DNA from: a virus
Direction: 5' to 3' (one strand)
Length of the DNA: 46,451 nt
Virus record (IMG/VR): IMGVR_UViG_3300017735_000018
Coordinates: 1 to 46,451 of that record
Shown here: one piece after another, positions 1 to 46,451 of the stretch
Layout: each line of letters starts with the position of its first letter
Position numbering within the stretch: position 1 is the first letter of the stretch
Translations under genes and position numbers: made by a program
The notes under the pieces: generated by a model
What the model was told of the DNA's origin: nothing
Databases searched by the model: none
The model's input: the letters and a program-made list of their open reading frames with translations, nothing else

Positions 1-430
1 CCGAAGCGGTGACTCAGCCTATTTGGTTGTAAGTTTGAGGTTTCTCTGAACTTGTAGTTAAGTTAGAGATCTCTCTCACCTTAACAGGAGAGATCGATAA
101 CTCTAACGTTAAACAAGTAGAAGAGGTTTCAGCATACCTCAGTGGATCAGTCAATGGAGTGAGCAATTGTACTCATCTTGCTGCTGATTCGATGGGATGA
201 CTTGGTATCACTGGATGATTAGCCTTGCTTATCGGTACATCAGTTGTTCTTATCAGTGACGACAAGCTAGTCATACCAATGGATCTCAGCTATCTATCAG
301 CTTGGCGCACAGATGTGTCAGGTGTATGTGTGTGATACGTGACATATCCGTGCGTTAGGCGTGCATTATGCGTGTATCTACGCCTAGATTGCATATCTAG
401 CGTGCAATTGACCCTCCCCATACGGGGATT
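1..430. other. Left-end non-coding region with stem-loops
   Basis: I see no convincing gene in this stretch. It is rich in short inverted repeats. One stem pairs 356-362 (TAGGCGT) with 380-386 (ACGCCTA). A second, nested just downstream, pairs TAGAT with ATCTA. A third is a GC hairpin, CCCC-ATAC-GGGG, at 416-427, followed on the plus strand by ATTTTG. T7-like genomes carry terminal repeats and packaging signals in such positions, but only one copy is present, so a direct terminal repeat cannot be shown from this window. The end may also simply be where the contig was cut. Confidence 0.5.
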
Positions 431-436
431 TTGCGT

Positions 437-465
437 CCCTGTACCATCGATATAAGGTCTCAGGG
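437..465. other. Stem-loop downstream of the last left-end gene
   Basis: CCCTG at 437-441 pairs with CAGGG at 461-465, and ACC at 443-445 pairs with GGT at 456-458. The structure lies just beyond the stop of the 39-residue zinc-ribbon gene, so it could end the leftward late transcript. The T-rich flank is, however, on the plus-strand side (ATTTTTG), so a terminator for leftward transcription is only one possibility. A processing or end structure is another. Confidence 0.35.
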
Positions 466-472
466 ATTTTTG

Positions 473-592
473 TCATTTTTTATGGCGGCATTTAACGCAA
501 TCATCAACGGAAGTAATGGGATAATTAGCATTAATGATCACATCTACTCCACAATTCTTACATTTTACGTATTTTACAGGATCAAGCATCAT
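473..592 (-). CDS. 39-residue zinc-ribbon microprotein
   Basis: Hand translation gives a 39-residue protein starting ATG-ATG inside the last codons of thyX (11-base overlap), as expected for a translationally coupled gene. It carries two CxxC pairs: CKNC at residues 11-14 and CVKC at 32-35, separated by about 17 residues. This is the classic four-cysteine zinc-ribbon layout, and the protein ends in a basic tail (RHKK). Zinc binding is inferred from cysteine spacing; no function is known to me. Possible roles are nucleic-acid or RNA polymerase binding. It is the last gene before the left end. The two clean CxxC pairs make a chance frame unlikely. Confidence 0.6.
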   Translation of the reverse strand: MMLDPVKYVKCKNCGVDVIINANYPITSVDDCVKCRHKK

Positions 593-1220
593 AAGACCAC
601 ATACCAGCGTAGGACTTTGGAAAATGAACAGCAATTAGCTGTTTAACTTCATCAGCAATATATTTATGTTCCAACTGAGTACCATTAGCACATCTAAGAT
701 CACAATATGTCAACCAAGACCTAAGATTACCGTGCATATAAAGAGTTGTAGGTGTTGCCAGAGGTAGAACTTCTCTAGCACATTCTTTAGCTACACCAGC
801 ACTAAGCATTTCATCATAGAGCATCTGAGCTTGATCAAAGACAAACTGAGATTTAAGTTGTAGTTCTTGAATTGTGTAAGGATCTAGATCATCAATAGAG
901 TTTTGTCTATTCTTATCATCTTGTCTACGGAGAGCGGGAGTTACAGGGTTATCTGTAACTGCTGCATAGCGTTGAGAGAACTCTTGAAAGGAGAAAGATC
1001 TATGTCTAAGAATTTGAGCTGCAATGGATCGTGTGGTATTAATCTTAATACACATGGATACCATTTCAAAGGGAGACCAATGCTTATGTTTAATAAGGTA
1101 TTTAATAAGCTTAGGAGCAGTATGAGTATTATTTTGATTAGTAGGGTTTGACACTCTAGCCATGTAAGCTACGAGGTCATCACCATCAGGAGTAGAGTGA
1201 ATGTACTCAATATTATGCAT
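582..1220 (-). CDS. thyX: FAD-dependent thymidylate synthase ThyX
   Basis: ThyX makes dTMP from dUMP using methylene-tetrahydrofolate, FAD and NADPH. The 212-residue length fits the family. The signature RHRx7S is present: RHR at residues 72-74, Ser82, then Arg84-Tyr85. The N-terminal part (DGDDLVAYMARVSN) and the ECAREVLPLATPT stretch are also typical of ThyX. The gene follows the terminase at the late end rather than sitting beside the nrd genes, behind a 237-base gap holding a T7-like promoter and several hairpins, so it may have its own phage promoter. It supplies thymidylate alongside the phage ribonucleotide reductase. The identity is secure. Confidence 0.95.
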   Translation of the reverse strand: MHNIEYIHSTPDGDDLVAYMARVSNPTNQNNTHTAPKLIKYLIKHKHWSPFEMVSMCIKINTTRSIAAQILRHRSFSFQEFSQRYAAVTDNPVTPALRRQDDKNRQNSIDDLDPYTIQELQLKSQFVFDQAQMLYDEMLSAGVAKECAREVLPLATPTTLYMHGNLRSWLTYCDLRCANGTQLEHKYIADEVKQLIAVHFPKSYAGMWSYDA

Positions 1221-1339
1221 ATGAATGGGTGGTGTTAGTAAAGAATTACTAGGATTATCAACATCGATGATAATGATAGTAATAAGATCCAGTTCATATT
1301 AAAGAACTTGTGTCTATTGGGTGTTAGTTGTTCTTACAG

Positions 1340-1405
1340 AATGTCCATTCCCAGGGACATTAGTAAAGAAGGAAGGAGTGTCTATTAAGACACGATTTCC
1401 TTCCT
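1340..1405 (-). terminator. Stacked hairpins downstream of terL
   Basis: Two strong stem-loops stand between the large terminase gene and thyX. The larger has an inner stem GTGTCT (1378-1383) with AGACAC (1388-1393) around an ATTA loop. It is extended by GGAAGG (1371-1376) pairing with CCTTCC (1399-1404). The second pairs AATGTCC (1340-1346) with GGACATT (1355-1361). A small CCTC-CGCA-GAGG hairpin lies at 1403-1414. Read leftward the larger stem is followed by CTTCTTTACT, a modest T-rich tract. They could be terminators or RNase III-type processing sites in the thyX leader. Confidence 0.5.
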
Positions 1406-1430
1406 CCGCAGAGGAGGGTCCACCCTTCCC

Positions 1431-1454
1431 TCTCCCTGTATAGGGTCCATACCG
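1431..1454 (-). promoter_or_regulatory. Candidate phage RNA polymerase promoter upstream of thyX
   Basis: On the minus strand this 24-bp sequence ends in GGACCCTATACAGGGAGA. That recalls the T7 promoter, whose initiating end reads CACTATAGGGAGA. The identical 24 bases recur at 41428-41451 inside the phage RNA polymerase gene, also on the minus strand. An exact 24-bp repeat in a compact phage genome, pointing the same way as all the genes, is best explained as a binding site for the phage polymerase. This copy would drive thyX and the 39-residue gene. Promoter activity is inferred. Confidence 0.6.
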
Positions 1455-1457
1455 GTC

Positions 1458-3191
1458 CTAAACCCAGTTAGAGACTGACTTGTTTGTCTTTAGTCCTCTG
1501 GCTTGTTTTCGTTGTCCTAAAGACATACCAAGGACCATATGTTGAGCAGCTTGTTCAGGGTTATCTAACCAAGCTTCATTCATGTCATACCATTCTTCTA
1601 GGTCTCTAAGTGCTATTTGTTCTTGAGCAGATATAGCTAAACAGTCCGTGTAATATTTAACACCTTGAGCAAGACAGTCTAATCTGTCATCGTGTTTAAC
1701 TGCACCTTTTTCACGACACATTCTACTCATTTGGTAGAAAAGCATATAGAGGAGTCGTTCTTCAGGAGGAGCATCTGGGTTTGATTTGAAGTCCCAATCG
1801 ACCACAGAACGGTCCACGATAAGACGATGCTGATTAAGGACAGGTTCAAGGGAGTCAATAATTCTGTCTTCTTTTCTGACATTGGCACGTACTTCTTCTA
1901 TGTCTAATGATTGTTTATTTTGGGTAATATGTTTACGGAATAGTTCTGAGACCATGCCATCACCAAAGTTAGTTTCAATAAGGAGTTTAGTTACTCCGTA
2001 TTTTTTACAACCTTTTAGAATATCCAAAAGTGTGTTGTCTGAGTATCCATCTTTGTAAGCACGCATTTCGTGCAAGTACAGGAAACCGTTTCTTTGGGAG
2101 ATAAAAGCTGCTGCTGTCTCATCTGTTCCTCGACCCGACGGATCAACACTGCAGATTGTTTCGGTGTAAGGTAACCAGTCTCCTTGGAGTTGCACTGGAC
2201 TGTAGAAATAATCTCCAGGTAAGCCAACAATGGGAGCGTCTTTGATGACGTTTTGAGGGTCACTTGACCAGATGACTGCATCGGGACAAGTATTAGGATT
2301 AACGGCAGTAACAATAAGGTCTGCCATTTTAAGAGGGAATTTCTCACTATCTGATAGGGTGGTATCCAGCATAAATTGGAGCATAAAGTTGCTCCGACCC
2401 ATTGCTGCTTCACGTTCTAGTAGGTCTAGATCTTCAAAGCGATCAGGATCTGTTGGTTGCCAAGGTTCAGCACCGTTGTCTATATCTTCTTGTAATTGAG
2501 GTGCTAGAAGACCTTCATAGTTCTGTTTATCTTTAGGGTAACGTGCTGTCCAGACGAATGGTCTGTAATTACGTTCAGCTAATTTACGATAAATAGTAAA
2601 TGATGTCTGAGGAGTACCAAGAATACAAATCCGTGAATCTGTTTTAGGAGTAAGAATAGATTCTACTTCTGTTGTTAGTTGTAGAAGTTTTTCTCTCATG
2701 AGTTCTGTCATGGAGTTACCTGGTACTTCTATGTCATCTAGGACCATCAAGTCAGCACGGCTACCAGTCAACTGACCAGTAATACCGACTGACTTAACTG
2801 AAGGTGCTTGGTGAGGACCACAATTAACGTCAAAGCTAATACGAGACCAACGTGCGTCATCAGCTTTAGGTCTTAGGTGATTAAGCCAAGGTGTTTCGAT
2901 AATTAGTTTCTGAAGGAAGATAGACATGTTGTCAGCTCGTTCTTTAGAGGCTGAGATGACCATGATCTTCTTTTCAGGGTCATTAAAGAGCGTCCATAGG
3001 ACGAACGCTCCTGTAATCCAGGATTTACCTACACCACGGAATGCTTGTATCTGTAGACGTTTAGGACCGTGTTGTAGGTAGTCAGCGATAGCGTATTGAG
3101 CACGTGTAGGAGAAGGTAGATCTAGTTGTCCCCAAAGTGCTTGTAGAAAGATCTTAAAATCGTCCTGTAAGAGCTGTAAGGTATCGTTCAT
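1458..3191 (-). CDS. terL: Terminase large subunit (T7 gp19-like)
   Basis: This is the ATP-driven packaging motor and nuclease that loads DNA into the prohead. The 577-residue length matches T7 gp19. The ATPase half carries a Walker A-like AFRGVGKSW at residues 50-58 and a Walker B LMVLDDIE ending at Glu155. The coupling motif ILGTPQT follows. The nuclease half has acidic motifs SVDPSGRGTDE, LLIETNFGDG and KHDDRLDCLAQG, the usual RNase H-like carboxylates. It follows the 364-residue gene by about 35 bases. As in T7 it is near the end of the late transcription unit, though the small subunit lies about 2.4 kb upstream. Confidence 0.95.
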   Translation of the reverse strand: MNDTLQLLQDDFKIFLQALWGQLDLPSPTRAQYAIADYLQHGPKRLQIQAFRGVGKSWITGAFVLWTLFNDPEKKIMVISASKERADNMSIFLQKLIIETPWLNHLRPKADDARWSRISFDVNCGPHQAPSVKSVGITGQLTGSRADLMVLDDIEVPGNSMTELMREKLLQLTTEVESILTPKTDSRICILGTPQTSFTIYRKLAERNYRPFVWTARYPKDKQNYEGLLAPQLQEDIDNGAEPWQPTDPDRFEDLDLLEREAAMGRSNFMLQFMLDTTLSDSEKFPLKMADLIVTAVNPNTCPDAVIWSSDPQNVIKDAPIVGLPGDYFYSPVQLQGDWLPYTETICSVDPSGRGTDETAAAFISQRNGFLYLHEMRAYKDGYSDNTLLDILKGCKKYGVTKLLIETNFGDGMVSELFRKHITQNKQSLDIEEVRANVRKEDRIIDSLEPVLNQHRLIVDRSVVDWDFKSNPDAPPEERLLYMLFYQMSRMCREKGAVKHDDRLDCLAQGVKYYTDCLAISAQEQIALRDLEEWYDMNEAWLDNPEQAAQHMVLGMSLGQRKQARGLKTNKSVSNWV

Positions 3192-3225
3192 ATGTATATG
3201 TATTCGGGTGGTATTTCAACCGGTC

Positions 3226-4320
3226 TCAGGGTCCTACAGAGCCGCCTAAGAGAACTTTACCGCCCTCAAAGACTAGACCAACAGCAGCACCTCCGATTGC
3301 TAAAAGTTTTTTAGACATATCCTCGTAATCAACTTCAGGATTTAGCTGAGGATAATTAGAGCCGGGAGAACTGTTACCGCCATTGCTGTGACCGTTGCCA
3401 TTGCTGTGACCGTTTCCGTTTCCGTTTCCGTTACCGTTTCCGTTGCTGTGACCATTTCCATTCCCATTTCCATTCCCGTTTCCATTCCCGTTTCCATTCC
3501 CGTTTCCATTCCCGTTGCTGTGAGACTTATAGCTGTACTGCTGGACAAGAGGAGGAACGTATTTTTCAGTAGGAGGAGTTACCTGTGGCATACGGTTTTG
3601 ACCAATAAAGCCACCTAATGGTGCAGGTTTCCATTGTGCTTTACCTGCAGTGACTTGAATACCAGGTTTAGCACTAGAGCCAGGGAAAGTAGTATTAGAT
3701 AAGCCTAGGTTTTCAGCAACAATAAAAGGTAGACCATTAATTACTTGGTCTACGTCCATATCAGGTTCTAAATCAAAACCAGGTTGCTTACTACGGAACT
3801 GTTCTTTATTGTAGTATTCACGAGGTATTACTCGAAGATAACCAGTGACTTCATTTATATCGACAACATACTTATCTCCGTATTGTCTTTTTATTTTAGA
3901 TTCGGCTTTATCTTTAAATTCTTTAAAATAAGGATCGGAAATGGAATCTAAGTCATCGCCAATACCGCCTGAAGCAATATTTTGGGAGTGTTCACCAATA
4001 GATGTCTTAGCACCATGAACGTGTTGATGTTCAGTAGATTGAGATTGTTCTCTTGCTTCTTTACGGATACGTGTAGCGTTAGATCTTGCCGTATCTGTAG
4101 TGTACTGTCTTTCACCTTGTGCACGAGTTTGACTTTGAAGTTGACGGTTACCTGATCTAGGTTTCCAGTTACCACCTTTATCTAAACTCTGACCACGAGT
4201 AACTTTTCCGTTAGGTTTTCCAAGTTCTTTTTCTAAATCGACTCTATCAAGTGGTCTACCAGCGTCTCGTTGTAATTGGTTAGCCTGCCTAGACCACTCC
4301 AGAGGAGCAAGTTGAGGCAT
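3226..4320 (-). CDS. Asn-Gly repeat protein of unknown function
   Basis: I do not recognise this 364-residue protein. The N-terminal 130 residues are Gln/Arg/Ser-rich. A more ordered region (about 125-185) includes YGDKYVVDINEVTGYLRVIP. Residues about 265-318 are an almost pure Asn-Gly repeat broken by His-Ser, encoded by a degenerate 6/12-base minisatellite. The C-terminus (KKLLAIGGAAVGLVFEGG) has a short glycine-rich hydrophobic stretch. The start codon directly abuts the T-run of an intrinsic terminator (4321-4345), so expression needs terminator read-through or another promoter. Its place just before terL suggests a late virion or packaging-related role, which is inference. Confidence 0.8.
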   Translation of the reverse strand: MPQLAPLEWSRQANQLQRDAGRPLDRVDLEKELGKPNGKVTRGQSLDKGGNWKPRSGNRQLQSQTRAQGERQYTTDTARSNATRIRKEAREQSQSTEHQHVHGAKTSIGEHSQNIASGGIGDDLDSISDPYFKEFKDKAESKIKRQYGDKYVVDINEVTGYLRVIPREYYNKEQFRSKQPGFDLEPDMDVDQVINGLPFIVAENLGLSNTTFPGSSAKPGIQVTAGKAQWKPAPLGGFIGQNRMPQVTPPTEKYVPPLVQQYSYKSHSNGNGNGNGNGNGNGNGNGNGNGHSNGNGNGNGNGNGHSNGNGHSNGGNSSPGSNYPQLNPEVDYEDMSKKLLAIGGAAVGLVFEGGKVLLGGSVGP

Positions 4321-4345
4321 AAAAAAAGCGCCCCTTTTGGAGCGC
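4321..4345 (-). terminator. Intrinsic terminator ahead of the Asn-Gly repeat gene
   Basis: Read on the minus strand, GCGCTCC and GGGGCGC pair around an AAAA loop (7 bp with one T-G wobble), followed at once by seven T residues. This is a textbook rho-independent terminator and also resembles T7-type class I terminators. It lies after the 209-residue basic protein gene, and its last T touches the ATG of the next gene. It would therefore attenuate, rather than isolate, expression of the 364-residue protein and terminase. Confidence 0.85.
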
Positions 4346-4386
4346 GGTATTAGTTAGTTATTCACTGAGGTATAGGTTGTAAACGA

Positions 4387-5016
4387 TTAAACGGTATATT
4401 TACGCCAACGCCCTTTTTGGAAGATGTACTGAGTTCCACCTACAGTTTTTTTGTCGCCTTCTTTATTAAAAAAGCTAGAGGTAACTTTAGAGACTGTTTT
4501 TTTAATACCCTGCATTGTTTGTTGTGTAGCCCTTTTGCCTACTCTGGCTCGTTGACCGCCTTTATACTGTTTAGGCTTAGTCTTAGGCTTTAATTGAGTT
4601 TTTAGTTTAGGGTTGCTTGGCAAAGGCTTACCATAAGTACCGTCTTTATTGGATTGGTTATTTACTTTTGGCTTAGCCTTAACTACTGGTTTAGCTTTAG
4701 GAGTAGATGAGGTTGATGTATTACGTGCAGACTTGGGAAGTGGTGTGGATTTACCTTTAGTAAGCGACCGACCATATTCAGCACCGCTTTTAACAGGACC
4801 AACACCTTTTGTCTTACCTTTATCAACCTGAGAAAGCATTGCACGTTGTTTTTTAGTACCGCTCTTTTCAATCATCTTGCGATTGGCTTTTGCCCATGTA
4901 GCCATGCCAGGAGAAAGAGATGATGATTTCTTTGGTTTAGCTGTAGGTTTAGGTGAAGTAATCCTTGCAATTCTAGAAGGCTTCTTTTTGTCCTTCTTTT
5001 TGTCTTTATTTTCCAT
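4387..5016 (-). CDS. Lysine-rich basic protein of unknown function
   Basis: This 209-residue protein is extremely basic and low in complexity, rich in Lys, Pro, Ser and Thr throughout. It opens with runs such as DKKKDKKKPSR and has repeated PKxKxK patterns between residues 100 and 150. Only the C-terminus looks folded, ending GGTQYIFQKGRWRKYTV, a short aromatic-basic tail. No catalytic motif is visible. A disordered DNA- or RNA-binding protein, possibly packaged with DNA, is a guess. It begins one base after the HNH gene ends (5019) and its ATG is preceded by TTAATT, a start context used by several late genes here. A terminator follows it. Confidence 0.75.
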   Translation of the reverse strand: MENKDKKKDKKKPSRIARITSPKPTAKPKKSSSLSPGMATWAKANRKMIEKSGTKKQRAMLSQVDKGKTKGVGPVKSGAEYGRSLTKGKSTPLPKSARNTSTSSTPKAKPVVKAKPKVNNQSNKDGTYGKPLPSNPKLKTQLKPKTKPKQYKGGQRARVGKRATQQTMQGIKKTVSKVTSSFFNKEGDKKTVGGTQYIFQKGRWRKYTV

Positions 5017-5018
5017 AA

Positions 5019-5342
5019 TTAATGAATATGCTGTTTAAGAATTTGTTCTCGTATTGGTGAATTAAACCTTGTTATGAAGGCTTCCCAGTTAGTTGTTCCT
5101 TTGTCCTGATTACATTTAAAGCAGGCACATACGCTGTTCTTTGTATTTGTTGGACCACCCATAGACTTAGGATGGACATGATCAATAGTAAGTTCAGTAG
5201 TGTCATAAGAGTTTCCACAATAAATGCATGTGTTGTCAAAGTATTCTTTAATAGCGCGCCTCCATAGGCGCTTGGCTTCTGGTGACGTCATAGCTATTAA
5301 GTTGTAAAGGTAATTGTCAGGATGTTGGAACAAAGGAGTCAT
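5019..5342 (-). CDS. HNH endonuclease
   Basis: The 107-residue protein has a complete HNH fold signature: CIYCG (first zinc knuckle), then the catalytic TIDHVHPKSMGG, an Asn in TKNSV, and the second knuckle CxxC in ACFKCN. HNH proteins nick or cut DNA. Those beside terminase genes can aid packaging in cos phages, while others are homing enzymes. The start overlaps the stop of the preceding HNH gene in an ATGA arrangement, so the two are co-translated. Two different HNH proteins in tandem between the terminase genes suggest either mobile endonuclease insertion or a packaging accessory. Sequence alone does not decide between them. Confidence 0.85.
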   Translation of the reverse strand: MTPLFQHPDNYLYNLIAMTSPEAKRLWRRAIKEYFDNTCIYCGNSYDTTELTIDHVHPKSMGGPTNTKNSVCACFKCNQDKGTTNWEAFITRFNSPIREQILKQHIH

Positions 5343-5587
5343 CGATTCGCGTTAGTTTTACGTGCGCCTTTTTGGCGATTCTTCTTACGTGAGATACACC
5401 GTAAATTACTACGGTTATTGTTATTAGGGTTGTTGTCCTTATGGTCAACTTCTTTACCCTTACCACATTTCATCTTACGTGAAGCACGTTTACGCGAAGT
5501 GTTCTTACTTTGTGTTCGCTTACGATATGCTTTTAAATACTCCTTACGAGCTGCATATTCTTTTTTATGGTTACGTTCGGCTGCCAT
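5339..5587 (-). CDS. Small HNH-type endonuclease
   Basis: I start this gene at ATG 5587 (82 residues), which overlaps the small terminase stop by 17 bases; an upstream start at 5617 is possible. The first half is strongly basic with many Arg/Lys. The second half holds KEVDHKDNNPNNNNRSNLR, the DH...N...N..NL pattern of short phage HNH proteins that lack zinc knuckles. The protein probably binds and nicks DNA. Two features recall homing-type HNH genes: the basic arm and its insertion next to terminase. Its activity and target are unknown. Confidence 0.8.
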   Translation of the reverse strand: MAAERNHKKEYAARKEYLKAYRKRTQSKNTSRKRASRKMKCGKGKEVDHKDNNPNNNNRSNLRCISRKKNRQKGARKTNANR

Positions 5588-5816
5588 ATAGCCTCCGTTG
5601 AACCAACTCTGGATCAACGTCAGGAATAATACTTGCTAATTTACTAAGTGGACTTCCTTCCATTGCAACACCAGAGATGTCATTAGTTTTAAGCCAATCA
5701 CAAGCTGCTTTTAAATCTTGTGTAGAAGCCTCACCCGACTTAATGCGGGCGAGGAACTCCTTAGTCACAAGGTTATGAAGCTCATTAAATTGATCTTCAG
5801 TAGCCTTTTTTTTCAT
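5571..5816 (-). CDS. terS: Terminase small subunit (T7 gp18-like)
   Basis: The 81-residue protein matches T7 gp18 in size and genomic role. It recognises concatemeric DNA and delivers it to the large terminase. The N-terminal half is helical (TEDQFNELHNLVTKEFLARIKSGEAS), followed by DLKAACDWLKTNDISG, typical of the small DNA-binding terminase subunits of cyanopodoviruses. The C-terminus (SIIPDVDPELVQRRLYG) fits the same family. The ATG is preceded by TTAATTAA. Between it and terL lie two HNH genes and two unknown genes, whereas in T7 only the small lysis genes intervene. The call rests on family pattern and position, with no single diagnostic motif. Confidence 0.8.
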   Translation of the reverse strand: MKKKATEDQFNELHNLVTKEFLARIKSGEASTQDLKAACDWLKTNDISGVAMEGSPLSKLASIIPDVDPELVQRRLYGSRT

Positions 5817-5827
5817 TTAATTAATTA

Positions 5828-6958
5828 TTAAGGGTCACAGTTTTCTATTTCACATGTTGAGCTTGAAGCTACGTCTGGAACAATTCTAAATTTATATTGA
5901 TCTCGTTGTTCTTTTGTATAGAAGTTAAACTTTTCACCATAATTGTCGCCGCTCGATACTTTAAAGGAGATAATTAAATACCAAGGGTACGTTCCAATAT
6001 TGTCGTTACCTGTTCTAACTTCAACAATTTCGGTAGCATTTTGACCTTCTCCATACAATCGATGCGGTCCTGGGAATGTAACAGTCCATCCATCTCCATT
6101 TCCACTATCCCTTTCAAGCACACCATGACCTATTACTTTACGGCAACCTTCAATTTGACAGGGTTCTGGAGGTTCAGGTTCTGGAGTTGGAGTAGGGCAA
6201 TCAATATAGTTACCATCAGCATCTAAACCTTTCCATCTTGCAAGAATTTCACCTTGATCTGGGTTTTCAGTATTAACAAATTCCCAAACACCATCAATTA
6301 CTGCGGTTTCTTCTTGAGTAACTTCTGGATACGGTGCGATATTTAAGCCAGTTCTAAAATCAACATGCCCGTTGAGAGGTATATTAGGTGTGGTAACGTT
6401 TATACCTTGACCCGATGAATCAGTCCAACATATATTACCTATGTAAAGATTAGTTCTAAAACTAGAACGATGACCAGATGTAGAAACTGTTACACTGCTT
6501 CTCCACTTTTGAAATTCAGGTTCAGTCCATGTTGTTATACCTCCACTACTGCTGTTATCAGAAAGATCACTGAATGGACTCGAACCAAGATATTTACCAC
6601 AGTATTGATATGAATGTGGGTCAGGCATCATGTAACCTGACATAATCATCGGCGCGAAGTCATCTGGTTTATCATCTAAGTGATACCAATCAGAGGTAAG
6701 AGTACCATCAGTATCTATACCATAATTAACGCCTTGGTAACCTTGGTAAGTAGGATCAGTAGTGGGGAATTGAGTATTAGTTACAGTACCTTTAAACCGT
6801 ACCCATTTATAATTATTAGGATCAAACTGACAGGGTGGCGGAGGCGGTGGGCCAATTGGTTGACATACCTGAGCACCAATAGAAACTTCTAATTTAGGAC
6901 AATTAGCTTTATCCCAAGTTACGTTATAAGATAGGTTTACGCAGTTATCAGGACGCAT
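5828..6958 (-). CDS. Cysteine-rich virion surface-like protein with duplicated module
   Basis: This 376-residue protein has no signal peptide or membrane segment. It opens with a module RPDNCV...W...NC.KL...IGAQVC.P. The same module occurs at about residues 207-239 of the neighbouring 411-residue protein, so the two genes probably share a duplication. A PPPPPP linker follows, and later a second proline/glutamate-rich hinge (PTPTPEPEPPEP). Between the hinges the composition is beta-rich with many Trp, Tyr, Gly and Asn, as in phage fibre or adhesin domains. It lies two bases after its neighbour and is probably a late structural or receptor-contact protein. No enzyme motif is visible. Confidence 0.8.
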   Translation of the reverse strand: MRPDNCVNLSYNVTWDKANCPKLEVSIGAQVCQPIGPPPPPPCQFDPNNYKWVRFKGTVTNTQFPTTDPTYQGYQGVNYGIDTDGTLTSDWYHLDDKPDDFAPMIMSGYMMPDPHSYQYCGKYLGSSPFSDLSDNSSSGGITTWTEPEFQKWRSSVTVSTSGHRSSFRTNLYIGNICWTDSSGQGINVTTPNIPLNGHVDFRTGLNIAPYPEVTQEETAVIDGVWEFVNTENPDQGEILARWKGLDADGNYIDCPTPTPEPEPPEPCQIEGCRKVIGHGVLERDSGNGDGWTVTFPGPHRLYGEGQNATEIVEVRTGNDNIGTYPWYLIISFKVSSGDNYGEKFNFYTKEQRDQYKFRIVPDVASSSTCEIENCDP

Positions 6959-6960
6959 GT

Positions 6961-8196
6961 TTAAATAAACTCTCTATTGAAAACATCTATCCAACTCTCA
7001 TTATTACTTTCAACTACAAAGAAACCAATGTCTCGTTCAATTAATTTTTGAACAAATAAATTATAAGAATTTTGGACAGTTGATGTAGTCATACTACCAG
7101 AATTGTCAATAAATAAAGCAATTTTTGATCCTCTAGGTAGATATCTAGCGCCAATCATTGCATACCAATCGTCAACACAAGGAGTTCTAACAGTTTGCAT
7201 CCAATTAGCATAAGGTTTATCTAAATCTGCTTTATAATTATCAGGAACCCTTAAACTAGATGGTTTACCATTTACTGAGGTAACTTCATATCCCTGGAAT
7301 AGATTATTTTGACAAGTATTATCAACAGGATATAATGAAGCTTCTAATACAAAATGTCTCCTTCTAGGATAATTAGATCTGAAACTATTCCATTGAGCTT
7401 CATTACCACTCATCGTTTGGCTATCATCTTCATCAATAACTGCAACACACCATCTCGTTTCGTTAGTACTTATAGGAAGTAATGGTTTACATACTTGAGC
7501 ACCAATTGGAGGTGGTAATTTTAGACAATTACTAATCCATGCAGGATCATAAGGTAAATCTACGCAGTTATCAGGACGTGTAATAGGATTATCTGTAACG
7601 CATTCTCCAGAATGTAAATTAAGTCTATATGTAATACAGTCAGCAAAAGCTTCTGTATTATGTATTGTTTCAGCTGTCCTAGTATTACCAACCTCATCGA
7701 CATAGGTAACAATAGACCACCATTTACGTGTTGGAGAGTCTGGTTTATACTCTACTTTAATGCTGATAATTTTAGTAGCTTCAAGAAGCGTATCATATAC
7801 ATTTTGCCAATATATCTGATTATGAGAATATTGTAGATAACCATATCCTCCAGTAATTTCTTGACAACCTGGATCAGGTGTACCACCGCAAGGATTAGTT
7901 ATGTCACCACCATCAGTGGTCACCATACCAAAAGTTTGGGCACCGTTTTTAAGTGCTGTTTCTGTTAAACTAGAACCATCAACGTTTTCTACTGTTACTA
8001 CCCAACTATCGCCAGAACTTACAATAGACAAAATTCTGGTCCATTTCATATAAGTGAACCCACAACCTTGAGTATTACTACTTCCTTCGGTAAATCTTTG
8101 GGGATTACCACCTAATGGCACCCATTGACATTGATCTGGATCTAAATACTCTTGTCCTGGTATAGGTGCAAATGGTGGTAGATAAGGGTCAGTCAT
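6961..8196 (-). CDS. Cysteine-rich protein with a short VWA-like MIDAS segment
   Basis: The 411-residue protein is beta-rich with paired cysteines through its first 340 residues. It includes the RPDNCV...IGAQVC module (about 207-239) shared with the next gene. Near the C-terminus, IALFIDNSGSMT (residues 359-370) is a clear DxSxS metal-site motif of von Willebrand factor A domains. Only about 50 residues follow, whereas a full VWA domain needs roughly 170, so the domain is truncated. VWA-like proteins occur in cyanophage virions. The ATG overlaps the stop of the 53-residue gene (8189-8350) and is preceded by TTAATT. A tail-associated adhesin is the likeliest role (inference). Confidence 0.8.
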   Translation of the reverse strand: MTDPYLPPFAPIPGQEYLDPDQCQWVPLGGNPQRFTEGSSNTQGCGFTYMKWTRILSIVSSGDSWVVTVENVDGSSLTETALKNGAQTFGMVTTDGGDITNPCGGTPDPGCQEITGGYGYLQYSHNQIYWQNVYDTLLEATKIISIKVEYKPDSPTRKWWSIVTYVDEVGNTRTAETIHNTEAFADCITYRLNLHSGECVTDNPITRPDNCVDLPYDPAWISNCLKLPPPIGAQVCKPLLPISTNETRWCVAVIDEDDSQTMSGNEAQWNSFRSNYPRRRHFVLEASLYPVDNTCQNNLFQGYEVTSVNGKPSSLRVPDNYKADLDKPYANWMQTVRTPCVDDWYAMIGARYLPRGSKIALFIDNSGSMTTSTVQNSYNLFVQKLIERDIGFFVVESNNESWIDVFNREFI

Positions 8197-8350
8197 AATT
8201 AAATAGTTCCCGACGAATCAGATCTACAGCGTAGTCATCAACTTTGTTGTCGGAACGTTTGGCATAAGCAGTTAGTAGTTCAATTACAAGGTTCTTTACT
8301 GAGTCTGAAGTAAGGAACGCAAATAGAATTGGTTTAATTAGTTTAATCAT
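8189..8350 (-). CDS. Small protein of unknown function (53 aa)
   Basis: Hand translation gives 53 residues beginning MIKLIKPILFAFL and ending DLIRRELFNYD. The N-terminus is short and hydrophobic; the rest is a charged helical stretch (LVIELLTAYAKRSDNKVDDYAVD). It overlaps the upstream gene's end (8347) by four bases (ATGA) and the following start by eight, so it belongs to a translationally coupled series. Position between tailspike and surface proteins, next to a membrane/coiled-coil protein, makes a lysis-related role possible, but no lysis motif is present. I do not recognise the family. Confidence 0.65.
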   Translation of the reverse strand: MIKLIKPILFAFLTSDSVKNLVIELLTAYAKRSDNKVDDYAVDLIRRELFNYD

Positions 8351-8574
8351 TTGATAATAATGCGATCTAGTTTGTTTTCAATTCGGACCATATGTGATTC
8401 CACTCGTTCAAGAACAGTAGAGAACTCTGTTTTAGTTAAATAGTCCTCTGCTATTCTTAATTCAACGCCATCTAAACGGCGATCAAGCTCATGAACTCGG
8501 GAGTGGAGCCGAGTCATAAGTATGCTGAATCCTGAAGCAAGTGCAATCCCTACAGGAATTACAGCTTCTAACAT
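8347..8574 (-). CDS. Membrane/coiled-coil protein, possible lysis factor
   Basis: The 75-residue protein has one N-terminal hydrophobic segment (AVIPVGIALASGFSILM, about residues 4-20). A long charged heptad region follows, with RVHELDRRLDGVELRI and VESHMVRIENKLDRIIIK. This N-in, one-helix plus coiled-coil layout is seen in phage holin-like or spanin-like accessory proteins and in small virion anchors. The window has no recognisable soluble endolysin, so this is the best candidate for a lysis or membrane function, though only by architecture. It overlaps the tailspike stop by seven bases. Confidence 0.75.
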   Translation of the reverse strand: MLEAVIPVGIALASGFSILMTRLHSRVHELDRRLDGVELRIAEDYLTKTEFSTVLERVESHMVRIENKLDRIIIK

Positions 8575-11003
8575 AGTGGTATTCCAGTTTGAGTATTATC
8601 AGTAGTACAGAACCTACCGGGTTCGTCAGTTTCACTAACTGTTTCCCTAAAATTATTATTGACTTTTTGCCATGGGTTAGGGACAGCTGTATGACCACTA
8701 CCAGTTAAATTTTTAATTTTAATTAAAAAGCTACCCATCTTTTTGGTAGGGTCGGTTGCTTGAAAATCTTCTTGAGTTAGCATGTTATTAGCGAAAATAC
8801 CTGTGTTTTCCCCTCGAATGTAGATAGCAGCCGCATCTTGTTCAAAAGCTATTCTCTCAGGACCACCTAAAACTGGATCTTGTATTAAATCACCATTTGC
8901 ATCAACATCGCCTGTAAAACCACCGCAACCAATGTTTAGAAAAGTATTGCCAGTAATATTCAGACCTGTAGCGTTTATGGTATCTACTTTAATAGCACTA
9001 TTTAAGAAATAAGCAAAATTATTATTACTGATAACTAGGTTTCTAACAACACAACCACGCTGCTTATTTTGCACAAATTGTTTAATAACAATAGCATGTC
9101 TACAACGTTTGAATGCTTTTGGAGGACAGTCAGTACTCTTGTAAGTATTATCTTGTCCAAAGAGGGAGTTACCAGTAATTACATTACCGTCGTACCTACC
9201 ATCTTCAAAGCAAATAATACCACCATTGCTAGTTTGATTGCCGAATGAGTTATTACTAATAATGCAATTCTTAAGTCCACCACCAACACCATTACTGTAA
9301 GCTCTGCTAGTTGGATCATTCTCATTGTCTTGAGAACCACCTGTACCAGTAGAACAGAAGTTTAGCAGTTTACCCCCAATATCAGAAAGATTACCGTCAA
9401 TAATCATGCCAGAACATTGATATTTTCCATACATAAGAATGCAATTAGCCTTTTTATCCATATGAAAGAAACAACCAAGTACTTGTACTCTTCGCCAGCC
9501 ATAGATACCACCTTGGGATTCGTTACTTAGACTTTGGTTGATTTGACAAACATCAGTCCCTCCTTGGGCTATCATATATTCTGTCCAATCGTATCCTGGT
9601 CTATTTGGGAATGTAAGTACTAGACCGTTATAGTTACTATTAAAAGAGCAGTTACTAATGTAAGCATTCCGACCAACGACTTTTAAAATACCTTCCCTGT
9701 CTCCACCTTTACCTCTAGAACCAAAACCGCAATCAACAAATTCTGTATCCATGTCGGCAGAATCATTCTGACTACGTAAAGCAAATCCATTTTCATCATA
9801 TTCAGGTGCATTAGCTTCAGCAGTACCAAACCTATACCCATTATTGGAATAAGCTCTGAACGCTAATACAGTGCTGTATGGAGCGCCGTCTGGAACATCA
9901 TTCTCATAATCATCTGGATTATCAGGGTAACTAGGGTTGTTGTCTTCATTAGCTGGTACATCAAAACCAAATGATTGATGACCAACAAAAGTAATACCAC
10001 GCACCTTACCTTTATTAGCTAAGCAGAATTGTCCATACAGTTCCATGCCATCAGATGTGATCTGTGTTGGAGGACAACGCCATAGCAAGGTTTTAGGAGC
10101 ATTAGGACCGCTATCTTCAACACGTTGCTCCATTACAAATTTCGTCACACCCCTACCTTCACCTACAATAGTGACATGTTCTTTTCTAATAACATTAGAT
10201 AGTAGGTGATACGTACCAGCAGGAAAAACTACAGTTTTAATAGGACCATTATCTAAGACATCACTAGGAGGTACAAAGTTAGGATCATCTTTACTAGTTG
10301 GAGTTGTACCAGTCTGACCGGATGCTAGAGGTCGAATAGGGTTTTTCTGTAGCGCCCTATTAAAAGCATCAGTCCAATCCTCTACGGTATAATTACCTTG
10401 AATAGTTGTTCCATCTGCAGCTGTATCTCCAGAATTATATTCAGTTGTAGTAGGACCACCGAAGATAACATCATAGATACTATAAACACCAAAGGCAAAC
10501 TGACGTTCATTAGGAATAATTCTAAAGTCTCTTTCCTCTTGTACTCCTTGGTTATTGATATACCTATCGTTAATCCAAATGCCTTCATTATTAGTGGTTT
10601 CTAGGATTAACCTATCACTTCTTTTAACACTAATTCTACTGGTAAATGAAGACTCAGTGCTGTTAAAAACAATACGTGGGCCGATGTTTGTGGTCTCGTC
10701 AGTTAGACGAACAGTACCGGGATTTATTTCAGTAATTTTGCCGTCAGAAGAACCTACTAAGGCAAAGTCAGCTACATTAGGGCTTGCATCTGAAGCATAA
10801 TTACCGGCATTAAGTACTGATTGAAGATTGTTGGAGTTATTATTTACTGATTTGGATTTCCAAACAGCTTGGTTAAGGTTATTGAAACCTACGACTTCAT
10901 AGGTAATAGCAGTAATAGTTGATAACCATTCATCGCCAATAACAAATGGACCAGTACCAATACCAGCCTCATCCCTATTTTGTGGAAAGTTAAGATTAGA
11001 CAC
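8568..11003 (-). CDS. Tailspike-like protein with right-handed beta-helix
   Basis: This 811-residue protein has the pattern of pectate-lyase-like beta-helix tailspikes. An entry motif TVVFPAGTYHLLSNVIRK and ITIVGEGRG-type turn (about residues 270-300) precedes many short strands with stacked Asn and Gly, such as GLKNCIISNNSFGNQ, GNVITGNSL and LVISNNNFAY. The N-terminal 200 residues likely attach it to the tail. Such proteins bind or degrade surface polysaccharide. I cannot identify catalytic residues, so binding versus cleavage is open. It sits among tail genes, after a gap of about 85 bases from the tail-chaperone-like gene. Confidence 0.8.
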   Translation of the reverse strand: MSNLNFPQNRDEAGIGTGPFVIGDEWLSTITAITYEVVGFNNLNQAVWKSKSVNNNSNNLQSVLNAGNYASDASPNVADFALVGSSDGKITEINPGTVRLTDETTNIGPRIVFNSTESSFTSRISVKRSDRLILETTNNEGIWINDRYINNQGVQEERDFRIIPNERQFAFGVYSIYDVIFGGPTTTEYNSGDTAADGTTIQGNYTVEDWTDAFNRALQKNPIRPLASGQTGTTPTSKDDPNFVPPSDVLDNGPIKTVVFPAGTYHLLSNVIRKEHVTIVGEGRGVTKFVMEQRVEDSGPNAPKTLLWRCPPTQITSDGMELYGQFCLANKGKVRGITFVGHQSFGFDVPANEDNNPSYPDNPDDYENDVPDGAPYSTVLAFRAYSNNGYRFGTAEANAPEYDENGFALRSQNDSADMDTEFVDCGFGSRGKGGDREGILKVVGRNAYISNCSFNSNYNGLVLTFPNRPGYDWTEYMIAQGGTDVCQINQSLSNESQGGIYGWRRVQVLGCFFHMDKKANCILMYGKYQCSGMIIDGNLSDIGGKLLNFCSTGTGGSQDNENDPTSRAYSNGVGGGLKNCIISNNSFGNQTSNGGIICFEDGRYDGNVITGNSLFGQDNTYKSTDCPPKAFKRCRHAIVIKQFVQNKQRGCVVRNLVISNNNFAYFLNSAIKVDTINATGLNITGNTFLNIGCGGFTGDVDANGDLIQDPVLGGPERIAFEQDAAAIYIRGENTGIFANNMLTQEDFQATDPTKKMGSFLIKIKNLTGSGHTAVPNPWQKVNNNFRETVSETDEPGRFCTTDNTQTGIPLC

Positions 11004-11089
11004 TATTAACTCCGTTGTTGTTATTTATGTTATTCATAAGGGTTGTCTTATTTGGTTGTATTAGTAATGTAACGAAACTCTGAATCTAG

Positions 11090-11554
11090 TTAATTTGGAA
11101 ACTCAGGCCAATCAATATCCCATGGGAAACCAGATTGTGCAGGAACATCCCTTAGAGAGTTACGATAGGCAGCCCATAATTGTTGATCAGCATCAGATAA
11201 GGGGCTGTCATTAAATTGTGTCCAGTCAGTCGTATTTAGCAGACTATTTCTTTCAGCACGTACTAAGTCTTCCCGCTTCGAGTCAACATCTGCACTTTCA
11301 TCACCAGTCATTTGACGGACTGACCACCCTTGCTCCCAAAGATTGTCGGAAACTTGAACAGGAGATGATGGCTCAGCTACTTCATATAGACCTAGCTCAG
11401 GGCTGGACGATTCTTGATAAAAAGCATAACCACGGGAGACGACATCTTCTGATGCTATTGGTCGTGTAAAAGATACATTGTTGTAAAGAGCATAAAACTG
11501 AGGCTCAAAGATAGGGTCGCCAACAGGTTGTCCAGAGGTGATTTTAATAAACAT
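11090..11554 (-). CDS. Tail-fibre assembly chaperone-like protein
   Basis: The 154-residue protein ends with a module seen in many phage tail-fibre assembly proteins. It reads RxERxxLLxxTDWTQ followed by WAAYRNSLRDVPAQSGFP and a Trp-Pro-rich tail (about residues 98-152). Such modules occur in chaperones that help distal fibres fold, or as C-terminal fibre parts. It lies directly between the glycine-rich adhesin-like gene and the tailspike, which suits a folding helper for either. The ATG follows TTAATTATC. The N-terminal half is unrecognised. Confidence 0.7.
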   Translation of the reverse strand: MFIKITSGQPVGDPIFEPQFYALYNNVSFTRPIASEDVVSRGYAFYQESSSPELGLYEVAEPSSPVQVSDNLWEQGWSVRQMTGDESADVDSKREDLVRAERNSLLNTTDWTQFNDSPLSDADQQLWAAYRNSLRDVPAQSGFPWDIDWPEFPN

Positions 11555-11559
11555 GATAA

Positions 11560-12450
11560 TTAATAAGTCCCGAGAATTGTTCGTGAAGACGGAATAACAG
11601 TTGATGGGTTATTGGCAGGGTCATATCCGCCGCCTAGCGCGTGAATAACCAGAAGCCCCTGCTTCCAACCGTAATTGATAAGATAATTAGTAACATGGTT
11701 CAACCCACCTGTTCCATGTTGAGGTACATAATCAGGGTGAGTTTGTTCCGGTGGTTGACGGTCAGTCCCTGCAACTGTATTGGTGTATAGATTATTAGTA
11801 GCGGTTACATATCCAGTCCCTCCTTCACCCTTGCTCGATATTGAATCTCCACCTTGATAACCTCCGCCACCATGGGGCGATCCACCAAATAAATAACTGC
11901 CTGCGCCAGACCCACTTTGTGCTCCAAATAAATTTTGGGCAGGGGTTCCACCACCTGCCCCTCCGAATCCCTGTTGACCGCCACCGCCACCACCACCGGC
12001 AATGATCAAAGGGGTAGAACCACGAAAAATACCTGTAAATCCACCGGCGTTGCCCATGCCTCCATTATGTACGTTGTTTCCTTGGTAACTGCCTGAGCCC
12101 TGTATGCCAATAGAACCTACACCAACATAAAGAATCTCACCGGCTGTAACGGGAATCACTGCTGTAGAAAATCCTCCACCCCCACCATCGGTGCCACAAT
12201 ATAAACCGCCCAATATTGGGCAGCGAAATTCATAGCTGCTGCCCCACATTACTGTGTTGCCATACGCGCCACTACCCCAAGCAACCGCTTGAATGTAATT
12301 AGTTTGAGCAGGAACCTGCCATTGATAGCTTGCGGAAAAGTTGTTCGGGAAAACTTCTCTAGCGGTTGTAAATTTATAAGTGCCAATATATTCAGGACCA
12401 CTAGGCCCACCACCACCACAGAGAAGTATTGCTCTAGAAGTTGGATCCAT
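11560..12450 (-). CDS. Glycine-rich adhesin-like tail protein
   Basis: The 296-residue protein is dominated by glycine-rich stretches (GGGGGG, GGAGGG, SGSGAGS) from about residue 90 to 215, between hydrophobic strands such as STPLIIAGGGGG. This resembles the polyglycine-sandwich tips of phage adhesins (T4 gp38 type) and glycine-rich distal fibre proteins. The N-terminal 80 residues contain aromatic strands (YQWQVPAQTNYIQAVAWG). It is the second gene after the T7-type fibre and probably determines host contact. It has a plausible GAGGT ribosome site about ten bases before ATG, unlike many neighbours. The structural role is inferred. Confidence 0.7.
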   Translation of the reverse strand: MDPTSRAILLCGGGGPSGPEYIGTYKFTTAREVFPNNFSASYQWQVPAQTNYIQAVAWGSGAYGNTVMWGSSYEFRCPILGGLYCGTDGGGGGFSTAVIPVTAGEILYVGVGSIGIQGSGSYQGNNVHNGGMGNAGGFTGIFRGSTPLIIAGGGGGGGQQGFGGAGGGTPAQNLFGAQSGSGAGSYLFGGSPHGGGGYQGGDSISSKGEGGTGYVTATNNLYTNTVAGTDRQPPEQTHPDYVPQHGTGGLNHVTNYLINYGWKQGLLVIHALGGGYDPANNPSTVIPSSRTILGTY

Positions 12451-12464
12451 TTGTATTACCTCTA

Positions 12465-13907
12465 TTAATTAACAAAATCGACCAACGCATTAGCACGCCA
12501 CCTAGTTCCGCCGTTATCAGTTAAAAAAACAAACAAATGAGTCGTATTATCTGTTAGTGTAGGTGCAGAATCACCAGGAAACTTAACAGAAGTTGGCCAA
12601 GTAATGCTTCCACTTGTATGAGTAATTTCAAGCGTAAAAGAGTAGATCCCACTCGATGGTACATCGCTGAACGTGAATGTACTAGCACCATTAATTGTTT
12701 TTGTGAAATAGTTACCTGAACTACAATCTATATCTAGAGCTGATACAGCAACAACGTTAGACGTATATGTGCCGTTCAAATCAAAAGCACCAGTAAGATC
12801 TGAATTGCCAGTAACTGTTATATCTCCCGCATGTGTGGTATCACCAGTAACATTTATATTGCCAGTAGTAGTTATATTACCCGTAATATTGATATTAATG
12901 TTTCCGGTAATATCCCCACCATCATTGGCAAGCTTGTTCCACGACCCACCGTGAGCGTAATACATTGCACCATCTGCATGGCTGTGTGCAATTCCACCGT
13001 GATATGTGGCCGCACTAGGAAAGGCTGCTTGGTCAGCAAAATAAACTGGGTTAACAACTCCTGGTTGTAGTGCAGTATCTGCAAGAGCACCTTGAGCAGT
13101 TGTTGCTGCGCCTACATCTGAAGCTCCTAAAGTAATAACACCAACTTGTCCATTAACGCTGTTAACAGGAATATCAGTAGATGCAATTTCTACCCAATTC
13201 CCATCTTGTCTTCCGTAAACTTTACCATCAGAAACTGCGTCAGATCTGGAAGAAGTCTCAACCCATTGCTGACTAGTACCATCGTCATAGTAAACATAGA
13301 GATTACCATCATCAGTATCCCACCACAGCTGACCATCATAACTTGATGTTGCTGCAGGAGGATTAACGTCCATATGAACAATATCTCTGATCCTATTTTC
13401 AATGGCTAATGTAGAACCAATGTAGCAGTCAGATGCATTCCAACCATTATTGGAGTAATTAGTTTCACCTGCTTTTTTCCAATAAATATCGTCAGGGTCA
13501 TCGGGATCAATGTCCCCTCCAATAAGACCTTCTACGATACACCTTGTATCTTCAATAGCATTACGCAATTGAACAAAGTTGTCATCAAGGTCTTGGGCTT
13601 TGATTGGAGAACCAGGTTCAAAATCAGCTTTAAGTGGGTCAATGTCAGTTAATCTATAAAGAAGAAACTGCTGATTGTTTTCTGGTGCAGTGTCAAAAAT
13701 AATAAATGAACCATTAGAACCCACGTCTATAGTGTAACCATGGGTAGGATCATTAGGTCCTTTGGTTATGTATTTTTTAGTAATAGTTGAAAACCAAGCA
13801 ACTTTAATGTCACCAGTTTCAACAAAATCAAACGGTATGTTAAAAGAAGTCTTTACACCATTGCCTGTATAAGGTTCTTTAGTGTGACATTCAAGATCTA
13901 GAGTCAT
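12465..13907 (-). CDS. Tail fibre (T7 gp17-like N-terminus)
   Basis: Residues 1-120 match the T7 gp17 tail-attachment domain. It contains EPYTGNGVKTSFNIPFDFVE, a YTIDVGSNGSFIIFDTAP-type middle and FLLYRLTDIDPLKADFEPGSPI. DLDDNFVQLRNAIED then leads into the shaft. The remaining part (total 480 residues) has collagen-like or beta-repeat character (ITGNITTTGNINVTGDTTHAGDITVTG split across repeats) and an immunoglobulin-like end. It anchors to the tail and carries receptor-binding parts, perhaps with the glycine-rich protein downstream. Position right after the gp16-like gene matches T7 order. Confidence 0.9.
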   Translation of the reverse strand: MTLDLECHTKEPYTGNGVKTSFNIPFDFVETGDIKVAWFSTITKKYITKGPNDPTHGYTIDVGSNGSFIIFDTAPENNQQFLLYRLTDIDPLKADFEPGSPIKAQDLDDNFVQLRNAIEDTRCIVEGLIGGDIDPDDPDDIYWKKAGETNYSNNGWNASDCYIGSTLAIENRIRDIVHMDVNPPAATSSYDGQLWWDTDDGNLYVYYDDGTSQQWVETSSRSDAVSDGKVYGRQDGNWVEIASTDIPVNSVNGQVGVITLGASDVGAATTAQGALADTALQPGVVNPVYFADQAAFPSAATYHGGIAHSHADGAMYYAHGGSWNKLANDGGDITGNININITGNITTTGNINVTGDTTHAGDITVTGNSDLTGAFDLNGTYTSNVVAVSALDIDCSSGNYFTKTINGASTFTFSDVPSSGIYSFTLEITHTSGSITWPTSVKFPGDSAPTLTDNTTHLFVFLTDNGGTRWRANALVDFVN

Positions 13908-13910
13908 AAT

Positions 13911-16900
13911 TTATTGAACCTTTAGAATATTTTGAACGGTTGAAAGTAGGTTGCTTTGTTCCTGAGTCTTATCTTCGTATTTACGATTTAAGATAGCGTA
14001 ATTGCTATTAGCATCAATTTCAGCAATAGCTAATTCTTTAGCTAGATTCAAAGCCTTAGTTAATTCAGTGTGGATAGAAGTAAACTTATTAAGTTGTGGC
14101 TCCATACCTTCCTGTTGTGCAATACGGAACGCTTCACGGAACTGTTTACCAGTTTGTGATTTCATTATCCGTTCAACTGCAGACTTGAAAATCTTATCTC
14201 TACCCATAATTCTATAAACTTCAGCTTGTTCCTTAATGGACAGGTCAGTACCACGACCATCAGTTTTAAGATTTGGTCTGTGGTCATACTCAATATCAAT
14301 CAAGAACTGTTTGACATCACTGATTTTACCATTAACTTTCCAAGGACTATACGTATTCCAAAGGCGGGTTAGAATCTCTTCAGGTGCATAATCTACAATT
14401 TTATCTCCATCAATCCAATCATATTGGTCAGGCAAAGTAGCTTTGAGAGGAGTTCTATTAGCCAGCATGGCGTCTAAACGTTCTTCTACTACACGTAGAT
14501 TAGGAGACATCAAACGAGTAAGTTCAGCCATCTGACTAGCACCTGGCATCGTTGCTGCAGGTAGGAAGCTAGCTGCCCATCTGTTAATAGCAGCAGGATT
14601 ACCGCTAAGGATGTCATACAAAGGTTCAATACCAGCAAGCATTGATTTATCGGTAAAGCTTGCACTGATAACAAAACCCATTCCGCTCATTAGTTGTTCT
14701 AGATCACCAGCAGCTAACACATCAAAGTTATCCATGATGTCAACAGTCAATGCTATCCAATCAGTAATAGCTCCAAGGTTGTCATAACTCACTTGCTGAC
14801 CATTAGGTAACTTAATTGAACGTGGTTGTTGACCGGCAGCTCTACGAAGTTGTTGTTTCTGTCTGTCATAAATACCATTACCAGTAATATTTCCACTAAG
14901 GAAAAGACCACCAGCTCCCATAACAGCAAGTGTACCTAATGCCTTACGACCCTTCATCTCAGCACGGATAGAGTTATAAGCAATCTCTGCAGTCTCAGGA
15001 TTAAATTCAATACCTTTTGACTTCAGAAGTTGTTCTACTTTACCAGCGGGTAGTTGATCAAAGTTCTTACCAAACTGTGCAAAATTATCAATGAACAATG
15101 CCATTGGACTATGAGATGCAGCAAAACCCATCATATTGATAGGTGTTTTGGTGAATAGCAGGAAAGGTTTTAGGGCAGGAACACTACGAATAACACTCGA
15201 CAATGCATCGTTAGCAGCATTATCCAAGTTCATAGCAATTTCACCAGATGCCTTCTTAACAGCTTCGTCTGAGATGATTGCTCTACCTTGTTCATCTAGT
15301 TTCCAGATCTCCTTATATGCAGATTGAGCGACAGTATCCATAGCATCAGCATCAATCTTGCCTTTAGCAACCAAATCAAATGCTTTACCACGAGCTTCTA
15401 TATTGCCGATAACAGCCTGCGTAAAGCCGTCAGCAGCCTGCATAAGACGTGTTCCCATCCTCAACCATGGATGCTTAGCTAAGTCATCAATAGCTTCGAT
15501 CTGAGCCATCATTGCTTGAGGACCATAATCACCCTCTAAAGCCTTTGCATCAGCAAAAGCATTCATGATTTCTAGTTGCTTATCATTCTGTTTAATGAGT
15601 GATTCACGACCAGCAACACCAGAGTAATTAGGGTCAATACCGGATCGACGTAAGGTCTCTCCGAAGTACTTCATGCCCTTACCTAGAGTATCCGTCATAG
15701 CCATGTATTGATACATGCCACGACGCATTGTATATCCATCTCCTTTAATCAGAGCACCAGCCATAAGTGTTACTGGTTTCTCAACTAGAACTACAGCATT
15801 AGCCAGCCCAGCTTTGATTGGTGTAGCAAGTGCAGACAACGTAGAGTTATAAACGTTTGCCCAGAAGCCTTGCATTACAACTGAAGGAATCTCTGGTTGA
15901 CGATCAATAAATGCCTTACGTAAGACACCAGTTGATTGACGCATATAATTGTTCAATGCATCCATAGTCTTAACAGAACCATCTGTATTCTCGTAAGCCA
16001 ACAAAAGAGGACCAAGCATATTAGGTCTGGTTTCTTTTATCTCACGAAGTACATCAACAGTCTGTTTAGCTTCAGCTTGAAGTTGTGCAGTTATGTCAGC
16101 ACCTTTCTTACGTAATTCCTTTGGTGATAGTTCTTTACCACCGCGACGGACAACATCAAGCATTTTTAGCAGGAACCCACGTTGCTTACCTGCCTCACCG
16201 TTAGCCACCATAAGCAGCTCTATGCGGTCAAGAAGTTGTTCTTGAGTTCTAGGTACAGCGGCAGTGCCTTCAGCGTATCTAGAGGCTTGTGCGAGGTCTG
16301 AGACCTGTCCAGCAATACTGGTACGAACCAAAGCATCAGACTCTCCACCAAACTGCCTCATAGCTTCTTTCAGTGAAGCCTTAACAGCTTGAGCAGCCTT
16401 TGAGGACAACATCGGAGCACCTGTATCAGGGTTGATACCGGTCTGATAACGCTTAAGTAGAGTGTCAAGCTCACTATTGGTCATGTATCCCATGTCCTTA
16501 GCAAGTTGTTCACCAGCATCTTTAATAGTCTTAGAGTTAATTACCTTGCCATCAGACAATTTATAACCATATTGATCTGCTTCTGACAATGAATCACGAA
16601 GACCTCTCATTACAGAGTCATATTCTTCTACACCTTCTAAAGCAAACTTCAGTGCAGGCTCAGTCATTACTGAACCTAGGCGACCATAAACAGTATCAAG
16701 GTTGTTGTTAATTCTTACTAGATCAACAGAAGCACCAACAATACCTAAGTTATCAGCAGATCTAATACCACTTTCCTCATATCCATACATATCATGGAGA
16801 CCAAAGACTGGTTCGTCTAGGTTTTGTGACTTACTGAAATTGTAAGAACCCAAACTATCTAGATCATCAGAACGTTTAGCAGCACTATTGGCTACAACAT

Positions 16901-17552
16901 CCTCAGCATTATCAGCTACTTCTTCTGCATTCTTAGCTAACCAGTTTTTAGCTTTCTCTGATTCAGGAATCCATTGAGTTGCATTCCTTACTCTATTAGA
17001 ACCACGTAAAATAGTCGCAAAAGATTCAACAATATTTCCGAAGATACCTAAACCAGTTCCTTCAGTTACGTTCTTGATTCGTTTAACATCAGGACTATCA
17101 CTATCGAGAGTAGCTATATCATCTGGTATCCATGCAAAGGTTTTAGGAAAACTCTTTTTCAGACTACCTGCAGCATTATGGTCTTCAGATAGTTCAGAGA
17201 TACTGTCAACTGTTGCACCAGCTCCAGCACTAAAAGCAGTTGTACCTAACCACTTAACAAATGGATCAGCCAAAAGTTTTATTTTAGATGCTTTACTTGC
17301 AGCACCCAATACACCAATACCTGTCAGGGACAAAGCAATGGTAGGTACTACAAGACCAGAAATATCACGAACAGCTTGTGCTACATTATTGTCATGCTTA
17401 CCAACCTTTTGTACATCAACACCAGGTATAAGGTTAACAGTATCAACAGCAAAGTCAGCAACACCTAAAGGGATAGCAGAGGCTAATTCACCGACGTCAT
17501 CCATATCAAAGGTATCATCCTCTTCTACTTTTTTTTCTTCTTTTGGGTTCAC
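13911..17552 (-). CDS. Internal virion core protein (T7 gp16-like), main open frame
   Basis: The open frame of 1213 residues lies between gp15-like and gp17-like genes, as T7 gp16 does. In T7 this protein is ejected and forms the DNA-translocation channel across the cell envelope. The sequence is helix-rich with amphipathic stretches and a few hydrophobic ones (TIALSLTGIGVLGAAS near residues 50-70, KALGTLAVMGAGGLFLSG near 875). The only available start here is GTG at 17552, without a visible ribosome site. The same frame continues upstream through a UAA (17610-17612) to an ATG at 17735 overlapping the previous gene's stop, so the true gene may be 17735-13911, interrupted by a stop. Confidence 0.85.
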   Translation of the reverse strand: MNPKEEKKVEEDDTFDMDDVGELASAIPLGVADFAVDTVNLIPGVDVQKVGKHDNNVAQAVRDISGLVVPTIALSLTGIGVLGAASKASKIKLLADPFVKWLGTTAFSAGAGATVDSISELSEDHNAAGSLKKSFPKTFAWIPDDIATLDSDSPDVKRIKNVTEGTGLGIFGNIVESFATILRGSNRVRNATQWIPESEKAKNWLAKNAEEVADNAEDVVANSAAKRSDDLDSLGSYNFSKSQNLDEPVFGLHDMYGYEESGIRSADNLGIVGASVDLVRINNNLDTVYGRLGSVMTEPALKFALEGVEEYDSVMRGLRDSLSEADQYGYKLSDGKVINSKTIKDAGEQLAKDMGYMTNSELDTLLKRYQTGINPDTGAPMLSSKAAQAVKASLKEAMRQFGGESDALVRTSIAGQVSDLAQASRYAEGTAAVPRTQEQLLDRIELLMVANGEAGKQRGFLLKMLDVVRRGGKELSPKELRKKGADITAQLQAEAKQTVDVLREIKETRPNMLGPLLLAYENTDGSVKTMDALNNYMRQSTGVLRKAFIDRQPEIPSVVMQGFWANVYNSTLSALATPIKAGLANAVVLVEKPVTLMAGALIKGDGYTMRRGMYQYMAMTDTLGKGMKYFGETLRRSGIDPNYSGVAGRESLIKQNDKQLEIMNAFADAKALEGDYGPQAMMAQIEAIDDLAKHPWLRMGTRLMQAADGFTQAVIGNIEARGKAFDLVAKGKIDADAMDTVAQSAYKEIWKLDEQGRAIISDEAVKKASGEIAMNLDNAANDALSSVIRSVPALKPFLLFTKTPINMMGFAASHSPMALFIDNFAQFGKNFDQLPAGKVEQLLKSKGIEFNPETAEIAYNSIRAEMKGRKALGTLAVMGAGGLFLSGNITGNGIYDRQKQQLRRAAGQQPRSIKLPNGQQVSYDNLGAITDWIALTVDIMDNFDVLAAGDLEQLMSGMGFVISASFTDKSMLAGIEPLYDILSGNPAAINRWAASFLPAATMPGASQMAELTRLMSPNLRVVEERLDAMLANRTPLKATLPDQYDWIDGDKIVDYAPEEILTRLWNTYSPWKVNGKISDVKQFLIDIEYDHRPNLKTDGRGTDLSIKEQAEVYRIMGRDKIFKSAVERIMKSQTGKQFREAFRIAQQEGMEPQLNKFTSIHTELTKALNLAKELAIAEIDANSNYAILNRKYEDKTQEQSNLLSTVQNILKVQ

Positions 17553-17609
17553 TGCCGTAGCAGTCTCTTGCTGTGGTGATTGTGGACTAGGTGAAGATTG
17601 AGGTTGTTC

Positions 17610-17735
17610 TTACTCAGCAGACATATCCGCTAGATCATTGATTCGTTGCTCTTGTGAAGCTTGAATCACTTTCATCTCATCTTCATCTATTCCATCAGGT
17701 TCACCATTGAAGATTTGATCAATGGGATCTGTCAT
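17610..17735 (-). CDS. In-frame N-terminal piece of the gp16-like gene, or separate 41-residue peptide
   Basis: This 41-codon open frame (beginning MTDPIDQIFNGEPDG, ending DLADMSAE) starts at an ATG that overlaps the gp15-like stop as ATGA, the coupling expected for the next gene. It ends at UAA 17610-17612. The frame then continues uninterrupted (EQPQSSPSPQSPQQ...) into the 1213-residue gp16-like protein. The piece is acidic. It could be a nonsense-mutated or misread N-terminus, a read-through product, or an independent small gene. I favour the N-terminus of the large protein because frame and coupling agree. Confidence 0.6.
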   Translation of the reverse strand: MTDPIDQIFNGEPDGIDEDEMKVIQASQEQRINDLADMSAE

Positions 17736-20242
17736 AGTTGTTGTGCGATAGAGGAACGCATTGTTCCAGGATCATTTAGTGCTTTTTTTCCGTAGCCATA
17801 TTTACCAGCTGCCTTTAAAACTCTTCCCAAGTATTTTGCATTTTCACCAGGCAGAGGGTAGGTAGATAGATCCTTATAATTAGGACCGGCGTTATACATA
17901 TAGATAGCTGTATTAAGATCAACCTGGCGGTTATATGCTGTGCCGCGTCCATCCATAATGTCTCTTAGATAGTTAGCAGCAAAATAAATCGAAGCAACAG
18001 GATCTAAGGGATCTACACCATATTGAGCAGCAGTATCTGGCATAATTTGAGCTATGCCGGTAGCGCCTGTTCTAGATTTACGTATGCCCTTTATAACTTC
18101 TGGAATATAACCACTTTCTGCTTCAAGCAAGCCAGCCAATAAACCAGGATCAATATTGTATTTAGAAGCAGCCTCTTGTATAGTCTGTCCGTATCCACCA
18201 GGTACAGTTTCAGCATAGTATTTAGTTTGTCCAATCAAACCACGACTGCTACGAGCTGGTGTTTTAAATTGATTCAGTAGTCTCTGCTGTGTAGGAGATA
18301 GTTCATTCTGAATTATTTCCATAGCAGGACTTGCTGGTAATGCATCCATACCTTGCGCCTCCCTTGTTCTGTTTAATACTGTTAGTGGATCTACACCCTG
18401 TTGTTCTGCTACGTACTCAAGCTGAGGACTAGGTCTCCAACCTTGTTTGCCATATCCTTTACTAAATGTGTCTAGTTCAGTCTTAGTGAACAGTGTTACT
18501 TCTTCCTTAGGATCTAGGTCAAGTGCATCTTTTCCATGTCGAGATAGAGTTTCATCTAATTGAAATGTCTTTACCAACATATCCCTTTCATTAGCAGCAT
18601 CATACTTTGGTACTGCAGTAGAATATGGATTGGAAGGATTAATAAGTGTACCGCTAGGAGTAAGCTCAGCAGCTTTAAATTCTTTGTCTAGTTGAGCATA
18701 AGCCAAGGCAGCAGGGTTTTCTTGCCCAGTAAGACTGTATTGATTAAGTAGTTCATGGAAGCGTGCTTTTTGTTTGGCAACCATAAACCCAATAGCTGGA
18801 AAGTTACCTATTGCACTGACAACCTTGGCTGGTTTCTTAACCATATCCTCAATAGCTGCGTCATAGGTTTTGAAGTTGTTTGTATCCTTACGTAGCTTGG
18901 CTATTCCTTGCGCTGTACTGAGATATGTCCTTTGAAGTTGTGGATCAAAATTCTTTAGACGTTCAGGTGTAAGCAGATTCATTTTGATCAGATCTTCAAT
19001 CTGATCCTTCTGCTTTTCTCTTGTCTTAGCATCAACTGAGTTCTTTTTAAAAACAAGTAACTCACGACTTTCATAGCCAAATCTATCTAAAATTAAATTG
19101 TAGGCCTCGTCAATTTGCTTATCAGTATGACCATCAGGGTCACCATCTCTGAATGCATCTACAAACTGCTGTTCAAATTGTTTAGCCTCAACTTCACGTT
19201 GAGCTTCAGATTCATTGAAGATCTGTCTAGCTTCTGCAGCAACCTGACGTTCAATCAGTTTAAACTTAGGAGCATGATGTTCTCCATAAGTACGACCTTT
19301 AGCGTCACCAGGGATAAGTTGCTTCTTCATATTCTCTACATCAGTAGCAGACAACATTCCGGCTTGACGTAGCTCAGTTACACGAACATTCCAGAGATCC
19401 CATGCACCTGCATATCCAAGAGGATTGCCGTTTCTGTCTAATGTATTACGAGTAGCATCTAAGAATGCTGAAATATCCAGATCCAATTCTAGATTCTTAG
19501 CTGCATCATCCTGACGCATTGCTGAATCATCGATATTATTTTGCTTAGACCATGCAGTAACTGCCCTAGCCTGAGCTTCAATCATCTTTGGATAGATTGT
19601 ATTAGCTAAGAACTGTGGTGGAAGATCTAGGACATTATTACGCTTTGCCCACTCTTTTGTTTCTTGCCTCAATGCAGAAATATAAGAAGCTCGATCTGGA
19701 TATTTATTGCGACTTAAAGCAGCTGTCATTTCAGCTGGATAACCTGCAACTGCTGCTCCAACAAAAACTTTAGCCTGCTGAACATTACGGAAAGCAGTGC
19801 TTTTTCCAACAGCTGATGATGCTTCGTAGTTATCTCCGTTTTCACCTAAAATACCTGCCTCAACATTTGCAGCAGTATGTGCCTGATCTTTAGCTGCTTC
19901 CATGTTTTTATCATGGTCACTCGTATCAAGCTTGCCCATTAAAAAAAGCTCCATTGCCTGAGAAGACTCTTCAGCTTTTTCTTCTTCCTGCTTTTCTTTA
20001 ACAATATCACCTACAAAATCTGTAAGCTTATTAGAAAATTTACTCAGTGCTATTAGATCATTACCAGAATCCTGTGCATTCTGAATACGTACTGTATTAT
20101 TACGATCAATTTGAGCAAGTGCTTCTTGTTCAGCTCTAGCAAGTCTTTGGTTTCTACGGTCTAGTGTTTTAGTGTAGTCAATCTGCCTTACTGGATCAAA
20201 GCCTTGACCAGCAAAATTATCATCAAATTGTAGTTGTTCCAT
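17732..20242 (-). CDS. Internal virion protein with lytic transglycosylase domain (gp15-position)
   Basis: The 836-residue protein occupies the T7 gp15 position. Residues 1-640 are long helical and coiled-coil segments rich in Gln, Glu, Lys. The C-terminal 150 residues are a clear SLT/lysozyme-like lytic transglycosylase. LLAGLLEAESGY gives the catalytic Glu, and TGATGIAQIMPDTAAQYGVDP and TAIYMYNAGP are the other two family motifs. It should cut peptidoglycan during DNA ejection. In T7 the transglycosylase lies at the N-terminus of gp16, so the activity has moved to a neighbouring protein here. It begins two bases after the gp14-like gene stops. Confidence 0.9.
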   Translation of the reverse strand: MEQLQFDDNFAGQGFDPVRQIDYTKTLDRRNQRLARAEQEALAQIDRNNTVRIQNAQDSGNDLIALSKFSNKLTDFVGDIVKEKQEEEKAEESSQAMELFLMGKLDTSDHDKNMEAAKDQAHTAANVEAGILGENGDNYEASSAVGKSTAFRNVQQAKVFVGAAVAGYPAEMTAALSRNKYPDRASYISALRQETKEWAKRNNVLDLPPQFLANTIYPKMIEAQARAVTAWSKQNNIDDSAMRQDDAAKNLELDLDISAFLDATRNTLDRNGNPLGYAGAWDLWNVRVTELRQAGMLSATDVENMKKQLIPGDAKGRTYGEHHAPKFKLIERQVAAEARQIFNESEAQREVEAKQFEQQFVDAFRDGDPDGHTDKQIDEAYNLILDRFGYESRELLVFKKNSVDAKTREKQKDQIEDLIKMNLLTPERLKNFDPQLQRTYLSTAQGIAKLRKDTNNFKTYDAAIEDMVKKPAKVVSAIGNFPAIGFMVAKQKARFHELLNQYSLTGQENPAALAYAQLDKEFKAAELTPSGTLINPSNPYSTAVPKYDAANERDMLVKTFQLDETLSRHGKDALDLDPKEEVTLFTKTELDTFSKGYGKQGWRPSPQLEYVAEQQGVDPLTVLNRTREAQGMDALPASPAMEIIQNELSPTQQRLLNQFKTPARSSRGLIGQTKYYAETVPGGYGQTIQEAASKYNIDPGLLAGLLEAESGYIPEVIKGIRKSRTGATGIAQIMPDTAAQYGVDPLDPVASIYFAANYLRDIMDGRGTAYNRQVDLNTAIYMYNAGPNYKDLSTYPLPGENAKYLGRVLKAAGKYGYGKKALNDPGTMRSSIAQQL

Positions 20243-20244
20243 GA

Positions 20245-20913
20245 TTAGCTTTGAGGACCACTTTGAGGACCAAATTGTTTATAGGCTTTAGCACCATCAA
20301 CACCAGCACCTAACAAGCCAGCCGCCAAAGATAGTCCAGACGGACCTTGCCTCATTACAGGCGCAGGAGGTGCCACACCAAGTTCAGGGGCAAAAGCAAC
20401 TTGTGAGTATGCTTCATTTTGTGCAGATGTTAGTTTACGGTTAATCGCACCAGTCCTAGCCTCGAAAGCAGACTGTGCTCCTAATAAACTCTCAGCCATA
20501 ATCGCTTGATTGCGACCAAATTGTGAAACAACATCAGTGTCAAGACGTTGAGTAGATTGTCCAGATCTTCCTGAAGCTGCCATTTTTCCAGAACTCTGTG
20601 CAAGTTTGACCAGTTGGTTCTGTTGAGCAAACCCTGCTTTCTTATAAATATTATTCAGACGTTGTTGTTCTGAAACATAAGCACGGTTAGCTGCTGCATC
20701 ATTTTCTATTGTTTGTCTTTTATACTGAGCGACTTGATGTTCATACCTCTCACGTTCGCGTTTCCAATTGGCTTCACGGACTTTTAATTGATACTTGTAG
20801 TTTCTAATAGATCCTTCATTTTGAGCACTAGCCGCAGCTGATGCAGATTGGTGAGAGCCAACTGCAGCCATTGCACCGCTTGCTACTGTTAGTGCTGTTA
20901 CGGGTTCACACAT
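20245..20913 (-). CDS. Internal virion protein (T7 gp14-like)
   Basis: This 222-residue protein begins with a small-residue-rich segment (TALTVASGAMAAVGSHQSASAAASAQ), as in T7 gp14-type proteins that insert in the outer membrane during ejection. A long basic, Gln-rich coiled-coil follows (KVREANWKRERERYEHQVAQ), then an Ala/Gly-rich C-terminal part. It ends in a repeated GPQS. Its place between the gp13-like and gp15-like genes matches T7. The start overlaps the gp13-like gene by 16 bases. Confidence 0.85.
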   Translation of the reverse strand: MCEPVTALTVASGAMAAVGSHQSASAAASAQNEGSIRNYKYQLKVREANWKRERERYEHQVAQYKRQTIENDAAANRAYVSEQQRLNNIYKKAGFAQQNQLVKLAQSSGKMAASGRSGQSTQRLDTDVVSQFGRNQAIMAESLLGAQSAFEARTGAINRKLTSAQNEAYSQVAFAPELGVAPPAPVMRQGPSGLSLAAGLLGAGVDGAKAYKQFGPQSGPQS

Positions 20914-21338
20914 TTACTAAATTCTATAAAGGTTAGATTATTAGGTCCGTATTTAATCTCTCTTAAGAACTCGAACCCAAGGAACTTAAGTAATTTTAGG
21001 TGAACAGTATTTCTTTTATCAACAATGTTCCATAGTTTTGGCTCTGGTCTACTGTCAATAAATCGTTTTGCTTCTCTGGCAAACGTAATAGGGTAGTCAT
21101 GAATAGCAGGTGTACATAACATCCACACTGCTCCTTCATCTGTTACGCCAGCTATACCGGCAGTCTTGCCGTTAGGCACCGTGAAATAGACGCAGAAGCC
21201 TTTCTGAGAGGCTAGAGGTATATGAATGGTAGGTATATGACCATGCCCTTCTATAACCTCTCTAGCGTCGTCTGGTCGTAGGTTAGAAGCAACCTGATAG
21301 GCAGCCTCTAACGTACAAGGATGGATAAATTTAGACAC
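20898..21338 (-). CDS. T7 gp13-like protein (acetyltransferase-fold remnant)
   Basis: The 146-residue protein aligns by pattern with T7 gp13. The C-terminal LWNIVDKRNTVHLKLLKFLG followed by FEFLREI corresponds to the gp13 stretch WNYVWVGNTSHIRFLKTIGA. The fold is that of GNAT acetyltransferases, with the acetyl-CoA-proximal N...H...LK..GF pattern kept, but enzymatic activity is unproven. T7 gp13 is needed for virion maturation and core assembly. The start is GTG at 21338, overlapping the tail tube B stop by eight bases (GTGTCTAA), so translation is probably coupled. Confidence 0.8.
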   Translation of the reverse strand: MSKFIHPCTLEAAYQVASNLRPDDAREVIEGHGHIPTIHIPLASQKGFCVYFTVPNGKTAGIAGVTDEGAVWMLCTPAIHDYPITFAREAKRFIDSRPEPKLWNIVDKRNTVHLKLLKFLGFEFLREIKYGPNNLTFIEFSKCVNP

Positions 21339-24300
21339 GTTTGTAATAACGGTTAGTATAGTCTCCTTCCCATCTCAAAGAATAGATGATACAAGGAAGA
21401 TTAAAATCACTTCTAATTGAAATATTGATATTAGTATTACGATCGTAAATAGGTACAGTCTGTTCTTGTTCTAATGCAATTGGGTAATCTTTTTCAGCAT
21501 ATCCAGCTATACCACCATCTGCATATGGCTGTTCATACAATATTGTATAGTCATCTTCAGATTTACCAGACCTTTTAATATCAACATGATAAGCACCTAC
21601 GGCACCATGATTAATCTTATATCTATGCACGGTAAGTGACGCTGTGGTATCTGCACGGAACTCCGAACCTACTGTAGAAGTTACATAGTATTTTGGTAGA
21701 TCAACTTGACAGTTATATTTGATTCCTGTGATATTATGTGGCGAACCATCAGAATATTTAGTAGAGACACTAGGTACAATGGTTTCGTTGCTAGTAAGTT
21801 CCCACGGTATGTTTTCTTCTTTTAGATCGTTCTTCCAGTAGTCAACAAACTCTGTCATATTATCTAGTGAAGATGCTGCACTATTGAATGCTCCAACATC
21901 TAATGATGTGTAATAACATTCGGTTGCATTTGCATTTACTTTACTATTTCCTGTAATTACGTACATCTTGTCATCTTTAAAGAAGTGATGCTTTACAGGA
22001 TGTGGAAATTCAAACCTTACCCAAGCTGTTTGTTGATCACTTTGGCTGCTATCTTTTAAGTAGATATAGACCCACATGATCTTACCTAAATCAATATCTT
22101 CTTGAACTCTATTTTTTGCTATAGGCAAAGGTCTAGTGTATGCTAGTAAATTATAAGTTCTAGAAGATGAAGCGTAAGTATATCCCTTATTGAATTTAGC
22201 TTGAATAATTTTACTACGTTCATTGACATCAACCTGACCACGATCAAACACGTTTGTCATTTCATACATACGTGTCGCTTCACTACTGGTTACAAAGCTA
22301 ATGTTAGTACTGAGCATTTGCGGAGTACTATTAGGCTCGAAATCGTATCCTGCTATTTGAGTAACAGTAACAGTATTCGGTGATAGAATATCTGATGAGG
22401 TAAAGAATTGATATTGTGATTTACCTCCAAATACCACTAGACCATTGTTAGTTACAATACTATCATAAAGTGGATCTGTCTTACTAGAGTTTGCAATAAT
22501 ATCAATAGGGTCTGTTACTGATGTGGTAAGTGCTGTTTGTGGAAATAGATCAATAATATTTTCAGCTGTACTAGTGATAATAGTTCCAGCTGTAGTCAGA
22601 AGTATCAGTCTATTTTTAAAGAAATTGAGTGCTGTAATTTTAGCTTCATCCTCAGTAAAACTAGGATTAAACGAAGCATCACCTGCGGTACGTTTTTTCC
22701 AATTAACCCTAGATACAACAAAACCTGCACCTGTACTAGTAATAGCATGTGGCATAGTTTTATTTCTAAACTCATCACTATCAAATGGTTTACCTATTTC
22801 TACCCAATAACCCTGTCCTGAGTTCTCAATTAGGATTTCCTCTACTTTTTCTTCAGGTATAACATTATCATTTTCATCTTTGAATGTAATGCCTGGATTA
22901 GAATTTAAAAATTGAAAATAGGCATCGTCTTTGTCACTAAAGGAGTTCAGTACTTTGACTAGAAATAAAGGACTACATTCCAGAGGCAGATTAGCTGTGT
23001 TGTTAACGTAAGCAATTGGTACATTATCGTCTTCTTTTTTCTCACTATTTAAGATATTAAAAAGATCCATCTCAGACGATTGGATTAGAAACGCCCTTTG
23101 AGATTCTAGGTAAATACCATTACCTATTACTTCTACCTTATCAAACAGTTTTTCTTCGTCAACAAGAGCATCCCTTGCAGTATCTTCAGCAACTATATTA
23201 TTCTTTAAAGATGTTAGAATTTCTTGAATAGAAACAAAATCAGTTGTTGGTAACGTATTTCCATTAGCATCTTCTATTTCATTATTAATTGTGAAACCAT
23301 TTGTAGGTCTGTAGGTAGTTTCTACATCTGTTACTTCTAACCACAGGTCAAAAAAGTTGCGACCTTCAGCAATACCAGCTACATCATCCCTCTTAACTCT
23401 ACATTTGAAACGGATAACATCACCTTCTTTAAACTTATCACCACCATCGATGATCTTTAATTGAACAATATCATACTTACAAGTTGCTATAGTCTCATCT
23501 TCTACGGGTACTGTTTGCTGCCCTCTAAGTCTAAATTCAATTTGAACCGGAACTCTACCTGACTTGATTTTTAGATTCTCACCATCTTGGTCTGAATCAA
23601 GAGTGTTAGATCCTAGTATTCTCTGCCCAGCATCATTGAAAGATGTCCCCTCGAACGTATATTGAGCTTGATTATAAATACAAGCAGGCTGATTGAATTC
23701 ATTTATTTTCTTATTATTATTTAATTTTTTGGTTGAAAGCACACTAAGACCAGTGACTTTTCGTACAACCTTATCTACCGAAACATCAAGCTTATTTAAT
23801 TCATTAAATTGAAGTTCATAGGTTCTAGTATTATCAAATACTTTCGCCTCAATGAAAGCATAGAAGTGGTTTTTTTCCTGTTCGGTGGGACTAGGATTAT
23901 TAAGCCTAGGTTTAATAGCAGGATTTGTAATGAGAATATTATCTTTGACACTTACATATTTGAGTGCCTTTCGATTCCTTTTGTCTAAATAGAAATCATC
24001 TCCGTATGATCCACTAAAGTCCTCAAAGGTATAAGGTATTTCAGTGTTGTCCTTATAAATTTTAAGCTCATCTTCTACTTCTTTTTTTGTGTAAAACCTG
24101 CCTGGCTTAACAGCTTTTTCAGAATATAAAACTGGCTCAGGATTACCATCAAAGTCCCAAAAATAAATTTTACCAGTAGTCTCGATATATCCGATAAAGT
24201 CAGTGGATTTACCTACATCATTCTTTCTTGTAAATTCAATCCAAGTTCCATTACCTGATATATCCTCTAATTTTTCAATCCATTTTAAACCTGGCCTTTT

Positions 24301-24429
24301 GCGTAGACCATATGTCACATCAGGCAGAAAGTTAACACAGTCCTTTACTTGACCAGGTTTCTTTAGTTCATCAGGTTGTTCATTGATCCCACCAAAAAAG
24401 TTAGGAACTAGTTGTGATACTGCTGTCAT
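21331..24429 (-). CDS. Tail tube protein B, nozzle (T7 gp12-like)
   Basis: At 1032 residues this is the gp12-type tail nozzle. Its beginning is diagnostic of the family: VSQLVPNFFGGINEQPDELK, followed by DCVNFLPDVTYGLRKRPGL. The rest is a beta-propeller-like structure with many Asp, Asn and aromatic residues. A second family stretch is KITALNFFKNRLILLTTAGT, about residue 610. The protein forms the distal tail channel and the fibre-attachment site with gp11. It overlaps the gp11-like gene stop by four bases. It follows tail tube A and precedes gp13-like, the T7 order. Confidence 0.92.
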   Translation of the reverse strand: MTAVSQLVPNFFGGINEQPDELKKPGQVKDCVNFLPDVTYGLRKRPGLKWIEKLEDISGNGTWIEFTRKNDVGKSTDFIGYIETTGKIYFWDFDGNPEPVLYSEKAVKPGRFYTKKEVEDELKIYKDNTEIPYTFEDFSGSYGDDFYLDKRNRKALKYVSVKDNILITNPAIKPRLNNPSPTEQEKNHFYAFIEAKVFDNTRTYELQFNELNKLDVSVDKVVRKVTGLSVLSTKKLNNNKKINEFNQPACIYNQAQYTFEGTSFNDAGQRILGSNTLDSDQDGENLKIKSGRVPVQIEFRLRGQQTVPVEDETIATCKYDIVQLKIIDGGDKFKEGDVIRFKCRVKRDDVAGIAEGRNFFDLWLEVTDVETTYRPTNGFTINNEIEDANGNTLPTTDFVSIQEILTSLKNNIVAEDTARDALVDEEKLFDKVEVIGNGIYLESQRAFLIQSSEMDLFNILNSEKKEDDNVPIAYVNNTANLPLECSPLFLVKVLNSFSDKDDAYFQFLNSNPGITFKDENDNVIPEEKVEEILIENSGQGYWVEIGKPFDSDEFRNKTMPHAITSTGAGFVVSRVNWKKRTAGDASFNPSFTEDEAKITALNFFKNRLILLTTAGTIITSTAENIIDLFPQTALTTSVTDPIDIIANSSKTDPLYDSIVTNNGLVVFGGKSQYQFFTSSDILSPNTVTVTQIAGYDFEPNSTPQMLSTNISFVTSSEATRMYEMTNVFDRGQVDVNERSKIIQAKFNKGYTYASSSRTYNLLAYTRPLPIAKNRVQEDIDLGKIMWVYIYLKDSSQSDQQTAWVRFEFPHPVKHHFFKDDKMYVITGNSKVNANATECYYTSLDVGAFNSAASSLDNMTEFVDYWKNDLKEENIPWELTSNETIVPSVSTKYSDGSPHNITGIKYNCQVDLPKYYVTSTVGSEFRADTTASLTVHRYKINHGAVGAYHVDIKRSGKSEDDYTILYEQPYADGGIAGYAEKDYPIALEQEQTVPIYDRNTNINISIRSDFNLPCIIYSLRWEGDYTNRYYKRV

Positions 24430-25046
24430 CGTGCAAGAGTTCTATAAGGTTGGTATGACTGATATACAATTCCTGAAGGTGTACCAAAAAAGTTACTATC
24501 ACTTTGATTGCATTCGTATTCGATACATGCTGCACGAGCTTGAGCTTCCTGCATAGACAACATCTTACTAAGTTCAGGATTACCTACAAGTTGCACAGCT
24601 GCTCTACCACTAGCTCTAAGTGTAATTAGCCGTTGAAATACAGTAGGTATCTCTGCATACTTCAATAGGAATACATAATCTAATTTGATAGAACCCTCGA
24701 ATTTATAAGTGTGGTTGTACTTATCATATAAACGTGTTCCCCTTTTTACAGGATCACATTCCCTATAGGTCTGTCCTTCTGATTTATCTAAGCGGATAAC
24801 ATTAGGTGGGATATTTATTTCTTTGGAATCATTTGGGAGCATTTCATAGCAGTACTCTGTATTGAATACCCACCCTTCTGTTTGCACATCAGTGTTGACA
24901 TCCATCAGTAGGTTATGAACAAATGCGATTTCAGGGTTTATATAAACAAGTGTTTTAGATTCATTTTGATAGATACGTGATACTGGTGCTTGACCAATAG
25001 CTCCCAGTATAGAATTTACACTGGAAAGTTCTGTTTCAGTAGACAT
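24426..25046 (-). CDS. Tail tube protein A, adaptor (T7 gp11-like)
   Basis: I start at ATG 25046 (206 residues, beginning MSTETELSSVNSILGAIGQA) because that is the family's usual N-terminus. An upstream start at 25100 would run through a strong terminator. The adaptor joins the portal to the nozzle. Family marks include SVNSILGAIGQAPV and the tubular N-terminal region VQTEGWVFNTE, then RLITLRASGRAAVQL. It is the first gene after the terminator following the capsid cluster, paralleling T7, where gene 11 follows the T-phi terminator. It therefore depends on read-through or a local promoter. Confidence 0.9.
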   Translation of the reverse strand: MSTETELSSVNSILGAIGQAPVSRIYQNESKTLVYINPEIAFVHNLLMDVNTDVQTEGWVFNTEYCYEMLPNDSKEINIPPNVIRLDKSEGQTYRECDPVKRGTRLYDKYNHTYKFEGSIKLDYVFLLKYAEIPTVFQRLITLRASGRAAVQLVGNPELSKMLSMQEAQARAACIEYECNQSDSNFFGTPSGIVYQSYQPYRTLAR

Positions 25047-25064
25047 AATATACTGGGTATAAAT

Positions 25065-25089
25065 AAAAAAAAGGCTCCCGAAGGAGCCC
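25065..25089 (-). terminator. Strong intrinsic terminator after the capsid gene cluster
   Basis: On the minus strand GGCTCC pairs with GGAGCC around a TTCG tetraloop, followed by eight consecutive T residues. It lies between the 71-residue gene and tail tube A, downstream of the major capsid gene. This is the position of the T7 T-phi terminator after gene 10. It probably boosts capsid-proximal transcripts relative to tail genes. The structure is seen directly; its efficiency is unknown. Confidence 0.92.
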
Positions 25090-25096
25090 ATAGTTA

Positions 25097-25312
25097 TCAA
25101 GAGCGATCACGAGCTGGTGCGTCTGCTTCCACAGGGTGGTAAGCAAAGCGCAAGTTTTTCGTCTCGCTATATACAGCTGAAGCGGAAACGGCAGAGCCGT
25201 AACCTTTTGCAGTTTTAGCTACAGAAGTACGCATGGCAGTATCACCGCCAGAAATACCTGTAGTTGATCCGCTGACACCGTTATTGCCAGCAGCAGATGT
25301 TTGATTTGCCAT
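25097..25312 (-). CDS. Small protein downstream of capsid (71 aa)
   Basis: This 71-residue protein is rich in Gly, Ser, Ala and Thr (GNNGVSGSTTGISGGDTAM). It ends in a more structured tail (NLRFAYHPVEADAPARDRS). I do not recognise a family. Its position, 21 bases after the major capsid stop and just before the strong terminator, means it would be highly transcribed. A capsid decoration or head-completion role is plausible but unproven. The ATG is preceded by AATAATT, the start context of several late genes. The stop lies eight bases before the terminator stem. Confidence 0.75.
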   Translation of the reverse strand: MANQTSAAGNNGVSGSTTGISGGDTAMRTSVAKTAKGYGSAVSASAVYSETKNLRFAYHPVEADAPARDRS

Positions 25313-25333
25313 AATTATTGATATGTATAGTTA

Positions 25334-26362
25334 TCAAGTTGTAGCTTGCAGTTCAATAGCAGCAGCAGGGTTCAGAGTGCCAGCACCCATAGCGAGGCGT
25401 CCGACGACGACATCACCTTGATACATGGTCTTAACATCAGCACCAGTGGTCTGGACTTGAGGTCCAATACCTTCGACAACAGCAGCAGCATCACGCATGT
25501 AAATCAGACCAGCGTGATTAGTGAAGTCGCCAGAGTAATCGTTGTTCTCACCATCAACACGGCTAACAGAACCAGCCAAGAAAGGCAGGTTGTTAGAACG
25601 ACGGATGGAGATACCAGCGATCTCATAGAGACCTTCACCACTATTCAGGCTGCCTTGTGAGCCACCAAAATCACGGTTAAGAATATTTGTGTCAACCTGC
25701 GATACGAGCGCGTAATACTGCCGTGGAGCCAGGACTGCGAAGCGACCAGCGGAAGGTACGTTCTTCTCATCAAGAATTGCAGCGGCTTCAAAGAAACCAT
25801 CCACAAGTGCTTGTGCGTTGTACTCATTACCAGTACCCAGCTTGATCACAGAGCCACCTGGTTCAGGACTGCCGCCACTAGCACCGGTTACAGGATGTGC
25901 TTCACGCGCAGCCTTAGCGATCATACGGAAGATCTTCTTGTCGTATGCCTCAGCCAGGGCGTGACCGATCTTGGCAGAGATTTCAGACCGCAGGCTGTAG
26001 TGAGCGAGGGTCTCATCAAGGTCATACAGGAAGGCGCTGGAAACCAGCAGGTCATCCATGATGATTGTCTTCTCAGCCACCGGAGGATCACCACTACCTA
26101 GGATTGGCGTGCCAGGTGTGTGATATCCAGCTTCCATTCGTCCGGTATAGATGAACTGAAGGCTCTTACCATTGCGGAGAGTACGTGACTGAACTGTACC
26201 TTTAGCGATACAGGCAGACTCGTAAGCTTTGATCATCTCGCCAGAGAACAACTTGAGGTAAGTTGCATACTTAGCATCATAGTTTGCTCCACCTTGGGTA
26301 AGACCAAGGGAAGTCGGGTTCTGATTAATAGAACCAATTGGAGTAATTGTAGTATTAGCCAT
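25334..26362 (-). CDS. Major capsid protein (T7 gp10-like)
   Basis: The 342-residue length and the sequence match the T7-like major head protein, with the HK97 fold. Family stretches are YLKLFSGEMIKAYESACIAKG, interrupted here for length. Others are EMEAGYHTPGTPI-like GRMEAGYHTPG, MDDLLVSSAFLYDLDE, and the C-terminal MYQGDVVVGRLAMGAGTLNPAAAIEL. It forms the icosahedral shell. Base composition is visibly more GC-rich than its neighbours, as expected for a highly expressed, codon-optimised gene. It is preceded by a leader of about 155 bases with two hairpins and a promoter-like element. A gp10B-type frameshift extension is not evident. Confidence 0.95.
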   Translation of the reverse strand: MANTTITPIGSINQNPTSLGLTQGGANYDAKYATYLKLFSGEMIKAYESACIAKGTVQSRTLRNGKSLQFIYTGRMEAGYHTPGTPILGSGDPPVAEKTIIMDDLLVSSAFLYDLDETLAHYSLRSEISAKIGHALAEAYDKKIFRMIAKAAREAHPVTGASGGSPEPGGSVIKLGTGNEYNAQALVDGFFEAAAILDEKNVPSAGRFAVLAPRQYYALVSQVDTNILNRDFGGSQGSLNSGEGLYEIAGISIRRSNNLPFLAGSVSRVDGENNDYSGDFTNHAGLIYMRDAAAVVEGIGPQVQTTGADVKTMYQGDVVVGRLAMGAGTLNPAAAIELQATT

Positions 26363-26448
26363 TTTAAAAAATAAATTGAAATTGTTATCGTCTTTCTTGC
26401 TAGCAAAATTTTTGTTGAAAATGTTAAGGTCTTTTCATTACCGTGCAC

Positions 26449-26507
26449 GGCAGAGTTGTCTCCTTGGAGGCTCTACCAATATTGACGGGAGGACTTGCAC
26501 CTCCCTG
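26449..26507 (-). promoter_or_regulatory. Structured leader before the capsid gene with promoter-like element
   Basis: Two stems lie in the untranslated stretch between the 35-residue gene and the capsid gene. GGGAGG/CCTCCC spans 26489-26507 (7-base loop). The other pairs GGTAGAG with CTCTGCC over 26449-26477, with an inner CTCC-AA-GGAG. The first could terminate the psbA transcript. Just upstream the minus strand reads GCTCACAGGGAG, sharing ACAGGGAG with the 24-bp promoter-like repeat. A phage promoter for capsid, like T7 phi10, is therefore possible. All roles are inferred. Confidence 0.4.
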
Positions 26508-26518
26508 TGAGCTTTTAC

Positions 26519-26626
26519 TCAGCCAATTTCTTTATAAATCACACCGCGATAGCGCAGAGCATCAACGTGATAACGCTGAGCTTTCTTCTGCTGCTTTGCG
26601 AGAAAACGAATGAGATTCATAGACAT
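26519..26626 (-). CDS. 35-residue protein with YRGxxY motif
   Basis: Hand translation gives 35 residues, starting MSMNLIRFLAKQQKKAQRYH and ending with LRYRGVIYKEIG. The N-terminal half is a basic helix. The YRGVIY end recalls the LxYRGxxY motif of small cyanobacterial DUF4278 proteins, a weak match because of length. It lies between psbA and the capsid gene in the same direction, 80 bases after psbA. A short basic protein kept in this spot is plausible, and the base composition looks coding. Function unknown. Confidence 0.55.
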   Translation of the reverse strand: MSMNLIRFLAKQQKKAQRYHVDALRYRGVIYKEIG

Positions 26627-26706
26627 AATAGAGTACCTAGTAATCCACGCCCCGTTCCATGCGTGGTAGATATGCGACCAATTAAGGTTGAACGTACTAG
26701 ATAAAA

Positions 26707-27789
26707 TTAACCAATTACTGGAGCTTTGATAGCAACAGGAGTGCTGCTAACAGAAGCCAAATCAAGAGGGAAGTTATGTGCATTTCTTTCATGCATTACC
26801 TCCATGCCTAAGCTGGCACGATTGAGGATGTCTGCCCAGGTGTTGATAACATGACCTTCACGTGAAACAATGGATTGATTAAAGTTAAATCCGTTGAGGT
26901 TGAAGGCCATGGTACTGACGCCGAGGCTGGTAAACCAGATGCCGACGACAGGCCATGCTGCCAGGAAGAAGTGAAGAGAGCGGCTATTGTTAAAAGAAGC
27001 ATATTGAAAAATAAGCCTACCAAAATAGCCGTGTGCGGCAACAATGTTGTAGGTCTCTTCTTCTTGTCCAAACTTGTATCCATTGTTATGTGATTCAGAT
27101 TCAGTAGTTTCACGTACGAGTGAGGAAGTGACCAATGAACCGTGCATAGCACTGAACAGTGAGCCACCGAAAACACCTGCTACTCCCATCATGTGGAAGG
27201 GGTGCATCAGGATGTTGTGCTCAGCTTGGAACACAAACATATAATTAAAGGTTCCAGAAATACCAAGAGGCATAGCATCCGAGAAGGAGCCCTGTCCAAA
27301 AGGATAAACCAAGAAAACTGCCGTAGCTGCTGCTACAGGCGCGGAGTAAGCTACGAAAATCCATGGTCTCATTCCTAATCGATAACTAAGTTCCCATTCG
27401 CGTCCCATGTAAGACCAGATACCAATGAGGAAATGGAAGACGACAAGTTGGAAAGGTCCTCCGTTGTAGAGCCATTCATCAAGAGAGGCTGCTTCCCAGA
27501 TGGGATACAAGTGGAGTCCGATTGCGTTACTTGAGGGTACGACTGCTCCGGAGATAATATTATTTCCGTAGAGGAGACTTCCGGCGACTGGTTCTCTAAT
27601 TCCATCAATGTCAACAGGTGGTGCTGCGATAAAAGCAATAATAAAACAGGTTGTAGCGGCGAGTAGACATGGCACCATCAGGACACCAAACCACCCTACA
27701 TATAGACGGTTATTTGTGGACGTCACCCACTCACAAAAGTAATCCCATGAGGATTTTTGTTGTGTAATTGTTGTTGCTGTTGCGACCAT
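26707..27789 (-). CDS. psbA: Photosystem II D1 protein
   Basis: A full 360-residue D1 reaction-centre protein that replaces the fast-turning-over host D1 and sustains photosynthesis during infection. Visible landmarks are [22 protein letters not shown], shown in part, then [31 protein letters not shown], and [19 protein letters not shown] with its pigment histidine. The loop [19 protein letters not shown] and the C-terminal [10 protein letters not shown] before the processing site are also present. The residue equivalent to D1 position 130 is Glu, as in high-light D1:2 forms. There is no intron. It lies between the scaffold-side tiny genes and the capsid gene, so it is probably co-transcribed with head genes. 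The ATG follows AATTAATT. Confidence 0.98.
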
Positions 27790-27831
27790 AATTAATTTCA
27801 GTGTTGAACCTTCCCACCCACCACACTGTGA

Positions 27832-27984
27832 TTACTTTTTCTTAGCTGTTTTAGCTGAACGCTTGAAGTTCTTAGCTGTTGGTGCACCTTTTGATCCAGG
27901 TGACCTCATCTTCTCTCCACTGCCAGAAGCAATACGCTTACGCTTGGCGTGAATGTTTGCATAAAGTCCTTTCTTAGCTGCCAT
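27832..27984 (-). CDS. Small basic cyanophage protein (50 aa)
   Basis: Hand translation gives 50 residues beginning MAAKKGLYANIHAKRKRIA, continuing SGSGEKMRSPGSKGAPT and ending in lysines. I recognise the pattern GLYANIHAKRxRI..GSGEKMR.PG.KGAPT as a recurrent short protein of marine cyanophages and other phages, without a known function. It is strongly basic, so nucleic-acid binding or packaging is a guess. The start overlaps the 22-residue gene's stop as TAATG. It is the last of three tiny basic genes ahead of psbA. Confidence 0.8.
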   Translation of the reverse strand: MAAKKGLYANIHAKRKRIASGSGEKMRSPGSKGAPTAKNFKRSAKTAKKK

Positions 27985-28052
27985 TACTTTTTAGCTCCTT
28001 TCTTAGGTGGACGACCTTTTTTAGTTCCGTATGTACCTTTTCCTTGGGGCAT
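27984..28052 (-). CDS. 22-residue basic microprotein
   Basis: The gene encodes MPQGKGTYGTKKGRPPKKGA plus two lysines. Despite its size it looks real: the ATG has the TTAATT context used by neighbouring late genes, the stop shares a base with the next start (TAATG), and MPQGKGTYGxxxGRPPKK is a pattern I have seen in cyanophages. The GRPPKK part resembles an AT-hook-like DNA-binding core. That reading is inference. Confidence 0.65.
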   Translation of the reverse strand: MPQGKGTYGTKKGRPPKKGAKK

Positions 28053-28054
28053 AA

Positions 28055-28294
28055 TTAACACTTCCATTTACGTAGAGCCAACGCTTTCCTTGTAGGTTTA
28101 CCGTTGGGTTTTTTCATTGGTCCTTTAACACCACCCATCCGTGCACAGAAGGACTTCTTACGTGCTCCTCCACCAGGCTGTGGCGCCTTCAGATTAGATC
28201 CTGTAGCTTTGTTGTACTTGGCACGTCCTTTAGCTGTTAGACCTCCAGAGCGTGACTTATGAGTACCCATCTTGAGACTTACATTTTTAGCCAT
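28055..28294 (-). CDS. SFCARM-type small basic protein (DUF6321-like)
   Basis: The 79-residue protein contains GGLTAKGRAKYNKATGSNLK, then PQPGGGARKKSFCARMGG and KGPMKKPNGKPTRKALALRKW. This is a widespread phage protein pattern that I believe is catalogued as DUF6321; its function is unknown. It is highly basic and has two cysteines (in SFCARM and at the C-terminus). It follows the 198-residue gene and precedes two further tiny basic genes, then psbA. The conserved location near head genes suggests a head or DNA-associated role (inference). Confidence 0.85.
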   Translation of the reverse strand: MAKNVSLKMGTHKSRSGGLTAKGRAKYNKATGSNLKAPQPGGGARKKSFCARMGGVKGPMKKPNGKPTRKALALRKWKC

Positions 28295-28308
28295 CTAAAG
28301 TCTGTTAA

Positions 28309-28905
28309 TCAAATTGTATTAGTTACATTCCATTCTTGTGAATGAATGGTATCTCCATCGCTATTAACAAATTCAATAGTGAAGTTATCATATTTAGTTA
28401 CCATAGAACCAAGCCCTGTACCACCAAAGGTATAAGAACCTTCTCCACCAGCACCTTCGTTTATATCAATCGGAAGGGTTTTGAATCTAGAGGTTCGTCC
28501 TCTACGTCGTTTAGAAGCAGAAGCAACTACACTTAGTTGATCACCAGATTCAAATGTATCATCAAAGAGTGAGTCATTGATTGATACTGTTGCTGATGTA
28601 AATGCCCGACCGTTACTAAGAGTTGATGTGCTCAGAGCAATATCAAAGTCATCGAGTGGTAGCTCTACTACATTTTGGTAGAACGTAAGTTCATCGTTAA
28701 CAAAGTTGAGTTCATCTTGAGCAGCAATAAGACGTTCAGTAACTGACTCTAGTCTATTTGTTTTCCAAGTACGTACAACACCAGTGGATAGGCGTTCAAT
28801 ACGCTTTTCAAAGAACTCAATTGATGATTCAAGATTATCTGCACGTCTCTCTAACGCAACTTTGTCTTGAAATTCATATGAAAAAAAGTTTAGTGTATCA
28901 TTCAT
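28309..28905 (-). CDS. Coiled-coil/beta protein between scaffold and psbA
   Basis: I start at ATG 28905 (198 residues); a TTG at 28911 is two codons upstream. Residues 1-90 form a charged helical coiled-coil (LERRADNLESSIEFFEKRIERL). The second half is beta-rich with Gly, Asp and Thr, ending EFVNSDGDTIHSQEWNV. I do not recognise the family. Helical stalk plus beta head fits a capsid-attached fibre or decoration protein. It directly follows the scaffold gene (two bases) in the head-gene cluster. Confidence 0.75.
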   Translation of the reverse strand: MNDTLNFFSYEFQDKVALERRADNLESSIEFFEKRIERLSTGVVRTWKTNRLESVTERLIAAQDELNFVNDELTFYQNVVELPLDDFDIALSTSTLSNGRAFTSATVSINDSLFDDTFESGDQLSVVASASKRRRGRTSRFKTLPIDINEGAGGEGSYTFGGTGLGSMVTKYDNFTIEFVNSDGDTIHSQEWNVTNTI

Positions 28906-28907
28906 GA

Positions 28908-29681
28908 TCAATAATTAATGTTAGAACGATCTAGTTTTTCAAATACATCCTGTCGATAGGCAGGGTCTCTGTCATAACGTGGATCAGACATAGCTTCTAC
29001 AACTTCTGCCTGACTACGGAATACATCAGCTTGTTGATAAGGAGCACGACCTGTAGCCATTTCTCCGTCAAAACCTACTGACTTTTCCATCTCTGCTTTA
29101 AGACCAGAGACTGCTAACTTGATAAGACGTGCATTACCACTATCTACAAGTTGATCAAAGGCTTCTACATCAGAAGGATCTAGGTTTTCTCCTGACCACG
29201 TCATTAGTTGTTGATAACCTTCTTCACCACCAGCATTATTTTTGATCTGATTAACTTCAGATTCTGTTAAGTCTGCTGATGGTGTTGCAGGTAAGTTACC
29301 TTGCATCTCCATGTAGGCATTAACTAGGTCAGCACTAGACATAGAGTTAAACTCTTCTAGTACTTCAGGTGTTAGTTCACCTGTTTCTGCATACATCTTG
29401 GAGGCATTGCCAATCAGTTCAGCTGCTGGCGATACTTCTTGCTCTGTTTCTTCGTCGTCGGTTTGCTGCTCTTGCAACCCTTCTTCGCTGTCATCTGTTT
29501 CACCTAGTTTCTTTTGTAGCTCGATGTAAGCTTGTTCTAATGCTTCAGCATCTTTAAACTTACCTGCCAGCATCTGTTGCTGATCTGCTGCAGCCTGTTC
29601 ACCAATCGCTAGAGCTTCTTGCTCTGCTTCGTTGAATTCAGGGTTGTCAGCAGGAGTGGGATCATACGTCAGTGTAGCCAT
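28908..29681 (-). CDS. Capsid assembly scaffolding protein (T7 gp9-like)
   Basis: The 257-residue protein lies between portal and capsid genes, as T7 gene 9 does. It is acidic and almost wholly helical, rich in Glu, Gln and Ala. The N-terminal GKFKDAEALEQAYIELQKKL is a hallmark of cyanopodovirus scaffolds. The C-terminal region has FRSQAEVVEAMSDPRYDRDP and AYRQDVFEKLDRSN, a typical capsid-binding end. It directs prohead assembly and is then expelled. The assignment is by composition, motif and position. Confidence 0.92.
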   Translation of the reverse strand: MATLTYDPTPADNPEFNEAEQEALAIGEQAAADQQQMLAGKFKDAEALEQAYIELQKKLGETDDSEEGLQEQQTDDEETEQEVSPAAELIGNASKMYAETGELTPEVLEEFNSMSSADLVNAYMEMQGNLPATPSADLTESEVNQIKNNAGGEEGYQQLMTWSGENLDPSDVEAFDQLVDSGNARLIKLAVSGLKAEMEKSVGFDGEMATGRAPYQQADVFRSQAEVVEAMSDPRYDRDPAYRQDVFEKLDRSNINY

Positions 29682-29871
29682 TTACAGTTTCTACTTTTAA
29701 GTTTCCAAGTCCAACTGAATTAACAATATTCTTAGGACGATTAGCACCAACTTTTGGTTTAGGTGCATACTTATTTTCTACCGCATCTTCTACGGTCAGC
29801 TCTACCTTTTCGTTAGGTGGTTGTTTAACCTTCCGGGTCCGGGTCCGCTTCTTCGTTTCCTGTGAGTCCAT
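29662..29871 (-). CDS. Small protein between portal and scaffold (69 aa)
   Basis: The 69-residue protein begins with a basic stretch (ETKKRTRTRKVKQPPNEKV). It continues VELTVEDAVENKYAPKPKVG and ends with ANRPKNIVNSVGLGNLKVETV. It overlaps the portal end by 47 bases and the scaffold start by 20, so most of it is unique sequence. I do not recognise it. The position suggests a minor head-assembly protein. The frame is uninterrupted and fills the only space between the two genes, which supports it being real. Confidence 0.7.
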   Translation of the reverse strand: MDSQETKKRTRTRKVKQPPNEKVELTVEDAVENKYAPKPKVGANRPKNIVNSVGLGNLKVETVNGYTDV

Positions 29872-31444
29872 TCATCATCTCCATTGCTTGTGGGTTCTTG
29901 GTGGGATCCGCCATCGGTGCTGATGCAAACTGACCAGCTTGTTTAATAAGTTCTTGCTGTGCCATCTGTTGTTGTTGTTGTTGCACCTGTCCTTGTACCT
30001 CTTGCAGACTCTTCACCAGGTTCAAGACATCGATACCTTGTGCAGTAGCAAGACGTTTGATAAATTCATCAGGATTGATAAACTTAGCAATTGATTCAGG
30101 ACCCATTGTCTGAGCAATGGTTGTGATGAACTGGATCAGTGATTCCCTATCTTGACCACGACCAAGTGCGTTTACACCGGCCACAATTTGTGGACGGACA
30201 ATACCTTTAGGCAGCTTAGGTAGTTGACCACTACGCTGTAGCACCATCAAGGTACGATCAAGATATGGTTTTAGGAACTCAACAGTCAACAGTGAGAACA
30301 TCCCACCTAATTGCTGTTCTAGTTCCAGTTGTGTCAGACGTACTTCTTCTGCAGTTGTACGTTCTGATTGCCTGATGTTCAATACCATGAATGCATCAGA
30401 GATACGCTGTCCTAATTGATTAGCCATTTCATAGGCTGTTCTAAAGTCAGCTGTCTTACCAACCTGTACAACTTGTACATCATCAGGTCTACCTTGAATG
30501 ATTGCACCGTTGCCAGCTTGCGCCAGAGTCTGTGGTTTAGTTGTACTTGAGGGTGATACAAGGAAGACAACCTTAGCGGCTGCTGCAGAGCCTTCTATCA
30601 ATGCCTGAGAAAGTGCTTCGAGTGACTTAAGATCACCAAGAAACTCCTCTACTCTTCCACGACCATAAGCTTCACCATCAAATGTATTAAATCGAAGAAC
30701 AAGCCAGGGTGAAGCATTCTTAGGTGCAGTACTGGTGCTCTTTGGAAGCATCTTATCTTCTGCTTCCTGATACCAGGTCCACCTACCGTTATTCTTATCT
30801 AGCTTGACGTGGGTGTACACCTCAACGTCATCATCGAATGTATTAGTGCCAGTCTTACCGTTTAGCCCACCACCTGCAGAGACTTCATTAGGTTTCTTTT
30901 CTCCAGCTGGAGGTAGACCAAGTACACGACGACTGATCAGTTCCTTTGTGACAATCTCGATGACATTACCATTGCCATCACGGTCAACCACATAACGATT
31001 CAGTGGGTAGTTCTTAAGACCCTCTTTTCCCATAAAGATAAGAGAGTTACCTCCTACAATGAGATGTTTGATGGCTTGATGAACGACCACTCGATCATTA
31101 GATGCATTGATTGAATCCATGACCATCCGCTCCATCTTGGAAAACGAAAGGTCAAGTTCACTACGAATTTCAGGATCAAGATCTTCACCTAACTTGTCAT
31201 CTCTGACTTGTAATTTGAAGAAACTTGTCTGTGGAGGTAGTAAAGCTAACATCAATTTTGATGCTAATGTCACACATGCTTTAGCTCCCACACTTTGCCA
31301 AGGTGTTTTTAATGGTTGATGAGATGAGTTCTCACCATCCCGTGAAATCAAATATGGCAGCGTCAGTTGTGAGCAAGTGTAAGCAATGTCCAGGAACTGT
31401 TGACGTTCACTTTGTAACTCGTTGTATCTTTGACGGCAGCTCAT
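29825..31444 (-). CDS. Portal protein (T7 gp8-like)
   Basis: The 539-residue protein is the dodecameric head-tail connector through which DNA is packaged and ejected. Family stretches include RYNELQSERQQFLDIAYTCSQLTLPYL near the N-terminus, shown in part. Others are WQSVGAKACVTLASKLMLALLPPQTSFFKL, VHQAIKHLIVGGNSL, WLVLRFNTFDGEAYGRGRVEEFLGDL and QSERTTAEEVRLTQLELEQQLGG. The size agrees with T7 gp8. It overlaps the gp7.3-like gene by four bases (ATGA). The C-terminal tail is Gln-rich and ends in acidic DPDPEG. Confidence 0.95.
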   Translation of the reverse strand: MSCRQRYNELQSERQQFLDIAYTCSQLTLPYLISRDGENSSHQPLKTPWQSVGAKACVTLASKLMLALLPPQTSFFKLQVRDDKLGEDLDPEIRSELDLSFSKMERMVMDSINASNDRVVVHQAIKHLIVGGNSLIFMGKEGLKNYPLNRYVVDRDGNGNVIEIVTKELISRRVLGLPPAGEKKPNEVSAGGGLNGKTGTNTFDDDVEVYTHVKLDKNNGRWTWYQEAEDKMLPKSTSTAPKNASPWLVLRFNTFDGEAYGRGRVEEFLGDLKSLEALSQALIEGSAAAAKVVFLVSPSSTTKPQTLAQAGNGAIIQGRPDDVQVVQVGKTADFRTAYEMANQLGQRISDAFMVLNIRQSERTTAEEVRLTQLELEQQLGGMFSLLTVEFLKPYLDRTLMVLQRSGQLPKLPKGIVRPQIVAGVNALGRGQDRESLIQFITTIAQTMGPESIAKFINPDEFIKRLATAQGIDVLNLVKSLQEVQGQVQQQQQQMAQQELIKQAGQFASAPMADPTKNPQAMEMMNGLTGNEEADPDPEG

Positions 31445-31698
31445 ATGTTTAGTCCTTTGTTACCACTAATACTCAATGATCCTGACATTCCTTGAGATGT
31501 CTTATTTCGAGCACGTGGACTAGTATTTTTTTTACCTGAGCCAATACGAATATCAGGTGTGACACCATACGGCTTCAAAGTTCTAGAAGATACAGCTCTA
31601 TCAGCTGATTGCTGAAAAGGCATTGCAGGTGCAGGCATTGCAGGTGGAAGTTCCGGTGGTTCAGGGGTTTCCATCTTGATTTTTTTTGGAATACACAT
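31441..31698 (-). CDS. Virion/tail assembly protein (T7 gp7.3-like)
   Basis: The 85-residue protein stands directly before the portal gene, like T7 gp7.3. Its C-terminus (ARNKTSQGMSGSLSISGNKGLNI) mirrors the gp7.3 ending ARAGGKKSLSVARSSGGGINI in pattern: basic residues, an LS(V/I) core and a final Gly-(L/I)-N-I. The N-terminal half is Pro/Met-rich (ETPEPPELPPAMPAPAMP) and probably flexible. In T7 this protein enters virions and affects tail assembly and host range. The match is short, so the call is moderate. The ATG is preceded by AATTAAC. Confidence 0.65.
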   Translation of the reverse strand: MCIPKKIKMETPEPPELPPAMPAPAMPFQQSADRAVSSRTLKPYGVTPDIRIGSGKKNTSPRARNKTSQGMSGSLSISGNKGLNI

Positions 31699-31699
31699 G

Positions 31700-31861
31700 T
31701 TAATTTTCCATTTGTTGTTTAAACCATTCGACTACCGACCGTTGACCGGCTTGATACATGATCTTTTCTATTTTGTCGTATGGTGTAGGTTGTACAGGTG
31801 GAAAGTTTTCGTCCATTTCTTTTAAAATGGCAGTAGCTTGTAGACCAACGGTCTCAAGCAT
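31700..31861 (-). CDS. Small protein between nrdB and the gp7.3-like gene
   Basis: I choose ATG 31861 (53 residues, MLETVGLQATAILKEMDENF...) because it overlaps the nrdB stop by eight bases, as neighbours do; upstream ATGs at 31879 and 31891 are possible. The protein is helical with a Pro-rich middle (PPVQPTPYDK). It ends KIMYQAGQRSVVEWFKQQMEN, a pattern that recurs in cyanopodoviruses as far as I recall. Function unknown. The upstream overlap with nrdB and one-base gap to the next gene support coding. Confidence 0.65.
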   Translation of the reverse strand: MLETVGLQATAILKEMDENFPPVQPTPYDKIEKIMYQAGQRSVVEWFKQQMEN

Positions 31862-32570
31862 ATTGAGGGAGGTTGACATTAGAATGTTCAAAGAAAGCAG
31901 GCATACGAGCAGCCTTAGTGGCAGAAAACTCGGGAGCTTTACCCTGATACATCAGGTTATCGCTACTATCCAGCCAAAATTTTTTGTCTAAATATCTGAC
32001 CTCACTATTTTTTCCAAGTGGTTGCATCACCCAGTTAATTGTGGCTTTTCTGAGTTTATCCAAGGAAGGAGACGGTCTGAGTCCCAATTCCGCACACACG
32101 AGAGAGTTCGCTGCAACATGAATCTGTTCATCTCTTGAGATGTCGGCGGATACGGTACGCATTCCAGCGTCACCATTCCACCGAAAAAAGGGGAGAAGTA
32201 CGAAGAAGATTGCACGCTCAGCGACCATGGCTTTGAGCACAGTGTGATCTGGATGCGCCATCCACGCTTCTCTAAGTTTAAGTGCTTCTGCTTCTGCCCT
32301 GTCATCCACACCGTAAGCATCGGCGATGTAACCGAGAGCCAGGTCATGATTCTCTTCGTCGGTGACGTTTGAGAGGAGTAGGTCGCGTGCCACAGACGGC
32401 ACTTCAGTAGCCAAGGCATCAGTTATAAAATCTCCCACAGGTAGTTCCATATGCCTTAAGGCAAGAGCACGGTGTATTGATTCTTCCGCGCCTTCCCGGC
32501 ATGTACCTGCAACTGGTTTTACAGGTGTCCATTTGCGCTTTCGCGCCATCAATTTTTCGTAAGGGTTCAT
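31854..32570 (-). CDS. nrdB: Ribonucleotide reductase beta subunit (radical-generating, class I-like)
   Basis: The 238-residue protein (start ATG 32570, two bases after the alpha-subunit stop) is a ferritin-like R2 subunit, shorter than the usual 320-380 residues. The metal ligands are recognisable: Glu42, Glu72-x-x-His75, Glu118 and Glu148-x-x-His151. At the position of the radical tyrosine (four after the first His) there is Leu79. It would therefore need a metal-centred or otherwise different radical initiator. It pairs with the adjacent alpha subunit to make dNTP precursors from host NDPs. Some cyanopodovirus nrd genes were once filed as class II; the linked beta subunit argues for class I here. 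Confidence 0.8.
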   Translation of the reverse strand: MNPYEKLMARKRKWTPVKPVAGTCREGAEESIHRALALRHMELPVGDFITDALATEVPSVARDLLLSNVTDEENHDLALGYIADAYGVDDRAEAEALKLREAWMAHPDHTVLKAMVAERAIFFVLLPFFRWNGDAGMRTVSADISRDEQIHVAANSLVCAELGLRPSPSLDKLRKATINWVMQPLGKNSEVRYLDKKFWLDSSDNLMYQGKAPEFSATKAARMPAFFEHSNVNLPQYA

Positions 32571-32572
32571 TG

Positions 32573-33952
32573 TTATTCTGCACAATCACTTTGAGGTTCA
32601 ATCGGTTGCTCCTCGAATAGGTTTGCCAAGTATTCATCTACATCTGCATCATCAAGAGCAGCATATGCATCAGACTTATCTTGTACATCACCCATTACTT
32701 GGAGGCTATAATAAAGAGAGGTTTGTGGAGACCGTAGCCACTCTTCAATAAATTCCTCATTCATTGTTGCCATATCTGACCACCAATTAAAAGAGTATCC
32801 GTGAAGAAGTCCACTGCTTTGGTACAGTTTCATAATACCGTCAGCAACAGCTTTGTAGTTATCCCATCCAACTTCGGATGCGATTTCTACTTCGCCATAA
32901 TCATAAGTTTGAACACCAAAGGTTCCAGAATCACGGTCAACTGTCCGTGCAATAGGTGGTGCGATCTCAGGAGTACAAGTGAACCCGTCAGTGTCCTGTG
33001 AGCGGTAGCTACAAGACGCTGTGGGAGCGATAGCAAACGCTCGAACCATATTGTGTTGGCGAGCTATTTCAGAGGCTTCCTTGATGCCTTGAGCAATGCG
33101 TGTGACTAGCTCGTAGGCAACGGTTGCTCTGGTGTCGTTGTTATTGAAGTGTTCAAGTGCACGTCCAAATTGCTCGTAACTAACGTTGTATCTCCGCAAG
33201 AGATTTGCGAGACCCAATACTCCAAGTCCAACCTGTCGATCAGAGGTAGAAGGTAGGTACTCTCCAGTCTCTCCAACACCTGTCTTTGCATGTAACTCAC
33301 AAAGTTCTTGCATCCCGACACGGTAAGCTTTTGGGATGTCTTCATATGTACAGGCTCCAAGACAGACGTGCTGTAACAAGCAAGTCCCGCGACTTGGCAG
33401 GTACACTTCAAGGCAAACGTTTCCACGTATTCTCTTTGTTCCTTCATACTTAACTTTATTCAGCCAGACATCACCGGCTTTGATTGCTTGTAATAGTTTT
33501 GCTTTTGTATTGGCAGACATATCCTTCCACCATTCATCAGTGATGTTTACACATCGCTTCACCCATGGCAGTTGCTCACGTGGTGTGGTGATGAACTCAT
33601 TGATGTCAGGATGCGATGCGTCAAGGTGGAGAACTATCGCACCGTTCTTGTATTTTCCTCCACGTCTGAGAGTTTCATTGAGGCTACTATAAATCCTTCC
33701 AAACGATACTGGACCTGAAGCAATAAGTCCGCTGCCATTGTCGCTTCCTCTCGGTCGTAGTCTTGAAAGGTGGATCGCGCATCCAGCGCCATTACGGAGT
33801 GCATGAGAGGCGAAACGCCATGAGTCTTCGATTCCATTAGGACCCTCCATTGAGTCTTCAACAACAAATACTGTGCAGGACACTGGCAAGCGTCCTTCGG
33901 GATCATCGATCCAAGATTGCACCCTTCCGGTGCGGGAGATAAGATTAGGCAT
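32573..33952 (-). CDS. nrdA: Ribonucleotide reductase alpha subunit (class I-like)
   Basis: The 459-residue catalytic subunit is compact and lacks the N-terminal ATP-cone of larger enzymes. The active-site loop reads NVCLE (Asn178, Cys180, Glu182), with redox cysteines at Cys26 (PVSCTVF) and Cys191 or Cys197 (GTCLLQHVC). The phosphate-binding APTASCSY and the barrel stretch GAIVLHLDASHPDINEF are also present. It reduces ribonucleotides for phage DNA synthesis. Such short phage alpha subunits have been mistaken for class II because of length; the neighbouring nrdB supports class I. It overlaps the MazG-like stop by eight bases. Confidence 0.9.
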   Translation of the reverse strand: MPNLISRTGRVQSWIDDPEGRLPVSCTVFVVEDSMEGPNGIEDSWRFASHALRNGAGCAIHLSRLRPRGSDNGSGLIASGPVSFGRIYSSLNETLRRGGKYKNGAIVLHLDASHPDINEFITTPREQLPWVKRCVNITDEWWKDMSANTKAKLLQAIKAGDVWLNKVKYEGTKRIRGNVCLEVYLPSRGTCLLQHVCLGACTYEDIPKAYRVGMQELCELHAKTGVGETGEYLPSTSDRQVGLGVLGLANLLRRYNVSYEQFGRALEHFNNNDTRATVAYELVTRIAQGIKEASEIARQHNMVRAFAIAPTASCSYRSQDTDGFTCTPEIAPPIARTVDRDSGTFGVQTYDYGEVEIASEVGWDNYKAVADGIMKLYQSSGLLHGYSFNWWSDMATMNEEFIEEWLRSPQTSLYYSLQVMGDVQDKSDAYAALDDADVDEYLANLFEEQPIEPQSDCAE

Positions 33953-34328
33953 TTACTAGATCTTTCAAATTAGGTGGTTGATATTCTGGTCCTTTTAAGA
34001 CCTTGCCATCTGCTCGTCGAATAGGCTTACCATCCAGACCAAGCTTTGACATGTTTGATTTATGGACACGATCCAAAGCCTCCTCTAAATCCCATTCCAT
34101 ATTCTCTGCATATTGAAAGCAGACATACACAAGATCTGCTAGTTCTTTTAATTCATTTTCGTACGGCTCATTATTAACAGCTGATCTAAACTCTTCAAAC
34201 TCTTCAGCGATCAAAGCCAGTTGCATAGTCCGGTTCTCCAATGAGTTCTGGGTCCCATAAGCCAGCCGAAACTGCATTGCTTGATCGGATAGTGACTGAC
34301 TGACACAATGGCGTGTGTTGGAGTTCAT
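33945..34328 (-). CDS. mazG: MazG-like nucleotide pyrophosphohydrolase
   Basis: I start at ATG 34328 (127 residues); a longer frame upstream is shadowed by the DUF3310 gene. The MazG/all-alpha NTP pyrophosphatase motif is clear: IAEEFEEF, then ELKELADLVYVCFQYAE (the EExxE...ExxD metal site). The C-terminal part DRVHKSNMSKLGLDGKPIRR and GKVLKGPEYQPP is typical of phage MazG-like proteins. They hydrolyse (d)NTPs or related nucleotides. It lies next to nrdA and so fits nucleotide metabolism. Its first 125 bases overlap the DUF3310 gene in another frame. Confidence 0.9.
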   Translation of the reverse strand: MNSNTRHCVSQSLSDQAMQFRLAYGTQNSLENRTMQLALIAEEFEEFRSAVNNEPYENELKELADLVYVCFQYAENMEWDLEEALDRVHKSNMSKLGLDGKPIRRADGKVLKGPEYQPPNLKDLVNA

Positions 34329-34506
34329 TTTCAAGATAGTGGATAGCTTTTTTAAGGTCTTCCGCTTTCGTTGCAGGAGACTTGTGACCGGCTCTGCAAA
34401 TATATTTAATAGCATTACCAAGATGATAGTTGAGGTCTTGGTCTCTAATGAAATCCCAAACCTCAATGTTGCCACGGGTGTAGTGACTGGGTGATTTGTT
34501 TACCAT
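34204..34506 (-). CDS. DUF3310 family protein
   Basis: The 100-residue protein has the DUF3310 pattern SPSHYTRGNIEVWDFIRDQD, then GNAIKYICRAGHK and EDLKKAIHYLENEL in its first 65 residues. DUF3310 proteins are common in phages beside nucleotide-metabolism genes; some related phage proteins are inhibitors or SaV-like factors, but no role is established here. The final 40 residues run over the start of the MazG-like gene and have no family match. They are probably overprinted sequence. The ATG overlaps the stop of the NblA-like gene. Confidence 0.85.
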   Translation of the reverse strand: MVNKSPSHYTRGNIEVWDFIRDQDLNYHLGNAIKYICRAGHKSPATKAEDLKKAIHYLENELQHTPLCQSVTIRSSNAVSAGLWDPELIGEPDYATGFDR

Positions 34507-34649
34507 TGAGCCAATAAGTTTTTAACGTTGTTGCCTAAGACAAAACACTGACGTTGTAGTGCAAGTAGAATAGTAATCATATCTTCTCTACTTGCTTTCT
34601 CTAATCCGTCTTCCAGTTGTCTCATCTTAAACTCTTGCTCCATCGTCAT
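34500..34649 (-). CDS. nblA: NblA-like phycobilisome degradation protein
   Basis: I start at ATG 34649, one base after the exonuclease stop; upstream ATGs fall inside that gene. The 49-residue product begins MTMEQEFKMRQLEDGLEKAS and ends NNVKNLLAQW. It follows the NblA pattern: (V/M)EQEF(K/Q)(M/L)R near the N-terminus, S-R-E-(D/Q) at the turn, then a second helix ending LL.QW, as in host NblA (EQEFQLR...SREQ...LKHQW). NblA directs phycobilisomes to Clp protease. Phage homologues are known from freshwater myoviruses and marine cyanophages. The length is slightly below host NblA (about 55-65). The family call is by eye and should be tested by profile search. Confidence 0.7.
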   Translation of the reverse strand: MTMEQEFKMRQLEDGLEKASREDMITILLALQRQCFVLGNNVKNLLAQW

Positions 34650-34650
34650 G

Positions 34651-35367
34651 TCAGTCACCGGAAACGGTGGGACTGAAGAGGATCGGTTGTTTGTCATAGT
34701 CTTTAGAGGTGAGGATCTTTGCAAGACGTGCGTTTCGTAAAGCATCCTCTTCTGTCAGACCTTTTTGTTTGAATGCTTTGACAACACTATTCCAAGTGTA
34801 TCCATTATCAGCAAAAAATTTTGCGCTAGTTTTTATGCCGTAGCCGGGTGCTCCTGAGTAACCATCAGTAGAGTCACCTGCAAGTGTTTGGATCAGGAAC
34901 CATTCCCATCCTTCTTGCTCAGTAATAGTGAAGGTTTCAGTTAGATTGTACAACGTACCAGGTATCTGTTTCATATCCTTATCAGGAGATACAATAATGC
35001 AGTCATCATTCGATGTTGCATAAATACCCATGGCATCGTCTGCTTCTAAGGTAGGCATCCTGATTAATGGATAGTTGTCAGCAAGCTTGTTTATTACTCG
35101 CTTATAGCCGCATGGCTTCTTCCTGTTACGATGACCCTTGTAGTCAGGATCAACCATTTTACGGAAGTTGATAGAGTCACTAAAGAATAGGATTAGTTCT
35201 CCATCAAAGTATTGGTTTTTAATTTTGTTCAATTCACGGATAGTATTGCCATAGGCTTCCTTGAATGAACTTCCAACTACAATTACATCATCACCATAAT
35301 CAATGTCGTATTCTGCTGATGCACAGCATTTATATACGATGTAATCAGCATCTATTAGTAGTTTCAT
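34651..35367 (-). CDS. 5'-3' exonuclease (T7 gp6-like)
   Basis: The 238-residue protein belongs to the FEN/5' nuclease superfamily. It begins MKLLIDADYIVYKCC (first metal Asp). Further marks are FFSDSINFRKMVDPDYKGHR, then LEADDAMGIYA, CIIVSPDKDMKQIPG and AGDSTDGYSGAPGYGIKTSAK, the last being the helix-hairpin-helix DNA-binding part. T7 gp6 degrades host DNA, recycling nucleotides, and removes RNA primers. It follows the DNA polymerase and precedes nblA, the normal replication-module order. Confidence 0.92.
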   Translation of the reverse strand: MKLLIDADYIVYKCCASAEYDIDYGDDVIVVGSSFKEAYGNTIRELNKIKNQYFDGELILFFSDSINFRKMVDPDYKGHRNRKKPCGYKRVINKLADNYPLIRMPTLEADDAMGIYATSNDDCIIVSPDKDMKQIPGTLYNLTETFTITEQEGWEWFLIQTLAGDSTDGYSGAPGYGIKTSAKFFADNGYTWNSVVKAFKQKGLTEEDALRNARLAKILTSKDYDKQPILFSPTVSGD

Positions 35368-35375
35368 TTAGTGGT

Positions 35376-36713
35376 TTAATGGGTAGTACTCCAGTTATCT
35401 CCTTGCACTGCTTCTGCTTCGATTTTAATCCGTAAGTTGTAGTATTCTCCAGCCTCGATAGCGCTAAGTACCAAGGATGAACGTAAATCTTCGACATGTT
35501 TTGGTTCTACTTCAAATTGTAATTCGTCGTGTACAAAAGCTAACTGACTACAGCAAAGCTTTAGTTCTTTTATGTGGTCTTGATTGATCACCATCCATCG
35601 TTTAGCGATCGTGGCGGCTCCGCTCTGAAGCAAGAAATTTAATGCCTTGTGAGGTGAATCAACCGCAATTTTTCTTCCATCGAGAGATCGTATGGAGCCT
35701 TGTTCCGCAACTTTCTTAATTGCTTCCAAGAGTTCACCGAGTCCTTCAATAGCTTCCACATATGCTGATCTAATCTCTTTACCTTTGCGTTTGGCAGCTG
35801 ATGTTGATAGTTGTGGGTCATAAGAATGTCCTATTTTTTCATCACCCGCTCCATACAGCATTGCGTAGCTTACGGTTTTTACTTGTCGCCTTGAAATTCC
35901 AATTTTGTCGGCATTGACTTGGTGGATGTCATCTTCAAGTAATAACTTTGCGTATCTCCCTTCGTCATAACGAGCAAGGTAATGAGCGAGCATACGAAGC
36001 TCAATCCCAGACAAGTCAGCGCCGACCATAGTGAGACCTTCGCTTGGAATAAAGAGTCGTCGAAATCTTACATCAGAATTTACTTGGGCGAGGTTTGGAT
36101 TACGATGAGCACAACGATGGGTATTAGTAGATACACTGCAATGATGATGTAATCTGCCATTAGTCGTACATAGCTTCAGCCAAGCGTTCGCGCCTTGAGA
36201 GACTTGACCAAGCATTTTCGTTACCGTCAAACATCTCAGAAACATCATAGAAATCTCTGACCCTATCTCTTTCAGAATCACTTCGTCGATGATAGGTTTC
36301 CCAGTAGTTGTCAGCTGGATCGGAATCCAGCCATAGTATGTTTGCAATATCCATGCAATGTGATCTCTTGAGGTTGGATTAAATTCTTTCAGTCGAGTAA
36401 TGGGTGCACCCTTGACATATCCCTGTGTGCGGTTATCTCGTTTCGGAGTGAATTCTCCTCCTCTAACGTAAGGGTGTCGCCGTCGAAGTATCTCTTGAGT
36501 GTCTCGAAGTTCTTGTTCGAGAGTCGATGTAAGTTTCCATGCAGCAGGTTCATCAAATCGCCAGCCATGTATCTCCTGTTGAGTAAGTATTTCCTGAACT
36601 CGATGTTCTAACGAGATCCATTCAGGTATGGTGTAAAGTGTTTCCAAAGTTTGGTGGTGACGTGTACATCTTGTATGCAGTAATCTTCCATCTCTTGTGA
36701 CCAGTCTTTCCAA
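35376..36713 (-). CDS. DNA polymerase, polymerase domain (T7 gp5-like), separate frame
   Basis: This frame holds the family A polymerase domain. Motif A is GADLSGIELRMLAHYLARYD. Motif B is RRQVKTVSYAMLYGAGDEKI, with Tyr at the position of T7 Tyr526. Motif C is LAFVHDELQFEVEP. Homology begins at PEWISLEHRVQEIL (from about 36626). The first 29 residues are a shadow of the exonuclease frame, and no ATG lies between, so an independent start is unclear. The exonuclease domain is in the -1-related frame just upstream. Expression needs a -1 frameshift, an unusual start, or the break is a mutation or sequence error. Confidence 0.88.
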   Translation of the reverse strand: MERLVTRDGRLLHTRCTRHHQTLETLYTIPEWISLEHRVQEILTQQEIHGWRFDEPAAWKLTSTLEQELRDTQEILRRRHPYVRGGEFTPKRDNRTQGYVKGAPITRLKEFNPTSRDHIAWILQTYYGWIPIQLTTTGKPIIDEVILKEIGSEISMMFLRCLTVTKMLGQVSQGANAWLKLCTTNGRLHHHCSVSTNTHRCAHRNPNLAQVNSDVRFRRLFIPSEGLTMVGADLSGIELRMLAHYLARYDEGRYAKLLLEDDIHQVNADKIGISRRQVKTVSYAMLYGAGDEKIGHSYDPQLSTSAAKRKGKEIRSAYVEAIEGLGELLEAIKKVAEQGSIRSLDGRKIAVDSPHKALNFLLQSGAATIAKRWMVINQDHIKELKLCCSQLAFVHDELQFEVEPKHVEDLRSSLVLSAIEAGEYYNLRIKIEAEAVQGDNWSTTH

Positions 36714-37138
36714 TCAGAACTGGCACCGAATGAACCTTTAAATTCACCTAATCTGTAACCGTAGGACTCTAAAGAATGTCTGCCGTATAACTTCAACGGC
36801 ATATGCTTCCAATTATGTTTCTTGTCTACCTTGATCATATCCGGATGGTATAACCTAGATAAAAGTAAAGTATCAATAGTGATACCAGGAGACTTAAACC
36901 AACCGTAAAGTTTCCGAATAACAGGAAGATCGTAGCCAATAATGTTGTGCCCGATAACCAGATCAGCATCCTGGAGTCGTTGTATCCCACGTACAACAGG
37001 CTCCTGAGAACCCGTGTCGTTGTATGTGATAGTTTTCTCAGTATCGAGATCATGAATAGCTAGACAGTGAACAGTAGATACATCTCTTAGAAACCCATTA
37101 GTCTCTAAATCAAAAACAAGACTCACTTCCCTGTCCAT
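36608..37138 (-). CDS. DNA polymerase, 3'-5' exonuclease domain, separate frame
   Basis: The 176-residue frame carries the complete proofreading domain of a T7 gp5-like polymerase. Exo I is VFDLETNG, exo II is DLVIGHNIIGYDLPVIRKLYGW and exo III is YCIQDVHVTTKLW, with all the metal-binding acids. It runs into KHFTPYL and then stops four codons later (NGSR), exactly where a T7-like polymerase should pass into the polymerase domain. That domain continues in another frame. It could act as a split subunit or be half of one interrupted gene. It overlaps the preceding small gene by 16 bases. Confidence 0.88.
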   Translation of the reverse strand: MDREVSLVFDLETNGFLRDVSTVHCLAIHDLDTEKTITYNDTGSQEPVVRGIQRLQDADLVIGHNIIGYDLPVIRKLYGWFKSPGITIDTLLLSRLYHPDMIKVDKKHNWKHMPLKLYGRHSLESYGYRLGEFKGSFGASSDWKDWSQEMEDYCIQDVHVTTKLWKHFTPYLNGSR

Positions 37139-37317
37139 ACGTAGGTCTTATCAACGAACTGTGCTCGCTTGATAGCCTCCTCAGTAGGTGGTTTAGGTTT
37201 GTTTAATTCAGGCACAGCAATACGAAAAGCTAGACCTTCTTCTTCAAAGTGTTTGTTCATCTCTATGTACTCAGAAATCTGTTGATGGGTTAAATTCTTC
37301 TTCTGGTTCTGTTTCAT
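37123..37317 (-). CDS. Small protein between helicase and DNA polymerase
   Basis: The frame is 64 residues from ATG 37317; ATG 37263, just after the helicase stop, gives 45 residues and avoids a 47-base overlap. The unique part reads MNKHFEEEGLAFRIAVPELN followed by a KPKPPTEEAIKRAQ helix and FVDKTYVWTGK. It is charged and small, with no recognised family. T7 also carries small genes between helicase and polymerase. Position and tight spacing support coding; the function is unknown. Confidence 0.6.
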   Translation of the reverse strand: MKQNQKKNLTHQQISEYIEMNKHFEEEGLAFRIAVPELNKPKPPTEEAIKRAQFVDKTYVWTGK

Positions 37318-38881
37318 TAAACTTACAAGTTTCTAAATCATACGCGAGTGTACAGGCTACGCCAGTTTCGCCTGAATAACGATTTTTAAGGACTCTAACT
37401 GTCGTAGAACTTCCATCTTTGTCGGACTGTTGATCTCTCTCCAATCCAATGACACTATCGCTGAGTTGAGCAATAGCAGCAGATCCTCGCAATTGACCGA
37501 GTGTGACTCGTGCTCCTTCTTCATGATTTTTGTCGCCTCCTGAGCGACGTAAGTGTGATACAAGGAACAGGGCAATTCCAGTACGTTCAACCAATGACCT
37601 TAGTTTTGTCATGGTTGCATCAATCATTCGTCGCTCATCTCCTTCGAGACCAGACAACAAAATGGATAGGTGATCAAGAAATATGACTCGGCAATCTAGA
37701 CCCTGAGCAAGATACTCAATGCGACTATATATAACATCAGGATCGTAGGAGCCGAAGCCATCAAACAAATAGAGATTCCAATCAACCATCGTAGAATCGA
37801 ACGCTTCCGTAAGTTCTTCATGTGTAGGTTCTCCTAGATGTAATGCTTTACCTATCGCAGAAGACATCAAGCCTAAAGCGGTTCTCCTATTTGACTCCTC
37901 AAGAGCCAAGTAACCAACTCGTTCTCCTCTTTTAAGTAGAGAAGTTGCAAGTTCACGACAGAAGCTGGACTTGCCAATACCAGATCCCGCAGTGATTGTA
38001 ACAAGCTCTCCATACCTGATCCCGTGTGTAAGTCTTTGAAGACCGTCGAATGGATAGTCATGATCGTTAGGTGGATTAGGTGTAGTAATTTCGTTTAGAA
38101 GACTTTTGCCTTCTACAATTCCGTCAGGTCTGTAAAATGACCTGCTGTTAAACGCATCATCTATTGCAGCATAATCTCCTGCTTGTAATGCGTCTGAGAG
38201 GTCTTTATAAGCCTCTAATTTTGCGATGGAAACCTTACCAGGTGGTAAGACACCAGCTGCTGCTTTAGACGCATCACAGCCTGGCTCATCATTGTCAAAC
38301 CAAAGGAGAATTTCTTCATAATTTTGAAGAAACTCGAAGTTCTTTTGTACTGATTTTCTTGCACTGGTTGCTCCATTAGGTAGTGATACAACATCCCATG
38401 TTGGTCGTATTTGACCATAGGTAGCTGCATCTAGTTCTCCTTCAGTAATTACAATTCTCTTGCCATGTCCACGACAGAGATGCTGACCGAAGAATCGTCC
38501 ATCAGTCTCACCTTCATAGGAGAAGACTTTATTTAGGGTGCGTGTTTTTGCACCAATAAGTCGTCCGTCTTCATTGTGATAATGGAATCGTAAGGTATCA
38601 CCATCTCGGTAAATCTTAAACCTTTCACAGGTTGCTTCACTAAGTCCGCGTTTATCCAAACGGGTGGCGACACCTTTGTAATGGGTGGTCATAACGCTTT
38701 TTTTAGTAACAACAGTATCGTTGCCGGGAGACCATTCCTGACAAACAAAGCAAAAAGTGTGCTCATCTGTATAGACAGCTAAGCCGTCAGATGAGCCACA
38801 GCTAGGACATGCTTCATGTCTTATAAACTCAGAGGAACCATTCTCCTGGAATGTTTCCGAAGCTGGCCCATAGTATTTCAT
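37271..38881 (-). CDS. Primase/helicase (T7 gp4-like)
   Basis: The 536-residue bifunctional replication protein primes and unwinds DNA at the fork. The N-terminal zinc finger has Cys25, Cys28, Cys44 and Cys47. The TOPRIM primase has ITEGELDA (about 145-152) and WFDNDEPG (about 194-201). The RecA-like helicase has Walker A AGSGIGKSS (298-306), then VIFLDHLSIL and FLVSHLRR, with a final arginine-finger region RGSAAIAQLSDSVIGLERD. The C-terminus is acidic (EPEEEFNPSTDF), as in T7, for polymerase contact. It overlaps the endonuclease gene by 53 bases. Confidence 0.95.
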   Translation of the reverse strand: MKYYGPASETFQENGSSEFIRHEACPSCGSSDGLAVYTDEHTFCFVCQEWSPGNDTVVTKKSVMTTHYKGVATRLDKRGLSEATCERFKIYRDGDTLRFHYHNEDGRLIGAKTRTLNKVFSYEGETDGRFFGQHLCRGHGKRIVITEGELDAATYGQIRPTWDVVSLPNGATSARKSVQKNFEFLQNYEEILLWFDNDEPGCDASKAAAGVLPPGKVSIAKLEAYKDLSDALQAGDYAAIDDAFNSRSFYRPDGIVEGKSLLNEITTPNPPNDHDYPFDGLQRLTHGIRYGELVTITAGSGIGKSSFCRELATSLLKRGERVGYLALEESNRRTALGLMSSAIGKALHLGEPTHEELTEAFDSTMVDWNLYLFDGFGSYDPDVIYSRIEYLAQGLDCRVIFLDHLSILLSGLEGDERRMIDATMTKLRSLVERTGIALFLVSHLRRSGGDKNHEEGARVTLGQLRGSAAIAQLSDSVIGLERDQQSDKDGSSTTVRVLKNRYSGETGVACTLAYDLETCKFNETEPEEEFNPSTDF

Positions 38882-39182
38882 TTTTCTCGCACCATCGTGC
38901 GTACGTAGTCTTAGATTTTTTACTAATGGTATTAAAGGGTGCTTGAAAGACCATCCTTAGATCGATCTCTGGATGCTGCTGTTTGACGGCTTTAATCTTC
39001 CGACGATCCTCAGCCTCCCAGTACCCTTTGCACTCAAGATAGATGCCGTTAGGCAGAAGAAAATCAGGAGTGTAAATATGCTCAATCGTGTAGGGAATTT
39101 GTTTTGATTCATATTCATATTCAATTCCCAAGTCAACCATCAGATCAGCGACTTTCTCCTCTAGTCCTGACCGAAAAGCCAT
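38829..39182 (-). CDS. Endonuclease I, Holliday junction resolvase (T7 gp3-like)
   Basis: At 117 residues this is a compact T7 gp3. FRSGLEEKVADLMVDLGIEY and YTPDFLLPNGIYLECKGYWE match the T7 pattern, the latter giving the catalytic PD...(E)xK nuclease acids. HPEIDLRMVFQ and WCEKNEILWA follow, as in gp3. It resolves branched DNA before packaging and breaks host DNA. The ATG overlaps the hli stop, and the 3' end overlaps the helicase start. Confidence 0.93.
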   Translation of the reverse strand: MAFRSGLEEKVADLMVDLGIEYEYESKQIPYTIEHIYTPDFLLPNGIYLECKGYWEAEDRRKIKAVKQQHPEIDLRMVFQAPFNTISKKSKTTYARWCEKNEILWASFGNIPGEWFL

Positions 39183-39373
39183 TACCAGATCCCAGGAATG
39201 AGCTGGCCGGTAAAGGCGTATGCACCCAGTGCCGCGACCATACCAAGCATAGCCAAGCGTCCATTAAGCTTTTCAGCCTTTTCATTGTGTGTTTCAGTGA
39301 TGTCCATACTTTTCATTGGTGGTTCTTTTGCGAATAAGTTCAAGCGTCCTTGATCTTCAGAAGTCAGAGTCAT
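39182..39373 (-). CDS. hli: High-light-inducible protein
   Basis: The 63-residue protein has the Hli/chlorophyll-binding motif EKLNGRLAMLGMVAALGAYA (Glu34-x-x-Asn37-Gly-Arg39) in one membrane helix, followed by TGQLIPG. Hli proteins bind chlorophyll and carotenoid in thylakoids and protect against excess light; in cyanophages they support host photosystems. The start at 39373 overlaps ssb by 17 bases; an internal ATG at 39316 would give a 44-residue core. The gene sits in the replication module between ssb and endonuclease I, away from psbA, so it is likely expressed earlier. Confidence 0.95.
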   Translation of the reverse strand: MTLTSEDQGRLNLFAKEPPMKSMDITETHNEKAEKLNGRLAMLGMVAALGAYAFTGQLIPGIW

Positions 39374-39923
39374 TTGATTCTTCAGTAGAAGTTACATTTG
39401 GATCAGCTGCTTTATAGCCTTGTGTGTTGCCAAACAATGCAGCAACATCGTCTGTACTCATGTCTCCTGTGTCAACTCCTGCTTCAGAGTTGAGAGACAC
39501 AATCTGCACACCCACAAGTTTAAGTGAAGTGCCATAAGTAGTGCCATCCTTGAGAATGTATGGCTTCTGATAGAACGCGACCTTGACCTTTGACCCAGAA
39601 TATAGAGGTGTTGACTCGTCTGTAACTGGAGTTCCTTCAGTGTCAACAATAGGTGGCTTGTTGGTCTCATTCCATGAGAACTTGACTTTGTATTGTCCAT
39701 TGGATACCTCCTCCCATGGCTCAGGCTTACATACACTGCGCTTAGGATTCTTCAATTTGGATTCACACCATTTAAGGGTTTCAATCCGATCATCTTCGAG
39801 TGTATCAATTACATCTTGACCAACAGTAGTAGCAAGAGAATAACCAAATTTACTCGGCTTAAGTACAGCTTGAAAACCTTCGAGGATGACAGGCTGTTCA
39901 GTTTTAATAATGTTGCGTGGCAT
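39357..39923 (-). CDS. ssb: Single-stranded DNA-binding protein (T7 gp2.5-like)
   Basis: The 188-residue protein matches T7 gp2.5 in size, place and ends. The OB-fold region includes YKVKFSWNETNKPPIVD and SKVKVAFYQKPYILKDGTTYG followed by SLKLVGVQIV. The C-terminus is acidic (EESNDSDF) and finishes in the aromatic Phe that T7 gp2.5 uses to contact polymerase and helicase. It protects single strands and aids annealing. It begins one base after the RNA polymerase stop. Confidence 0.92.
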   Translation of the reverse strand: MPRNIIKTEQPVILEGFQAVLKPSKFGYSLATTVGQDVIDTLEDDRIETLKWCESKLKNPKRSVCKPEPWEEVSNGQYKVKFSWNETNKPPIVDTEGTPVTDESTPLYSGSKVKVAFYQKPYILKDGTTYGTSLKLVGVQIVSLNSEAGVDTGDMSTDDVAALFGNTQGYKAADPNVTSTEESNDSDF

Positions 39924-42347
39924 TTAGCAGAAAAAATAAGTGGATTCAATTACGGATTCCGGTGCAAGGTCTCCAATAATCGGTGGTTTTGTTTCAGCAC
40001 CTATTTGTGTAGCCCAAGATTCCAAATAGGAATTCTCAGCGAATAAGTGCATATATACCTGACGTACGATGGATGAAAGAGTACCCATATCAGTAGCACG
40101 ACATAAAACCGAGTCGTGTATGAGGGAAATCGGAGCGTCGAAGCGTAATGCAGATAGGTGTAGAAGGGATGCATCTAAGGAGTGGATTAAGTTAGGTGCT
40201 GTAGCGTTCTTGTGATGACCAAGATCAACCTTGTCGCTATCATCTGTGGCAACGGTTATCTGTACTTTGCCAAGCAACTGCAGTGTCACTTTTTCAACTA
40301 ATTTCTTGTTTAGTTTCTGAGTAACAATGAATCCTGATGGTGTTACCCACTCAAGATGTGTAGCTCCTCGCTTGATAGCTTTACCAACTTCAGTCTCAAT
40401 CCATTTCATTGCTGCCATAGGACCAGGTACAACCTCATCCATGGCATTCCTGACGGCTTTAACAGTTGCAGTCAGGTCGTCCTTACTAACCTCAATACCT
40501 TTCTCCTTCAAAGCATCACGGATATATCCACGATTGCTATGAGGTTTGGCATTGTATGGAACAGTCATAACGACCCTTTTGACCGTCTTTCTGTCCATGT
40601 AAGGTCTTATAGACTCAGGGACGTTTGGTTTAGCGTGCTCGGCGACGACTGCGTAGGCATCTGCGGGTCTTTCTCCTGGCAAGACATTGACAAGACTTGC
40701 AGTTCTTGCGTCTCGGCATAGTCCGGCGAGTATTTGTAGACCACTGCAGGTGGCATCAGTTGCAACTGGCAGAGAAGTGTAATTTCGATCACAGTTAATG
40801 ACACAATGGTGGTATTCATCACATGCAGCCAGGAATTGCCAAGGCTCTTCAGCTGCTTCCCAAATTGACAAGTTACCTATGGGATCTTGAGCGACCGCAG
40901 AAATCACCGCATCATTCTTTTGCACCCAATCTATACGTTCGTGTATAGGTGCTTTATCAAGCCCATAAGTAGTTGCAACTTGGAAAGCTAACCATTCCTC
41001 AGCTTCTGGCGTCATGAATGCTTCCTCACTGAACTTCAGTAATGATTTACCAAAGTCAGTATCTTGAGGTGTTAGGAAAGCAGGGATGGGATAGGCACGT
41101 CCACGATAGTCAAATGACCACGGGATGAAGAACTCCTTCTTGTCCTTGAACATTCTTACTGCTTCCATTGTCATGCGTGTTCTACATGACTTCTTGAATG
41201 ATGCAGCATTGAGGTTCATTACCTCTGCAGCATCACGCCTGTATTGTTTGCGTGAGTCATAGTTCTCAGCAATATCAGCAGGCTTAGGTGGTAGAGGTAT
41301 CTCTACGATAGGGACAAACTTACCAACTACATATCCTCTCTCCATCAATGTTTCAGCAACATCGACAATGAGTGTATTTAGTTTGTATCCAACCTTTTGA
41401 ATCTTGTTCAAGAATTGGATCGGTGTTTCTCCCTGTATAGGGTCCATACCGCGTCGAACCATGTCGTGACCACGCATTACCTCGTTTAATAGGTAACCGC
41501 CTTGCCTTTCATTGGTCCAGTCATTAGGCTCAATTAGCATTGGATAGGCAATAGGACTGAACAGCTCAGCGTTAGCCATTACCTCGTCTTTGATCTTTAT
41601 GAACTCGGGAGTTGGTTCAATACATACTTCGCTTCGCCATCCTTTTCTGTTATCTATCTTCATAAACCAACCACTAGATGCCATGATGCAATCAAGCAGC
41701 CAGCCACCAAGCTTTACACGTATATCAGCAGCCCATTTAGTCCATTGAGGAACGTCATAACGTTGAATGAGTGTACGTATGACGACAAACTTCTGCTGTG
41801 TTCCTGTTGTGTTGTGCCAGTAATTCTTTTTAAGAACAGCTAGCAAACCAGGGCAATTATTCTCATAGAATTGCATCTGCGCTTCTTGTTCAACAGCAAG
41901 ACCAATAGCTTCGCATATAGTTACCAACTTATTGCTTTTATCTCTTTGAGCAAATACCTTGTCGAAGGTAATCTTCAGTGCAATAGCAGCAGCGGCACCA
42001 GCATCGATAGGCTCAAGATATTGATGAATCTCTTTAAATGACTTGCCAATACAACCTTCACGTATGCGCTTATTGGTATCCTCGATACGCTTGATGACTA
42101 AAGGAAGAAGAGTTGTAATACTGCTGCATCCATAAACTGTTGCTGATGCATATGTTTTGCTTTCAAGATCTCTAGTATTTTTACGTAAACGTTCGAGTCC
42201 ATGACGTATTGCATCACGCTCGAATTGAACTTGCTCATCAATCTGTGATGGTGTTGCCAATAAGTATTCCTCGCTAGATCCGGTGATTACTATTATACCG
42301 GAGTGTACACGTTGGTATGACTGACGTAGCAGGTGTTTATCCTGCAT
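39924..42347 (-). CDS. Single-subunit DNA-directed RNA polymerase (T7 gp1-like)
   Basis: The 807-residue phage polymerase transcribes middle and late genes. Catalytic motifs are visible: VATDATCSGLQILAGLCRD near residue 528 (T7 Asp537), DRKTVKRVVMTVPYNAKPH near 590-605 (T7 Lys631 and Tyr639) and SLIHDSVLCRATD near 746 (T7 Asp812). The last residues are YFFC rather than the FAFA of T7. The start at 42347 lacks a clear ribosome site, so a slightly later start is possible. A 24-bp promoter-like element lies inside the gene (41428-41451). Confidence 0.95.
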   Translation of the reverse strand: MQDKHLLRQSYQRVHSGIIVITGSSEEYLLATPSQIDEQVQFERDAIRHGLERLRKNTRDLESKTYASATVYGCSSITTLLPLVIKRIEDTNKRIREGCIGKSFKEIHQYLEPIDAGAAAAIALKITFDKVFAQRDKSNKLVTICEAIGLAVEQEAQMQFYENNCPGLLAVLKKNYWHNTTGTQQKFVVIRTLIQRYDVPQWTKWAADIRVKLGGWLLDCIMASSGWFMKIDNRKGWRSEVCIEPTPEFIKIKDEVMANAELFSPIAYPMLIEPNDWTNERQGGYLLNEVMRGHDMVRRGMDPIQGETPIQFLNKIQKVGYKLNTLIVDVAETLMERGYVVGKFVPIVEIPLPPKPADIAENYDSRKQYRRDAAEVMNLNAASFKKSCRTRMTMEAVRMFKDKKEFFIPWSFDYRGRAYPIPAFLTPQDTDFGKSLLKFSEEAFMTPEAEEWLAFQVATTYGLDKAPIHERIDWVQKNDAVISAVAQDPIGNLSIWEAAEEPWQFLAACDEYHHCVINCDRNYTSLPVATDATCSGLQILAGLCRDARTASLVNVLPGERPADAYAVVAEHAKPNVPESIRPYMDRKTVKRVVMTVPYNAKPHSNRGYIRDALKEKGIEVSKDDLTATVKAVRNAMDEVVPGPMAAMKWIETEVGKAIKRGATHLEWVTPSGFIVTQKLNKKLVEKVTLQLLGKVQITVATDDSDKVDLGHHKNATAPNLIHSLDASLLHLSALRFDAPISLIHDSVLCRATDMGTLSSIVRQVYMHLFAENSYLESWATQIGAETKPPIIGDLAPESVIESTYFFC
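41428..41451 (-). promoter_or_regulatory. Candidate phage promoter inside the RNA polymerase gene
   Basis: These 24 bases are identical to 1431-1454 and on the minus strand end GGACCCTATACAGGGAGA, resembling the T7 promoter's initiating GGGAGA. Here they also encode part of the polymerase (DPIQGE region). Transcription from this site would run through the rest of the polymerase gene into ssb, hli and the replication genes. Strict identity over coding DNA suggests selection at the DNA level. The role is inferred. Confidence 0.55.
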
Positions 42348-42376
42348 ATATACGTCAGCGTTCAGGATTCGCTCAG

Positions 42377-42417
42377 GAACCTGAAACTAGCGCGTCTACC
42401 AATTCCGCCACATCCGC
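42377..42417 (-). other. attP: Probable attP: 5' half of a tRNA-Leu gene
   Basis: On the minus strand the sequence starts GCGGATGT, continues GGCGGAATTGGTAGACGCGC and reaches the anticodon loop TTTCAGGT (anticodon CAG). This is the 5' half of a tRNA-Leu. It then diverges, so no intact tRNA is formed. It lies about 80 bases downstream of the integrase gene. P-SSP7 is known to carry a comparable tRNA-Leu half next to int, interpreted as an integration site. Use for integration is inferred. Confidence 0.85.
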
Positions 42418-42500
42418 GTGTGGATTCCAGCGATGAGACTCATTGAGAATCTCTGTGCTTCGGAACTGAAAGAGCCTAGCAGAGCGACCATTAGTCGCGC

Positions 42501-43364
42501 TCAGATAGCAGCCATCGCGTCCGTGAGTGCTGCATCTGTAGCCTTTGCATATCGTAAAGTCGTCTCGATTCTCTTGTGTCCGCACAGCGCCATGATGGAC
42601 CTGATAGGGACTCCAGCTTCAGCGAGCCATGTTGCGTAACTGTGTCGTAAGGTGTGGAAGACATAGGCTTCATCCTTAGGTAATAGTTTGTTGACCTTTT
42701 TGAAAGCACGTAAGAGTTGATCTTTGTCTCGCCATTCGTCACCGAATAACTGAACATCAGACCTGTTGGCCTCTGAACATCTAGTTACCACTATGTTCAT
42801 GATTGATTCATGAATAGGGATAGCTCGCCAGTTCTTGGCTTTAGTCATTTGATTAGGTACACCACCAACATGTATCCGATTAGATACAAGATCAATGTCC
42901 TTCTTACGTATCTTTAACAGCTCACCTTGTCGCATACCTGTGTAAGCAGCAACATTGATGATGTCCGCGAGGTCATAACGCTCGAATACGTCAGTGGATA
43001 AAAGTGATAAGTTGTGAACCTCATCTTTGGTGTACCACAACACACGTCCTTCTGATTCCTTACGTCTCCTAAACTTAGGTGCGTTCTCGATTACTTCATC
43101 GAATGCAAGGTGATTGAGGACTGTAGAAACTGCTGACACAACTCGGTTAATAGTTGCATCTGACTTTCCTTCATCTTCAAGCTCAATACATACTCCATTG
43201 AGGATTGGTTGTGTGATGCGCTTAATAGGGAAACTTGCACCTCGCAATCGGGTGAAATGATTGCAGTTGATGGCTGAAGTTTTTGCTCCATTGCCATGCC
43301 TCCATGTGTCTCGTGTTTTGAATGTGTAATCCACGGCATGTTGCCATGTCTTGATCTCATCCAT
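42501..43364 (-). CDS. int: Tyrosine recombinase, integrase
   Basis: The 287-residue protein has a SAM-like N-terminal domain and a complete catalytic domain. The catalytic residues are Arg145 (YTGMRQGEL), a Lys at 175 or 177 (TKAKNWR), His237 and Arg240 (HTLRHSYATWLA), His263 (CGHKRIE) and nucleophile Tyr272 (TLRYAKATD). It would recombine phage DNA at a tRNA-Leu site. All catalytic residues are intact, which is notable in an otherwise lytic-looking genome with no repressor of the lambda type. It overlaps the MarR-like gene by eight bases. Confidence 0.95.
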   Translation of the reverse strand: MDEIKTWQHAVDYTFKTRDTWRHGNGAKTSAINCNHFTRLRGASFPIKRITQPILNGVCIELEDEGKSDATINRVVSAVSTVLNHLAFDEVIENAPKFRRRKESEGRVLWYTKDEVHNLSLLSTDVFERYDLADIINVAAYTGMRQGELLKIRKKDIDLVSNRIHVGGVPNQMTKAKNWRAIPIHESIMNIVVTRCSEANRSDVQLFGDEWRDKDQLLRAFKKVNKLLPKDEAYVFHTLRHSYATWLAEAGVPIRSIMALCGHKRIETTLRYAKATDAALTDAMAAI

Positions 43365-43719
43365 AGATGGTTTGTTTGATGAGTTTTACAAGTTGCTCAC
43401 CTTTAGGTGATAGCTTCACAAGTTGTCTGCGCTTGTTGGAAGGGTCCGTGTACTTAATGACAAGACCAAGACCGGGTGTTTTTACACCTTTACGTGATGG
43501 TCCGTCATGGATAAAGCCCAACATCCTTGAACATGACGCAGTAGTCAGATTCTGATCTTCTTCTATCGCTTGCTTATGACAGGGATTGTGTGAAGCAACG
43601 TAGAGAAGAACAGTGACAGCTTGTGCAGGTATCTCCCTATGTGAGATTCGCAAGGTCTCCCACGCAGTGAGCAGGAGACTCAGTTGATCATCGGTTTGAC
43701 TTCGTTTGAGTGGGTCCAC
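43357..43719 (-). CDS. MarR-like winged-helix regulator
   Basis: The 120-residue protein starts at GTG 43719. It contains LTTASCSRMLGFIH, a recognition-helix-like stretch, followed by a wing and helix GLVIKYTDPSNKRRQLVKLS and PKGEQLVKLI. This D..NKRR..v.LS.kG pattern is typical of MarR-type winged-helix proteins. It is coupled to int and probably regulates early phage or host transcription. The upstream region carries a candidate terminator. Ligand or operator is unknown. Confidence 0.75.
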   Translation of the reverse strand: MDPLKRSQTDDQLSLLLTAWETLRISHREIPAQAVTVLLYVASHNPCHKQAIEEDQNLTTASCSRMLGFIHDGPSRKGVKTPGLGLVIKYTDPSNKRRQLVKLSPKGEQLVKLIKQTIYG

Positions 43720-43850
43720 GCTTGAGACTGATCTCCAAAATCAGCATACCACAGTGTACAGTTAATGTGCGTCCTTGTGTCCAAATGTCATATCGGAAAG
43801 TGTCGTTGAACCCAATGTAAAAATCCAATGTGATAGGTAAACATATGTAA

Positions 43851-43878
43851 AGCCCAGTTGAATCTGAAGGTCTGGGCT
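43851..43878 (-). terminator. Candidate terminator between early genes and MarR-int
   Basis: On the minus strand AGCCCAG and CTGGGCT form a perfect 7-bp stem around a 14-base loop, followed by TTTACAT. The stem is good but the T-run is short. It lies three bases after the ribbon-helix-helix gene stop, dividing the early gene run from the MarR-int pair. Confidence 0.55.
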
Positions 43879-43881
43879 GCG

Positions 43882-44079
43882 CTATTCAACAATGTTATCT
43901 AAACTAATCCCGTGAAAATCCAGGATAGTTTTCACTTGTTCATTTTCATTTGCTTCTTTGTGTATATGTGCACGCATCATGGAATATGACACTTCAGATA
44001 TAGTCATATTTTTGAGTACTGCATACATTTTTAAGACCTTGTGGCAGTTTTCGCTCATCATCACTGTCACACGTTTCAT
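43882..44079 (-). CDS. Ribbon-helix-helix DNA-binding protein
   Basis: The 65-residue protein opens with a strand and two helices, MKRVTVMMSENCHKVLKMYA followed by LKNMTISEVSYSMMRAHIHK. This is the Arc/MetJ/CopG ribbon-helix-helix layout with a basic strand residue at position 3. Such dimers repress promoters. It is the last of the early gene run. Its first 86 bases overlap the 68-residue gene in another frame. DNA binding is inferred from the pattern. Confidence 0.7.
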   Translation of the reverse strand: MKRVTVMMSENCHKVLKMYAVLKNMTISEVSYSMMRAHIHKEANENEQVKTILDFHGISLDNIVE

Positions 44080-44200
44080 AACCTTTCAAAAGCTTCATTA
44101 AAAATCCTAGCTCAAGGTCCTCTTCTGTTTCAAGTTCTCCATAACTAAGAAAATAAGAAAATTCTTCAGTAGTCAGAGCTTCAATTTGCATTTGTGTCAT
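43994..44200 (-). CDS. Small acidic early protein (68 aa)
   Basis: The N-terminal 45 residues are acidic and helical (IEALTTEEFSYFLSYGELET, then EEDLELGFLMKLL). The remaining C-terminal part overlaps the ribbon-helix-helix gene and looks less ordered. I do not recognise it. It overlaps the previous gene's stop by 20 bases, consistent with the packing of this early region. It could be a small inhibitor of host functions, as many T7-like early proteins are, but nothing proves that. Confidence 0.55.
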   Translation of the reverse strand: MTQMQIEALTTEEFSYFLSYGELETEEDLELGFLMKLLKGYETCDSDDERKLPQGLKNVCSTQKYDYI

Positions 44201-44489
44201 TGTTTACAACAATAGAAATAGAATCGTGATTACAAACCGTGACTTCATAGTCACCCGTGTCCATGTATTTAATTAGGCGCTTAACAGCACGTTTCGGACA
44301 CCGATAAACATGCTCATTGACCTTGCCAGTGTCCATGTGTTGTGCTCTTAAAATGCACGTAATACTGGATGGAATTTCCCATCCGTTTAGTTTCCATGTA
44401 GCAAAATCGTCATAGCTACATTCTTCAAAGTATTCACTTGGAGCTTCTTGAATAGCGTCCCAGTTATTAGGGTAATACTTACCACTCAT
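44181..44489 (-). CDS. Early protein of unknown function (102 aa)
   Basis: The 102-residue protein reads WDAIQEAPSEYFEECSYDDF near the start. A beta-type core follows with WKLNGWEIPSSITCILRAQH, then RAVKRLIKYMDTGDYEVTVC. It has no membrane segment or known motif. It overlaps neighbours at both ends by 9-20 bases, so it belongs to the early run. The even composition and length make it a confident gene with unknown function. Confidence 0.7.
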   Translation of the reverse strand: MSGKYYPNNWDAIQEAPSEYFEECSYDDFATWKLNGWEIPSSITCILRAQHMDTGKVNEHVYRCPKRAVKRLIKYMDTGDYEVTVCNHDSISIVVNNDTNAN

Positions 44490-44661
44490 CGCAGACCTTT
44501 ACATTCTTAAGTGTACATTTCTGCTGTGTGGATAGCTCCAACGCTGACCATGCGGCATGTTCAGAATCAGGAGCTACGACATACATAGTGTGCAAGTCGC
44601 CAGCGTTATCTTCTAATATGACCTCGTAATCGTCATAACGAACTTTACCTAGCAGTGCCAA
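44479..44661 (-). CDS. Small early protein (60 aa)
   Basis: The 60-residue protein is predicted to be a small beta fold: VRYDDYEVILEDNAGDLHTM, then YVVAPDSEHAAWSALELSTQ. The pattern of strands followed by an A-W-S-A-L helix resembles small single-domain phage proteins. No family is recognised. It begins one base after the small membrane protein gene and overlaps the next gene by 11 bases. Confidence 0.65.
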   Translation of the reverse strand: MALLGKVRYDDYEVILEDNAGDLHTMYVVAPDSEHAAWSALELSTQQKCTLKNVKVCDEW

Positions 44662-44784
44662 TTAGCGTCCTCGTTTGTAGTAGTTGTGTGTGATTTTGTT
44701 AGCACGCTGCCATATAGTAGCCGTACTAAATAGACCAATCATTCCTATGATTGCAAGGATGATTGTTGATTCATTCCACATCAT
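44662..44784 (-). CDS. Small membrane protein (40 aa)
   Basis: I start at ATG 44784 (40 residues), because the longer frame upstream is the shadow of the 57-residue gene. The protein has one hydrophobic segment, STIILAIIGMIGLFSTATIW (residues 6-25), then a basic tail (QRANKITHNYYKRGR), so the C-terminus should be inside the cell. It overlaps the preceding gene by 14 bases. A membrane-acting early protein such as an exclusion or inhibitor factor is possible; no evidence beyond topology. Confidence 0.6.
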   Translation of the reverse strand: MMWNESTIILAIIGMIGLFSTATIWQRANKITHNYYKRGR

Positions 44785-44944
44785 TAGAAAATTCCTCAAT
44801 ACAAGAAAGATAACAATAAATATATTGATTAAATCGTGGGTAATGACTATCGCCAAATGTATCAGGCTTAGAATGTTCATACGAATCATTCAAGTAGTCA
44901 TACCATGAGTCCACGTTCTCGTGGAGTTGTGTGTAATCAGTCAT
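44771..44944 (-). CDS. Small early protein (57 aa)
   Basis: Hand translation gives a 57-residue protein starting MTDYTQLHENVDSWYDYLND and ending CIEEFSNDVE. It is acidic and rich in Tyr, with three tyrosines in the first 20 residues and more in FNQYIYCYLSC. The start shares its first base with the previous gene's stop (TAATG). This coupling, and the absence of any other explanation for the interval, supports it. No family is recognised. Confidence 0.65.
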   Translation of the reverse strand: MTDYTQLHENVDSWYDYLNDSYEHSKPDTFGDSHYPRFNQYIYCYLSCIEEFSNDVE

Positions 44945-45105
44945 TAGTTAACCTCCACGATTTGATTGATGTATTCAATAGTGTGATACGGAAACTCACT
45001 TTGGATGTGATTGATTGCATCATCCATGTCAATACAATCCTCAACAGTAACGAAGGTAAACTTACCCTCGTTAAGTTCTGATTCAAGGGTGAATTTAAAA
45101 GTCAT
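44944..45105 (-). CDS. Small early protein (53 aa)
   Basis: I start at ATG 45105, giving MTFKFTLESELNEGKFTFVT and then VEDCIDMDDAINHIQSEFPY and a final strand (IEYINQIVEVN). Strand-strand-helix-strand order suggests a compact alpha/beta fold. It is acidic. It lies 26 bases after the ArdA-like gene and is coupled to the next gene by TAATG. Function unknown. An upstream start at 45135 would overlap the ArdA-like gene. Confidence 0.65.
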   Translation of the reverse strand: MTFKFTLESELNEGKFTFVTVEDCIDMDDAINHIQSEFPYHTIEYINQIVEVN

Positions 45106-45131
45106 GAGTAATACCTTAGTGGATAGGTTGA

Positions 45132-45743
45132 TCAAAGGTTTTGGAAGAAGTACGTCTCACCATCGAACTCAATGGTGTTCATGTCATACCTGAGTGAACA
45201 ATCCCAAGTTGCTTGCCAATCAATAACAATCATTGACAACATGCCAGCATCTGCAAACTGATCGATGCAGGCAATCTCCTCGCAGTAGTGCTGTGCATAC
45301 TCAGCCTCTGCATTGTGTGCATCTGTTTGATACACGTAAGCACACTCAAATTGCTCAGAGGTAGTGATACCCCGGTCATCTAACTCGTCCATGAATTCTT
45401 GACACTGTTCAGCATCAAACTTGGTGAACTCTGGACACATGTCCTCGATGGCATCATACAATTCTTGCTGTTCTTCAGTCAATGAATCGTACCAATCAGC
45501 ACCGTTCATGGTTTTGTCGGGAACATAAGCATCATTTTTTGCCTCAATGATAGCCTCGAAGAAATCAGTGAAGGCAGGCTTATCAGTGCCGTCCTCGTAT
45601 TTGGTAGCTTGGATGTAACCAGCACCAAGACATCTCTGCTTATGTGTAAGCTCAGAGGTATCCTTGACATAGTCAAGTAACTCATTACCTGCTAGTCTTT
45701 CTTGACGTGTTGCAATGTCAGAATGTGAATTGAGTGTAGTCAT
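45132..45743 (-). CDS. ArdA-like antirestriction protein
   Basis: I start at ATG 45743 (203 residues, MTTLNSHSDIATRQ...). The protein is very acidic, with many Asp and Glu, and the C-terminal half follows the ArdA pattern. ITTSEQFECAYVYQTDAHNA, AEYAQHYCEEI and then MLSMIVIDWQATWDCSLRYD correspond to ArdA's SxEEF, AExAxxxxEE and (Y/I)IDYExxxRDL features. ArdA mimics DNA and blocks type I restriction and modification enzymes. It is the first sizeable gene from the right end, which is the place of Ocr (0.3) in T7. The N-terminal half is unrecognised, so this is a family-level call. Confidence 0.6.
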   Translation of the reverse strand: MTTLNSHSDIATRQERLAGNELLDYVKDTSELTHKQRCLGAGYIQATKYEDGTDKPAFTDFFEAIIEAKNDAYVPDKTMNGADWYDSLTEEQQELYDAIEDMCPEFTKFDAEQCQEFMDELDDRGITTSEQFECAYVYQTDAHNAEAEYAQHYCEEIACIDQFADAGMLSMIVIDWQATWDCSLRYDMNTIEFDGETYFFQNL

Positions 45744-45872
45744 TTTGTTGAGTAAATAAAGAACAAAGTTTGTACACATTGGTACAATACATAGCCCGGG
45801 AGTTGCACCTAGGTCCACGCTTTACGTGCTATGTGTTACATAAGCGCCATCATAACGGCTTCTATGTGATAC
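45744..45872 (-). promoter_or_regulatory. Gap upstream of the ArdA-like gene
   Basis: This 129-base gap probably holds an early promoter and the leader of the ArdA-like gene, but I find no clean -35/-10 pair. It contains a CACG-TAAAG-CGTG hairpin and the 11 bases AAGCGTGGACC (45812-45822, minus strand). Those 11 bases recur at 43713-43723 at the start of the MarR-like gene, so they could mark a common regulatory element. Low confidence. Confidence 0.3.
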
Positions 45873-46142
45873 TTAGGCAGAATATACGAGATCATATGTG
45901 CCAAACTGTGCACACTTGCTGTTGTTATACAGCAGTACATCATTGATCCAGCGTCCAAGGCTGATGTTGTCGTTAATGATTAGGTTGATCAATGCACGAC
46001 GTGATACGCTAGTGTACAGGTAGACAGTACCGTTAGTGTAGTAAACAGTTGCGGTAGCGTCCTTGACATTAGCGACAATACGATCAGCACAATCAGAGTG
46101 ACCGTGTGATACAACTGTGTTGTTGAAGAAGTTGTTGAACAT
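45873..46142 (-). CDS. KTSC-domain-like early protein
   Basis: I start at ATG 46142 (89 residues). Residues about 30-75 follow the KTSC pattern: a strand TVYYTNGTVYLYTSV with the V.(F/Y).(N/S)G.vY.Y turn, then a helix and S-x-G-R/K-x-(I/F)-N in NDNISLGRWINDVLL. KTSC domains occur fused to or beside lysyl-tRNA synthetases and as single phage proteins, with no clear biochemical role. It is the first gene from the right end. The upstream 5' extension to 46301 is possible but lacks similarity. Confidence 0.6.
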   Translation of the reverse strand: MFNNFFNNTVVSHGHSDCADRIVANVKDATATVYYTNGTVYLYTSVSRRALINLIINDNISLGRWINDVLLYNNSKCAQFGTYDLVYSA

Positions 46143-46451
46143 AAAGAATTGAAAGAATAAGTTGAATGTGTGTCCGTGTAGGACAATACCTATGTGTACA
46201 AGTTGAAGTACATGTGATAGCTGGCTATCCATAGGTAAGCATGAGCAGTTAACCCGTGTGCTTCCGGTGTGTTGACATCCCTGCTGGTCAAGTGGATTCA
46301 ACGCCTACCTAAACTGTGCATCTCCATGGCTGTGTCTGAGTCATGCTCAGCTCTCCCACCAAGGCGAAACGTTCGCTGCATCAGCAGTCGGTCTCAACGG
46401 CTTATGAAGTTGTCAAGGTTCGATCAGTCTCCACTGTATACCGCAGTGGAC
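46143..46451. other. Right-end non-coding region with terminal hairpin
   Basis: I see no gene in this 309-base stretch. It probably carries host-type early promoters and terminal sequence, but I cannot assign -35/-10 boxes with confidence. A perfect 7-bp hairpin, TCCACTG (46430-46436) and CAGTGGA (46444-46450), abuts the last base. The left end has only a loose echo (CAGTGGATCAGTC near 142-154), so no direct terminal repeat is demonstrable. Confidence 0.5.

Follow-up and report, generated by a model that had tools for sequence, protein, structure and literature searches.

A gene for a 49-residue protein in a virus that, judged from its gene content, is a T7-like cyanophage (IMG/VR record IMGVR_UViG_3300017735_000018; the window is the whole stretch analysed, 46,451 nucleotides) in all likelihood encodes a viral NblA, an adaptor for degradation of the host phycobilisome via ClpC/Clp. 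This reading is supported by a match to the Pfam NblA family (PF04485), a predicted helical hairpin, gene order, purifying selection and the co-occurrence of psbA and hli in this genome. Counting against it are an alanine (Ala47) at the position of Anabaena Lys53, the low confidence of some of the structure models and the extension of the family to phages of phycobilisome-free Prochlorococcus. Viral nblA is already known in the same phage group, and the gene of this record adds one clear member.

Reading frame and genomic context of the nblA-like gene

The nblA-like gene lies on the minus strand at 34500..34649, running from an ATG at 34649 to a TAA that ends at 34500, and its product is MTMEQEFKMRQLEDGLEKASREDMITILLALQRQCFVLGNNVKNLLAQW (49 aa). 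An earlier sequence-only reading had given these coordinates and the 49-residue product correctly but had left the strand unstated; translation of 34500-34649 on the plus strand is interrupted by stops. The list of open reading frames holds a longer 81-aa frame (34500-34745) that runs back into the exonuclease gene. Among relatives the start falls on the same ATG, on a TTG or another Leu codon in its place, or on Met3, which (at 34643) is a possible internal start here as well.

All genes described below are on the minus strand. Directly upstream of nblA is a T7-like exonuclease (34651..35367; phrog_107, 2.4e-62; PF02739, 2.5e-10), whose stop codon is separated from the nblA ATG by one base. 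The next gene downstream, a DUF3310 (nucleotide-kinase-like) gene (34204..34506; PF11753, 9.6e-17; phrog_236, 7e-24), shares the first 7 bases with the end of nblA. A MazG-like nucleotide pyrophosphohydrolase ORF (33945..34475; PF01503, 4.2e-9; PF03819, 4e-5; phrog_671, 1.3e-32), in which the true start of the gene is probably further in, and a ribonucleotide reductase (32573..33952; PF02867, 1.1e-23; phrog_367, 4.7e-49) complete this order within a T7-like replication block, and the same arrangement is found in the same region of S-TIP37, P-SSP2, S-CBP1 and NATL1A-7. The earlier placement of the gene between exonuclease and MazG-like genes therefore stands on the exonuclease side, whereas the immediate downstream neighbour is the DUF3310 gene and the MazG-like gene comes next.

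The record also encodes a primase/helicase (37271..38881; phrog_239, 1.1e-175), RNA polymerase, ssDNA-binding protein, and tail and capsid genes. The DNA polymerase A gene looks split into two frames, an exonuclease part (36608-37138) and a polymerase part (35376..36713; PF00476, 1.1e-38); it is annotated likewise in S-TIP37 and P-SSP7, and may be a split gene or involve a programmed frameshift. Both photosynthesis genes named in the sequence-only reading were found, namely psbA for the photosystem II D1 protein (26707..27789; PF00124, 8.4e-89) and hli for a high-light-inducible protein (39182..39373; phrog_178, 6e-27), the product of the latter scoring 20.0 bits against PF00504, slightly below the cut-off of 22.3. 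Every phage psbA gene among the matches listed belongs to a Synechococcus phage or to a phage sampled alongside one. For the replication block, too, the best matches for which a host is known come from Synechococcus phages, and a phycobilisome-bearing Synechococcus is therefore the likely host. Copies of psbA 88-90% identical to the product of this record also occur in assemblies labelled Proteobacteria, Gammaproteobacteria and Porticoccaceae (L096, L100 and L111), which are probably misbinned cyanobacterial or cyanophage contigs.

Membership of the NblA family

The 49-aa protein matches PF04485 with 36.1 bits (E 8.9e-9; curated cut-off 25 bits), residues 2-47 being aligned to profile positions 3-48 of 50, and a six-frame search identified this gene as the sole PF04485 match in the 46 kb record. 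Because the Pfam model may contain phage sequences, a control profile was built from eight cyanobacterial NblA sequences with phage sequences left out. Against this profile the protein scored 27.9 bits, no more than 12.8 bits was reached by any of 10,000 shuffled versions of it, and all 39 aligned relatives scored at least 16.0 bits. Profile-profile comparison with Nostoc and Synechocystis NblA gave 95.3% probability and an E-value of 2.2e-8 over 48 gapless columns, and phrog_27006 was matched at 8e-20. The NblA identity, originally proposed from an EQEF(K)MR...SRE...QW pattern, is thus borne out by a significant profile match far beyond chance. The N-terminal EQ-F motif itself (E4 and Q5 invariant, F7 present in at least 90% of the phage family) is common to the solved NblAs, and the 49-aa length was counted as fitting the NblA family (~50-65 aa). 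A sequence-only search of the PDB returned three NblA chains (2QDO, 2Q8V and 3CS5) and nothing else, with weak E-values of 0.11-0.91; with the family profile, 3CS5 was recovered weakly (0.06) amid chance hits. NCBIfam gave no match for the 49-aa protein.

Cyanobacterial NblAs (Anabaena 1OJH, T. vulcanus 2QDO/2Q8V and S. elongatus 3CS5) share with the phage protein the full-length PF04485 match, the EQ-F motif and the C-terminal Leu. The phage protein is shorter (49 versus about 60 aa) and ~22-38% identical to them, and its family is marked by an ALQRQ-FVLGNN segment that hardly varies and by a Trp at the C-terminus, neither of which the aligned cyanobacterial NblAs have.

Predicted structure and binding residues

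Cyanobacterial NblA is a helix-loop-helix protein that forms a four-helix-bundle dimer (PMC7966870), and its C-terminus is the phycobilisome-binding part (PMC7760959). AlphaFold2 with the family alignment predicts helices at residues 3-18 and 21-48 for the phage protein, the best model having a mean pLDDT of 94.5; the five models span 63.5-94.5, with two above 90 and two below 70. In the predicted model, this layout of a short helix followed by a long one, as in the cyanobacterial proteins, is that of an NblA-like hairpin, so that the fold anticipated by the sequence-only reading was obtained for a single chain. Foldseek searches of the PDB and BFVD gave no match at any score, a 49-residue two-helix query being too short to inform. 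Leu51 and Lys53 of Anabaena NblA are reportedly important for phycobilisome binding, a finding attributed to Bienert et al. in 2006. In the alignment to Anabaena NblA (1OJH), Leu51 corresponds to Leu45 of the phage protein, which is invariant in the alignments, and Lys53 corresponds to Ala47, so that the Lys is not kept. The Lys53 position is occupied by Arg in S. elongatus 3CS5 and by Thr in S-TIP37, and is variable among phages.

Phage relatives and purifying selection

A scan of IMG/VR detected 101 relatives, 80 of which were retrieved, and the family alignment comprises 40 members (39 of them metagenomic relatives). All 40 members match PF04485 (best 1.2e-10) and keep the frame open. Among 27 distinct 147-base copies, changes are concentrated at third codon positions and the median dN/dS of moderately diverged pairs is ~0.06; the nblA-like gene is under strong purifying selection. 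Invariant residues include E4, Q5, K8, A30, L31, Q32, Q34, L38, G39, N40, L45 and W49. Homologues were found in 37 phage records, all of cyanophages or uncultured marine phages, and most are labelled as hypothetical proteins, unannotated, or covered only by an exonuclease annotation.

Several T7-like marine cyanophages (S-TIP37, S-CBP1/3/4, S-RIP2, KBS-P-1A, S-B28 and uncultured MedDCM phages) also carry nblA behind the exonuclease, with 51-61% identity; in S-TIP37 the same gene occupies the same place and is likewise above the PF04485 cut-off. S-TIP37 is also said to be the phage used by Nadel et al. in 2025. Compared with these genes, the close group of the record's gene ends at Trp49 and has Ala or Ser where Anabaena NblA has Lys53, whereas most relatives extend beyond the Trp. 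In S-RIP1, the deposited nblA (L003:1935-2088) is frameshifted mid-gene and an HNH endonuclease gene lies directly behind it, before the DUF3310 gene; the frameshift may reflect a mutation, an error in sequencing or the action of a homing endonuclease.

NblA had been predicted in 14 cyanopodoviruses (Nadel et al. 2019, as cited in PMC9602691), and expression of an uncultured marine phage nblA in S. elongatus led to phycobilin loss (PMC9602691). Viral NblA was then described as degrading the antenna and impairing oceanic cyanobacterial photosynthesis (Nadel et al. 2025, Nature 648:434-442, as cited in PMC12892361). The sequence-only reading did not mention that nblA in this phage group had been reported before. 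The freshwater phages Ma-LMM01, MaMV-DC and PaV-LD also carry nblA, whose heterologous expression has been reported to cause loss of phycobilin, but they are other phage types with freshwater hosts and their nblA genes group apart in the published tree (PMC9602691).

Orthologues in Prochlorococcus phages and alternative readings

Positional orthologues of the phage nblA are present in the Prochlorococcus podoviruses P-SSP7 (L002:2001-2153), P-SSP2, P-SSP3 and NATL1A-7 (L178, L179, L180:701-853), with the same position as in the record and ~47-51% identity. The P-SSP3 orthologue is identical to that of P-SSP2, and the three distinct sequences (P-SSP7, P-SSP2 and NATL1A-7) gave no match to PF04485 even at E 10. 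They retain E-Q, L45 and W49, and comparison of the P-SSP7 and P-SSP2 orthologues (pN 0.034, pS 0.76, overlaps left out) indicates purifying selection. Prochlorococcus lacks nblA as well as phycobilisomes (PMC7439483). The phage orthologues may act there on residual phycoerythrin or on some other target. The conservation of these orthologues in phages of such hosts favours a true NblA homologue with a shifted target, that is, a Clp adaptor for host proteins besides or instead of the phycobilisome, as do the nearly invariant ALQRQ-FVLGNN segment and C-terminal Trp that set the family apart from the aligned cyanobacterial NblAs, and the Ala at the Anabaena Lys53 position. However, the record's copy is well above the PF04485 cut-off, unlike the Prochlorococcus-phage copies, and therefore falls on the canonical side, and the psbA and replication genes nearest to those of the record belong mostly to phages of Synechococcus, a host that has phycobilisomes; we consider a shifted target for this protein quite unlikely. 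A broader form of the idea is that the NblA family of T7-like cyanophages includes Clp adaptors for host non-phycobilisome proteins, kept for that role in Prochlorococcus phages, and that phages like the present one may use both; this, too, seems unlikely.

Two further explanations would deny the gene an NblA function altogether. Its location in a replication block, the commonness of two-helix proteins and a weak PHROG match to a helicase loader (E 0.27) might suggest a small helical replication protein not related to NblA, the likeness having arisen through convergence between two short helices. Such convergence is hard to reconcile with a gapless full-length match that includes the EQ-F motif, and relatives of the same phage type have been recognised as nblA carriers (PMC9602691); the profile-profile E-value together with the shuffle control led us to reject this explanation, which we regard as highly improbable. 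A non-coding or decaying frame might likewise be suspected of a short gene that overlaps its neighbours, is often unannotated and is frameshifted in S-RIP1, but the low dN/dS and third-position excess, together with the frame kept open throughout the alignment, make this scarcely credible, and the selection pattern refutes it. A viral NblA acting on the phycobilisome is thus the reading that we retain.

Proposed role during infection

That NblA acts as an adaptor is established for the cyanobacterial protein (PMC7966870). By analogy, the viral NblA very probably drives destruction of the host antenna during infection; its dimerisation, phycobiliprotein binding, delivery to ClpC, the resulting antenna loss and a fitness gain are expected from what is known of its relatives. 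The product would form a dimer of two-helix hairpins, in which the long helix may bind phycobiliproteins of the host antenna through its C-terminal portion, and NblA would bring the bound antenna subunits to the host ClpC chaperone, allowing the Clp protease to degrade the phycobilisome. Since nblA sits directly behind the exonuclease stop in the replication block, co-transcription and translational coupling with the replication and nucleotide genes are probable, and the protein would be made during phage DNA copying. Antenna breakdown could then supply amino acids for phage proteins and leave a smaller antenna with less excitation pressure, and the phage D1 and Hli proteins would meanwhile keep photosystem II running. 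The gene adds a clear member to the class of viral genes by which light harvesting in the ocean is reduced and, together with psbA and hli, offers a compact case of a virus that would protect photosystem II yet shrink the antenna. Considering that the mechanism is already published, the gene is mainly of value for annotation and for the natural variation that it adds, above all in the C-terminal binding site.

Picocyanobacterial genomes and the origin of the gene

Of 300 genomes from the family to which Synechococcus RCC307 belongs, only 5 gave a match to PF04485, in two cases (L172 and L174) within phage-like gene blocks, and none matched a profile of the phage NblAs. Typical host genomes give no sign of a source for the phage nblA. 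A divergent nblA-like gene has been reported in WH8102 (PMC7439483), and absence of a PF04485 match is therefore not equal to functional absence. In the two picocyanobacterial assemblies with phage-like blocks (L172:1453-1677 and L174:1420-1707), the order is exonuclease, NblA-like gene and DUF3310/MazG, and the encoded NblA-like proteins, which have 74 and 95 aa, respectively, are longer as well as divergent; these blocks are probably phage contigs or prophage-like stretches.
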